Below are positions 1 to 64,000 of a stretch of 64,000 bases of DNA, one piece after another. Origin of the DNA: Prunus persica (lineage: Eukaryota > Streptophyta > Magnoliopsida > Rosales > Rosaceae); NCBI RefSeq assembly GCF_000346465.2, contig NC_034011.1:7532611-7596610 (forward strand). The letters are read 5' to 3'. A program made the position numbers and the translations under genes. The notes beneath the pieces are model-generated. The model was not told the DNA's origin. It saw only the letters and a list, made by a program, of their open reading frames with translations, and made no database searches. Each line of letters begins with the position of its first letter. The stretch's first letter is position 1.

Positions 1-59
1 GAGCCACCGATAACTTTCAAACCTAATCATGTGAATAAAGTACCGATTTTATATCTAAT

Positions 60-392
60 TCATATTGGATCATCATTGAAATTAGTACTCACCACATAGA
101 AGCCATTATATGTGTCACTTATACCAAAGAAATTTATATCTGAGTACTTTACGAGGCAACCCATTATTAAAATTATAGCTCCATGACTGAGCGAGCAACA
201 TTTGGGGAGTTCTTGGCTTGCTTTACTTATACATCCTTGGCATGTGTACCACTTATCCTTCCAAATAGATCTCCAACATTGTGCTAGCCCATATACATAA
301 GTATTTTGTTCTTTGATAGATTGAATTGTTCTATTGATGACTCCAATTCGTTGACCTAAAATTGAAATTTGTTCAGATAATATTTTGTTCAA
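60..392 (-). pseudogene. DUF26/Gnk2 domain gene fragment (cysteine-rich receptor-like kinase type)
   Basis: A 110-codon open frame reads like one Gnk2/DUF26 (stress-antifungal) domain of cysteine-rich receptor-like kinases or secreted proteins. Visible marks are YGLAQC, then a Cys-rich stretch, CCSLSHG and GCLVKYSD..FFG near the end. These domains normally carry C-x8-C-x2-C; here the middle Cys is a Trp (KDKWYTC), so a structural disulfide would be lost. No signal peptide, second DUF26 or kinase domain is visible upstream, and the frame stops near the window edge. I read it as a decayed fragment. A partial gene continuing left of the window is possible, but the lost Cys argues against function. 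The family call rests on remembered motif spacing. Confidence 0.5.
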
Positions 393-1479
393 TAATTAAT
401 TTAATTTAATTTATTCATAATACCCCTTAGCTCTACTTGATTGAAACAATTATGCGCCAAAATAGAAGGTCCATTTTTTCCTAAGGTCTCTGGCTGGAAA
501 AGAGAGAATTATAAAATACTCAGAAGGATTAATGATTTTGAAAAGCACATGTTGTTTTTTCCTCGAGAAGAAGAGATAGTAATTATTGATGAAACATAAC
601 AAAGTACAAAGCACCCATAATGCAGAATATGGGTACAATATTTCCAGTGCCGAAATACAACAACATGTTTATTTGATTCGGAGAGAATTATGCCTAAACC
701 ATAATGACTTGAATCCTCGATTCAAAAGCCAGAAGCGCATGTACTTAGACTTACAATACAGCTCCACTGCTCAACGGCAAAAACGGTAAATCTGTTTTGA
801 AAGCCGAAAACTAAAAAACAAAGTCCTAAAGAGTTCTTGAGAATCATTAAACTAAAATAAATAAAGAAACAGAATCACCACTCCACATCTTCTCTGACAT
901 TCGAAGAGACTCATAACGCCATACCGGCTAAACCCCAACCCACACAATCCGACAACTCCCAATTTTGTAACTCCAAAATCTGAAGTGCAACCAAATCTTT
1001 GATTTTGTGGGCCAAAGCTGCAACTATATCATGGCGACAATGGTGTTTCAAGGTGGTGGTTTCAACAACACAAAACAAACCAGCATAGCAATTGATGCTA
1101 ATCCAACCGACATCGACGTTGCCGCCTCTGCCAAGATAGAGAGCACCACTAGCAGTTACCCAAGACCATTGTCTATCTACAAATCACAAGTTGAAATGAA
1201 CCACAAACATCTGAAGTAGATCTAAAGCTGGAGCTCCAAATCTTCAAAAAGAAAACAAACAAAAACAACTAATAAGAGGGCAAAATATCAACAATAAGCC
1301 AAAGGGGAAATAAAGCAATAAAAGGAGTTTAGAGAGGGGAAGGATTGAGAGAGGAGGGATGGGAGGAAGCAAAGCCACCCACGCCCCTTTAGGAGGTGGC
1401 AGCTTGGAAGGTTTTCCTAGGGTTTTTTCTCCTCTTTTTGGTTGAGGACTCCTCCTGTTTGGCAGGCTGATCATCTGAT
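393..1479. other. Intergenic, no gene recognised
   Basis: Short open frames occur on both strands, but none has recognisable motifs or coding-like continuity. The stretch 1250-1475 is purine-rich, which makes long pyrimidine frames on the minus strand (Pro/Leu-rich, low complexity). Nothing here supports a gene. Confidence 0.6.
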
Positions 1480-1679
1480 ACGTGATCTCCTTAGCTGAGG
1501 CCCCCTGCTCTCACGATTTTGTTTATGGGAACTCACGAGCAACTTCTCAGTGGGTCACCCATCCTGGTATTGCTCTAGCCCAAACTCCCAAATGGCCTCG
1601 TGCTAGATGGAGGTGGGTATGTACATATAAGGCACATCATCTCCTTTCCATTGGTCAATGTAGGATGGTACAATTCACA
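1480..1679 (-). mobile_element. Truncated Cassandra-like TRIM LTR with 5S rRNA-derived segment
   Basis: Read on the minus strand, the piece begins TGTGAATTG, passes GCCTTATATGTACATACCC and CTAGCACGAGGCC, and then shows a 5S rRNA-like stretch containing GGGCTAGAGCAATACCAGGATGGGTGACC at about 1530-1590. The GGATGGGTGACC core and the following GAGAAGTTGCTCG match the 3' half of plant 5S rRNA. Cassandra TRIM retrotransposons are known to carry a 5S sequence in their LTRs. The 5' half of the 5S (the box A part) is absent here: the LTR jumps from GGCCATTTGGGAG straight to TTTGGGCTAGAG. This is a deleted copy, probably a solo or partial LTR. No second LTR was found. Confidence 0.7.
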
Positions 1680-2101
1680 TTATCAAAATAGATGATCACC
1701 CGGTACACATTTAGAGTACATTGACTTGGGACACACTCCATGGCACAAAACACCTTCATGAAGAACTTTGACAATGGGAACTTAAATCTCAAGGAGAAGT
1801 AGAAGGTAAAGAATGTGATAATCCTGGCGTCTGGATTGTTCGAATCCACACGAGGCACATCGTCAGTTAAAAACGCCTCTAGCTTGACATGCACATCATT
1901 GGGTATGGCAGAAGCATATGTGGTGCACCACTTATGGAAGTGAGCCTCGGTCGTGACACGATAAAGATTAGCCACAAATATTTTCTTATACACCTTGGAA
2001 TTGCCCCACAGGTACAAGGGCACTTGCGAATTGGGTGATCGGCTCCCCTCGTTAGACGAGATGGTTGCTGAATAGCTACAAAAAGGAAAGAAAAAGTGCA
2101 A
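1655..2101 (-). pseudogene. Plant transposon-protein fragment (PF04195-like)
   Basis: A 148-codon minus frame contains a run of the type FKFPLSKFFMKVF..MECVPSQCTLNVYRVI, preceded by VYKKIFVANLYRV and followed by the stop. This arrangement (a hydrophobic LxFPL start, then xPSQxxxNxYR) is familiar from the putative gypsy-type transposon domain found in many plant repeats. The frame overlaps the Cassandra-like fragment at one end and has no partner domains (no protease, RT or integrase nearby). I read it as a relic of a larger retroelement. The family identity is from memory and moderately sure. Nothing suggests a host gene. Confidence 0.45.
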
Positions 2102-2987
2102 GTCAAATTACAAGTCAAAAATCACAATTCAAGTCTTAAAGGAGGAACCCTAACTTGTGGCGCAATAAAAAATCACAAGGAGAATGCAACATGGCCAGAG
2201 CTGGCATTGAAGGCCCTCGGCCCGAGCCGAGCCGTAACTTGCCCATTAGGTGAAGGATCATCCTAGCTTTAGAAGGAAAAAAAAAAAAGAAAATGTTATC
2301 GGCGAACAACCGGTAACCGTCACAGCAGTAGCCGCCATTCGACGAAGACTACAGGCGCCTATAATAGGAGTTGTAGCACTGTCCAGCTGCCAAACTGCAA
2401 CGAAAGTGGTAATCCAGCAACCAGGCTTGCGACGAGCACATCAGAAGAAAGAAAAAAAAAAAAAGGTAGCAGCTGTAGCCACCACCGCCAGTGGTGGCGG
2501 CAGCCTCGATCATGCGGCCATCATCCCATTGTTTTTGTTGCTCCAGCCTCCACGCCACAACGACAACTAGCGGGGCCCACTCCAGTTGGTACTCGCTGTG
2601 AGAAAAAAATTGAAGAGAAATAAAAACCCAAGCGTGACCTACCTTGGTGTGCGTGACGACTCCTCTCCTTGACAAGCAGTACACTACTCCAAGATCTCTC
2701 TCACAAGCTAGAATGTAAAGGATGATAAGTTTGCAATTTGAAGAGGAGTGAAGAGAAACCTTGCATTTATAAAGGTTAGGCATCCTAGGTCAAGGAGGAA
2801 TAACAAGCCTATTCCAATTAGTAGCCCAGCTCTACGAAGAAGTCAAAATCTTGCTCCAGTTAGGAACCCACCTCACAAAAGAAGCCCAACTCAAAGAAGA
2901 AAGCCCATATGCAGTTCTAAAGCACGAAAAATATTTCTCATCTCCTCTATGCCTCACAAGCGCTATGCAGAAGTTAGGGACATTTGT
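2102..2987. other. Repeat-like intergenic stretch, no gene recognised
   Basis: The stretch holds A-runs near 2278-2290 and 2450-2463 and GC-rich GCCGCC/GTAGCC text that makes Ala/Val-rich frames with no motif. It lies between the transposon-protein fragment and an LTR-like region, so it is probably internal sequence of the same dead retroelement. I see no domain in it. Confidence 0.5.
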
Positions 2988-3640
2988 GGAAACACATATT
3001 TCCCTGGTCAATAAGGAGATGACACATGAAAAAGGAATATTCCTTAGGTTAATTTAATTAGGGAAATTATGATTTAATTAAAAAAATTATCTTTGATTTA
3101 ATATAGGAATATCTCCCTAAATCAAGGAACAAATTTCTACCAAATCTCTTGAAGTAATTCCTATCATCTTATGGGTAAAAATAATCATAACCAAATAAGG
3201 ATTACTCTCCCAAACCTTAGTATATAAGGAGCCTATAAATACCTGGCTACACAAGGCATTCAAGGTAATTCTAAATTCCTCTCTAATTCCACAAACCCTA
3301 GAGAAATCACACACTCTCTCTCTCTCGCCGCCCCTCTCATCCCTCTCTCCTCACATAGCCACAAGCTACCACACATGGCTAAGGCCACCCGGCTCTCCCC
3401 TTAAGAGAAAACTCCATCCACTTTAGCTATTTTTGTATCTTTATCAAGATCTAATCGAACTAACTTAGGCATCAGAGGGCCTTTGGCCAACACCCCCCAA
3501 GTGTGGTCTATTTGCCCTTATCTATTTTGCAGGGATCGAGGAAGAGAGAGAAGGAAGATCGAAGATCGAGGAATCAACTCACAAATATTCCCTGTGCGGA
3601 ATTTTGCTCAGACATAGTTTAGTTGTTATTTTTTCCGCTC
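2988..3640 (+). mobile_element. LTR-like promoter region of a retrotransposon
   Basis: The region starts TGTGGAAACACA and carries a TATA-like TATATAAGGAGCCTATAAATAC at about 3221-3242. A transcribed-leader-like stretch follows with CT repeats (3312-3330), then CATCAGAGGGCCTTTGGCC...CACCCCCCAAGTGTGGTC at about 3471-3510. That last block is a common R/U5 feature of plant LTRs. A plausible end is near 3617 (GCTCAGACA), but I find no matching target duplication and no second LTR. It may be a solo LTR or a truncated element, and the boundaries are approximate. Confidence 0.4.
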
Positions 3641-4365
3641 TAGTTTCCATAGATTTCAATTATGTCTTTACATTTTAATGCACATTTTCATTCTTGTATT
3701 TCAATTCCATTTCAATTCAAGTCTTAGTTTACTCTTTGTCATTCTTATTAATCTCGTTTACTTTCAGCACTTTAATTCACACACTTGTCTTTAAATTTTT
3801 TACTTTATGTACTTTAATTTCCGTTATTGTCTTAATTGAATTTCCTTTTCACACTTTCTATTAAGTTTAATAATATTTAGTTTCAATTCCTTTTACTTTC
3901 TCTTTCAGTAATCTTCATTTCCATTCACTCTATATCACTTGGTTGCTCACATAAAGTATTAACCCTGAGATAGTGAAAGAACCTAGGCCATGAGGAGAGG
4001 TTCCTTGCTTGACCAAAAAATTGTTTGATTAGAATCAAATCTTGCATGCATTATCTACTCACATTTCATTCAAGCAAAATTCGTTGTTTGGTGCTGGCAC
4101 ACTTGCACACCCAACTAAAAAAGGAACAAAAAAGTCCTTTCCTTGGACTACCCAGCCGAAAAGAGGGAAACAACTAGTTTACAAAAGACTTAATCATTCT
4201 AGCAAGCCCATCATATGACCCTGTTTTTTCTTTGCCTCTCAAAATTCACTTTAATTCTCATTTCCACCCGAAACTCATTCTAGCATCTCACTGAACACCA
4301 TATTGTTAAGTCTATCAATAAATATGTTAAGCTTCATGGCATGGTACAAGTGAGGAGGGTAGGAT

Positions 4366-4369
<4 letters not shown>

Positions 4370-4420
<51 letters not shown>
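4370..4420. repeat. (GA)n microsatellite
   Basis: About 25 uninterrupted GA units. Confidence 0.95.
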
Positions 4421-4424
<4 letters not shown>

Positions 4425-4546
4425 GAGGAGAGGGTCCAGTAGTAGGGGCAAGATCGGGGTATGTGTTTGGTTGTGTAGTGTGAGATCAAGGTAAGGTTTG
4501 GCTTGGTAGTTCTAGGTTGTTTTTTATGTGTGTGGTTAGGAGGGAG

Positions 4547-4695
4547 ATAGAGTGAGGTGGTTAAAAGCACTAACCGTGCTCAATATCATATTGGGTATAG
4601 TTATGTTGTATTCTTGTGGGCATAGAGTGAGATGGATAAAAGCACTAATTGTGCCTAATATCATATTGGGCAGAGTTATGTTGTACTAATTTTTG
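4547..4695. repeat. Two-copy 75-bp tandem repeat
   Basis: AGTGAGGTGG at 4551 and AGTGAGATGG at 4626 start two diverged copies with the same order of words (AAAAGCACTAA, CATATTGGG, AGTTATGTTGTA). The offset is 75 bp. Confidence 0.8.
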
Positions 4696-5010
4696 TAGTT
4701 GGTTGTTAGAGAAAACTGATGGGAAAGGATGTTTGAAGTGATGGGTGCTCATAAGAGATATGACGAGACATTGGGGAGGAGAAAGATGAGTCAGGAGGCC
4801 TGTGCATTAGAAGGAGAGGAGGAGAAGGTGGAAGAGGGCCTAGGGTGAGCCCTAGTTGCTTGGTTTGTTTTTCTTTTTCAAATTTTGGTTTCTTTAGTTT
4901 TCTAAATTTGATTTAATAATATCACTTACCTTTTACAATTTTATGCATTAAAATATAGTCAAAAGATTAAATTGAATTACATAAGAATATTGTTTCACAA
5001 AAGAATACTA

Positions 5011-5270
5011 TGGATACTAGTCCCGCTCACCTAAGGACCTAAAAATGAGATCCTGTGAGCAACTATTTAATAAAAACCCAATCTAACGGCACATGTTGTT
5101 AGTATTTAAACCCTCATTCATACTCATTGTTCTACCCAAACAATTATCTATTCTAATCCACTATAAAACAAAAAATTAGGGATATAGTTCATCCCTATCC
5201 CTATCTTCCTATCCTGCCCAGCCATCTTTCTCCTCCCCCTCCTTCCCTTCGCTATCACACTTTCTCAGTC
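5011..5270 (+). repeat. Left arm of an inverted (fold-back) repeat split by the copia insertion
   Basis: The arm reads CTCACCTAAGGACCTAAAAAT, GAGCAACTATTTAATAAAAACC, ATCTAACGGCA, then a CT-rich stretch with CAGCCATCTTTCTCC. The same words occur in the same order on the minus strand at about 11650-12088. It ends about 57 bp before the copia LTR. Confidence 0.75.
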
Positions 5271-5327
5271 TTCTTAAAATTAGGGATACAATGAGCTACC
5301 TGCACATTAATGAACTTGAATGCTAAT

Positions 5328-5514
5328 TGTTAGGGAGTTACATTAGTTACCACCAAATCAATGAGATCAATTCAATATGATTTGTAACAGCTTTGAGTTA
5401 TGAGATTAATTGTAATTTACTTTGTAATTAGTATAGCTGTTACGTTAGAAATTCATGTATAAATATTGTAGTCTTGTATCCTTCTCAAATAAGTAAAGAT
5501 AAACCTTTTCTACA
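5328..5514 (+). repeat. 5' LTR of the copia element
   Basis: Starts TGTTAGGGAGTTACATTAG and ends CCTTTTCTACA. A TATA-like TATAAATATTG lies at about 5459. The sequence matches 11192-11381 along its whole length. Confidence 0.95.
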
Positions 5515-5526
5515 TGGTATCAAAGC
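5515..5526 (+). other. Primer binding site
   Basis: TGGTATCAAAGC directly abuts the 5' LTR. It is close to TGGTATCAGAGC, the complement of initiator Met-tRNA used by most plant copia elements, with one mismatch. Confidence 0.9.
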
Positions 5527-5596
5527 TTTACCCTTAGTACGATATTTGTTGTCCTTTTTCTTTTTCTCATGGTGTCCTCCTCCTTCTCTTCTTCTT

Positions 5597-6200
5597 TCAC
5601 TCTCAATATTGCTAGTCTTGTCCATCAAACTCAATGATACCAATTATCTTATCTGGGAATGACAAGTTAAGCCTTTTCTCATTGGACAGAATCTTTGACG
5701 TTTTGTTGATGGCTCCTATCCCTGTCCTACTGCCACCATTCTTGATCATGCATCCAAAACTACTAATGATACGCCTGCCACTTCCCAAAACCCTGCCTAA
5801 ATCTCTTGGTACCAAACTGATCAATCCTTGGTCAGTCAACTTTGTGCCACTATTTTGGAATTTGTTATTTGTCTGATTGTTGGTCTTGACACATCCTATG
5901 CTATTTGGGAATCTCTGGCTCAAAATTTCTCCCAGCACTTTGTTGCCAACTCTACTCAGTTAAAGATGCGCCTCATGTCACTCCCCAAAGGTTCGCAGAC
6001 CGTTTCTGAATATCTCAACCAAGGCAAACCCCTTGCTTATCAACTTGCCGCAATTCAAGACCATGTCTCTCTTACTGATTTGGTTACATATGTTCTTCTT
6101 GGATTGGGACCTGACTATACCACCCTTGTCACTGCTACACTCTTCTTTCCACCTATTATTTGCTTCCCGGTCTTCATACTCGTCTGCTTTCATTTGAAGC
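5597..6200 (+). pseudogene. copia gag remnant
   Basis: The frame shows KLNDTNYLIWE followed at once by TGA, then continues with gag-like features: YAIWESLAQNFS, QLKMRLMSLPKGSQTVSEYL and TDLVTYVLLGLGPDYTTLV. These are the conserved elements of the UBN2/retrotransposon gag family. The N-terminal part has several frame changes between 5640 and 5830. The frame breaks off near 6200, where unrelated LTR-like DNA begins, so the zinc knuckle is separated or lost. Confidence 0.85.
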
Positions 6201-6610
6201 ATAGTGTTGAGGCCCAAAAAATCCAAGGCTGGGCCTAAATATATTTCTAGCCCAATACGACACCTAACTTAGGAAGAAACCCAACTTGGATACGCAAGAG
6301 TTTGTCATATATGCTTGTACACATGCCACACCAAGCAAATAAGCAACATGTCATGCTACAACTTTAAGTGGGCCCAAGCCACGCGAATGCAAGGGGCTTG
6401 CTGAGTGTGTTGTGGTATGAATGGTTACAAGCATTCATGAAGCCCATTGATGGGCCAAGAAGTGGAAGTTTTGGGTTGCTTGGGAGCACTAAAACTTTTG
6501 CCCATTTCTTGAGCCCAAACATATGGTTAAGAATGAGAGAGGAGCAGCCCAATAGCTTAGGACAATATCCAATAGCTTGCAAACACTTGGAGAAATCCCA
6601 CATCAGCCAA

Positions 6611-6820
6611 AATATCTAGCACCTTGATCAAATAGGCTGTTTCTAGTAGCTTGAGCAAACTCACAGGCCGCTGGAAATAAAATACCAATAGTCTAGCCCA
6701 GCATCATGGAAAATATCCAGCACCTTGATCAAATAGGCTGTTTCTAGTAGCTTGAGCATACTCACAGGCCGCTGGAAACAAAATACCAATAGCCTAGCCC
6801 AGCATCATGGAAAATATCCA
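6611..6820 (+). repeat. 101-bp tandem duplication
   Basis: AATATCTAGCACCTTGATC at 6611 and AATATCCAGCACCTTGATC at 6712 begin two nearly identical units. Each includes AGGCTGTTTCTAGTAGC and CTAGCCCAGCATCATGG. Confidence 0.95.
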
Positions 6821-7293
6821 GCATCTCTGTTAAAACCAGATCGAAGCCAAACCATCAAAACCAAGCAAACCCATGTGCTGATCATCTTTTTGACTAGCAC
6901 CCTTACCCATTCTTTCATATTCAAGCTTTGGTGAGAAAACAAGAAGCCAAAGTGGGTGGCGTCGTACCCACATAGAGGAGTCCAGCAGCCTCAGGACCTT
7001 GGAACCCCAAAAACTTGAGTGCCTATGGGTTTAGGCTAGGGAAATTTCACCAAACAAGATTAAATGGAAGAAAGTGAAGAAAAAGAGGAGGGAGGCTTGA
7101 CAAAATTAAGGTTTCCAGCGCCTATAAAAGTAGGCACTTCCTACCCAGCAAAGAAACTCACCTTAGTTGTTGCAAGCCTTCCAGCAACCATGAGAACTCA
7201 TCGAAGGCAAGCATCCCCTAAGGAACACTTTAATTCCATGCTTTGTTCTCCCATCTTCTTTCTCTTTCTCTTTCTCTCAAAATCCACATCCAA

Positions 7294-7620
7294 AGAGAGC
7301 AAGCATCATCTCTCATCCCTAGAACACTTTAATTCCGAGCCCTATTCCTCCATCTCTTCCCATTTTCTCTTCTGTCAAGCAACCCAGGAGCCTGACGAAG
7401 CTTTCGTCTAGCTGTTGGAAATCTGCTAAAGCCACCCATGCTTCCATCTTCCTCATCTCTTCCCATGAACACATCCAGAGAGAGTAAGCATCACCTCTCA
7501 CCTCTGGAACCCTTCGATTTCAAGCCATGTTCTTCCATTATTTCCATTTTTCTATTATGTCAAGCCATTCAAGAGCTTGACGAAGCTTTCGTCAAGCTGT
7601 CGGAAGCTTGCTCAAGCCAC
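7294..7620 (+). repeat. Diverged duplication with 185-bp offset
   Basis: AGAGAGCAAGCATCATCTCTC (7294) and AGAGAGTAAGCATCACCTCTC (7479) start copies about 140 bp long. Both end with CTTGACGAAGCTTTCGTC-like text followed by CAAGCCAC or AAGCCACC. Confidence 0.85.
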
Positions 7621-7724
7621 TGAATCTCTTCCTTCATTCTTTCCTCTCTTTCTTCAACAAATCCTCTCAAAATTCCCTTCCCCCTTACTTCAAGCCTCTG
7701 TCGTTCTACCAATTTCAAGCTTCC

Positions 7725-10700
7725 TCATCAGCGTGGCCCCCATTTTGTTGGACCCAACCGGCCCAATTTTTATCGTCCTTCACCCACTTCTGCCAATTGG
7801 CTTTTAGGCCCTGCACCATCCTCTTGTGGGGCTAGTCAGTACTAGAACTATTAACAGTTTGGTCATATTCCGCTCAATGTCCACAAACTACGGATTTGTC
7901 GCGCACCTTTGTTGGCCTCCATGTCACTCAACCTACTGATTCCGCTTGGTACATGTACTCGGGAGCCACCAATCATATGACTCATGCCACTCCTTCCGTT
8001 TCATCTCATCCCTTTTCCGACCAAGTTGTTGTTAGTAATGGTGTTTCTCTTCCTATTACCAAGTACCATTTCTTTTTCTTCTTGGCATTTTTTTTTTCGT
8101 CTGTATGATGTTCTTCATGTTCCTTCTCTTTGTAAAAATCTTATGTCTATTGCTCAACTCACTCATGATCTTCTTGTTAGTATTATCTTTTATCCTTGGG
8201 GTTATGTTATTTGTGACTTACATTCTAGTAAAATTCTTTTTCAGGGACAATGTAAAGATGGTCTTTATCATGTCTTACCGTATTCTTCTCCATCCCATGG
8301 CTCTAAGCAAGCTCTCATCTCCATTCCCCATCCTCCATCTGGCATCATCATCTCAGACATCCCTCTGATCGTGTTCTTGGAAATCTAATTTCTCGATCCT
8401 TGTTAGGATCTCGTTTTTCTTTGTCTTTCAATAAATGTACTCTTCGTGCACTTGCAAAATCTACTCGTCTTTCCTTTTTGTCTCATGATCATTGGCACTG
8501 CTTCATTTGATTTATTACATTCTGATGTTTGGATGTTCCCTACTACACCTGTCTTTGGCTTCTGATATTATGTTATTTTTACGAATGATTATACTTATTA
8601 CACATGGCTTTTTCACATGCACCAGAAATCTGAAGTTTTCTCTCATTTCTCTAACTTTGTGACTTATGTGCAAACTCAATTTTCATCCTCCGTCAAACAA
8701 TTCCAAAGTGATGGCGGCAAAGAATTTGATAATTTGATGTTCAAGCATTTTTTTGCACATAAAGGCATTTTATATAGGTTCTCTTGCCCTCGTACCCCAC
8801 AACAAAATGTCCTTACTGAAAGAAAACATCGTCATATAGCTGACATAGGTCACTCTCCTTCAAACTGCCCAAATCCCACTCAACCTATGGGTTAAGCTCT
8901 TTGTATTGTTTTCTATTGGATCAATCATCTTCCTACTCATACTCTTCAATGGATTTCTCTATTTTTCAAACTATATGGCAAATGACCTGATTACTCTCTC
9001 CTTTGTACCTTTGGCTATGCCTGCTTTCCATACCTTAGGGATTATGTTTCTAACAAATTACAACCTTGTTCTTTAGCTTGTATTTTTGCAGATTACAATG
9101 AATATTATCATGGCTATCGATGCCTTCATCTTCTCACAAACCGTCTTTACACATCTCGGCATATTATATTTCATGAAGATTCATGTCCTTGTACTGCTGC
9201 TACCTCTTCATCACCACCAGTTCAAGAAATTGTTTTTGTTCCTATTGGGCCTACACCAATTAACTCTATCTCTGATAGGCCTTCCTCACCACTTCCCTCA
9301 GTCGGCCCAAGCCTACAACAACAGTCTTTGTCTTATGTATATTATGTTGAGACGCCTTTAGACTCTATCATCTTTGTAACCTAGTCTCATATCGCGTTGC
9401 CCAACCATATTCTGCCTACTTCTACTCCATCGAGCCCTGCTACGCATTACACAAACTCTCCACCACATTCTCCACCATCCACAGATTTGTCTCTCTCTTC
9501 TTCAATGCAGGCACGACCTCTTCCTATTGGTCGCTCCAGCCTAATTCATACACACTCTCGCTTTGCCATCTAAAAACCCAACCCAAAATTTTAGTCCAAC
9601 TTCTCTGCTCGTTATCCAATTCCACAAGCTCTCATAGCCGCGATTGAGTCCGAGATTGAACCCACTTGTTACGCACAAGGGTCTAAGTCTCCCCACTGGC
9701 GGTAGGCCATGCTAGACGAGTTCAATGCTCTACTTCGCCAATGAACATGGTTTCTTGTCCCCTCTTCTTCCCATTAAAATGCAGTCGACTGCAAATGGGT
9801 ATTCAATATCAAACGATGCTTTGATGGATCAATTAAAGCATGTCTTGTCGCCAAAGGGTTTCATCAGCAATCCGGGATCAATTATTTTCACTCTTTTAGT
9901 CCAGTGGTCAAGTCGACCACTATTTGCACCATTTTGAGCATTGCTGTTTCTTGTGGGTGTGGAATATGGCAACTTGACGTTAAAAAAGCTTTTATCCAAA
10001 GTTATCTCTCCGAGGCGGTGTTTATGCAACAACCTTCTGGCTTCGCTAATCCTCTTCGGCCCACTCATGTTTGCAAACTCCATAAGGCAATATATGGTCT
10101 CAAGCAAGCCCCCCGCGCTTGGTTTCAGAGGTTTAGCGCTTTTCAACTTCAGGTTGGTTTCATCGAAAGTCGATTTGATTCGTCTTTATTTATGTATCGT
10201 GATTGCTCGCATGTCATGATTTTACTCCTCGACGTCGATGATATTGTGCTTACGGGTAGTAATCCCTCTCAACTCTTCGCTTTTATTCATGCTCTTAGTA
10301 TTGAATTTAAGGTTAAAGATCTTGGCAGGCTTTATTACTTTCTTGGCATCGAAGTCTCACATCTCAAAGATTCTATTCACCTTACACAAAATAAATATAC
10401 ACTCAATCTTCTCTGGAAAAGTAATCTCCTAGAGTGTAAACCAGTCTCGACCCCCATGGCCTCCTAGACCTCTGCTTCTTGCACTGATGGGTCTCCCCTT
10501 ACTGATCCAACTCTATATCCCCAACTCGTGAGTGGTCTTCAATATCTCACCATAACTCACCCCGATATAGCCTATGCAGTTCAACATGTTTCTCAATTCA
10601 TGAATTCTCCTAGTGAGACACATTTGGAAGCTGTGAAACATATACTTCATTACCTCAAAGGAACTCTTGGCCATGGTTTATCCCTTTGCCATTCCAATGA

Positions 10701-11190
10701 GTCTTCTGTACTTATTGCATACTCGGATGCCGATTGGGCAAGGTGTCCAGACACTTGTCGATCAACTACAGGGTAGTGTATCTTTTTGGGACCTAATCTC
10801 ATTTCATGGAGTGCCAAGAAACAACGTACAGTGTCTCGATCTAGCGTCGAAGCCGAATACCGTGCTCTAGCTTATGCAGGGTTGATACTATTTGGATTCA
10901 AGGCCTTTTATGTGAACTTTGGTATCCTCTCCCTCGTCCAATTATTCTTAATTGTGACAATCTTTCAGCTACTTACATGGCAGCTAATCCGGTATTTCAT
11001 TCTCACACAAATTTTTTTGGTCTTGATTATCATTTTGTTCGCAAAGGCGTTGCCCCTAGAAGTCAACAAGTTCAATTTATTCCCTCTACACACCAATTGG
11101 CTGACGTTTTCGCCAAAGGTTTACCCACAAATTAGTTCAATCATCTCGTTTCCAAACTTGTCACCTCCCCGGAGTCAAGTTTGCGGGGGA
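7725..11190 (+). pseudogene. copia pol remnant (protease, integrase, RT, RNase H)
   Basis: Protease: AWYMYSGATNHMTHA near 7940, where the catalytic Asp of DSGAT is Tyr. GAG-pre-integrase: CKNLMSIAQL...DLHSSKILFQGQ...GLYHVL at 8130-8280. Integrase core: FQSDGGKEFDN...CPRTPQQN..TERKHRH at 8700-8835. [11 protein letters not shown] (9965), [18 protein letters not shown] (10075), [11 protein letters not shown] (10225) and [13 protein letters not shown]. RNase H: AYSDADWARCPDTCRSTTG, then TAG in place of the usual Tyr, then [13 protein letters not shown]. Several frameshifts separate these blocks. The RT active-site motif normally reads YVDD and here reads DVDD. The order integrase before RT identifies Ty1/copia rather than Ty3/gypsy. 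Confidence 0.9.
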
Positions 11191-11191
11191 G
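11181..11191 (+). other. Polypurine tract
   Basis: TTGCGGGGGAG lies immediately before the 3' LTR. It is a typical plus-strand priming site of copia elements. Confidence 0.85.
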
Positions 11192-11381
11192 CGTTAGGTA
11201 GTTACATTAGTTACCACCAAATCAATGAGATCAATTCAATATGATTTGTAGCAGTTTTCAGTTATTAGATTAATTTGTAATTTATTTTGTAATTAGTATA
11301 GGACTGTTACATTAGAAATCCCTATATAAATATTGTATTCTTGTATCCTTCTCAAATAAGTAAAGATAAACCTTTTCTACA
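11192..11381 (+). repeat. 3' LTR of the copia element
   Basis: Begins CGTTAGGTAGTTACATTAG (first base T changed to C) and ends CCTTTTCTACA. It is followed by the target duplication CTAAT. Confidence 0.95.
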
Positions 11382-11649
11382 CTAATCATTGTGACCTTAA
11401 TTGAATCATAAGAGACGTCTCGAACTCCATGCGACAGCGATCCACAACTCAAACTACCACTCTGTATTTGCACAGAAAAACCGCAGAAATTAAAATAACT
11501 GAGAATCAACATAAGCTTCTTCTCTCCACCCTAACAAAAACACTTCATCTTCTTCTAATATTTATTTATCGTGTATGCGTTTTAGTTGACAATAGGAATT
11601 GGCTAGCCATACACTTTTATAAGCCTTGCTCCTACAAGAATATGCTTTC

Positions 11650-12088
11650 TTTTGTACCTATATTCAGAAACAGCGATGAGAAAGGGAGGGGGAGAAAGAT
11701 GACTGGGGAGGAAGGGGCAGGGATAAACATGTAACCCTAGTTTATCTATATATATAAAGTAAAAGAAAAATCAGATAATGAATCCTATTTTTATGAAGCA
11801 CAACTACCCATTATCTTTTTCAATTTTAAAATAAATTAAATTTTTTTTTTAAAAAGCCTCTCACAGGCTCAAAAGCGCGTGTGTAGAGGCTAGTTATTAC
11901 TAAGTTTTTGTTTTTTGGGGTTAGAGTGGTTAGAAGGATTGTATGAGTAGAACAAGGAGTATGAAAGAGGGTTTAAACTACTAACAACATCTGCCGTTAG
12001 ATTAATCCAAAGGTTTTTATTAAATAGTTGCTCATAGGACTTTATTTTTAGGTCCTTGGGTGAGCTTGACTGCAATAGATAGTACCTT
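11650..12088 (-). repeat. Right arm of the inverted (fold-back) repeat
   Basis: On the minus strand it repeats the left arm at 5011-5270 in order: CTCACCCAAGGACCTAAAAAT, GAGCAACTATTTAATAAAAACC, AATCTAACGGCA and later CAGTCATCTTTCTCCCCC. It carries about 130 extra bases (11740-11880) that the left arm lacks. Confidence 0.75.
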
Positions 12089-12264
12089 ACGCAGGATTAA
12101 TGAATTAATGTCATTACATAAGATGTTATGGCAGAAGACAGAGAAACCAAATTCGACATGAATGACGCCGGACAAAAGAGAAGAAAAATCTACTGCAATC
12201 TCAATTCAACAACTTTTGGTGTTCTAAACATGATTGATTCTCTGGTCTAATTCAAAATGTTGAA

Positions 12265-14958
12265 TTATGAAGGTGGCTTTGCACGAGTTGTAGGATCTTC
12301 CTTTGACTCCACTAGTATCATTACGACATAGCCCAACGTCCACAACAAAATGTATCGAAATGGTACCAACCACAGGCATGCGAGAAGACTTAAAATACTT
12401 CCCACATACTGAGGATCTTTTATGTACCCAAATGGAAATTCTGTCACCCAGGGAATGTTCTTCCCAAAACGTACTCCATAATAAGTACCAGATTCGCCGA
12501 GCAACTGATAGACCCTAAAATTGACAGGAAAATAATCAGATATAGATATTTGGAACAATCAATTGACCAAAGAGAAACAGAAATAATCAATCTTTACTTG
12601 GCAACTTAAAATCCCTGCTGCTGAACTCTTGGATAGACATAAATTACAGGCTACATTTAATGATTAAGAGATTTCATAGTTCTTTTAAACATTCCATGCT
12701 ATAGCTTCATGCTGACCACCATATAATTGGAATGTAGGCTACAGTTACATCTAGCTTACGGTTGAGACAAACTGAGCTTCAAAGAGAGATTTCAAATCAA
12801 GGACATTTTCATGGTACTTTAACAACCAATGGAATTAATGAGTCCTTCCTCACTTTAGGCCTATCTTTCTATCAAGGACCCTTGCGGTATTCTCAATATG
12901 CTTCCCATTATGCACAGTTCATCTATTTCGACTGTTGCAGATAAATTTCAATTTACTGAAAAAACTAGTTTATTAAGTGTAGTAAATGCAGTAATGCCTT
13001 AGTATAGCTACCGAGTGGAGTAGGCTGATAGGGGTCATCACTCCCCGTCCAAACTCTTCATCCTCTGTGTTGTCTTGAGCAGCGGGGCGGAATGGATCAT
13101 CAGAGGGTGGAAATTTCCTCCAATCGGATTTATTCTTCATGGGCAAGATTCTAGCCGCAAGAATAACTTCACAAGATGCTACTCAGTACTTTCTTCTCCT
13201 CATCTCCCTTTTTCTTGCATTACCCTACAAGTCTAAACTTGTTTTCTTTGGGATGGGGAACATAAACTTTACCTTAAAAAGTTTAACTGACAGGGATAAC
13301 ACACAAAATTTGTAACGTGTTCAAGCAGATATTCACCATGAAGGAACATAATGGTGCATCAACCAAACACCAGTTCTAGCATATTGATTCTTCTAACCGA
13401 TGCCTACTAAGGAGAATCATTACATTAAAAGTGCACACGCTATTTTTGTCTGAACCCTTACTCTTTCCTTCTTCCATTACACCATGAAGGAAAATCAATT
13501 CCCAACCCTCATGAAAATCACTATATTTAACTAGCCATACCAGAATATTTCATTAACATGAATTATATGATTTCATAAATTCAATGAATCTTTCTTCTCT
13601 CAGTCAGGATTTTTACACAAAAAGGCCTCCTTTCCCATTAACTAGGATTAGCTGTCTATAGACGTACAAGAAGAAAGAATGGCCTGTAATGTGCCATAAC
13701 CATCAAGGAAAATCATTTCCCAACCCTCATGAAAATCACTATATTTAACTAGCCGTACCAGAATATTTCATTAACATGAATTATATGATTTCATAAATTC
13801 AATGAATCTTTCTTCTCTCAGTCAGGATTTTTACACAAAAAGGCCTCCTTTCCCATTAACTAGGATTAGCTGTCTATAGACGCACAAGAAGAAAGAATGG
13901 CCTGTAATGTGCCATAACCATCAAGGAAAATCATTTCCCAACCCTCATGAAAATCACTATATTTAACTAGCCATACCAGAATATTTCATTCACATGAATT
14001 ATATGATTTCATAAATTCAATGAATCTTTCTTCTCTCAGTCAGGATTTTTACACAAAAAGACCTCCTTTCCCATAGAAATGATGACAGATCTCACATCAC
14101 ATCACTTTATCTATTCTAGGATCACAAATACGAGCTGAACCACGTTTGGTGTGTACTAAAATGCACCCTGCCCTCCACATCAGACATGAAAAATATAGGC
14201 ATCACCAGTACCCATCAAGGGAATTCATTTTAAAAGCAAACAACCTGCATAGGCTGCAGCTGTGCAGCATGACACATAACAATGGCCAACATGAAAACCA
14301 TTTGCCCTGAACCATCAGCTCTAGAACAAGAACTAATTAAAGATGATTAAAAAGAATTTTCTCAATCCTATATGTTTGACAAAAAGAAGATGGCCAAGAA
14401 CCTCAGTGCCCAAACAACAGTAAAGACCTCTGCAAGTTTCATAAAGATTCAATTCAGGTAAATTAATTCCCTGCCATTAAAAGACAGAGCTTCACAAACT
14501 GCCTAATCAATGAACCCATATATTAGTTGCACATGGGTCAGTGAACAAACAACTCCTCTCCAATCTTTCCACATCAACACATCCAAATTAAACTGAAAAC
14601 TACCCATGTCCCAAAATCTTGTCAGTGGCAAAATGAACATGATATAGTGAGCTTCCAATCACACAACAATTAAAAACACCTGAATATGTGTAAATGAATA
14701 TAGCTGGACTGACCTGAAGTTGAGGAACTGGCCAAAGGCAATGAGGGGCCAGAAGTAAAGAAGGGGAGGCCAAGTGAAGGTGGAGACTGAGAAGAGAGAG
14801 AGGAACTGAATCAGCTTGAGGAAATGAGACACATAAGCCATCACTGTGCATGGGTCACGCCCTTTCCCACACAGGTCAACCCATGTTTGTGGGTAAGTCC
14901 ATAGCCAATAGTAGAATGGGAAAGGTGAAAGCAGTCCTAGTGCGGCTGCTATCCCCAT
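12265..14958 (-). CDS. PLMT: Phosphatidyl-N-methylethanolamine N-methyltransferase (phospholipid methyltransferase)
   Basis: Two exons, 14958-14714 and 12514-12265, join in frame to 164 codons plus stop, the length I recall for the Arabidopsis protein. The junction is CAACTTCAG|GTCAGT and TTTTAG|GGTC, giving NFRVYQLLGE. The protein is a small ER membrane enzyme. It methylates phosphatidyl-N-methylethanolamine with S-adenosylmethionine on the way to phosphatidylcholine. Four hydrophobic stretches are visible (about residues 5-20, 43-66, 70-82 and 126-150). The conserved block GTYYGVRFGKNIPWVTEFPFG..KDPQYVGS and the ESKEDP near the C-terminus are characteristic of the family. The start at 14958 gives MGIAAALGLLSPFPFYYWLW, which matches the family N-terminus. 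The 2.2-kb intron contains a triplicated 218-bp unit. Confidence 0.95.
12973..13140 (-). other. Coding-like 55-codon frame inside the PLMT intron (unrecognised)
   Basis: On the minus strand a frame reads MKNKSDWRKFPPSDDPFRP..DNTEDEEFGRG and ends after HYCIYYT. It is preceded in frame by CEVILAARILP after a stop. The charged, Pro-rich composition looks more like real protein than random AT-rich intron, and GC content is higher than around it. I do not recognise it. It could be a captured exon, an alternative exon or chance. Confidence 0.25.
13487..14074. repeat. 218-bp tandem repeat, about 2.7 copies, in the PLMT intron
   Basis: Units start with AAGGAAAATCA at 13487, 13705 and 13923, exactly 218 bp apart. 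They are almost identical, for example GACGTACAAG against GACGCACAAG. The third unit is cut at CCTCCTTTCCCAT (about 14074). Confidence 0.95.
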
Positions 14959-15027
14959 TTCTTTTCACCTGATTTTCTCTCACTTTCTCGCGAAAATCTG
15001 TGGTGCAGCGAATCTGAGCTGAGGTAT

Positions 15028-15316
15028 TGTGTGTGTGTGTGAATTTGGAAATGGGACAAGGGCCGTACCATGGTCGGGTACCGAGGCCCATTCTCATAGC
15101 CCAATGATGATGCAATCAAGGGACATTGCTTAAGGAGACCTAAGATTACAAGTGGGCAAAATATTAGAATGTGAGCATCTAACGCATCAATCGTAATGAT
15201 GGGTAAAGAGACTCAAAATCATTTAACTATTATGTAAGTCTATAATTTCTTGATGTGAGATTTACTCCTGACACAGAAAATCAAACGAATTATTCAAATC
15301 AATCAAATCAAACCAA
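15028..15316. other. PLMT upstream region
   Basis: Upstream of the PLMT start lie a short (GT)n tract (about 15028-15041), a GGTACC-containing segment and AT-rich DNA. No clear TATA box or gene is visible. The region ends at the MITE-like element. Confidence 0.4.
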
Positions 15317-15936
15317 GGTCTAAAATATCGATGGTATCGGAAATATCGGTAATTCAAAAACACGGAAATTTCGATGAAAATACCGGGATATTATCGATAT
15401 TGATAAAAATTGAATAAAAACCACAGAAATTGTAAGAAAAACTTGAAAATTTTTATTGAACTTTGGAGGATGTTTATTCAGTCAATTATCTATTAGTTTA
15501 TCACGAAAAATTAGAAAAAAAATGCATTGCATGATGGGTTAACTTATTTAAGTTGATTATATAACGAGTTGACAAACACTGTGAGTGAGAAAATATGCAG
15601 TAATTAATGAAGAAGATTAAACACACCATAATCATTTATATATTATGATTTACTACAATATTTTACACTTTATACATTGCATGGTAAGATACATAAGTGA
15701 CTTAGTACCACACAGAGTTCTTATGAGGTTCAAAATTTTAACTATCTTCATCATCTCTATGTGTAGAGTAAGTGTATTGTGAAGAGTAGTCATGAAATGA
15801 TAAACCCCCAAAATAGTTTTGCATGTAATTGTTCAAAACTAAACAATACAAATATACATATTTTAGCATATTATCACAAAAACATAAGCAACATGATGGT
15901 TAAGGCATTGGATGAGTGGCAAGGGTTTGAATTCCC

Positions 15937-15972
<36 letters not shown>

Positions 15973-16173
15973 TTTTTTTCTTTTTTTTCATTACATCAAT
16001 ATTTTCGATATTATAGCGATATTTAGACAAAATATTGTTGAAGTGTTAACGAAATTATCAACATCGATATTTATACGATATGTTTATAGATATGTTCCGT
16101 AATATCCGTGACTTGAAAAAATAATAATATCCTCGATATTTCGTCGATATTATCGATATTTTATACTATGAAC
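15317..16173. mobile_element. MITE-like element with ATATCG-rich ends
   Basis: The left end reads GGTCTAAAATATCGATGGTATCGG. The right end, inverted, reads GTTCATAGTATAAAATATCGATAATATCG. Both ends carry many ATATCG/CGATAT words within about 120 bp. The 8-mer CAAACCAA directly abuts both ends (15309-15316 and 16174-16181), as a target duplication would. The local DNA is rich in CAAA/ACCAA, so the duplication may be partly coincidental. No transposase is encoded. The interior holds a tRNA-like, SINE-like piece. Confidence 0.55.
15888..15985 (+). repeat. SINE-like segment with (TG)n-T tail
   Basis: ATGATGGTTAAGGCATTGGATG resembles a pol III box A and GGGTTTGAATTCC resembles box B, about 22 bp apart. 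They are followed by (TG)n at 15939-15970 and a T-run. This order is seen in tRNA-derived plant SINEs. The evidence is limited to these short words. Confidence 0.35.
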
Positions 16174-16248
16174 CAAACCAATTTGTTATTTGATTCAGTT
16201 TTCACATTAAAATACTTAATCTTGGATTCTACCCAACCAAACTGCAAT

Positions 16249-16257
16249 TAATTTTAT
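16249..16257. repeat. Left target-site duplication of the Pack-MULE
   Basis: TAATTTTAT. It pairs with TAATTTTTT at 22387-22395, with 8 of 9 bases identical. MULEs typically make 9-bp duplications. Confidence 0.7.
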
Positions 16258-16338
16258 GGGAAATAGCTTAAAATGCCACCTTTTTTATAATTTTAACTAA
16301 AAATGCCATCCCTTCCCAATTTTTTTACAACTACCACC

Positions 16339-16346
16339 TATAAATA
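16339..16346 (+). promoter_or_regulatory. TATA-like box in the left TIR
   Basis: TATAAATA sits 82 bp inside the element and is followed by a CT-rich leader (TTCTCTCTCAACTC..., 16390-16460). The mirror copy in the right arm lies at about 22298-22305 on the minus strand. Promoter function is inferred. Confidence 0.5.
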
Positions 16347-17170
16347 CATTTTTATTGTGGAATGATTGTACCCATTTCAGTTTTTCAGAAATTGGGTTCT
16401 CTCTCAACTCTCTTGGCTCTATCTCTCTCCCTCGTGTAACTCTCTCTCTCTCCGACGCAATCGTCTTTCTCCCTCAGCGGTGGCTATTCATCCAAGCTTA
16501 ACTCCACGATTCACATCCACGAGGTACTGTTCATCTTCCTTGTCTTTGAAATTTGGGGTTTTTGTGAATTTGGTTTATGGTGTATGGATTTGTAAGAAAT
16601 TGATTTAGGGGTTTCTTCGAAATTGGTTTTGGGTCTCAATTCTTTGTGCCCAAGTACTAATTAATACCAGTCATGGAGAATTGTCACTGAATGAAGCATC
16701 CGTGGAGAATTGTTGGATGAAAATATCTTTGCTATATTCATGCTACTTCCTCTTGCGGGTGGTTTATGTTGAGTTAATATTTAAATTTTAAAATGCATTC
16801 TTTTTTCAATTTTGATTTCAACGTTTTCTTCAAAATTGTTTGTGTGTAAATGCAAAATAAAGGCATAGATTCTAATTGGACTATTCATTTTGCCCAAAAG
16901 CATTCCTGATGCTTGATCTTTGTCAGTGTAACAATCATGTTATGGAATTATAAGTTTGCACATACAATTTGATGGTTGTCTAATTATATGTTTCATGTTT
17001 TGGAAAATTTATGGTATTTCTTGAAACCAACCATGGTTGACTAGTTCACATTCTCATTATCAATGTTTTTTTCTTTCCCAATTTGCTTTATCCGCCATAT
17101 AGTATTGTGATTTTAATAATTATTTTTCTTATAGATGTTCACATATTAACTGGTGAAAATAATTGAACAG

Positions 17171-17510
17171 AGAAAATCCAATGATGCAGAAGTCGAGTCA
17201 CTGCGAGAGCAATACCATCAAAGGGTTGCAACACTTGAAAGGAAGGTAGGTCTTCTCATAAAGTCTTGTTTATAATCGTGCTTGGATTGATCTGGGTGTT
17301 ATATGTGCCCCTTATGTTTTTGATGAAATTGGTACTTGCCTATTTTTAATTCAGCTCCTGATAATTGGAGGGGCTATGCCAACTTATGATTGCAGGTGTA
17401 TGCTCTTACAAAGGAAAGGGACACGCTTCGGCGGGAGCAGAATAAGAAAAGTGATGCAGCTGCTCTTCTGAAGGAAAAGGATGAAATAATTAATCAAGTT
17501 ATGGCTGAAG
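17171..17510 (+). pseudogene. Captured golgin candidate 5 (TMF-like) coiled-coil exons, left copy
   Basis: Exon 17171-17245 encodes RKSNDAEVESLREQYHQR plus VATLERK (25 codons). It is flanked by AACAG|A and AAG|GTAGG. Exon 17396-17510 begins VYALTKERDTLRREQNKK, continues through LLKEKDEIINQVMAEG, and is flanked by TTGCAG|G and GAAG|GTCTC. These are consecutive exons of the long coiled-coil Golgi tether GC5, whose mammalian relative is TMF1. The intron between them is kept. The next GC5 exon is missing, and transcripts would read through into intron. This is a gene fragment, not a functional gene. Confidence 0.88.
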
Positions 17511-17765
17511 GTCTCTTTCTGTCCCTGTCTGTCTCTGTTTCTCTTGAGAAGCTCAATATGTTCTACATATTTTGTGCCTCATAGTGAATTTCCGTTACTT
17601 GTAAATCATGATTTCCTTAGCGTATTTAATTGCATTGTGTTTCTCGTTTCGGGTAGAACAGAGTTTTCAATGATAGGATTTATTTGGAAAAAAGGAATTC
17701 TGGTAGTTATGCTGTGTTCTCTATTTTTGCATGAAAGTTGAAAGTAAGATGTCCCCTCTATATGT

Positions 17766-18137
17766 GTGACAGCTTCAGGATTATGGCCTTCGTCTACTGA
17801 AAGGAAATTGCTATTTGATCCTGTTATATCTTTTATGGGACAAACAAATGAGGGAAGTAGTGTTGATTCATCACAGAAAGCTGAGTCTTCAGAGCATCCA
17901 CCAAAGGTTGACAAATCATCAGGGGAATCTGAATCTCCACAAAAACTCTCTACTGTTGAGGCAAAGGAAGGGGTCAAAACAGAAACTTTACAACACTCTT
18001 CAACTGAACAGATGGCTGATAAGGAGGAAACTGAAGTTGTCAAGGAAGAAACAGATGATAAGCATGCTGCGACGGTGGAGGAAACAGAGACTGTGGTAGC
18101 TGAGCCTGAAAAATCTGAATCTGAATCTGAAAAATAG
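17766..18137 (+). pseudogene. Captured golgin candidate 5 N-terminal exon
   Basis: A continuous frame reads ASGLWPSSTERKLLFDPVIS, then FMGQTNEGSS, followed by an acidic Ser/Glu-rich stretch ending EPEKSESESEK and TAG. The (S)GLWP....LFDPV.SFMG motif is the start of the second exon of GC5, which lies far N-terminal to the coiled-coil exons. Here it lies downstream of them, so the order is scrambled relative to the parent. An acceptor-like GTGTGACAG precedes it. The stop may come from truncation at the capture boundary. Confidence 0.8.
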
Positions 18138-18271
18138 AAAATCTATATGTTGGGGGTTTTCTGGCTAGCTAAAAATTGTGAGAAATGATGAATCCATCTG
18201 ATTGCAGCCTATTTAATGTTTAATACCTTCATTAAAAAAAGGTTGTTGACAGTGCTTTGACTATCTTGCAG

Positions 18272-18340
18272 ATTATAATGGCAAAACCAGCAGGTGGCCC
18301 TAGTGAGAGAGATCAGCATGCAGGGATGGATGAGGACTAA
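18272..18340 (+). pseudogene. Captured last exon of CCT8 (T-complex protein 1 subunit theta)
   Basis: After the acceptor CTATCTTGCAG the frame gives IIMAKPAGGPSERDQHAGMDED and a stop. The QIIMAKPAGGP segment is the conserved C-terminus of the cytosolic chaperonin subunit theta. The following 300-400 bp (to about 18700) look like its 3' UTR. Only this exon is present, with part of the preceding intron. Confidence 0.78.
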
Positions 18341-18849
18341 TTTTGTGTGTATGACAATTGACTATCTTTGCTTGTATTGCTCTATGTTAGGGATCTTTTG
18401 TTCCATTTTAGTAACAATTTTGTTTAGGAGAAAAAGAAACATATTGCAGTTCATGCTTTGTAAATGCCATCTTCTGTTATGATGGACACGTGGTATGCTC
18501 TTGTTGGGTAGGTTTTGGATTGAAACCATGGTCGAGTGCTTGAGCCATGTTTAGTGTGAAGCTTGAATGGATTTTCTTTTCTGTTGTATTTGGCCCTTGT
18601 CTTTTCAAGCATGCCAAAAATCATCCTAGTTTTGTAATATGTGGTTTGTGTCCAATTAATTTACTGTGGACCTTGCATTTTTGTACCCAATATTTGATAG
18701 CTGCGTTCTTTTGAACGAAGATTCATTGAGGGAGAGAATTACTTTCCTTTTGAATATGAATCGATGTGCAACTCCAACTATCATTTCAAAGGTCAACATC
18801 AATTCATGCTAATATAAGGATGGATAACAATTGTCGTCTCCATGAGATT

Positions 18850-19142
18850 CGAATTCAGGATTACTTTTCAACGAAGTGGAGACTCTGTTATTAGACCAAA
18901 TGGCCATTGACATACGATATAATAGCAATATTAGGCCAATACATGTACACTATAGAGGCAATATTAAAGCAATATAACCACAATACGATAGCAATAATAT
19001 TACAATATCACCTATAAAAATATAATTATTGTCCACTTATTGCTGATTTTTCACATGTTCAGAAATTTTGTTCTCTCTTAGCTCACTCGGCTCTCTCTCT
19101 CTGGCACATCTCTCTCTCTCTTTGGTATCTGTCTATCGCAGC

Positions 19143-19192
<50 letters not shown>

Positions 19193-19690
19193 GTGCAACT
19201 CTCTCTTTGCTCTCTTTCTGTAGCGCAGCTCTCTCTGTCTCTCTCTAGCTTCGTTCTGCCTCTTTCTCCCCTTATTCGCTCTCTGTCTCTTTATTCATAC
19301 CTTCCTTTTTTTGTAAATTATTTTTTAGTTGTTATTATTTTTTAAAATAATTTCTTACAATGTCTTACGATGCAATTATGATGCACCTGACTGCCTGTTT
19401 TTGAAAGGCACGTTGTTTCTTTCTCCTCCTCGTCTTCTTTTTGAATGCAATATGGCCCAAACAGTAAACCCATTGATGAGCTGTAGTCAATATACATACA
19501 CTAGAGAGGCAATATTAGGTCAATATAATGGCAATACGATAGCAATAGCATTACAATATACATGCAATACGATGGCAATATGCATACAATATTAGTACAA
19601 TACACAGGCAATATTAGTACAATACACATGCAATAGTACAACAATATTAAGTCAATCTACATACAATACACACACATCCATTACAGACTA
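18850..19690. repeat. GCAATA-rich repeat block with a promoter-like core
   Basis: Two direct repeats of about 70 bp lie at about 18939-19010 and 19492-19558, 553 bp apart. Both read ATACA..ACTA.AGAGGCAATATTA...CAATACGATAGCAATA. Between them, 19010-19110 resembles the promoter leader of the TIRs (CACCTATAAA...ATTGT...TTCAGAAATT...GGCTCTCTCTC). A long (CT)n follows at 19149-19191. This may be a nested, related element. Confidence 0.6.
19149..19191. repeat. (CT)n microsatellite
   Basis: About 21 CT units. CT-rich words continue on both sides. Confidence 0.95.
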
Positions 19691-20183
19691 CAATTTAGAC
19701 ATGGAAAATAAATCGCCACCGAACCCTAACAGTACTATCCCAAGAAGCAAAAATTATTTCTTTCATAAAACTTGACAATTCAATTGTTATTACATAGTCA
19801 ACCAATCTTTGCTCTATTACATACATACTTCCCACCTATAATTATAAATAATGGAGAGCTCACAAATTCTACTAATTTGATCTTAACTTCATCAATTTGT
19901 TCTTCGTTGTATGAGTTAGCTCTCCCTTCTTGCACATTTTCCAAGTTGTTCTGTTCTCCTCCCGTGTAGCAATATCAGCAACAACAGGTTATCTACATAT
20001 CTGAAATCATAACTGCACATGATTCTCAATTAGCAAAGAGGAAAACCATTTTCTTTTATAACTTCGGTTCTGAAATATATAACAAAATGCAAATATCTTT
20101 GCTTCTGAAAAGGAGCAAAAGTTTGTCAACCAATTCATAGTAAAAACGAAGAAACTAGTGAACATAACCAGAAAAATGCTAAC
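19691..20183. other. Pack-MULE interior, origin not recognised
   Basis: The minus strand has a short frame with EEQIDEVKIKLVEFVSS that could be another captured exon, but I do not recognise it. The rest continues the intron-like DNA after the second CPN60 exon. Confidence 0.4.
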
Positions 20184-20506
20184 CTGCAAAACCAACTCCA
20201 ATACTTTAACCACATCATTAATACTTGAGATTTTCTTCTCATGGATTATGATTAGAGGATTTTCCAATTCCTATCAGCACATACACAAGTTTGAAGATAA
20301 TCAGCATCAAGCAAAAAGGGACTTGAGGTGCTGCTAACTTTAACAAGCAGCCCTCTAACAGTTTCAAGACATAGTTATCGCTGAGTCAAACTAAAACTTA
20401 CACATTTCTGATTGTTCTGGTTGGTGATGAAATAAGGGGATATGTAGCCCCTGTCTAGCTTCATTCCCTCAACAACCTCCAGCTCGTTGTCCAATGTTTT
20501 CCCATC
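20184..20506 (-). pseudogene. Captured mitochondrial chaperonin CPN60 exons
   Basis: Exon 20506-20402 (35 codons) begins [18 protein letters not shown] and continues [17 protein letters not shown]. Exon 20270-20184 (29 codons) begins ELENPLIIIHEKKISS and continues INDVVKVLELVLQ. Both have AG acceptors and GT donors in the right phase, with an intact 131-bp intron between them. The segments are consecutive in mitochondrial HSP60/CPN60. Substitutions such as LELVLQ at the end suggest decay or a boundary. Capture retained the intron, so it was from genomic DNA. Confidence 0.88.
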
Positions 20507-20761
20507 CTGCAAAAATTAACATAGTGTGAAGCTTACATGTTTTGGGTATCATTTGGGAATAAAAAACTAAAATAAAATTATTTGCCCTCCAATATATTTC
20601 TGTACAAATTTCATAAGACCCATACATACCTCACTTTAAAACAACAATAAAAAGAAGCTGATATCATCCAGATTTCAGCCCTTGCAATATGGTAACTACA
20701 CTAATATGCCTATGACAAATCTGCTGACTAGAAACAGACATAGGCAAATAAAGTCACATAC

Positions 20762-20855
20762 CCATCAGCACAGCCACTGTCCAGGTCGTGATGAGATACA
20801 AGCCAATAGACGACCACAACCAAATTGCTCTTCAATATGCTGGTCAAGAGTTGTC
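20762..20855 (-). pseudogene. Captured 40S ribosomal protein S8 fragment
   Basis: The minus strand reads [20 protein letters not shown] then SRPGQ, the conserved C-terminal part of eS8. It then shifts frame: a 2-base deletion turns the expected CGRADG into an out-of-frame stop. A GGGTATGTG donor-like sequence follows. Confidence 0.85.
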
Positions 20856-20912
20856 TTTATCAAACGAAATCAAAGAACCAAAATTTTAAAGATTCTAACA
20901 TAAATGAATTAC

Positions 20913-20944
20913 CTGAAGTTTAGTAATCAACCCTTTCTTCTCTT
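20913..20944 (-). pseudogene. Captured golgin candidate 5 mini-exon (right side only)
   Basis: The 32-base segment between TTTTTTGCAG and GTAATTC encodes EKKGLITKLQ, the golgin segment expected a little downstream of the MAEG exon. The exon that should lie between them (EELSKKQAAQ region) is missing, so this side has an internal deletion. It is absent from the left side, which places the boundary of the shared arm. Confidence 0.75.
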
Positions 20945-21031
20945 CTGCAAAAAAGAAGGAATTTCCATAATTATTGATATGATTGCATAAAGAAACCCTC
21001 CTCGCATCCACAATAGAACATTGGCTACGTT

Positions 21032-22386
21032 GAAATTCACTATGAGGCACAAAATATGTAGAACATATTGAGCTTCTCAAGAGAAACAGAGACAGACAGG
21101 GACAGAAAGAGACCTTCAGCCATAACTTGATTAATTATTTCATCCATTTCCTTCAGAAGAGCAGTTGCATCACTTTTCTTATTCTGCTCCCGCCGAAGCG
21201 TGTCCCTTTCCTTTGTAAGAGCATACACCTGCAATCATAAGTTGGCATAGCCCCTCCAATTATCAGGAGCTGAATTAAAAATAGGCAAGTACCAATTTCA
21301 TCAAAAACATAAGGGGCACATATAACACCTAGATCAATCCAAGCACGATTATAAACAAGACTTTATGAGAAGACCTACCTTCCTTTCAAGTGTTGCAACC
21401 CTTTGATGGTATTCCTCTCGCAGTGACTCGACTTCTGCATCATTGGATTTTCTTTGTTCAATTATTTTCACCAGTTAATATGTGAACATCTATAAGAAAA
21501 ATAATTATTAAAATCACAATACTATATGGCTGATAAAGCAAATTGGGAAAGAAAAAAAAATTGATAATGAGAATGTGAACTAGTCAACCATGGTTGGTTT
21601 CAAGAAATACCAGAAATTTTCCAAAACATGAAACATATAATTAGACAACCATCAAATTGTATGTGCAAACTTATAATTCCATAACATGATTGTTACACTG
21701 ACAAAGATCAAGCATCAGGAATGCTTTTTGGCAAAATGCATAGTCCAATTAGAATCTATGCCTTTATTTTGCATTTACACACAAACAATTTTGAAGAAAA
21801 CGTCGTTGAAATCAAAATTGAAAAAAGAATGCATTTTAAAATTTAAATATTAACTCAACATAAACCACCCGCAAGAGGAAGTAGCATGAATATAGCAAAG
21901 ATATTTTCATCCAACAATTCTCCACGGATGCTTCATTCAGTGACAATTCTCCATGACTGGTATTAATTAGTACTTGGGCACAAAGAATTGAGACCCAAAA
22001 CCAATTTCGAAGAAACCCCTAAATCAATTTCTTACAAATCCATACACCATAAACCAAATTCACAAAAACCCCAAATTTCAAAGACAAGGAAGATGAACAG
22101 TACCTCGTGGATGTGAATCGTGGAGTTAAGCTTGGATGAATAGCCACCGCTGAGGGAGAAAGACGATTGCGTCGGAGAGAGAGAGAGTTACACGAGGGAG
22201 AGAGAAGGGCTGAAGAGAGAGATAGAGCCAAGAGAGTTGAGAGAGAACCCAATTTCTGAAAAACTGAAATGGGTACAATCATTCCACAATAAAAATGTAT
22301 TTATAGGTGGTAGTTGTAAAAAAATTGGGAAAGGATGGTATTTTTAGTTAAAATTATAAAAAAGGTGGCATTTTAAGCTATTTCCC
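21032..22386 (-). repeat. Right terminal inverted repeat of the Pack-MULE
   Basis: 1355 bp, the inverted counterpart of 16258-17592. Small differences include an extra GAAGGGCTGAAGAGAGAGAT-like insertion near 22203-22225 and scattered substitutions. Confidence 0.92.
21114..21453 (-). pseudogene. Captured golgin candidate 5 coiled-coil exons, right copy
   Basis: The copies of the two exons lie at 21453-21379 and 21228-21114. Differences from the left copy include Q to E (REEYHQR), A to T and K to M (KEMDEI). The acceptor before the first exon is changed from ACAG to ACAA, so normal splicing into it would be lost in this arm. Confidence 0.88.
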
Positions 22387-22395
22387 TAATTTTTT
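22387..22395. repeat. Right target-site duplication of the Pack-MULE
   Basis: TAATTTTTT, matching 16249-16257 except for the eighth base. Confidence 0.7.
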
Positions 22396-22540
22396 TCGGT
22401 TCAATTTTGCCTATTCAGAACCGCCTAAACCAAACCAACCATCTATGTTTTATCCTACCATCAATATCAACCATTAAATATATATATTAAAAAAATAAAT
22501 TAAACTTACAATATGATGCTCCCTTTGGTATATGTAAGAG

Positions 22541-23238
22541 TAGAGCCAGCCCTAGCCCAGGGCTACCAGGGCCCAAAACTGTGGGGGGCACAAAAATATG
22601 GTTTTTTAGCCTATATATTTACATTTTTTTTTATAAAAAAAAAAACCCAAAACCGCTAGTGTCCTGGCAACACCAAACCTCTTTGAGATTCTCTAGGAAA
22701 CTAAATATAAATTGTATAATATAATATTTCAAAGAACAAAAATTAATGAAACTAAACATATGGAAACAAAGAGTTCTAAAAAAAACAAAAAAAACCAAAC
22801 AAATGTTCTTTTCTTAGACAAAAAAAGACCTGGCAGTGGCAGCAACACACATTGGAAAGCTTTAACAATTTGAAGGTCTTTTTTTTTGTGTCAGTCTTTT
22901 TAATAGATGTATAATATGAATTTTGTAAGAGACATTTTTGTTAACTTATTTTTCTTTTTATTTGATTTAGCAAAAAACTCAACAGAGATTCTTGTTCTTC
23001 ACAATTGAAAATTTGAAGTTTCAAGTTGAAGAAAAAAAAATGCTGAAAATCCAAAATTTATTATTCTTTGTTCATTAGTTTTATTGTTATTGTTTGTGTT
23101 TTTATAAAAATTAAAAATTGTTACCTAATAAAATTAATTTATTGATTAAAAAAAAATTTAATTTTAGTTTTTAATTTGTCTAAAAGGGCACTCTCTAGAA
23201 ATTTTTCATGGGCCTTAGAAAACCCAGGACCGGCTCTG
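22541..23238. mobile_element. hAT-like nonautonomous element
   Basis: The left end reads TAGAGCCAGCCCTAG. The right end, inverted, reads CAGAGCCGGTCCTGG. Ends of the type CAGxGCCGGCCC with an 8-bp duplication are typical of plant hAT elements. The flanks are TGTAAGAG (22533-22540) and TGTAAGAA (23239-23246), with 7 of 8 bases matching. The AT-rich interior encodes nothing. Confidence 0.75.
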
Positions 23239-23246
23239 TGTAAGAA

Positions 23247-24780
23247 AATATAAACTATTTGTTTAATTGCTTATATGATAGGGAAATAATCAAACCAAAC
23301 CAAATCTAACCAAATTGAAACCTCACTCCCTCTTGATGTTGCATTTGTTCATTGTATGATTTGAGGTATAAATCAAACCACGTCGGGCCACACCTATCCC
23401 TAAAAATCATCCAAATAAAAAATTATTTACTCATCTAATTGTAATGAAATAATAGAGAAAATACTTTTGTTTTCATAGAAATCATCCTTGAAGTATCGTA
23501 ATAAAATAGACGGTTTTAATTATGAAACCACGCACTAATGGAAGAGGGAGAAAGATGAGAAGATAAAAGATAAAAGGAGAAGGTAGTAGCTACTCTCTTA
23601 TTTCATGATGAGTACCACATACACTCACCCTTTCAAATTAAGTTTGAACTACCAGCTTTCTCAGGCAACCTAAAACTTTTTAAAAAGGGGAGGATGCCAA
23701 ATGCCTACAAGGTCTTGGTGCCAGTCAATGAGAGCAAGTTCACATAGTTTTCCATCTTCTTTCCGATTCATATAGGCGGCGCCACAAATTTTTATTTTTA
23801 GGTGATGATCATGGACCACTTGTCCCATGTGATGCCAGGTGCCAAGAGAAAAAGCCTACCCTTTTTTTGGATGATTATAAATACTAATTGCTTTGTTGAA
23901 TTAATAATAACCAAAGCAGGACATGCATGTACCTTGCATTGCATGTATATATATATATATTCATTTGAGAAGTTTGAAAACGCGTTATGGATATCTGCAT
24001 GATTTCACACTTCTATGGCAATGTGATTGTTTGCAAGTGGAAACCCAACAACAAGTTTTCTCTTTTTTGGGTGCTCTACCTATAAAGAATATATCATCTA
24101 AATCTTGTCAAGAATCTATGAGCAACTGGTTATGCATAATTTTTGTGCTTTTCATAATGTTTAATATGAAAGAAGAAAATATACGTCACATCGGGACGTC
24201 GGTATAGGATATATATGTTTTAATAAATAAAGAAGAAAATAAAAATTTATGAAATTGACAGGAGACTTATATACTTATAGTTGTAGGAATTCTAAATTAT
24301 ATATGATGCATTGAAAACTAACCATACCTATTATCTCTTGGAATTTTTTTTCTAAACCATACGTATACATACGGTTTGGAACCAAGGACTTAAATCGTGC
24401 GATTGCATAATGTAAAGCAGCTTTATAAAGCAAGGGACTTGAATCGATTCCATGGCATTTCCTTTGTATGTTCATTTTTATATATACAGATATCAAATTT
24501 CATTCTCAACTTTTTAGGATTTAATATATGTTGAGAACCAAATTTCTACAAACCATTTGTTTCACTTTGCTTCTAGCTAATCTGGAATATTATCGTGAAC
24601 TTTTACCATCAACATAGTCAACCCAACTTGCCAATAAATCTTAGACCAAAAAGTTTACTTCGTTATTACAATTATTAAACCAATCATGTGAAAATTAATC
24701 AACAAATTGGTGGTAGCAATAATTGGATCACTTTAAAATAAATATTTCTCGGATTTATGTCAATTACATATTTCCATTAG
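23247..24780. other. Intergenic, no gene recognised
   Basis: AT-rich DNA with a short (AT)n at about 23947-23959. The open frames have no motifs. Confidence 0.6.
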
Positions 24781-24789
24781 TACAAAGGA

Positions 24790-24900
24790 CCCACTGGTGT
24801 AGTGATTTGGAGCAAATGCTCTTTTTAAAAAAGGTCCTGGATTCGAGTCTTAGTATTCGTGTTGTGTGTGTGTGAGTTCACTCCTCTCAATAAGAATGGT
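24790..24900 (+). repeat. SINE-like segment
   Basis: GGTGTAGTGATTTGGAGC resembles box A and GGATTCGAGTC resembles box B of tRNA promoters. They are followed by a short (GT)n. This is the layout of tRNA-derived SINEs. No target duplication was found. Confidence 0.4.
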
Positions 24901-26904
24901 CTTTGAAAATGAATAAAAAATTATTTAGTAGTAAAAAGGAGCATGAGGATAAGATTATGCAAAGCATGGTTATTTTGATCATGTTAGTAAAATGAGGGAA
25001 TATTCTCAAAACAAGAAAGAGGGCAGATACATACAACACTTCTTCTTTTTTCTTTGTGTTTGCCATACCCCAAATTATAATACAATTAAACACACTAATT
25101 TATCTTTGTATGCAGCTTTGTGCAACTAGAAAGAGTGCACAGATTGCGGAGATAATGGCCATATATACCAAGGGTTCGATAATTGATCAACAATGCTCTT
25201 TGGTGAGCATTTCCAAGATACAAGGCAAATGGGCAATACAAATTTACCTTGTCAAAGGCTCTTGGCTTAATGCTAATTTAATCCATTGGAGAGGGTAAGA
25301 TCTCTCATACACGAAACCCAATTATATAGATGAGTTTCACATGCGCATGCATTCCATCTTTATAAAAACAATGTTTTAAACACTGGATTTAAATTAAAAT
25401 TTAAAACCTTCTTAAAAATGAGCTAAGAATATTGTATATCAAGTTAACATACTCCCTCATGTGCAGTCACATCGTGAACTTAGTTGGACTTGTATGATGA
25501 CATGTTAGACAATTATTTGAACCCTAAAAGCATTTTTTAATTATATGAGCGATATTAAAATAAATAAAAAAACCAAATCTGAGACCTCAAATGTAAAAAT
25601 AAACACTACAAATCTCTTATCCACCTTAAAGACATTAATTGTTAACCAAGAATGCATAAGTGGAAGTGTGGTACAATTTAGTTTTATTCTTTTGGGATTA
25701 TATTGGAGTCCTACAAGTACAGAGGTATGGGGCTCGAGGTCAAATGGGGACAAGATAATGAAGTACATTTTGGCTGATGTGCCAACATATGGATGGTCAT
25801 AATCTATCCAGTGGGATATTTTGGCCTTTTTGTTGGCAATGACATCCTCTTTTTTTTCTTTTGTTTTTTTGGGAGTGTGCTGATGATGTCTCATTTCTGT
25901 TTTTGAGAACAATTTCGTGTTACAATCCTAGTAAATATGTCAAACATCAAATGACCATATATAGTTGAGACTTGAGATAAAACATTATTTCCTAAGATAG
26001 GCTTTAAGCAACACTTGTTTACAAATTACAATATATATAAGCTGAGAAGCAAGCATCATTCCTTTTGGTGGTGATGATGTACTCACAGGACCATTTCACA
26101 TGCTTAACAATTACATGGTGCTCGCATGCTTCCCTCTCTCTCTCTCTCTCTACCTGCACCAATAATTGGTGAAACAAAATTAGTATATTATGTTTATATT
26201 TATATGATTTAAAATTAGTATATTATGTTTATATTTATATGATTTGGGAAGGGTTCCTATGTGTTCATAATATATAGGCTTTTAATTATATGCATTTTGG
26301 TAATCTAAATGCTAGCACACAAAAATTTTGGGGAAGGAGAAAAAGGAGAAGAATATGATAATTGGATTAAATTGTTATCCAATTAACTATTGAAAAATAA
26401 GGATTACATATGAATTTTTAGTGATTAAAAGCGTTTATTTTTGTGCCGTACGCCAAGATATTGCGTTAAAATTTTCCCTTTCAATTATTACTTGTCTCGA
26501 GAAAAAAGATTACCTAATAAAAGATTTTATTTATTTATCCAACTAGCTAGATTACATTTGAGTATACCACATCAAGTATATTCAGGTTACGGAACAGATT
26601 ACATTTTCACAAAGATGAAATAGACATAGGCATATGAATCTCAAATCTGTAATAGATGTGTGATATCCACATAATTTTATTTTATTGACTGATTTTGTTG
26701 AATTTTACTATACTTACAAAACAAAACCATACCCTCACTATATATTTTGCCTATATAAAAAGTGCAATGATCGATGTATGACCACAGAGAATCCCCTGTC
26801 ATAAAATAGTATATTGGTACATATGTCATAAATATGATCATCATTAGTCATATAGTTATATCATAAAAATCCCCAGTTGACACACTCTTCCACATGATAA
26901 ATTC

Positions 26905-26964
<60 letters not shown>

Positions 26965-27400
26965 GAATTTTCTATTATATGTTGTGTGCTTCATAGATAT
27001 CATGTACCTTATTTGATGTCCATTATTGGATTGAATGTGATAACTTACTAAATTTAAAGTATGTTGAAGGAGGAAAGTATGAAATGTTGTCCAAATTAAA
27101 GGTAGATGGTTTATTTATGAAGAAAATTTATGCGATAAAATTTTCAAAAAATGATAGAATATCAGTATCTTATAAGGTATCACTAATAACCCCTTTAAAA
27201 TGAAAAATATTTAGCATCTACCTTCATTTTTTCGTTTGACATATACCTTAAATTTAATAGTTAATTATCAAATCCAATCAAATCCTAACACCAAATCAAC
27301 CTTATGAGCCAATAATTGAAACAACATCCGGTCAATTCCCCAATGGAACAGTACATATCCTGCGGCAATGTGCACTGGTGGGGTGCCACATCAGCACACC
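24901..27400. other. Intergenic, no gene recognised
   Basis: AT-rich DNA. It has a 35-bp tandem duplication at about 26181-26250 (TAGTATATTATGTTTATATT units), (CT)n at 26134-26151 and a long (CT)n at 26910-26960. A 123-codon minus frame at 25541-25912 has no recognisable motif. Confidence 0.6.
26910..26960. repeat. (CT)n microsatellite
   Basis: About 25 CT units, 450 bp upstream of the HLS1-like TATA box. Confidence 0.95.
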
Positions 27401-27406
27401 TCTACT

Positions 27407-27414
27407 TATAAATA
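27407..27414 (+). promoter_or_regulatory. TATA box of the HLS1-like gene
   Basis: TATAAATA lies 91 bp upstream of the ATG, in a suitable position for a short 5' UTR. Confidence 0.6.
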
Positions 27415-27504
27415 AGAAGAGAGATTGAGGCACAGAGAAACACACTAGAAAGATAATACCAACTATATACTTTGAGCATCATAGTTCTAATTTCTTTCTC
27501 TACT

Positions 27505-28144
27505 ATGGTGCCAACTAAGGTAGCTGCTGAAAATTCGCCATCTCTGGTGCTGCCGCTTGAAGTGGTGGTGAGAGAATATGACAAAGAAAGAGATAAGGCG
27601 GCGGTGGAGGAGATGGAGAGGCGGTGTGAGCTTGGGCAGCGGGGAAAACCTTCTCTAGTCACTGATCTCATGGGTGACCCTATATGTCGCATTCGCCATT
27701 TCCCAACACACGTTATGCTGGTAATTAACCTCTTCCTCTTCATCTCCATATGCATGCCTAATCACAAAATTAAATGCATGATATATTTTGATTTGGAGGG
27801 TTCATAGGGTTTTTTACTTCTTGTATAAAGCCTATTTTGTTTAATATTCTAATAATGACTGACTTGTTTGTGAAGAAAGAAAAACGTTAGGCACGACATA
27901 TATTAATATTATATATAATACAAATACTTTATTTTTTTTAAAAAATTTGAGTGTTTTACCTGGAATTAACGAAATGTAATTGGTAACCCAAAAAAAAAAT
28001 TGTAATTGTGAACAGGTTGCAGAGTATGGAGAAAATGAGATTGTGGGTGTCATAAGGGGTTGTGTAAAAGAGGCCACAAGAGGAAATTCAGTTTTTGTAA
28101 AGCTGGCTTATATTTTGGGACTAAGGGTCTCTCCCACGCACTGG

Positions 28145-28198
<54 letters not shown>

Positions 28199-28503
28199 CT
28201 TGTACTTTATTTGTCGCATTAATTCATTATTTTGTTTTACCCGCATTAACATGCAGATCATATACATTTATAGCTCTAAAATATGTCAGGAAGATAATTT
28301 TCACTGAATAGTTAAGTAATTCTTATGCATGAAACTGTTTTGTTTTTTTCTAGATGGTAATAGTGAAAGCAAGAAACACAGTAATTAATTTTCACTTCTT
28401 TATTCTTTTTGGCTTCTCTTGCTTTTGTACTCCCAAGTTTGCTCCTTGCACTACTGAGAACCTGTTTTCTTGCTTTTGTACTTCCATCTCTACATTTCTT
28501 AAC

Positions 28504-28557
<54 letters not shown>

Positions 28558-28599
28558 GTGAATAATCGTAGCTTGATTCTAATCCCACTCCCACCCCAC

Positions 28600-28647
<48 letters not shown>

Positions 28648-29995
28648 GATTCTAGCGTAAAGAGAAACGTAATGTTCCTGGTATCATGGAAAGGAGCAAA
28701 AGCATGCAAGTAGCTAGCCTGTCATCGACACATGTATCCACCAGCCGCTACTTTTGCTAAAGAAAAAAAAAAGATCAAATCTCTTTTTAATGGAATGTAC
28801 TCCTTCCTCCCCATCCCATTCTCTCATTTCTTCCATATTGTATGTACGATTTGCTACTAAATTGCCTCATCCACAGAGTGTGCTCCATGATCCACCCCCC
28901 ACTTTTCTTTATTTTATTATTCTTATGTTTTCATCCTTTTCCTTCTTCGCTATGTATCTAGACAAAACCTCCATGGATGCATGTCAAAGAAGCATGCAAG
29001 AATAAATTATTACTTGTGTACATTAGCGCTGGGAAGATCTAGGGTACTTACGTAATATTAACTAGTTATACATTTTGATTGTAATTGCTGTGAATTTTCC
29101 ATGCAGGAGGCTAGGCATTGGCACGAAACTAGTGAGACATTTAGAAGAATGGTGCAAGGAAAAGGGAGCCGAGTATGTATATATGGCCACAGACTGCACC
29201 AACGAGGCCTCAATCAATCTGTTCACTATCAAATGTGCATACAAAAAGTTTCGTACACCCACCATTTTGGTCCAACCAGTCCACGCCCACTACAAGCCAA
29301 TATCTTCATCAGCCAATACTAATATTGCAATTGTTCAGCTGCCCACAACCCTAGCAGCCTCAATCTACCGCCAACTCTTTTCCCAATCATCAGAATTCTT
29401 CCCCAAAGACATAGACGCCATTTTGGCCTGCAACCTCAGCTTGGGTACTTTCATGGCCCTACCAGTAAAGTCCCTCGCAAAATGGGACCCACAAAAGTGG
29501 ACCCTGCCTCCAAACTTCGCCATCCTTAGTGTTTGGAACACCAAAGAAGTGTTCAGGTTACAAGTGAAGGGAGTTTCAAGCCTAACATATGCATGCTGTG
29601 TAGGTACAAGGCTTGTAGATGCATGGCTTCCATGGCTCAGATTGCCTTCGTTTCCTAATTTCTTTAAGCAATTTGGGGTTTATTTCATGTATGGCTTGCA
29701 CATGGAAGGGGAGCATGGAAATCGGCTGATGAAGGGTTTATGCAACTTCGTGCATAACATGGCTAGGGATGATCGTGGATGTGCTGCTGTGGTCGCTGAG
29801 GTGGGCCAGAGGGACCCAGTTCGAGAGTCGGTCCCACATTGGAGAAAGTTTTCATGGGCAGAAGACACGTGGTGTGTCAAGAAGCTTGATGAAGCAAAGC
29901 AAGGAGGAGAGAGATCATCATCAGATCAGTTTGATTGGACCAACACTCCATCTTCTTCTTCGTCGCATATTTTTGTTGACCCTCGTGACTTTTAG
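27505..29995 (+). CDS. HOOKLESS1-like N-acetyltransferase (GNAT family)
   Basis: Exons 27505-27720, 28016-28143 and 29107-29995 join in frame to 410 codons, the usual family length. The first exon gives VVREYDKERDKAAVEEMERR..GDPICRIRHFP, the HLS1 N-terminus. The second gives GVIRGCVKE...KLAYILGLRVSPTH. The third begins RLGIGTKLVRHLEEWC (acetyl-CoA binding motif A), continues with EYVYMATDCTNEASINLF, and ends FVDPRDF. HLS1 proteins act in the nucleus on apical hook formation, auxin and sugar responses, probably through histone acetylation. The split codon at the exon 2/3 junction reads TGG (Trp) where relatives have Arg in HRRxGIG, so the first position of the RxxGxG motif is changed. ATG 27505 is the first in-frame ATG after the TATA box. 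Intron 2 contains three long CT/GA microsatellites. Confidence 0.93.
28148..28194. repeat. (CT)n at the start of HLS1-like intron 2
   Basis: About 23 CT units, beginning only 5 bases after the donor. Confidence 0.95.
28509..28555. repeat. (CT)n in HLS1-like intron 2
   Basis: About 23 CT units. A (GA)n tract follows 50 bp later, so the two can pair as a hairpin. Confidence 0.95.
28606..28645. repeat. (GA)n in HLS1-like intron 2
   Basis: About 20 GA units, complementary to 28509-28555. Confidence 0.95.
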
Positions 29996-32017
29996 GCATG
30001 TACTCACTTGTGTCGAGAAGAGAAGGAAAAGAAAAAAACATGTTCATAGTTACATCTTATAGAATTGCAAGTGTGTACGTATAACCCTACATCCAAGTCA
30101 ACTGAAATTACATGTTCTCAGAAATAACAAGAAAAAAGAAGCATGTTACCAATGAAAAGCAAGAACCTTCTACAATTTAGGTGACTATAAACTAATCAGA
30201 AATAAAGAGATCAATTGCGCCATTCACATCATGGGCGCAATTGCGGTCCCAGAATCTTTGTTGAACAAAAGCTGGGGCCTTTGACACCTGTTGTGAGGGC
30301 CTAAAGCAGAGATGCGGCTAAATTCTGGGTATTATTTTTCTTGTGATTTTTTGTTTTAAGTACTTTTATGTTAAAATTCATACTTTTTTTTATTTTTTAT
30401 GGAGATTCATTATCATACAAAATACCATTAATTATATATAATAAAAAAACCTTATATGAAATGGACTTTAGAAACACACCCAAAGTCCACTTATAACATA
30501 ACAAAGAGGGTTTTAACTTCTTATAAATTACAAAACTGCCATCGATTTCTTAAAACAAGTCCAACCCCAAAACTTCATGAAAAAAAAAACCCAAAACACT
30601 CTCAACAGGGCATCAAAATAATTTAATAACCAAAATTAAATTCGAAAGGGCTAACTGTCATTTTTTGGGTTTTTTTTTTAGTTTATTTATAAAAATTAAA
30701 TTGTGTAGGATTTATCTATATCATTAATATTAAAAATGAATATATGACTAAATATATATATATATTTTTCATTCTATTTTATGATTCTTACGTAACTTTT
30801 TTAAAGTTGGTCCTTTCAAAGGGTTGGAGACATTTTCTTCCCCGTGTCCAGTGGGGGACCAAAGATTGTATTATACTGTAATGGCACGTTAATGATGGGT
30901 TAAAAGGTTTTTAAAGGTACATCAACACAATCTTATAATTTAATTACAAATGGTAATTAGGCCCTTGATTCTGTTGCTTTAGTCAGTGGACCTAGGTTTA
31001 GAGGTGTGGTGTGGCTGTCCTACAAATATATGGTCCTTAATTATATTTAATCGCCAACAAAAGAACCTATTCTTTCTCTTTCTGATTCTTTGTTTTTGTT
31101 TTTTTGTGTTTTTTTGGACTCTTTATGTTATAATGTTAGACGTTTTCCATTTGTTGATACCCTCATAGATCTTCAATTGTCTAGAGGAAGGTGAATTCTT
31201 GCCACACCCGCTTCAATCAGTTATTTTGTCGGAAAGCCAGACCATAAAGAAAGGGAGAAGAGCTTGTATATCATGAGGATAGCCATGTTTTACTATCCCC
31301 AACTAATCACCCAAAAAAAACAAAAACCCCTAATCACCAATCATGTTTCTTCATGTCAAAAAGTTATCACCCTCGGCAGAATGTGATTGGTTGGAATAGC
31401 AAAACAATTATATCCCCGTAATATACAAGTTTTTCTGTAAAGAAATGTGCTTTAAAATATAACTAAAATGCACCTTCAGCAGTTTTCTACTTCTTTTCTT
31501 CCTTTTTTAATGGAAGATAATTTCTTCCCTAAAAGGCTCTGTTTGTAAGATAATTTTATCCGTAGTCTCAGATTTGGCCAACTGATAGTTCACCCAAATA
31601 ACAATTCCCTGGTATGATCTACATCAGCTCAGGATCCTTGGTTCCTACGCAGTTGAAAGCATTCAATATGAATAACTCAGATGACCATGGAAATCTTTAT
31701 ACCACTGTAGATGTTATTACTAAGAGAACTTCATGCTTCTTCCAGACCTCTGTGAAGGGAAAGTCTTCGGATTTTAACATAACTATTAATGGGTGGCTTT
31801 CGGTCTTACATTTCCCAGGCAGCCGACCAGTTAAGGTCAATTAGAGATTCATTATCGCATGTTAAACACTACTTGGCTATATAGATTGTATTTAACAGTG
31901 ACCTTACAGTATTGCCAACTTAGGCTACAAACTTACAATAAACTATGACCTCTATTGTACATCAAACTTGCAGACTGCGAGAAGTCAGCGATAAGCACAG
32001 CAATACTTGTTCGGAAA
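29996..32017. other. Intergenic between convergent HLS1-like and ABCC13-like genes
   Basis: The two genes end toward each other. The stretch holds their 3' UTRs (not delimited), a 10-bp perfect inverted repeat at 30212-30243 and AT-rich DNA. No further gene is recognised. Confidence 0.6.
30212..30243. other. Short perfect inverted repeat
   Basis: CAATTGCGCC (30212-30221) and GGCGCAATTG (30234-30243) flank a 12-base loop, 217 bp after the HLS1-like stop. The role is unknown. Confidence 0.6.
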
Positions 32018-35000
32018 TCACATTGTAGAAGCTTTAGCAAAACTTGAAAATCTGGAGGACTCATTTTCTAGGAGAACCTGCGGATTTCCTTGTTCAACCT
32101 ACATGGGTGCAGAGAACAAGATAAACAGTTTTTTAAAGTCGGTGATTTCAGAAGGCAAGGAAACATTTTAGCCACTCAGTCAGTAGTGCAACTGTAGATG
32201 ACAATCTAGTAATGTAATGAGAATGAGTTGACATTTAATCAGCAATATGGAAGACAGAAGGCAGCCGATTTATTCTGTTGAAGCTATATTTAATCTTTAT
32301 AGGTGCTGTGATATTGGCCTTTGCAACCAATATAATCTAACATTTTAAAGATGTCTTCACTTTTCTTACAAAGAAACGTTATTTCTGGATGCAAATCATA
32401 GACATCAAATAATGACAAAAAAGAAACAAGGAACACAGGAAAACACACAGGTAGATACACGGGAAAGCATACGACATACCAGGATACCATGGTCAAGGAC
32501 CAAGACACTGTCCATATTTAAGACAGTGGAAATACGGTGAGCAATTGTGATAACTGTCATCCCTCTGCATTCACTAGATATAGTTTTTTGTATTATTGAT
32601 GCTGTTTGCGTATCAACATTAGCTGTGCATTCATCCAAACAGAGGACCTGAAGGATTTCAATATGATCAGTCTTTATCTGTTAATAAAGTAAAACACCCC
32701 TTCCCCAAATGATCCATGCAACACATGCCTGTACAGAAAAGCAATAAATATGTACACTTAAATTTAATTTCAACGTGGAAATGTTTATTTTTCCATCTAT
32801 TTCTTGTTTTTTCTTTACTACTTGTAAATTGATTTAATGGATCATACAGAATTTTGAAATTGTACTGGAAGAATAATCCATTCAATTTCTCAGAAATAAC
32901 AGGAGAGACATATAGACATAAATAGAGGTACACATTACCAAAGAATTTGATCAAAAAAGAAAAAGAAACGAACAGAATTTGAGTTTGACAAGAAGAAGGC
33001 TGAAAACTTGAAAAAAGTGGCATAAAAGGTCAACATCGCCGAAATCCAGTAATTCATCCAGAGCAATCACTTTAACCAGATTGAAATGATTGCAAACACG
33101 ACTGGCACGTTCTGTTGAGTGATGTTAAACGGATCCTTGGAAATTTTTATACAATTGAATAATCAAGAAACTTACAGAAGTTCATATTTCACAAATATTG
33201 CAATTTCGGCATATGGTTATTTCATTGTGCTGTCCCTGAACTATTTATCACTGTACCTTTGAAGACTTCAGAAGTGCGCGTGCAAGGCAAAGAAGCTGTC
33301 GTTGCCCAACAGAAAATGACATCCCTGATTCCTTCAGGTGAATATCTAGCCCTCCTGCTGCTTCTACTTCCTCTTTGACATGGCATCTCTCCAAAGCCTT
33401 CCAAATTTTTAAGTCATCACTCAGCTGGAATGGATCTAGATTGTCCCTATAAATTTGGAAGAAATGCACGAAAATCTACTTATTAATTAAGGTAGGTCAT
33501 CTGACCAATATTAAAGGTTACAGGGCTAAAAGAAAGTATGAGATCTAAAAAGTTAACATCAAAACAATATACCATAAAGAAAATATACCACAACTACGAG
33601 GACTTAATAGAGTACCTTAATGATCCTTCAAATAAAAAAGGAGTCTGAGGAACAACAGAGAAATGTCCACGAAGATCTCTGATAGGAGCACTAGCTATGT
33701 TTATGCTATCCACAAGAATACATCCTTTACAGATCGGTGTGAGGCGGAAAAGGGCATTCAAGACACTAGACTTTCCAGCTCCTGTCCTTCCAATAAATCC
33801 GACCTAATTAACAATCAAGGGGAAATAATAAATGAGCATTATCACATAAGTTCTAACCTTTAACATCAGGCTGAGTATGTACCAACCTGCATCCCGCCCT
33901 CGATAGTAAAACTAATATCACGGAGTGCAGCTGGTAAAGACGGCTTATATCTCAAGGTTACATTCTGGAATTCAATCTGTCCTTGATAGGGCCAACTGGG
34001 ATGTAAGGATTGGGATCCATGCAGTTCTTCTTGTGGAACGTCCATATACTGTGAAACGTAAAATCAGGACATAAGTAATTTGTAGCAATCTATATCAGAC
34101 AAAGATCCATCTTTGTACCTCAAGAGCTCTTTCAACTGAAACCATTTCCTTCTCCGTTTCAGTGAAACTTGTCAAAAAGCTTCCCAGCAAAGACACAACT
34201 GGAGCTGCGTAAGACAGAGCCAATCCTACCTGTAAAAGAATGCACATCCTTTTAACTCTATCTCTAATTTGACAACACATGGAAATGGATAAAAGACTTC
34301 AACTTTGACTCAAATCTCAAAAATGAAATTTTAATTGTAATAGGTTGAAGATAGATGAAGTTCTACAGAACTTACCAACCCTGGTGTACTGAAATTGATT
34401 GGTAAACTGCCATGAGATCCAATAACAGCCATGACAGCAACAAATGAGATGATAAATGCTGCTAACAACTGAAAGAAGATCACTGCCAGAATGTCAGAGC
34501 AGGCTATGAAAAACTTTTCTGGTTTGCCTGAACTTCTAGCAGTTATTTACATTCTAAAACTTACTAGATCTAGATCCCAACCGACAAAACTCAACTTATA
34601 CTAAAAGGCTTCAATTGCAAGGATTTGAACTTAGGATTGCCAGTTCTGATAACCATGATAAAAACTTGTGGGATTAACTGCAATTTGCAAAATATTAAGC
34701 TGTCAGGATGTGGCTTATAACAGGTTATATTTTTTTCTCCTAAACTATAAAACTTATGTTCCCTCCTTCTAACCATACAATTTAAGAAGAAGTTATGCTC
34801 AGAAAGTTCACTTCACAACTAACTTGTACCCCATTTGCTTCAGATTATTTTGTTCTCATGATGAACAAAGCTCCAGAGTATAAATGTGTACTAGTAACTA
34901 AAATTGACTAGAAAGGGAGGTTGTTAAATACTGAGATATACCTGAAGACGCAGGGAAAGCCACAAACTTGCTGTTAACTCTGTGTAAGAAGTTTGTTGAT

Positions 35001-38000
35001 ACAATTTGACCTGGTCAGTGAATCTGGCAAAAAAAAGGTCCTGTCCACAACCGGAATTGATTGGTTGCAATATGTCTATCAATTTTACCATAAGCAAAAA
35101 TCATCATCAAGACCAGTAAGAATAAATGCAACAAACAATCCATCTTGTACATACAATAATACCAATAAAAAGAAGAAAGCAGATACGTACTATTTCACTC
35201 AAGCTATTTTTACTAGAGCACTAGAATAAACTTTATCATCCTGATGGGTAACTATAATTTCAATGATACTAAGCTATGTTTCTTGTTTAGTTGGGCTTCA
35301 TTTCTTCTGGTTGGAGTGATCCTGATTGTAATTGTCCTAATAAAAGTCTCAAATAAAGGATACTAAGATATGAATAAATCAGAACACAATAATACTTAAA
35401 TCTCGTGCACCTCATACCACTTCCACTAAGCCCATTATGAGCTCTCTCAACATTTTTTTCCTGAACTATCCTATAAAATTTTAGGTTTTACCATGTCTCT
35501 AAAGAATTTCAAAATTTATAATCGTGCTCATTTTTTGCTTCATCCTATGATCCAAACGGATTCATTTGTTATATGAAATTATGAATGTTCTTTTGTTTTT
35601 AACCAACTGGATAAATGAGAGCAATCCCTCTAATAACACCTTTCACAAATTATTTAATGTGACTGGTGCAACTGGGAAAAGTGATGCTACTACAGAACAT
35701 AAGAATTCCCAATATACACTCGCTTTGAAAGGGGAATGGAACATTTAAAATTAGCAGTACTTTCTAAACTTCATTTCACAATTTGAGGACCAACATAACA
35801 CTATTAACTGCAAAAAAAAGAGGAAGCAGATATTTTCATAGATTTTGAAAATTTTAAGCTGTATACTATTTTTACTGCACATACAACTCATTTATGTCGT
35901 GGTGCACCTTTGTTCATGCATGTGTATCCATGAGTATCAAGGACCTTTGAGGCAATTATACATTCTTCCCCATGATATCATCATATAAATAATGGTCGTC
36001 GTCTTTTACAAAATATGTACCTCAGACTTGAATGCTCGAATGGTTGATGAGCCATCAAGTGTCTCTGTGAAGGATGTATAGATGGGAGATCGAGAAACAC
36101 TGTCCAGCCTCCGTAATTCCCGAGATGTTGATCTGTAGAAGAACTGTATAATTCTTCACCAATCAGATTATTCTTCCTTTTTTTATATATAAAATAAATT
36201 TTCTAAGCAATGGATAGACCATAAAGTTGAAAGATGTCATCTGCCACATTCTTAGGATCGAATCACATTCTGTTTTAATGTGATCCCAAATTATGTTGTA
36301 TTCTAACAATCTCCTCCCATGTTTGAAGTATCATGAGTCCTCCACTTGCTTTGTTTAAAAATCATGCTAATCATTTTCATGAAAACAAGATATTCAGTCC
36401 TAAATTCCTTTGTTAACATATGCTTGAAAATGATCCAAAACATGGAAATATTTTACATCATTTGTTAGACAGGGAAAAAAGGTAATATTACAACTAAAAT
36501 TTCATATGAAAAAAGAACTGGCTCACCCTATAAAAAGGGGGAAATCTATCGTAACTCTATGTAGAATTAACAATTTTGTGTCACTATCTTAAATTGCCCT
36601 GGTCTCTTAGAACATTGCATTTCCATAACTCGATTTCCCAACCTATTTTATGAAAAAACAAGGAAAGAATAATAAAACTTTCCATGCGCCTGGTCGCAAG
36701 TTTCATATATTAATTAAACATTCCCAAAGTTCTCAGTGGTTTGAAATCATATTTGAACCCTGGCTCAGACAAAAAAATTTAAAAAAAGGGCATGAAGAAT
36801 ACCTGAAGTTTGCTGTAGATATACCAGAATGGCAATAGCAAAAGCAAGAAGAGGACCTAGAGACAAGCATAAACCTTTAGAACAACATTTCAACGAATGA
36901 GGATGGCCAAAAGTTTGGAATTCCAGAAAAATGCCTAACAGAAGTTAAACCTTTGGATACCTGTACGTATGACAAAACTATTGCAATTCCTAGCAGGCCA
37001 ACAAAATTGGCTAGGAGAATGTTAAGAATGAAGGGGAGAGAATCATCAATTGTATATAGATCTGAAGAAAACCTACAGGCAAAACAAATACGTAGAATTT
37101 AACAAATTATAGCTAATAAAATCAGGAAGATATATCTTATAATAACCTGTTTAGTATTCTTCCGCCAGGTGTCTGATCAAAGAATTGCACTGGTGCATTG
37201 ATAAGCCTTTTCAGCAGTGTATCATGCACCTTAACAGCAGCTCGTAAGCCACCAAATGCAAATGAGAAAGCCCTCACTAATGTAAGAATTGAATTTACAA
37301 TGCAAAAGATGCAGAGTATAACCTGCACTAATCCAACAAAAACAGAAACAAACGTCTTAATAAAAAAAAATTAGGGGCATTTCCTTTTCTTTTCTTTTTT
37401 TTGGAAAAAATAAAATATCATTGACCTTCTTACAATATGAAGCTGTCTATAAGCTAAATTCATAATTTCAGCAACAAGAGTAAAAGATTCATAAGCTGGT
37501 ATGTTTATCGATTGCAGCACACAGTATAGATAGATCACTTCAAAGTTCAAACCAAATTTAAAACACGAATGGACAACTTTTCCCTTCTTATATTTTAACC
37601 GTACAAGGGATTCTAAAATTAGTGTTAGAAAATAGGGAAAGAATAGTAAATAATTAGGATTCCAATTCTTGGAATCCCTTGTTTAAGGGCATGCTCTATG
37701 TTTTGTTGTTTCCTAATTTGGTTGTATATCATAAAGTAGTTTCCTATTCTGAATAGGGCTGTAAGGTTTATGATAGGGTACAACTTACAACCCTACAACC
37801 AAATCGGAAAACCGGATCACAGCCCTGATTCAAACCAAATCTTCCTGGAATCATAATCATAATGTAATTTTATTCCAACTATCAGAACTCAAAAATAAAC
37901 AAACAGAGAGTATGAAGAACTATCTATTTATAACATATTCACATTTAAGTCTTCATATTTTGACGATCTGATTATCAAATTTGAATGCATAATTTGGAGC

Positions 38001-41000
38001 TACCGTATTGTAAACCTCTTGTAAAAATATGCAATTTTTGGGCTTTCTGAAGGCTTCTACCATTTGAGAGAATCGGGACTTCTTGGTAACCTTTTAATTC
38101 ATCAAAGTTTATTTTAAAACGAAAAATCATGCCATAATATTGAAAACTGTGGAAGTTGTTTACCAGATAAAAGGATGTGGAATATTCTTTCCGACTGCTT
38201 CTTGTTGCATCAACCCAATTTGACAGCCACAGATCATTCCCATTACGAGAAGCTTGCATTAGGATTGCTGACAGGCATATTACAACTGAAATGAACCAAC
38301 CAGAAAATGTGGCATAATTCCTGCAATCATAATTAATATTAATCCTACATAATAGATAATGGAAACCCCAACTATATCCATAGCCAATACAAAATTCTTG
38401 TCTCTTGCATGCAGTGAAATGTTAAATCATAAACTTTCCTGTAAAAGATATGAACTATGAAGAGTCAGCAATTTTTTTTTTTTTTTAAGAGAAACGATAT
38501 ATCGGTTTTCAATGCAAAATAAATCAACGGAACAAAATTGATATCAGTTTTCAATGCAGTGGAGTGTGATACTCACTTGTAGATGGTAAGTTCTACTCTG
38601 CCCTCTTTTCGTGCCTCAACTTCAATGATCTCTTGTGTTCTATCTGAAGCAGGCACAGTATCTTTTTCTAGCACGAGATTTTGTTGGCTTTCAACATGAA
38701 TATCTTCGACTGCACTGCATTCTTGGCTTTCATTTTTTAAACATATATCAATTTCATTCAGTGGAGAGAACACTGAATACGAAGAAACAGGCCAATCAGC
38801 CGATCTTCCTACCCACTTGACATGTCCTTTGTCCATAACAACAATTGTATCGGCTGAAGATATTGCCTGTGCAGTAACAGATGGAATCATTTGCAAAAGA
38901 ACTGGAGATTGGAATTATATGTGGAACAGTTTTCTATGACTTGAAGTGCTTTATAGTTTCTCATAAACCATAAAATTTTGCAACTAAGATGATAACAACT
39001 TCGCCAACTGAAACAAAATATATTTTAATAATACAAAAAATTGTATAATGACAAGCAATCATGCATCAAAACCCATTCAATGTAAGAAATTCCAAACAAA
39101 TTCATAGAAAATGTTGTTCTGGTGATCAACTGAGTTCTGTTCAAGTCAAAATTGATGCAGGATACGGGTGAATTGAGTATTTGGGTAATTTAGCGGAAGC
39201 AAAAACAATGGAAAAACAGAAAATAGGTGGTAAAAGACGCCTTGGCTTCACACACCAAGGAGTCTCCAATCTCTGGAAAGTAAACTTTTCTTAATATCTC
39301 AAGTCTCAACTCCATAATGAATTAAATGAGAGAGGTATTTATAGCAAACTAAAACCTAGAGACAATACGATAAAAAATCCCTTGCTAAAACAGAAATTCT
39401 AACCTAAATAAAATAGGGAACTTAGAAATCCTACTAAAATCTGGAAAACTTAAAAATCTTACTAAAATCTGGAAAACTTAGAGAACATGTTAGAAACTAA
39501 TCGCAGGAATAAAAAATTGCCAGATTTAAAGACCAAATTAAATGACTTCCTCTTCCGTCTCTTTCTTTTGTAAACTCTCATGGGTTTGACAAATATGTCC
39601 TCATCAAAAATAATAATAAATAAAACTCTGCGGAAACAGGTAAACCTGAACATTGTGGGTACAAAGTACACGAGTCTGTTGTTTCATAAGCGGACCCAAA
39701 ATGGCATTATACAAAATACACCGAGCAACTTGTGCATCAACTGCACTTAGGACATCATCAAGAATAAACATATCGGAGCCATTATACATGGCCCTGCAAT
39801 TGCACAAAGTTACAACAAATTTGATCAGATTCAAGGAAAGAAAATAGAAGAAAGAATTGAGGCCCATTCATAGCTAGCTGTGGTGAGTATAGAGAGAAGA
39901 TGTAACCTTGCCAAAGCAATTCTAGCTCTCTGTCCACCTGACAAGTTGATTCCTTTTTCTCCAATGTAAGCCATGTCACCTCCAACCATTAATGAAATAT
40001 CAAGGTCTAGAGCACTTGCCTCTAAAGTATCCAAGTATCTACCAACAAAAAGGAAAATCACAGTAAGAAAATTGGGGAGAACATTCCCCTCCATGATAAG
40101 AAAAGGACCCACTTGCACAAAAACTGGAGAAAACTCGTTCATAACCAGGGTCGGCCCAAAGTAAGGACACAGTGGGTGAACTCTTTACGCCCCACATCAG
40201 AGGGCTGAAAAAAATTAATCTATATGTATGGTGAAAAAAAAAATACAAGCACCCCAAAAAATTGTATACGTACAGGGGCCCTTTTTCTTTTAGAGAGAGG
40301 GCAAAAACGTATAATATGTAAAGAGATATCATACAACCAAACTCAAACTTTTGGAATTACTCTAGTTACATTGGGTCATTCGAAAATTTGAATTTCGAAT
40401 ATACTTCTTAAACTTATTTCATATCATGATAGATGCCATAAGCCTGCATATGCTACATTATTTTATGGGCACTAAGATATAGTTTTTCCTTTAAATGAGG
40501 TTTGAAACATTGAACTACAATGCAGAGTGGGGCCCACAATGTGTCTCTTAAATAATCCTATTTAAGGGATCCCTCAACTGAAGCTGACTATGTACATATG
40601 CGCATGTGTCTGAAAAGATGAGGTTCTTCAGAACCCTCCACCTGACCGCCCTGTCAGTACTCATGGACAGGCACTACATACTCTTCAGGGTTTAAATTCA
40701 AGTGGTTACTTTCTAAGTTCAAACGCATCATAATAGTTGGCTGGACTTCGGGTGCTATCCACCATCCAATCAAAGGCATCTACTGTAAAACCCATGAGCC
40801 CTAAGCGCTGTGTGTATTTATTTTGCAAGCATTAAACTAAACCAGGGCCACCTTAAGCTTATTATATATTATATATGTATCATCTTCTAATCATTGGGGA
40901 AAATAATTCTTGTGTGAGACCGTGGATATGTACAAAAGAACCCCATTGTTTGTTGTGGCCCTAGGCCCAAAAAACTCAGGTTCAGTCCTGTTCTCAATTC

Positions 41001-44000
41001 CAAAACTATCCAGAAACGGGCCTGATGCAAGACACGTAGGACCTAAATTTATTAGTTTCCTAGATTCTCTAGTTTTCCAAATTCTAGTAGGATTTCTACT
41101 TCTCCAAATTTCCAGATTTCTAGTTTTAAGCTTCCTATTTTATTTGGGTTAGGATTTCTGTTTAAGCAAGGGGTTTTTATCCTATTATGTCTGGGTTTTA
41201 GTTTGCTATAAATAACCCCATGAGGTTCTTTAAAATTCAGATTTGGATATTGAGTAAACCTTCTCTTAAAACTATGTGATTTCTGTCCTTCCTTCTCGGT
41301 TCTCTGATTTCGGTCCTTTCTTTCGTCCCTTCGATCTATGTTTTCGTCTCCTCGACCTCCAATATTCTTCTTGTTCTACTGTTCTGCCCTTTCTTTCGTC
41401 TTTTCAATCTATATTTTCGTCTCCTCGATCTCTTATATTCTTCTATGTTCTATTGTTTGAGTGCTTAATCTAATACCTACGGGCTGTCCTACATCAGGGC
41501 CCCTTATATTGGGAGCAGCTCAGGCAGTCCTGACATGCAATACATGATCTCTTTGTAATTGGCCCCCTTCACTTCATAAAGAAGAGCAGGATGTGTTTAC
41601 TATGAAACTAGCACATTCACAGTAAAACACAAAATTGAAAAATTAATATTAAATCAGACTACTTCATCATTGGAAAAGGACCACACCTTTTGGGATCATA
41701 ATGCTTTCCAAACAGTATGTTGTCACGTATTGTTCCAGATAGAATCCAGGGGACCTAACATTTAAAAATGCAAAGGACAGGTCGATAAATTCTATTTCAT
41801 AAGAGCGTAGCTATAGCAACCACACTAAACTAATCACAAACCTGTGGTACATATGCTATAGAACCACATGAATATACTGATCCATGGACAAGTCGCATTT
41901 CCCCCAAAATTGAATTCAACAAGGATGATTTACCTGAACCAACCTGAGAGAATTCAACAAACACACTGAATGGTGAATGCAGCAGATGTCAAATTAATTC
42001 CCCCTCACGAAAAAGAACTATATCACATATTCTAGTAGTAAACCAAATTTGATATATCTAATTACAAATCTTTTGCTTATAATAACATTCTTGAAAAACT
42101 TTACATGAAATTTTATTGGCTTCACCAAAGCCCCAATTTCATGCACTACAGAGTCCCGCATCGCCTAACAGTAATATTTAAATCCATTACAGATTGCAAT
42201 CTTTTTTTTTTTTTTTTTTTTTTTTGAGAGGGAACAAATTTAATTAAAAGGCAATGAAAAGTACATAAAGCGAGTGAACAAGAAGTAAACCAGTAAACAA
42301 AGTACAATGGATTACAACAGAATAACAAAAATAAAACAGCCAAGCTATCCTATCGCAACCTTCCAATTTAGCAAAATAGAAGAGGATTTTAGATCCCTGA
42401 ACTCTGATGAAACTACAATTTGAGAATTGACATATACACGATACCTACAGTTCATCATTATCCTTGTCCCTTAAGCGTGATTCAGACCCTATTTAACATG
42501 AACTATCAAGAGTCACTTAAGATTACTCTCAGATTTGATTACACATCCTTTGTGGATGTCTACTCTGTTTGTAGAACTACAATGTTAAATTGTTTTGCTT
42601 TGATAACATCTAACAAATGATGGGAAGAAAATCTGAACAGCATTAGAAATAATCATGTCTAGCTCAAAATAGGGAACTTTTGTGAAACTATTTTCCATTC
42701 ATAAACAATCTAACAAATAAGCTAAGAAATTCGGTTCTGCATCCAAAATTGCAGATAAAAGGTATCAGATATGAAATGATAATGAGCATATTTTAATCTT
42801 CCCATAACTGACCTCTCCAATCACTGCAATGAAGGAACCCTTTGGAATGCCTAGAGTTACATGTTTCAGCACCAAATCCAAGTCTTTTTCATCGCTGCTT
42901 GACCAAGCAAAACATGAATCATCGAATACAACAGCCTTATCTTCATGGAAAATTTCAGATTTGTCATTTGAGAAATATGGTGAAGATGAACCAGCTGTTG
43001 TTTCCAGTTTTGATTTGTGCTGAGAGCAAGATAGAAACCTGCTCAACCGCTTGATAGATATGATGGCCTGGGATAGAGTAAGGAGAGCACATACATTTCA
43101 ATCAATAATTAGAAAAGTATGAAAAGGCTGTACTTCAAACCCACGGAACAAGGAAAACTTACATCAATTAATCCATTAATGACCCATGGAAATGAATTTA
43201 GAGGAGATATCAAAGTATTAAACAGAGCAAGACAAGTGAAGACCTGCATTTGGGGTTTTAGAGAGGTAAGTTTTTCTTGGAAATTGCTTCATTGTCTGAA
43301 CAATATGAATTAAAATCATTATGCTCAGGGAACAGTGGGTACCGTTGCAGCATCAAGTTGATGGCCCATCAATGCAAAAAGTCCAAATGTGAACAGGGAA
43401 AAAAGAGTTGGTGTTGTAGCCCAAAAAAATACACACCAGGCATCCAAGTATTTCCGTGTCTAATCAATGTAGATAAATCAAACATTATTCTATGCAGCTA
43501 ACAGGAGCACTGGAAGAAAAGTAAAGATATCTAATCAATTGATTGCTCTTGGGTATGCCAAAAATAAAAGTAGAGTCATACAGTTAAGTGCATAACTTCT
43601 AATGATCTTGTCTCCATCAACCAGCTAGAAAACAGAAGCTCCCACCCATGCATCTTCAAAGTGCGGATATATGTCAACAGTTCTCCTGTCCTTCTTATCC
43701 TGTCGAGGACCACAGTTGCTGAATATAAATATTGAGAAAACACAACAGTACTCTGCAGTTTTTTTTCTTCGTCTTAATATAGCACTTACTACTACTGTTA
43801 AAATACCAATCTCAAAAATAAATCATTAGTGTGGAGAAATACACCACCAGTAAATAGACATGAAAAAAATAATAATAAAAAAATTGCTGATCCGGACAAA
43901 AATAAGAGTCACATGGCTAGAGTAATGATTTTAAACAGAGAAATCCATCATCTCACAACAGAAAATAATTTTTAGATTTAAATAAACATATAACTGAAAC

Positions 44001-45643
44001 TATAGTCATTCTTGTTATCTCCCAAATTCCCACAGTAGAATACCCTATACTTGAATTTTTGAGCAATACATGGCCTGTTCGCTCTGTTTTAAGTTATTAA
44101 TTGGATTATTTCCAATATTTTGTTGAGTCCGGGTGTGGCCTGTTGGCACTCAATGGAGCTATTTCAAACAGATGCAGAAGAGTCTTTCAAAATTCAAGAA
44201 TTCCAAGATGAAAAAGTTGGTGAACATTTTGTTCAATTTCTTGATACTGATTTTATTTTGTCTCAGGATACAAGCAATTTCAATCCTCAACATGACAGGG
44301 AGTGTTAGGCTTGATATACAACAAAATACAATCAATATGTTCGGAGCAAACTTAAATACTGCACAATATAATGAGATAAAAAGTACATATACCTCTCATC
44401 TTTCTGCTTCATCATTTTCACTGTAGCACTTGCAATCAATGTAGATATCCATTTATTCACTATAAGGAGAAAAAAGAGTTTCAATCGGATATATATTGAA
44501 AGCATATTTTATCAATTTACTTTATGATATACTTTATCAGTATATAAGCGGGTGCATAAATGAACCTAGAAAAATTCCATCTCTAATTTTACAATGACGG
44601 TACCAAAACAAATATGGGAGCTCTTATTGGCATTCCAAAAACAGTCATCCTAAACCCACTATATGATGGAGATTACAAACTACCCAAATATACCCGAATT
44701 CAAATACAAATCCAAGTCAAGCCCAAAGTCATCCATGCAACCAACTCTCACCTCAAGGGGAATCAGCATACCTCTTTACACACTTCTAAGTAACTTTTAG
44801 TATTGCCACCCTTTAATTACTATTCAATTGAACAAAATCTTTGACTTTCAATAGATGTCATAATTTTTTTGCATCATCTTCACATCTTACAATAAATATA
44901 ATTGCATAAAATAAAATAAGAACAAGGCTGCTCCGCTTTTCCCAAATGCCGTGTAAGAATTAGGATATTGAGAGGTACCTGGTATCAGGGAGATGGTAAT
45001 TGCAATCCCAGCAACAAATGCAAATTTGACTTGTGTATACAGAAGGAACAAAGCCACCCCAATTTGTAAGGGTAAGCTGAAACAGTCATTAAAAAAATAG
45101 GGTTGATCAGAAAACTATACTCCTAAGATAACACCATGGATTCGCTTAACGTTCACAAGAGTGGTGGGAACATAATGAGCTAGTTTTCTGATCTCAAAAA
45201 GAACATTTAATGGCATGACCCATGCTAACAAAGAATTAAAAATTAAATTAATTATCCAACCTTATGATTTACAGAAATGAGAATCGTCATCACAAATAGA
45301 ACAAAAACAAAATGAATGGGATACAAAGAAACATTGATAGGGTAAAAATATTAAACAGATAAGAACACACATAAAAGAAGGAAACGTATGAGGGTCGATG
45401 AAACATGGAGCCAGAGCCCATGAAACATACTTTTTCTATGCGAAACAATATTTTATTAAAGAGCTTAAAGTCAGATTACAAAACTTAGTGAACCAGAGGT
45501 CCACCAAAAAATGATGCAACCCTCAAAAATAGATCCCAAATATACCTTTTACATTGTTTAAATACAATTCTAAAAACTATCCTAAAACTGCTCCCCAATG
45601 AAATAAATTTACAGAAATGAAAGACCCCTGAAGGCTGGAGAGA

Positions 45644-45690
<47 letters not shown>

Positions 45691-48600
45691 CCATAAGGAA
45701 GCCCAAAACCTGACTTTATTTATCCCAAGAACTCTCCTCTATATGTAGTTTTAAAAAATTCTTCTATTTCTCTCCAACCAAAATTACCCAAGAGACAGAT
45801 AACACAGTGCAATTTGACAAAATTCTTGCCTTCCACCACCAAAAGACCATACTTTTCATAAAGAATGTTTGAAAGGTGACTAAGGAATAACCTAATTAGC
45901 CCCTGCCTCCCTAACTAACCACCAATACCAATTCTCATCTTTGTTTGGAGCACGGTACCAAAGCCCATGTATGGTTGAATTAGTATGTCTTAGTATATTC
46001 AAATCACCTCCCTAACCATTCTGTAAATCTTGTTTCTTCTAGTTGACAAGAGGACTCGTTCAATACTCCATTAGATCTCATTGACACTGATCTCACTAAT
46101 GAAAGTGTCAATTAATGTGATGGAATTCTTTAGAATGGAGAAAGCTATTTATTTTAACGAAAGTGGTATCTTCCATTCGTGAAACCTCCAACTTTATCAG
46201 ATGAGAATATGGCAAAAAATTCTACAGTAAACAACAAATAAAAAGAGTACTAAACAATAAAACAATTATTTCTTAAATTAGTTATACCTTAGAAGCAAGG
46301 GTATAATGCAATAGAAAAAAGGGGCCTTAGGTCATGAATGATTTTTACACTCAATTTAACATTAGTAACTCCAGAAAGGAAAAAATACGGGTGTTGGTGT
46401 AAAACGAAACGTTACCTCCACATATCATGGAAACTGTTACACAAGTTGACAGTACGATCAGAATCTATTGCCATGAATGTCTGGATTTCCCCCTCAGTAA
46501 ATTTTGATCGCTCTGCTAGATTGATATATAGGCACTGGCAAGAGCAAACTTAAGATAAAGCAATGGGAGTTCTTTTAAAGTAGACCAACGGCCTATCAGT
46601 CGAAAACAGAGGAAAAAAGAAAATCCCACAGATGCATGCACATCAAGTTTGCCAGCTGAATATTTAATTGCAAGTTCCAACAATCCTTTCCCATAATACA
46701 GAAATCAATACCTTGATACGTAGGAGGAGCTTATTTCAAAGTAATCAATCAGCGTGCATGCAAGAAATTTACAATCCGAAGCATAATTATAAATGTCAGT
46801 TGACAGACAGCAATATATTGCTACTTGAACAAGGGCAAGCTAGACAATGCAAAGAATCATTTTTCTTTCCAGAATATCTGGAAGAACCAAAATGGCATAG
46901 AACTTCTATTCTGGCCTGTTATATCCTCTTCTTTCATCAGCACTGTTGGCTCCACCTTGAAGGGGCATTTTCTGTTCATTACTTTCCTTGACTGCTTTCT
47001 TGTAAATGGCCATCATTGTTGGTAACAGCAATGAACCTATCTTTTAGATGATTTTTCACTTCATTTTAATTTTTCTTTATCAAGCCAACCCAGACCAGAA
47101 GATAAAATTAAAAAAATTAAACAGAAACTCTTTTCATATTTTCGATTACTCGTAACTGCAAAAATAGCAGGCAAGTGACTATGGAAAAAGTTGAGAATTT
47201 TGAGAAATGTAGCATTTCGTAGAAATCACAAACAAATCCTACATAGCAATGTCCTCAAGGTCATCTCAAGAAAGATAAAGTAAAAGACAATATGTTTCTC
47301 TCAAATCATATGTCATAAATTACAATAACGTTAAGGGACAGTCCACAATTATTTCATTTTCACTCAGGTACATAATAATTTCATGTCCCAAACACTTAAA
47401 TGAAATGGATATAGAAAGTATATACCTTCTGATAGATAACAGTGATGATACTAGATCGTAGCTTTAGCTTCAGTCTCGAAAGATGAAAACTATATTGTGT
47501 ATCCAAAAACGACCTACAAAATTGGGAAATTTATTCAACAAATTTTACTTTTTTTGACATCTACTGCAAAATTAAAAATATAATTATATAAAAGAAAAGG
47601 ACCACACAAAATAGGTTCCTTTGGATAAAAGAGGTATGCAGCTATGGAAAAGGTATGCAGCTATGGAAAACACATCATAAATAAAAGGACATTAGAGTTC
47701 AAGAATCTGAATTCTTACTTAAAGATAGATATGAGGCCCAAGGATATTGCAAGAACATAACCATCCCAACTCTCTGTACCTGATAAAACAAATAGAATAG
47801 TGAGTCAACAGTATAAGTTCAAATTCAATTAAAATTTCACAAGGAAGCCTTTAGTGAGCAACAATCAAGGGAACAATAAGGCCGCCATATGTAGTTTAAA
47901 CAAAAATGCCAAGAACTGGAGCTCAATTGAATGTCAAAATCGAGAAGATCTCGCCCATTGGATAAGATATCCGATGACAGAAAATCCATCAAATGAAATA
48001 TTGTTTTTATTCTTTAATAGAATACTGTTTCTCATCAACAACAAAAAATACTGAAAGGTCATCAAATGACAAATTGGATGGAGGTGCTCGCTAGAGCTTT
48101 CGCCTTTCCTTTTTTTCTGAATCCAAACCTTCTCTCTCCCTAGAGCTCTCACTTTACCTTGAAGAAAACATTCTAACACATAAATTATAGGGTTATTTTC
48201 ATTTTAGTACCCTGAAATTTTCACAGAATGGCATGTTAGAATCCATGCTTTCAATTTTTACACTTTAATATATAGATGTAAGTGCTCTGGACCCTACTAG
48301 CATACAAGTTACAACAATAGCAACTCTTGCTCTACCTCTTAGTCATATAGAATCAGAACTAGTATTAAAGATAAACAAGAGCTCCTATTACCTTATTTGT
48401 AGAAAACACATAATATCCTGAGCTATACAACTGTATTTACAAAATAGACACACACACACAAGGTTGAGAAAAATATTCACACATTACTGTGAAAGTCCAC
48501 TACACCCTACAAAGTATTATTCAGAAAACAAAGTGATGGCATCAATAATACTATAAATCATTTTCCATAAAACACAATCAATGAAAAGGAACCCATCAAA

Positions 48601-51600
48601 TTCTGCAAAACCTTGTTGAAGGAAGCGAATCAGTTTATTGAGAAGCAACGGTGCAGCAAAACCAACACAATCATTGAGTACCTGGAAAAATTGAAATGTT
48701 ACATGATCTTTTTTCCAATTTGGAGTCCATTTTTCTTCAATTATTCATTGTTATGAAATTGGTACGATGACTTGCCTATATACAATGTGTCTAGAAAAGT
48801 ATATCATTGTTTAAATATCTGACTATCCTACGTATACGGACTAAATAAATTTATAAAGCATGCATTGCGCACAGCCACAATGCTTTTACTGTTCATAATG
48901 GCTACCCAATATGCTTCTACAATGCAATTCTTCTATTTCACTTCTGTAAACATAAGCATCAATTTCCAGTAACTCTATAATATAAGTGGAGACATTATAT
49001 GCTGACCTTAATTATAAAGCACAAATATGTAAGAAACCGATTCTACAAGTAACAAACTGCTAAGGACACAGTTACGAAGAATAGAATATCTCAAAAGTAA
49101 AACAATTTTTGCAAAATACCAGTGTTTTTTTCAGTTTATTTTGTTTTACCATGCTACTTTTTTTCCTATATCACACTAAAGAAAAATTTATGACCAACAA
49201 AAAGCAGCAGCATATTAATTAACCGGAAATATGTTTAAAATTCATCCCCTTCGCATTTTATTATACTTCAAAGAAAATAAGAGGAAAATCCATTAGCAGA
49301 AATAAGAACCTTCAACAAGCCCAGACGAATGTATGGCCATCCATATGCACAACAAATTGCCCTAAACAGGGATGGATCAGGGCAACTGCTCTGTTGGGAT
49401 TGCCAACAGCTAAGCAATGTATCATGACATGAACAGGGATCCATATCAGTAGGAAGCTGAAGCAAATCTTCAAAATCAAGCTGCTTTGTGACACCATGAT
49501 TCATCACAGAAGTGATAGATCTGAATGTCATAAGATCGAAATAGCTCTGAGTGTCTCCCTTAGACAATCAATAAACATTGAAAGTATGAGCTTAATAGGT
49601 ACAACTTCAAAATCAAGACTAACAAACAACATAGAGGAGGGAGGCATCTCGTTCCCAATGGTTACAACTTTAAAACTGAAACAACTACCTAAGGAAATAA
49701 CCAGCATCAAACCCTTCAGTTTAAGTCATCTTGATTGTGTGGGATGAGCTGAATGTAATGTAGTTACAGCTATTCTCTAGTCTGGTGAGAATAAATGGAC
49801 ATGATACATCTCTCACTTATTTAACAAAGGTTTTAAATGGTGTGCTCTTCATACAAATGCGAACTAGAAAACTGCCAAATCATAAACAAAAGAATATGAG
49901 AAAGCACATTCTTGGACTATCATATTAAATCATATGCTCAATGATGATTGCTATATGTGATGCAAAACTGTGGTGGCCAACATAATATGTGGATGGAACA
50001 TTATTGTTTGATTTGGTTTATGGTTTTCTAACCTTTCATTCATAATTTTCTTGCACGATACTAAATCATAGATGTAATCATTCATCAAGAAAAACCATTA
50101 GGAATTAATGATTGGAGCATGTCAGCATCTATATTTATACTTACTACAATGTATAGTGGAACTTGAAAATAGCGTAGGAAGCCAAAGGGAAAGATCAAAT
50201 ACCCAAATTTAATGAAATTTTTTTATAACACAAACATTATTAATACAAACGGAAGAAATATAGAAGTAGGATGGATGAGAAAATCCATGATATCCAGAAA
50301 AACACCCTCAAGCAAAGAACACATATTACATTCAAATTAAAACTCTCCCCAATCACGATGAATTACACCAAAAGGAATATCTCTAAAAGTTTCAGACCAA
50401 GACACCCAAATTATACACACCCAAAATCATAATAATAAAATAAATTTGTTGTCTGAATCTTATTGGCGTAGGCATTTATTCAGTCATACTTTGATAAAGA
50501 ATACTTGTAAACGTAAAATATTTGCATATAGTTGTCATCTATACTACCGCAATAAAGGTTACAAAATGTAACTCCACTGAAACATAAAAAATCTAAGATG
50601 GAGGAAGAGGAAATCTTTAATAAAATAATGAATGGTTAAAACAACAATGTTATGTGTGAAAAAAAAAAAATTAAAAAAAATTTAGATATATAGTGTTTCC
50701 AGAAAAGATGTATCGTTACCAGTATTTACTTACAAGCTACTTGTTAGTTGTTAGGTGTTACCCTTGAGAGCAAAATTTACCAAACAATAAAAAATAATAA
50801 AAAATATACATTCAAGAGGTTAATATCACACCATTGCTAAGAAAAAGTAGCATGACTGTACACAACTTACAGATTCATTAAGGCAGCCTTCCTCAACATC
50901 TGTATCAGCAGAAAGAAGTGAATCTTCCAGAGAACTGCAATTTAACCAAGCAAGCAGGACAGTTAAAGTATCTGAAATAAAGGATTAGGATTAGGCTGTG
51001 AAGGGATCAAGCCTATACAAGAAGAGATTACACAGAGAGAGAGAGAGAGAGAGAGTTAATGAAAGGAAACTTGCAACTTTTACTTTCCAATACTCTCTAG
51101 GTCATACTCTTCATTGCATTGATGAGTTATTTTTTGTAGAGTATGGTATTTCATCATTTTATGACTTTCACCTCCCTACTCCATCAGGTTGAACTCACAA
51201 TCATTAGGCTACATCTGTGGTCTTATCCAAAGTTTATATCATGGATGTAATTCGACCAGTATCCCAATTTACAGTACAAATTGCACACAATGTTTTCTTT
51301 GCAACTATGATCAGAAAGAAAAAAAATTAAAGGAAAGAATTAAGTAGCTGGCACCTTCTCTTGTATGATGCCTGCTTTATTCTGATAATGTTTATTGATA
51401 CGCCAAAGATGATGTCTAATGAAACAGTACAGATCTCTTTAACGCATAACAAGACCTGTCAGAAAGAACTTCTGAAAATTAATAATTCCATTTTAGAAGC
51501 AAAATAATCAGACACCATTTCTAGAACCCAAGTATTTAAATCAACCTCGTAGAGTTGAGACTAGACGCCACAAAGAACTATTATAACCACTATTTATTTC

Positions 51601-54600
51601 TTTGGAACTTTATGAGAAGCAGATTGATAATTAAAGTACCATAAAATATCGAGTTCATTCAACAACAAATTTTATCTATCTAATCTTAACCTATCAAAAG
51701 CTGGGCAAGTTGGGTACATCTTATTACCAAAGCTAACCAATTGCAAAAAGAAAATGTCCACCTTACCAGACAACATCCTTTATATAATCTCTTCTTTCAA
51801 AGAGTTTATTGGCCTTTTATACATATAATCTCGTCTTCATCATGGACTGGAATTTTAACAAGACGAAAACCACATTGAACAACAAAATGGCAATAAAAAG
51901 CTTCTAAAAAGGAATGTACCTGGAATGGGGGATATGCTGTGAGCAAATGAAGTGTTCCCAGAAGCAGTTTTACAATCCACCAGAAACACAAGATCCGGTT
52001 GCAAAAGATGTAGCAACCATTGAAACACTTTGAGAAGAGTATGATAAGAGTCTACATTTTTTTTTCAAAACATGACTCAGTGAAAATTCTGAAAAAATCA
52101 TAATATGCTGTTAACATGTCACTGCAATAAAAAGGGAAAGAAAAGGGAAAAAAATACCTTACCCATGATGCAAACTGAGAACATCTGAAAAACCATTCAT
52201 GATGTGCAATAAAGAAGCCATGATGTGCTTTCTTCAATAGTAATGCAATGTCCAAAAAGGATATACATGCTCCAATGGCAGGAAGAAAGAGAAAGAAAAA
52301 CTTTTCCAGAAAATTCATCTGAGGAATAATTGTGAAGCCATCAGTATTATGTAAAAATCTTCAAAGGAAATTATAATGTAGAGTCCTTGTCTCACAATTC
52401 TAGAATTCTCTTTTTGTTATTAATGAGAATTTGTAGAAAAATAAATAAATAAAATATAAAATACACTGGAAGGAGGACATTTGACAAGCGAACCTGAAAA
52501 CACCAACTAAAAACAGAATACATGTAAAAGATGTAAAATATCTAGAGGATTCCATCCAAATTATATTTATGCTCATAGACTAGTATGCTCAGTATGGATA
52601 ACATGTCTAATTTAACAAGAAATTTCTTCTATAAAAAATTAATAAATTGGCAGGTCCAATATAACTTGATATTGCTTCTATAACGAGGAATAGGAGTATA
52701 ATAAGGATTATGGATGTAAATATCAAGGTGAGATTTTAGACTAGTAGTTCATTTCTTGTTATGAAGTGTAATAAAAAGTTAAGGATCAGCACATGAGGAC
52801 TTGAAGGTTTTTTCATGGCCAAGGTCATGGCTCATAAGCACTTACCAAGGTTTAGTGAAATACATGATACTTATAAATCAGATCAAGTGATAATAGGCTT
52901 AAACTAGGTAGAAAGTGGAGCTTCAAGCCACATGCATTGTTTCGAGCAACAGTGACAGGTTAATTTCAAAATAGAAACCATGTCATCTATTTAAAAATTT
53001 CATAAGGTTGTAAAACTAGATAAGGCATAAAGTTTAAAGAAGTAGAATCACCCTTTACATACATCTGAAAGTTGAATGTGTGATTTATTTAGTGGATTAT
53101 CCCTTCATAAAAAGCATTATGACAAATGGAAAGATAGGTAAACACACATTCAGACACAGAGTGAGAAGTTAACAAGAACGCTCGCAAGAGAGAGAGGGGG
53201 GTAATCATTTAAGACTAAAATTTTCAAGTATTATTCAGATAACTCAACATCCGAATGTTTAAGCGATGAATCTGCCTTCCAGAAGAAGAGTTGGGAGTCT
53301 TCAAAAAGGAATTTATTATAAACTAAAACATAAAGCATGTAAGCTTCAGTTTCAATAGAAATGTTAAAAGAAAATTAAGAAAATAAAAAGAAACAACAAT
53401 AGAGATTAAGTTTAGTACTGAAAAGACTTTTCACAATGAGAAAATGAAATGTGCCTGTTTCACTATCTTTGTCGAGTGTGCATTTATGTAATGTTTGCAT
53501 GCATAATAAACCTTAAACTCAGGCAAAGGCATGCTATGGTTCAGAGAGTCTTATTGTAATTGGCTTTCCTTATTTTCTTTCATTTTTTCTACATTTTCTG
53601 AGAAACAGAAAAATAATGCTTCAGGAGAGTGTAGTTATAGCAATGCAAGTAATATACTCTTGCATTCTCAACAACCAAGAACAACATAAATAAAACCCAC
53701 CCTCAAACTTCTTTTGCCAGTCCTTTGATTTATTCCAAGTACAGCAATCATAACAATAGTCACTGCATTTGCACCAAAACCTAAAACAGTAGGGACTGTT
53801 AAGGAGAAGCAGTTAATAATTGAAATAACAGGTTCATCTTATGAAACATAAATTCACACTAAACACCAAACTCCAAAGGATATATGTTTCCAAAACACTT
53901 GGAAAGTCTGTTCCCATCCCATACCTGAAAAGGATGGCAGCAATTTACAATGAAAATCAGTTAAATTCATTACTGTAAGAATGGAATTATATTATTATGT
54001 ATAAATTCAGAAAACCAATTGAGCCATTAGTTTCCTTGCCTCAATAAAGCACATAGGTGCAGGTTCTTGACACCAAATAGATAGAAAAATTAAAGTAACT
54101 AGAAACATCACCAAAAACTGAAACAGAGACCAAGTCTACCTGGTACTGAAAACTGATGAAATACAATAGAATAAATTATTAATCTTTTCAGTATTAATTT
54201 AATAAGGCTTTTGGAGAAGATTATGAATTATCACTTTAAATCAACTCAATTCTGTGTAGACCAATTTATATTTTCTGGATGTCCCATAAAATTAAAAAGA
54301 ACATATAGAATTTTAAATTTCTTAACATTTTTCCTCCTTTTTTTCAGCAACCAAATGCAGCTTCTTTTTTTTCTTTGGGTGATCAAACTGACGCTCCGCG
54401 TTTGGTTGATGAGGAAAGGAAATTTAAAGAAACAAAAACTACAGTGAAAATTGAACTCAGTTTAACAAAAGAATAATCACACTGAGTTCACTTCTTTTCC
54501 TTTCTACTCCAGAATCATTTTCTTAGCTACCAAACACAGCATATAAGAGAAATTTTAAAAAAAAAACAAAACAAAACAAAACAAAACACGAAATTATGCT

Positions 54601-54714
54601 GACTAAATTCAAACAAGATGAGCGGAAGAAAGTAGAAGAAGATAAAAATAGAAATGAACAGAGAGAGCGTACGGATGGAGAATTAGGGCAAATCAGGTTC
54701 ACGAAATCGTCCAT
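32018..54714 (-). CDS. ABCC13: ABC transporter C family member 13-like (MRP type)
   Basis: I joined 36 exons with GT/AG ends in one frame (1469 aa). From 5': 54714-54673, 53924-53867, 53780-53701, 52318-52163, 52051-51920, 51455-51355, 50934-50871, 49558-49310, 48681-48612, 47779-47719, 47513-47426, 46534-46416, 45076-44979, 44459-44393, 43699-43582, 43459-43343, 43243-43163, 43067-42813, 41943-41842, 41754-41687, 40038-39907, 39793-39646, 38866-38577, 38320-38164, 37322-37147, 37072-36961, 36856-36803, 36143-36021, 35040-34942, 34468-34376, 34229-34119, 34048-33887, 33803-33616, 33446-33257, 32647-32480, 32098-32018. Layout: N-terminal membrane segment (about residues 34-190), TMD1 (280-570), NBD1 with GEVGSGKSS (651-659), LSGGQ (741-745) and MFILDD (761-766), TMD2 (900-1205), and NBD2 with GRTGAGKSS (1266-1274), FSVGQRQ and LCLDE (1389-1393), then the H-loop IAHR. 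ABCC proteins export conjugates across vacuolar or plasma membranes; the substrate is unknown here. Exon 5 has a weak acceptor. Confidence 0.92.
39153..39606 (-). mobile_element. Solo LTR in ABCC13 intron 22
   Basis: On the minus strand it starts TGATGAGGACATATTTGTC and ends CCGTATCCTGCATCA, with TATA-like GCTATAAATACC inside. The perfect 5-bp duplication AAAAT (plus strand) flanks it at 39148-39152 and 39607-39611. It lies only 39 bp from the exon 22 donor. Confidence 0.85.
40148..40990. mobile_element. Possible hAT-like element in ABCC13 intron 20
   Basis: The left end CAGGGTCGGCCC and the inverted right end CAGGACTGAACC are roughly alike. The right end also resembles that of the hAT-like element at 23238 (GGCC..TAG..AAA..CTCAGG). 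The flanks (TTCATAAC, TTCTCAAT) match poorly as a duplication. Boundaries are uncertain. Confidence 0.35.
41023..41496 (+). mobile_element. Solo LTR in ABCC13 intron 20
   Basis: Starts TGATGCAAGACACG and ends GGGCTGTCCTACATCA. The perfect 5-bp duplication GGGCC flanks it (41018-41022 and 41497-41501). Its core (CCTATTTTATTTGGGTTAGG, GTTTTAGTTTGCTATAAATA) matches the inverted solo LTR at 39153-39606, so both belong to one family. Confidence 0.88.
42202..42226. repeat. T25 homopolymer in ABCC13 intron 18
   Basis: An uninterrupted run of 25 T. It may be the poly(A) of a minus-strand retroposon, but no target duplication could be defined. Confidence 0.9.
45647..45687. repeat. (GA)n microsatellite in ABCC13 intron 12
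   Basis: About 20 GA units. Confidence 0.95.
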
Positions 54715-56560
54715 TTTCTGTTGCTTCGTTTCCTTTGCAGAGAAGAAGTGACCGGTTTCTTCAAGGCACAAAGCTGCAGAGTGGGCAATTTTACTGGACC
54801 CAAAAGAAAAGGGGAAAAAAAAGTAAAAAAAGAAAACAAACACAAAAGCGAAACCCAAAAAATAAAAAACAGTTAAAAATAAAAAAGTGGGCATATTCGA
54901 TGTCACGTGGACTGGGGATGGGATCATGGGACGAGAATGTCGACCAATAAATAAATAACATAACAATGTGAATGTCGTCGACCACAAAATCAATAAAATA
55001 GTAATGCGAATGTGGACCGAAATATAAATAAAATATAATGGGATGAAAATCGAGATCCAAATAAATGAATTAGAATATAAAGGGAAATTGAAATGCTAAG
55101 AATGAGAATATAATTAGTCTCAAATCACACTCAGTTTAGACGACTCTTAATAGCATTGTTTGGTTTTGATGCTTGTGACTTGAGATTTGAATTTTAGGTC
55201 AAGCCTAGATGTGAAGTTCGACTGAGTTATTGTGATGTAAGAAATTGAAAGAGTTCTAGTGGTATTTAGCCCTGCTTAATTGGGATAAATTTTGGGGGAA
55301 AAAAAATAGCTTGTGTAATGCATTAATAACATTGTTTTAAGAGAGAATGTTGATAGCATTCTCCCGAGCAATATTGGCGAGGGAGAGTCGAACACATTAC
55401 CTTAGTTCATAGATTCCAAATTTGAATACCTCTTCTTTGGGCAAAATTAAAAAAAAGCATTATTTATTGTGGAGTGATGAGTGTGTGTCAATTAATGAGA
55501 TTAAGTAGTTTTAACAATCATTAAGCACTAACTATACCCTTGTCTCCCTTAACCTTGTCAGATTGGCTGTAAAAACACAATGGTTTTGTCAAATCATTCT
55601 TCGCGCCAATTTCTTTCTCAGACTCATGTGTAATGGAAACATTTGCTGGTTTAATATACAGTTATTTTCAACATTGGACTAACGAAGACTTTAGTACTGT
55701 GAGTTCATATAGTATCTATAACATGAGTTTTCAAATTAAGAGCAGACACACATTTCTGCACTCATTAAATAATTAGTGTAATTTTTGTTTTGAAGTTTCA
55801 GATTTATTAATGGAGGAAAAAGATTAAATTAAGTCCAATGAGAAAGTAGGAAGGAATAAACCAAAAAAAACAGGAAAAACTAAAATGAATTCTGCAGAAA
55901 AAAAAAATGAAGAAGCAATGGCATTGAAGTATATTCTGCAGAAAGCCTTTCCTAAACCAAACAACAGATGGAAAACAAGTAAAACAAATAGCAACATAAT
56001 GTAAGAAAGAAACTAATGGAAACATAATGGAGATCCTCAGTTGCTCCAAGTTTTTTTTAAAACCTGTTTACCTTCATTGTCTAGAAGGCGATTCAAACTT
56101 GGAACTTGTACGCGCATGGTATTACGACTAAACAAAAGTAAACAAAAATTAGGACAGAAGCCTACAAATGCTTTAAGACCTAACCAACAACAAATATAAA
56201 CAAAACCATATTCTAGGCATCAACTAGCCCCCTCAGTAAACAAACACTACACAAGGATTCTGCAGAAGTAAAAGCAAAAGAACACGAAAAAGTAAAATGA
56301 ATTTTGCAGAAGCAATGGCATTGCAGATTCAAATGATTTAAATCCAATATGGCAGCTTATTTATAAACCTGCCACTTGTGGTGTGTTGAATGGAATTCAA
56401 GGGACTATACAAGTAGCAAATATGACACCATTCCTTTTCCAGAATTAGGCAAACACAGGACTAATAAAAAGAACTTGGGGCTATAATAGTTATAAACTTT
56501 GCATCATTCAACTAGAATATAAATTTGAATTTTTTTTTTACAATTTCGTGGTTATGAACT
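54715..56560. other. Intergenic, ABCC13 upstream region and MAPKKK downstream region
   Basis: A-rich DNA (54810-54890) is followed by AT-rich sequence. A TATA box could not be assigned confidently. The open frames here are low complexity (Phe/Lys-rich). Confidence 0.6.
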
Positions 56561-56624
56561 TGAAATGAATAATTTCAAGTCATTGACTTTACAAATTAAA
56601 AAAAATATACAAGAATAAAGAATC

Positions 56625-57734
56625 CTAATGTGCAGCTGGTATCTCAAAACCCGGTAAGGGATGAATTCTGGGAACAGTGGCAGTGCTTGCACGGTAATCT
56701 GCTTTCGGTTTGAAGTAAGAGACACCATATGCATAGCCCAAAGATGAGTTGACCACCTTCAACTTGGCATGACCCGCTTTTGATGGTTGAGGCGGCGCTA
56801 CGAATGGATGAGACAAGAGCCTTTCCGCTGTTGATCTTTCACAGGACCTCATGGCAAGGCAACTCTTGAGAAAATCCCTGGCCACATCTGAGATCTCGGC
56901 CGGAATTTTGGAAGTACGTAGATGATCAAACACCGTCACGTCGACGGAATTGTCAAGATCACAACCAGGCTTCAAATCCCAGGGGGAGTTTCCGGTTAGC
57001 ATCTCAAACACAATACAACCAAGAGCCCAAATATCACAGGACTGATCTTGTTTGTTATCAAATAAAGCCTCTGGGGACAGATACCTAGGAGTGCCTCTCC
57101 ACCGACTATAGTTGTCCTTGGTTTTCTTAGCCAACCCAAAATCTGCAATCTTGGCTACAAAACTAGTTGTAGCACCAGACCTAGCTGTAGTAGTGGTAGT
57201 GGTAGTGGTAGTGGTAGTGGTAGTGGTAGGCACAAGCAGAATGTTGTCCGGCTTCAAATCGCAGTGAACATAGTCACACTTGTGAATGTGTCTAATCCCT
57301 TCAAGAATTGATCTTGTATATCTTCTAACATCATCTTCAGGCAATCCAAGACCGTTGGATTTTTGTATGAGGCCATCAAGGGTTCCTCCAGAAGCAAATT
57401 CTAACAACAAGTTGTAGACCTTGTCACCCTTGTCTGTGGTTGTGGTCTCTTCACCGAAGCGCTCGATAACGAAAGGGCAGCCCTTGATCTCAAACAGAAC
57501 CCCTGCCTCATGTTCAATAGACTCCGAAGCAGACACCTTTGCCGATTTCACCGCCATCATCGCAGGCAAATTGACCATACGGCTAAACTCACCCCTTCTT
57601 CGTTTCTTGGGAGTAGCGAGAAAAACAGAACCAAAGCTTCCTTCTCCAATAAACTCCCCTCTCTGCCAGTGCCCTCCATGACTCCACATGCTGTGCTTTT
57701 CCCCTTCTAATTCTTCTTCAACCTTTCTTTTCAT
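56625..57734 (-). CDS. MAPKKK (MEKK-like) serine/threonine protein kinase, single exon
   Basis: 369 codons without introns. The kinase domain spans about residues 24-312: glycine loop GEGSFGSV (30-37), MAVK with Lys63, catalytic loop HCDLKPDN (157-164), DFGLAKK, activation segment WRGTPRYLSPE, and then DIWALGCIVFEMLTGNSPW. HCD in place of HRD and the single-exon structure fit the small plant MEKK-like kinases of the MAPKKK17/18/20 type, which act in ABA and stress signalling. Between the catalytic loop and DFG lies a run of 14 Thr (170-183), encoded by ACCACT repeats and absent from kinases I recall. It would enlarge the loop between beta strands 7 and 8. The start at 57734 is followed by a basic, acidic N-tail. 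The C-terminal tail after the kinase domain is about 57 residues and has no known motif. Confidence 0.88.
   Translation of the reverse strand: MKRKVEEELEGEKHSMWSHGGHWQRGEFIGEGSFGSVFLATPKKRRRGEFSRMVNLPAMMAVKSAKVSASESIEHEAGVLFEIKGCPFVIERFGEETTTTDKGDKVYNLLLEFASGGTLDGLIQKSNGLGLPEDDVRRYTRSILEGIRHIHKCDYVHCDLKPDNILLVPTTTTTTTTTTTTTTARSGATTSFVAKIADFGLAKKTKDNYSRWRGTPRYLSPEALFDNKQDQSCDIWALGCIVFEMLTGNSPWDLKPGCDLDNSVDVTVFDHLRTSKIPAEISDVARDFLKSCLAMRSCERSTAERLLSHPFVAPPQPSKAGHAKLKVVNSSLGYAYGVSYFKPKADYRASTATVPRIHPLPGFEIPAAH
57188..57230. repeat. GGTAGT hexanucleotide repeat encoding poly-Thr
   Basis: About six GGTAGT units on the plus strand (ACCACT on the coding strand). Change by units of six keeps the frame. 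Confidence 0.95.
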
Positions 57735-59220
57735 TCTTCTTCTTCTTCACTCAGTTCTCAGTTCTCTGTTTTCTCTCAACAAGGAAATACGTATTTCTCT
57801 GAAAAAAAATTAGCGGCTTGCTTGATTGATTGTGCCCTATAATGCTTTATAGTATTGGTTTAGGGAATAGGAAGATGTATGGAATGTGTAGTTTATTAGG
57901 GTTAACGAGATGTATAAAGTCGGTCAGGTTTAATTGATGCTTTTGTAGGTTTTGATTTGTGACGTAGCCACCAAGCTACTAGCTAACAGACAAGAATTTC
58001 CACAATACTTTATCTTCGTTTTTTTTTCAATATCGTTTTGTTATTGGTCTGAATTTTTTACCGTTTGGAACGGAGAGAGGAGAGAGGAGATTTGACAGCT
58101 GTGGAACGCAAAGATGGAAACCTTTCCTAACAAGAAAAGGAGTTAAATTTTTTCTTATTACTTTTTTGATGGAAGAAAAGAAGTTCAAATTTATTAAAGA
58201 AACGTTACCCTCCGCTTATCACAAGATAATATGGTAATTATCTACACAACCACATTTTATTGTAGCAAGATTTTAGAGACTTGGATATCAAGGTTGTAAC
58301 AAATGGATACATTGGGAAATCTTTCCTGACACGTAGACACACAACAACATTCTTGATGATCTCACGAACGGAATGAGAAAAATGTAATATGTAATGGATG
58401 TGGAAAGAAGAGGAAGAAAAAAAATCGCAAGAACATGAAAAAGTAATATGTAATGGATGTGGAAAGCCTATTCTAAACAATATATAGACCACTGAAACCT
58501 ACAACAAGTGAAAAACAACTCAAATATTTGTATTTCAAACACAAAGTCATATATAATGTAACGACTCAAATTATGATTTTGGTCTTTGCAGTTTGGTTAA
58601 GCTCCATTTTGGTCACTCTATTTTTAATTGCTACAATATGAATCATGTAGTTTACTAATTATTACAATTTAAAGACAAAGAATTAATTATGAAAACTTTT
58701 TATATAGAATTAGCACACTATATGGGTGTCTATGATGTTTTCACCCTTTACAAGAACCCCAGTTAACTCACTTAATAATTATGTAAAAAAAAGTGACGTA
58801 ATTAAGTTATAGTTCTTAAACTACAACAATTAATGAACTATAAATAATTTTCAAGTTACAACAATATTATTCAGAATTCTCTTCTAATTGATGCTTGTAA
58901 CTGGGATTAGGCATTACATCTTCCCGTTCTTTTTCATTTGGTGATTAATAAAGTTCCCTCGTATTGTCGAGTTTCCTACTATTTGATTTAAACTATAGCA
59001 ACCAAAATCGTAATTTGACAAAATTAAAAATTAGAAAAGGTAAATAAAACCACTCAATAAATTGTCAAAAGCGTCCAAGTTCAATTGTCTCAAAGTTTGA
59101 GGACCCAACAGCAACAGAGTCCGTAAAGAATTCCTTATCATCATCATCTAATCCATTTCGGCTTTTTTTTCCCTCCTCTTCTTCCTCACAGCAAAACCAA
59201 ATCAACCACAAAACACAGAG
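57735..59220. other. Intergenic between divergent MAPKKK and LPA3-like genes
   Basis: The two genes face away from each other, so this is a shared upstream region. A 24-bp direct repeat (GTAATATGTAATGGATGTGG core) occurs at about 58384 and 58443. No TATA box is clear for either gene. No other gene is seen. Confidence 0.6.
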
Positions 59221-62200
59221 ATGGCCATGCCCACCATGGCCTTCTCATCGTCACCTTCCATTCTCTCTCTACATTGCGCAACTCACCACCCTCTTGTTCG
59301 TTCCCACACTTCTCTCTCTTCATTACCCAAAATTGCTACTGCCCTCTTCAGCTTCTCAACTTTTCAAACGCTTCCAAAATTCCCGTTGAATAGTAACAAA
59401 AGAATCCAATGCACTGAAAAAGGCTCTTCAGCTTCAAGTCTTGATCCCAAGTCCGGAGTTTCAGTCTACAAGCCCAAGTCCTATGAAGTTCTTGTCGCTG
59501 ATGCTGCAAAATCGCTTGCTTATGCTCTTGAAGATGGAAAGACCCGCTTGGAGATTGATTTTCCGTAAGTTTTTTTGCCCTTGTTGTTTGGATTTGTTGA
59601 AAAGTTCTGGATTTTGAGAAAGTCGATGAGAATTTGTGGAAGGTTTTGAAGTAGATATTGTTTGGATTTTTGGTCGTCGAGTTTTGTTTGTTTTTTGGGC
59701 ATTAACCAAAATTGATATGCTATGCATGATCCATAACGTGTTACCGTTATGATGTTGAGCACACTGCAAGTTTGTTACTATGAATAACTTGCCATCTAGA
59801 AGAAAGATGGAAAATATCTTTAAAAGGTTGAGAACTTTATGAAAATTAATAAATAGAACAAGGCGTTCGGGAAAATTGCTTGATGGAAATAAAGAACCTA
59901 AATTTGGCTAAGATAGGGATGCCTGATAAAGAAAAACATTATCTTGGAGGTGCTTTAACTGTAATGTAAAATGTTTGCGGAAGCTTGTTGACTAGCTTTT
60001 ATATTTAATAGAAATGAGGTTATGTAATTTAGAGACTACTATATCAAGGAATTACTTTTCCTATCAAACCATAGTAATGTGAGTTCATTCCTGTTTGGGG
60101 TATTCCACTAGGAAATTTTGGTTAGTTGTATCTATTGTTTAGGCGTTCTAGTGGCTTTCATATATTCTCCTAATACTTGTTCTTTTTCATGTACCTTATT
60201 TTTTCGAGCTTGTGCCTCCAGACCCCTGCCTAGCAACATATCTTCTTATAAGGTATCTCTCTTTGCTACAAAATTATTAGATGGCTGGATGACCCATCAT
60301 GGTTTACACCTGCTTACTGGAGATTGTTTTCACATATTGATTGTAAAAGCATCCTGTTTTGACTCCATTTAGTCTTCACAGTTGTTTGTTGATTTGTTAT
60401 TTTTCTGTCAGTCCTTATTTTTGATATAGTAAAAGGCTTTATAATCATGCTATGCTTATGCTCCAACCCCAAAGAAAAGATGCTATACAATACCCTACTA
60501 TCATTGTTCTTCTTTGATTTCCTCTTATCAATCACAGTGATATAGCTTGTTGATGACACATAGCAATCTGAATACATGAGACATGATTTTCTCAACTTCC
60601 TAAACATGTAAAAGGGGTCTTCAGATGACTTCATTGATGCCAACGTACAACTGGCCTTGGCTGTTGTAAGGAAGCTCAAAGAAAAAAGGGAAACGAGAGC
60701 TTGCATTGTAAGTTGAATTTTCGTTTCATATAGACGTTTTATATCTTCCATTTGAAGAGTATGTTGACAAGATTTCTTTCTTCAGGTGTTTCCTGATAAG
60801 CCAGAAAAGCGCAGGGCCTCTGAGCTGTTTAAAACAGCTATTGACACGGTAAAAAAAAAAAACTCATGATTTTACTAATCGTTAATTCTTTTTATGTAAT
60901 CAAGTGTAACAGAATCTCCTCAGCCAACAAATTCAGAATTGGTATAAAATTTTGATTCACAGAAAAAGGCTAAAAAAAGTAAAATACATTTCGTAACATG
61001 CTTTTAAATAAAATTTGCATTTCTTATGAAAGAAGTAATGTACACTTGTTGATTTGTAGAGATTAAAATTTACCAAGTTTGTTATGTGTTTATACGTTTA
61101 TCTTATAGCCACGAGAACTATTCACAAAGCAGATTACAGTTCAACAACTCCTTGTATCATTGTTTTCATTCTGATTTTTTTCTTCAGCTCGATGACATAA
61201 CCATAGGTTCCCTGGATGATGTCCCTGGTGGTCCAGTAACCAACTTCTTCAGATCTATAAGGAACACACTTGATTTTGACTTTGAAGATGAAAATGAAGG
61301 TTGGTCATAACTTATAGGACTCAAATGCTTGCTTGTTTTCCCTTTTCAATTGATTGCTTGTATCCCTCTTCTTAGCTTTCACCTCAACTGAAGAATTTTC
61401 ATGCTAATTTGATATTTTTTTTTTTTTTTGGTTCAATGCATGATCCATCTATATAATAAAGAGTATTAACTTTTTTTTTTTGGGTGAACAAAATAATCAT
61501 CCTACAACGCCGGGCACACATTGAAGAGTATTAACTTTCATCTCTATGTCATCTCTTAAAATTGCAGGTCGTTGGGCATCCAATGAGCCTCCCTCTCTTT
61601 ATGTATTCATTAATTGTAGCACCCGTGACCTTGCTTCAATAGAGAAGTACGTGGTATGGTCTCCTCATTGTTAGCTCTCTCAACCATTTTGAAGTTTTGA
61701 CTTTCAAATATATTTCAATACATTTTTTGAATGAATGCTCTTTCCGACCATTAATTTTTGTTCTACCTATATATGGTTTTTATGCCTGATGATTGTATAC
61801 TTATATAAGAATTAACTATGATCTTACAACTTCAATTCTTTTAATGTTTTTTTGGGGTGTCATGACTTGTTGATACTTACTAATTATATTAATTAATGTT
61901 TCCCAATGATAATATTTTGGTAAGAATCAGTTTGATATGAGTTCATCTCTCTAGTGATGCAAATTCATCTATTGGAATCTAAAAACCACTGTTTGATCTA
62001 GAAATCTAGAAACAGACCCAAAAAGGAAAAAAAGATATAAAAAATCAAGAAGATGGGCACAATTGGGGAAAGATTTGAATGCATGTACATATTCTTATCT
62101 ATATGTTTCAACAACTTTATTTGCATTCAAATTCAGCCATTTCGAGACTATGAACTTGAAATTTACAGCTCTAGAAATTGAATGTGCTAACACTGGTTAT

Positions 62201-63061
62201 TTGTGATATATTCAATATGTGCTCCCATTTGCATTTCTGGATCTGTGGTGTGTTGTTTTAAGACTAATGTTGGCTGTGTTTCTCCCTAAAATGTAGTGTT
62301 ATGTGTATCCTTCAACATGCATGTGCTCTTCTTTTTTTTGTGTGCATATTTACTAAACTCCATTCAGGGAAATCATATGATCAGTTTATATTTGCATTTG
62401 CTGGCTGCTTGAAATTAACCATGTACAATAAACTAAGAAAATTGTAGTTCGTGGGCATGTGAAAATGTGCAGGCATCTTATGCTGTTTCCTGGCTACATA
62501 ATCTTATTCCAGAGTCTAATTAAATTTAGCATAGAGTCTAATGGTGTCATTGTCTTACTCTTAAGTTTGAAGTTGTATGCAGCCTGAATTTGACAATTTC
62601 ACATGTTAATCATGAGGATAATCTGGTTCCTCTTTTCCAACTGTGACTCTTCGAGATTTGCAGGAAACATTTGCCATGTCAACCCCGACACTTCTATTTA
62701 ATCTTGAACTCGACACATTGCGGTAATCCTTATGGACCATACATCCAAAGTTGATTTTGCTATTCTCTGACTATAATTTTCATTTTCAATTAGAATCTGT
62801 TAATTATGCAGTGCTGACTTGGGCCTTGTGGGCTTTCCAACCAAAGATTTGCACTATCGCTTTCTTTGTCAATTTATTCCAGTGTTCTATATCCGAATAA
62901 GAGAGTACTCAAAGGTATAATTTATTTACCTTTAATAATTATTACTTGTTTTCTTTCTTGATTTAAATTTTTGGTAACCATTCATTTGTTATCTCCTAAG
63001 ACAGTAGCAGTAGCACCTTATATAGTGAATTACAATGGAGCATTGTTTCGCCAATACCCTG
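59221..63061 (+). CDS. LPA3: LOW PSII ACCUMULATION 3-like chloroplast protein (DUF1995), 3' end outside window
   Basis: Nine exons join in frame: 59221-59564, 60222-60252, 60615-60707, 60786-60848, 61188-61299, 61568-61653, 62664-62722, 62812-62914 and 63001-63061 (317 codons). Coding stops being visible after FRQYPG, and the last exon or exons must lie beyond 64000. The first about 65 residues are Ser/Thr/Pro-rich with few acids, typical of a chloroplast transit peptide. The mature part begins [20 protein letters not shown], then [63 protein letters not shown] and [15 protein letters not shown], which are conserved in DUF1995 proteins. LPA3 is known to assist photosystem II assembly with LPA2. 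The family call is firm; assignment to LPA3 rather than another DUF1995 member is from memory. Confidence 0.85.
61459..61538 (-). mobile_element. Tiny retroposed fragment with 15-bp target duplication in LPA3 intron 5
   Basis: AAGAGTATTAACTTT occurs perfectly at 61459-61473 and 61524-61538. Between them is a 50-bp insert that starts with a T-run (a poly(A) tail on the minus strand) and holds GTTGTAGGATG and GCCCGGCG on that strand. This is the signature of target-primed reverse transcription, probably a 5'-truncated SINE or LINE. Confidence 0.75.
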
Positions 63062-64000
63062 GTATGTATTAAAAGATTTCTCATATACTGGATTATTGCT
63101 TATTCTTTATCTTAACTTTCATAGGTTTATAATTTATTTATCCCAACAAATTGGACGACAGTCCTTAGATCGTTTAGATTATACGATAAGGTCTTCTTGG
63201 AAGAACGATTAAAGAATAATCCAAAGTTATTTTAAGTTATGCTAATTTATGCAAGACCTGTTATTCACATGATAGTGGTTTCTCAGCACTGATGCTGCTC
63301 TGGACTTGATGAAGAATACATTGTCAATGTTTGAGAGTCTTGATCAAGGGATTTTGTTCAGAAGTCATCTAATGCTCACCTTGATGGTTGGCCAGATTAG
63401 GAAAGGACAGGTGTAGTGGTTACATGATAAACAAAAGATATAACCCAATTAGCGCGTCATGCAATATTTACTTGTTTTCTTTGGACAGTTTAGAGTTTGA
63501 TTATTTTGGGACCATTTGTACAGCTTGCAGAGTGAATTGGTTATCTTTGTTATCTTTATGTTTGAATATCTATTCTGCAAAATAGAGTTTGTCTGGAAGA
63601 AATATTAGAAAAATTAATGTGTTCGGGAAGTAACTAAAGTTCTACTTTAGCTTCTCCTTGGGCATCTTTGTCTAAACACTTTAAAGATATTCCTTTTAGT
63701 GTTATTCTTCTTGATTTGGGGGAGCCTTGATTTTATTGTAGTTTAAATTTGTACTTAGGGTGTTGATTGACATCTCTTTCATCCCATTAGTATCATTTTA
63801 TTTATCAACAAAATTTTGTTCCTGGGAGATGGAAAAAAAAAGTTCCCACTTTTATTGTTTTTATAAATTTTAGAAGTTAGTAAATTCATCATATAGTTCA
63901 ATTGTTTCCTTCTTTTACTTTTTGGAAAACATGACAATGTCGATAACATGCTATGCGTTGTACAATTGATAGATCTGATTCTCACTGGACATTTACAAAG
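63062..64000. other. Likely intron of the LPA3-like gene
   Basis: After the donor CCTG|GTATGT no further DUF1995 exon is visible. The open frames here have no motifs. Confidence 0.6.

Follow-up and report, generated by a model that had tools for sequence, protein, structure and literature searches.

A Pack-MULE-like element of Prunus persica with pieces of four host genes and a CAATA array

Introduction

How did pieces of four host genes come to lie in one Mutator-type element, and what has its family kept as the cargo changed? The question is raised by a locus in Prunus persica, within a 64,000-nucleotide stretch of NC_034011.1 (positions 7,532,611 to 7,596,610; hereafter the window), for which an original prediction made from the letters had described a Pack-MULE-like element. 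We are confident of the following overall account: the element is a presumably trans-mobilised Pack-MULE, one of six copies, whose lineage would have taken up host DNA stepwise, with the cargo as passenger and with the ends and an internal array retained.

Pack-MULEs of rice, maize and tomato are likewise non-autonomous, with long terminal inverted repeats (TIRs), a 9-bp target-site duplication and host gene pieces. Cargo from several loci is already described (PMC8903248), and a figure of 5–10% is given for MULE-derived putative genes whose open reading frame comes from at least two parental genes (PMC4858842). The present element differs in its size (6.1–6.3 kb), four source genes, two layers of divergence and TIRs that consist mostly of one gene. 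A literature search returned no title describing it, which does not show it to be undescribed.

Results

Element ends and target site

16258–22386: whole element, Mutator-type and Pack-MULE-like, defined by inverted ends and flank duplication
16249–16257, no strand: left target-site copy, TAATTTTAT
22387–22395, no strand: right target-site copy, TAATTTTTT, 8/9 against the left copy
16258–17592, + strand: left TIR, about 1.33 kb, three abutting inverted-repeat blocks, 99%
21032–22386, − strand: right TIR, pairing with 16258–17592 at 99%

The element begins with GGGAAATAGC at 16258 and finishes with CTATTTCCC at 22386, so that the MULE-type ends and the 9-bp duplication (8/9) lie where they had been placed. 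The inverted ends are also present, but are far longer than had been implied; since the arms measure 1.33 kb, a short-TIR reading was dropped. Random pairs of flank 9-mers match at 8/9 with a frequency of 0.0011. End pairs could be measured for the window and 16 other loci, four further loci having no second end in the fetched piece. The flanks were 9/9 identical in 12 of these 17 pairs, 8/9 in three (the window, L011 and L016) and without a match in two (L022 and L023). One pair counted as 9/9, L021, has a flank of plain poly-A. A joined-flank search of the same genome (40 of 233 candidates scored) found no empty site; it recovered the flanks themselves and, beyond them, short stretches of similarity to a left-flank repeat.

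No transposase of its own was found in the element: the longest overlapping open frame has 178 aa and is antisense to golgin, and no match lay inside the element among the 150 scored hits out of 710 for PF10551 and the 150 out of 337 for PF03108 (Mutator DNA-binding domain). With long TIRs (99% identical), a duplication in the 9–11 bp range, host pieces with identifiable donors and retained introns (the CCT8 donor being less certain), and ends shared with transposase-bearing MULEs, whose open frames were located from coordinates only, it is a Mutator-like element of the non-autonomous, long-TIR kind and is filed as a Pack-MULE. End sharing was assessed from coordinates and a 23-mer match among the best 100 of 252 and 237 ends. 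Falling Stones (FaSt), another non-autonomous Mutator element of Prunus, is a 349-bp MITE for which the available part of the source describes no cargo (PMC13359793).

PF03108 matches lie within at least ten large elements bracketed by family ends, in nine of ten at 1.60–1.68 kb from one end. Judged by sequence, these elements of 12–29 kb with matching ends are probable autonomous kin, and a transposase from them would mobilise the present element in trans. Between the listed family ends, no PF10551 match was seen by eye among the 150 of 710 hits scored, and at least six other facing end pairs, 11–28 kb apart, are without a scored PF03108 hit.

Captured gene pieces and donor-like loci

16681–17592, + strand: middle exons of golgin candidate 5 with their introns, part of the left TIR, 99% to C3:4787079–4787991
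17589–18127, + strand: golgin upstream-exon block (here exon 2), 99.3% to C3:4789319–4789856
18132–18428, + strand: CCT8-like last exon (IIMAKPAGGPSERDQHAGMDED), preceding intron and 3' end, 94.6% to L056
19986–20584, − strand: CPN60 exons and introns, from alignment with L055
20581–20851, − strand: RPS8 exon piece and following intron, from the donor frame and PF01201
20846–21946, − strand: golgin middle exons of the right side, from alignment to the golgin donor

The predicted cargo from golgin candidate 5, CCT8, CPN60 and RPS8 was borne out by donor-like loci and by open frames, from which the exon limits were read. Alignment to parental genes gave a donor-like locus for each piece, at C3:4.79, C3:16.15, C1:4.01 and C4:14.75 Mb; the cargo thus does not come from one ancestral gene locus. 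Introns align in the pieces from golgin, CPN60 and RPS8, and their retention between exons upholds the proposal of capture at the DNA level.

The golgin donor locus (C3:4786718–4789856) is supported by exon order. One of its exons matches PF12329 (TMF_DNA_bd; E 4e-5, below the curated cut-off); we take TMF to correspond to golgin candidate 5. The RPS8 piece matches PF01201 (E 0.0014, below cut-off), and its donor frame also supports this identity. CPN60 and CCT8 were identified from their peptides by eye and from a PF00118 match lying a short way upstream of each donor piece, at C1:4011808–4011984 (33.2 bits, below cut-off) and C3:16151052–16151237 (46.1 bits). A Pfam search of the two CPN60 donor frames gave no match. 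Among the four donors, that of CCT8 is the least secure: the last residues of the candidate differ, and it may be a paralogue or pseudogene.

A second CCT8-like match (94%) lies at C1:20730528–20730668. CPN60-like matches on C8 and C3 (75–83%) were taken for paralogues. A further segment, C2:2115616–2116117, matches element positions 4091–4594 at 95%, spanning the CPN60/RPS8 junction, and was taken for an element fragment rather than a donor.

Sister copies and layers of capture

The genome search proposed for other copies recovered five sisters that carry this cargo and are about 98% alike, making six near-identical copies of 6.1–6.3 kb. Subfamily II has the CPN60-RPS8 unit without golgin, and other subfamilies hold overlapping subsets of the cargo. 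Since the cargo occurs together in five sisters and partly in other subfamilies, it was assembled in the lineage before the window copy. Equal block edges in other subfamilies were dropped as shared breakpoints, since it is the query element that determines where a match ends.

Divergence from the donors (K2P) falls into two layers when judged on the aligned sequences, about 5–6% for CCT8 (4.9%), CPN60 (5.1%; 11.1% in a 107-bp piece) and RPS8 (5.9%), and about 1% for golgin (0.6–1.4% in three longer pieces, 3.9% in a 106-bp piece), which points to stepwise capture. Over the CPN60-RPS8 unit, divergence from the window is 0–0.5% in the sisters and 4.4–5.1% in subfamily II. Subfamily II is farther from the donors than the window is (CPN60 6.0–6.9%, RPS8 9.0–9.4%); donor divergence is therefore not a clean clock.

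If the window copy had captured the whole cargo at once, or if a single composite host locus had supplied it, this would explain why all pieces sit together in one 6-kb element. Such an origin is highly improbable: five sisters share the cargo, subfamily II carries CPN60-RPS8 without golgin, the donor-like loci lie at four places and the layers differ about fivefold in divergence. A single event was ruled out by the sisters and the layers. Under stepwise uptake, CPN60, RPS8 and CCT8 would form the older layer.

Four junctions have overlaps of 4, 5, 4 and 3 bp (chance 0.024, 0.008, 0.021 and 0.065), one of the four being a deletion inside CPN60, where about 800 bp of the donor are absent at 20089–20093. 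Clear microhomology is absent at three of the seven junctions examined: the base TIR/golgin junction has an 11-nt filler, the golgin exon 2/CCT8 junction has about 4 unexplained nucleotides, and a later deletion in the window copy has a microhomology of 1 bp, or 6 with a mismatch. This last deletion removed about 180 bp at 20946–20951 that the five sisters keep. Template switching, in the course of either repair or replication, is the probable means of uptake.

Golgin DNA within the terminal inverted repeats

16258–16669, + strand: base TIR proper, common to other subfamilies
16670–16680, + strand: 11-nt filler at the base TIR/golgin junction
19006–19102, + strand: internal TIR-like relic, oriented like the left TIR and 74% alike

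Captured golgin DNA makes up two thirds of each TIR. The golgin exons inside both TIRs had been missed earlier. Sharing of the base TIR reaches element position 412 in L022 and 377 in subfamily III. Together with TTG, the last 7 nt of the filler make up a sequence (TGGAGAATTG) that is found again in the golgin DNA, 29 bp farther inward. Relative to the middle exons, the exon 2 block does not follow the order of the gene; each of the six copies has an open frame of 129 aa there.

The arms of the window element differ at 2 of 423 and 10 of 912 aligned sites. A 3-bp insertion at element position 563 and the base at 836 are fixed left/right differences in all six copies, and the distance between arms within an element equals the left-right distance between elements (0.0099 and 0.0099 for the base, 0.0091 and 0.0090 for golgin). 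Both arms therefore predate the spread of the six copies and have not been homogenised since; recent homogenisation is ruled out on the same evidence. The younger golgin layer would thus have entered both arms before the spread.

That golgin DNA was captured directly is itself open to an alternative with close to an even chance, in which subfamily I is a recombinant of two older elements, one of type VI, whose arms hold golgin middle exons, and one of type V, which has golgin exon 2. From partial reads of these types, golgin DNA runs beyond the subfamily I junction in one VI copy (61 bases read), and six V copies have exon 2 open frames of 202–239 aa, against 129 in subfamily I; the internal TIR-like relic also fits. 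All golgin blocks are, however, about equally near the gene (98–99%), which makes direct capture equally possible. The relic scores 128 against the TIR (maximum 85 in 200 shuffles), with a contribution from its CT-rich part, and 74 (shuffles 50) when compared with just the first 143 bp of the TIR. MULEs with internal solo TIRs are described in PMC3310237, and the relic between CCT8 and CPN60 resembles them, but it is short and about 74% alike; it may mark a fusion of two elements.

The inverted golgin repeat might also silence the golgin gene as a natural hairpin, being about 0.9 kb long, 98–99% identical to the gene and present in six copies and two type VI loci. With about 3.4 kb between the arms, such a role appears improbable. 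In the preferred account the gene pieces would be passengers.

The CAATA array

18559–18996, + strand: sequence internal to the family, with about 91% similarity to two large elements that bear transposase
18926–19007, + strand: smaller CAATA cluster, 11-bp phased
19290–19731, + strand: block common to 18 of 20 fetched relatives, 77–99.6%, subfamily III having part only
19488–19668, + strand: main CAATA array, 17 slots of 11 bp, CAAT in 16 of 17, one strand only

The array, overlooked earlier, was found in 18 of 20 fetched relatives whatever their cargo. In the window its core departs from the majority in 2 of 85 cells and its spacers in 51 of 102, with a phase anchored on CAAT hits that favours the core. 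Across nine representative rows, four of them from one subfamily, core columns are 0.89–0.91 conserved and spacers 0.78–0.80, a difference reached by 11 of 220, 3 of 213 and 6 of 279 mask shifts.

A degenerate, functionless minisatellite inherited by descent is a serious contender, somewhat short of an even chance. Its 11-bp period is prone to slippage, unit number varies, and the block around the array is conserved too. Set against this are a near-invariant core among scrambled spacers, persistence in those 18 loci despite cargo replacement, and core columns modestly more conserved than spacers between subfamilies. The most likely reading of the array is a set of putative protein-binding sites.

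Discussion

The family has kept its two ends and the internal, one-strand, 11-bp-phased CAATA array. Short motifs, dense and tandem in one orientation in non-coding element DNA, also characterise the VANC target arrays of Arabidopsis VANDAL elements, whose VANC proteins are described as holding DUF1985 (PMC5735166, PMC10398659). The motif here is CAATA every 11 bp, against YAGTATTAY in VANDAL. Moreover, the present family has long TIRs, whereas VANDAL is described as a non-TIR MULE (PMC13317346). One relative, L028, shares one TIR (89–91%) and has DUF1985 and Peptidase_C48 (Ulp1-type) open frames; its fetched piece has neither a second TIR nor an array. We regard as tentative, and on balance doubtful, the proposal that a DNA-binding factor encoded by the family, either a VANC-like anti-silencing protein with DUF1985 or the transposase, recognises the array as its target in cis, and that the Pack-MULEs of the family persist by keeping the array. 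If true, these elements would exchange their cargo while profiting from anti-silencing, and VANC-type systems would reach beyond the Arabidopsis VANDALs, which are non-TIR elements, to long-TIR MULEs that carry cargo in another plant family.

Layered captures with donor-like loci in the same genome allow capture, TIR growth and amplification to be placed in order. The array, in turn, lets the persistence of gene-scavenging transposons be tested in a family that has kept its ends and one putative binding array as much of what lies between was replaced.

Element limits and captured gene pieces

The element at window 16258–22386 is a Pack-MULE of a known kind; its four-gene, two-layer cargo, and terminal inverted repeats (TIRs) derived mostly from one captured gene, are unusual. 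The originally predicted ends, 16258 and 22386, were confirmed, as was the flank duplication with 8 of 9 positions matching, a level with a frequency of 0.0011 among random 9-mer pairs from the flanks. Identical 9-bp flanks were found in 12 of 17 measured end pairs (one of them poly-A), an 8/9 match in three, and none in two; for four more loci, the second end was not found in the fetched piece.

The inverted repeats are ~1.33 kb apiece and 99% alike. The family TIR is the outer 0.41 kb of each arm, and the remainder is golgin DNA, including introns, with a 99% match to C3:4787079–4787991; the right-hand golgin DNA extends to C3:4786718. The internal pieces, listed from left to right starting with the block that we call golgin exon 2, are as follows.

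Internal gene pieces of the window element
17589–18127, left side: golgin exon 2 block, 99.3% to C3:4789319–4789856
CCT8-like last exon, 94.6% to donor-like locus L056
Family-internal DNA
CPN60, exons plus introns, matching donor-like locus L055 at 92.8% and 88.9%, ~800 bp of donor absent
RPS8 exon piece and its intron, donor-like locus L057, PF01201 match at E 0.0014 (below cut-off)

The exon 2 block is out of gene order, being upstream of the middle exons in the golgin gene. The golgin assignment is based on a PF12329 (TMF_DNA_bd) match in one donor exon (E 4e-5, below the curated cut-off) and on the exon order at the donor locus; TMF presumably corresponds to golgin candidate 5. The CPN60 and CCT8 names are putative, coming from reading of the peptides with support from PF00118 (TCP-1/CPN60 chaperonin) matches directly upstream of both donor pieces; a Pfam search of the CPN60 donor frames themselves gave zero matches. 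Since introns are retained in the captured pieces, capture occurred at the DNA level, in agreement with the original prediction.

Elsewhere in the window, three open frames were assessed by eye: a 229-residue frame (9778–10467) that reads as Copia-type reverse transcriptase-like, and two, perhaps host genes, resembling an N-acetyltransferase (29066–29995) and a protein kinase (56625–57746).

Junctions

Donor overlaps were 4 bp at the golgin/golgin junction (chance frequency 0.024), 5 bp inside CPN60, with mismatches adjoining (0.008), 4 bp at CPN60/RPS8 (0.021) and 3 bp at RPS8/golgin (0.065); none was shown at the golgin exon 2/CCT8 junction. The junction between the base TIR (the outer family part) and golgin contains 11 nt of filler, 7 nt of which recur in golgin sequence 29 bp further in, and a later deletion in the window copy has a 1 bp overlap at its junction. 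These features fit template switching. Among animal Pack-TIRs, 67.6% have microhomology at one or more breakpoints, with a median of 2 bp, according to PMC8277862.

Family members and large relatives

The window element belongs to a family and is not a lone copy. Five more full copies (L009–L013), which form subfamily I with it, carry the same cargo at ~98% and keep ~180 bp lost from the window copy. Subfamily II (L014–L017) has ends at 81–85% and a CPN60–RPS8 unit 95% alike; in subfamily III (L018–L021, L023) the ends recur, along with some of the array block; and subfamily IV (L022, L024) matches element positions 2395–4118 at 95–96%. Types V (golgin exon 2 and CCT8) and VII (CCT8 to RPS8) were identified by match coordinates alone, and type VI (CCT8, with golgin middle exons in the arms) by match coordinates and 61 bases read in one copy. 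Copy counts of all these groups are lower bounds, as several searches scored part of the candidates. The subfamily IV loci carry long KIN17 frames: the one in L022 (6196–7185, minus strand) has a WH domain plus two SH3-like domains, and the one in L024 (2610–3350, plus strand) has a zinc finger plus a WH domain.

At least ten PF03108 matches lie between facing ends (23-bp terminus match) in elements 12–29 kb long, as bracketed by coordinate comparison among the ends listed, with 150 of 337 candidates scored in the profile search. The match is 1.60–1.68 kb from one end in nine of the ten bracketed elements, and window region 18559–18996 is present at about 91% in two of the ten. At least six other facing pairs (11–28 kb) had no PF03108 match among the 150 scored of 337. 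The large PF03108-bearing elements are probably autonomous kin of the window element.

PF00118 matches, at profile positions 161–356 and/or 457–487, also occur in six of the ten (C1:4359875–4376837, C2:2364570–2381045, C2:9255658–9272330, C4:4907781–4923439, C1:20875120–20887336 and C1:3952597–3979415). Chaperonin genes seem to have been captured repeatedly by this family.

Order of captures

Donor divergence (K2P), which presupposes that each gene was taken from the sampled locus (doubtful for CCT8), separates two layers: CCT8, CPN60 and RPS8, at 4.9%, 5.1% and 5.9%, versus golgin, at 0.6–1.4% across three longer pieces. Two short pieces are outliers, CPN60 19986–20093 (107 bp, 11.1%) and golgin 20846–20951 (106 bp, 3.9%). 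The clock is rough, because subfamily II is farther from the donors than the window copy (CPN60 6.0–6.9%, RPS8 9.0–9.4%). Between the sister copies and the window, the CPN60–RPS8 unit differs by 0–0.5%.

Differences between the left and right arms are fixed in all six copies, and the arm distance within an element equals the left-right distance between elements. Both observations argue against later homogenisation of the arms and put golgin in both of them before amplification.

A phased CAATA array

The element contains two CAATA clusters.

CAATA clusters in the window
19488–19668, one strand: main array, 17 slots of 11 bp, CAAT in 16
18926–19007: smaller cluster

The 64-kb window has 22 occurrences of three consecutive phased CAATA (at most one mismatch) versus 0.03 expected, all within 18915–19007 and 19488–19668. 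Of 20 fetched family loci, a sample picked by TIR similarity, 18 have the array, at a CAATA density of 13–18 per 250 bp versus about 0.5 elsewhere in the window. The array is absent from the fetched pieces of two relatives (L027 and L028), from the donor pieces and from the remaining window. Off-majority cells number 2/85 in the core and 51/102 in the spacers of the window array, with a phase set on CAAT hits that favors the core. The fairer, cross-subfamily comparison (9 of 19 rows, four being subfamily III) gave conservation of 0.89–0.91 for core columns versus 0.78–0.80 for spacers, a difference reached by 11/220, 3/213 and 6/279 mask shifts.

According to PMC5735166, VANC21 binds a 9-base motif in VANDAL21, inducing methylation loss; the motif is dense, keeps the same orientation and lies in non-coding sequence that is often tandemly repeated, and DUF1985 is present in VANC proteins. 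L028 combines a family TIR with DUF1985 (2500–3084) and Ulp1-type Peptidase_C48 (5209–5724) ORFs, ~2.0 and 4.7 kb inward of that TIR; its second end was not found within the fetched piece. Given this motif arrangement and the DUF1985 ORF, the CAATA array resembles a VANC target in layout. VANDALs are described as non-TIR elements in PMC13317346, whereas the window element's family has long TIRs. We hypothesize a functional role for this conserved, phased array.
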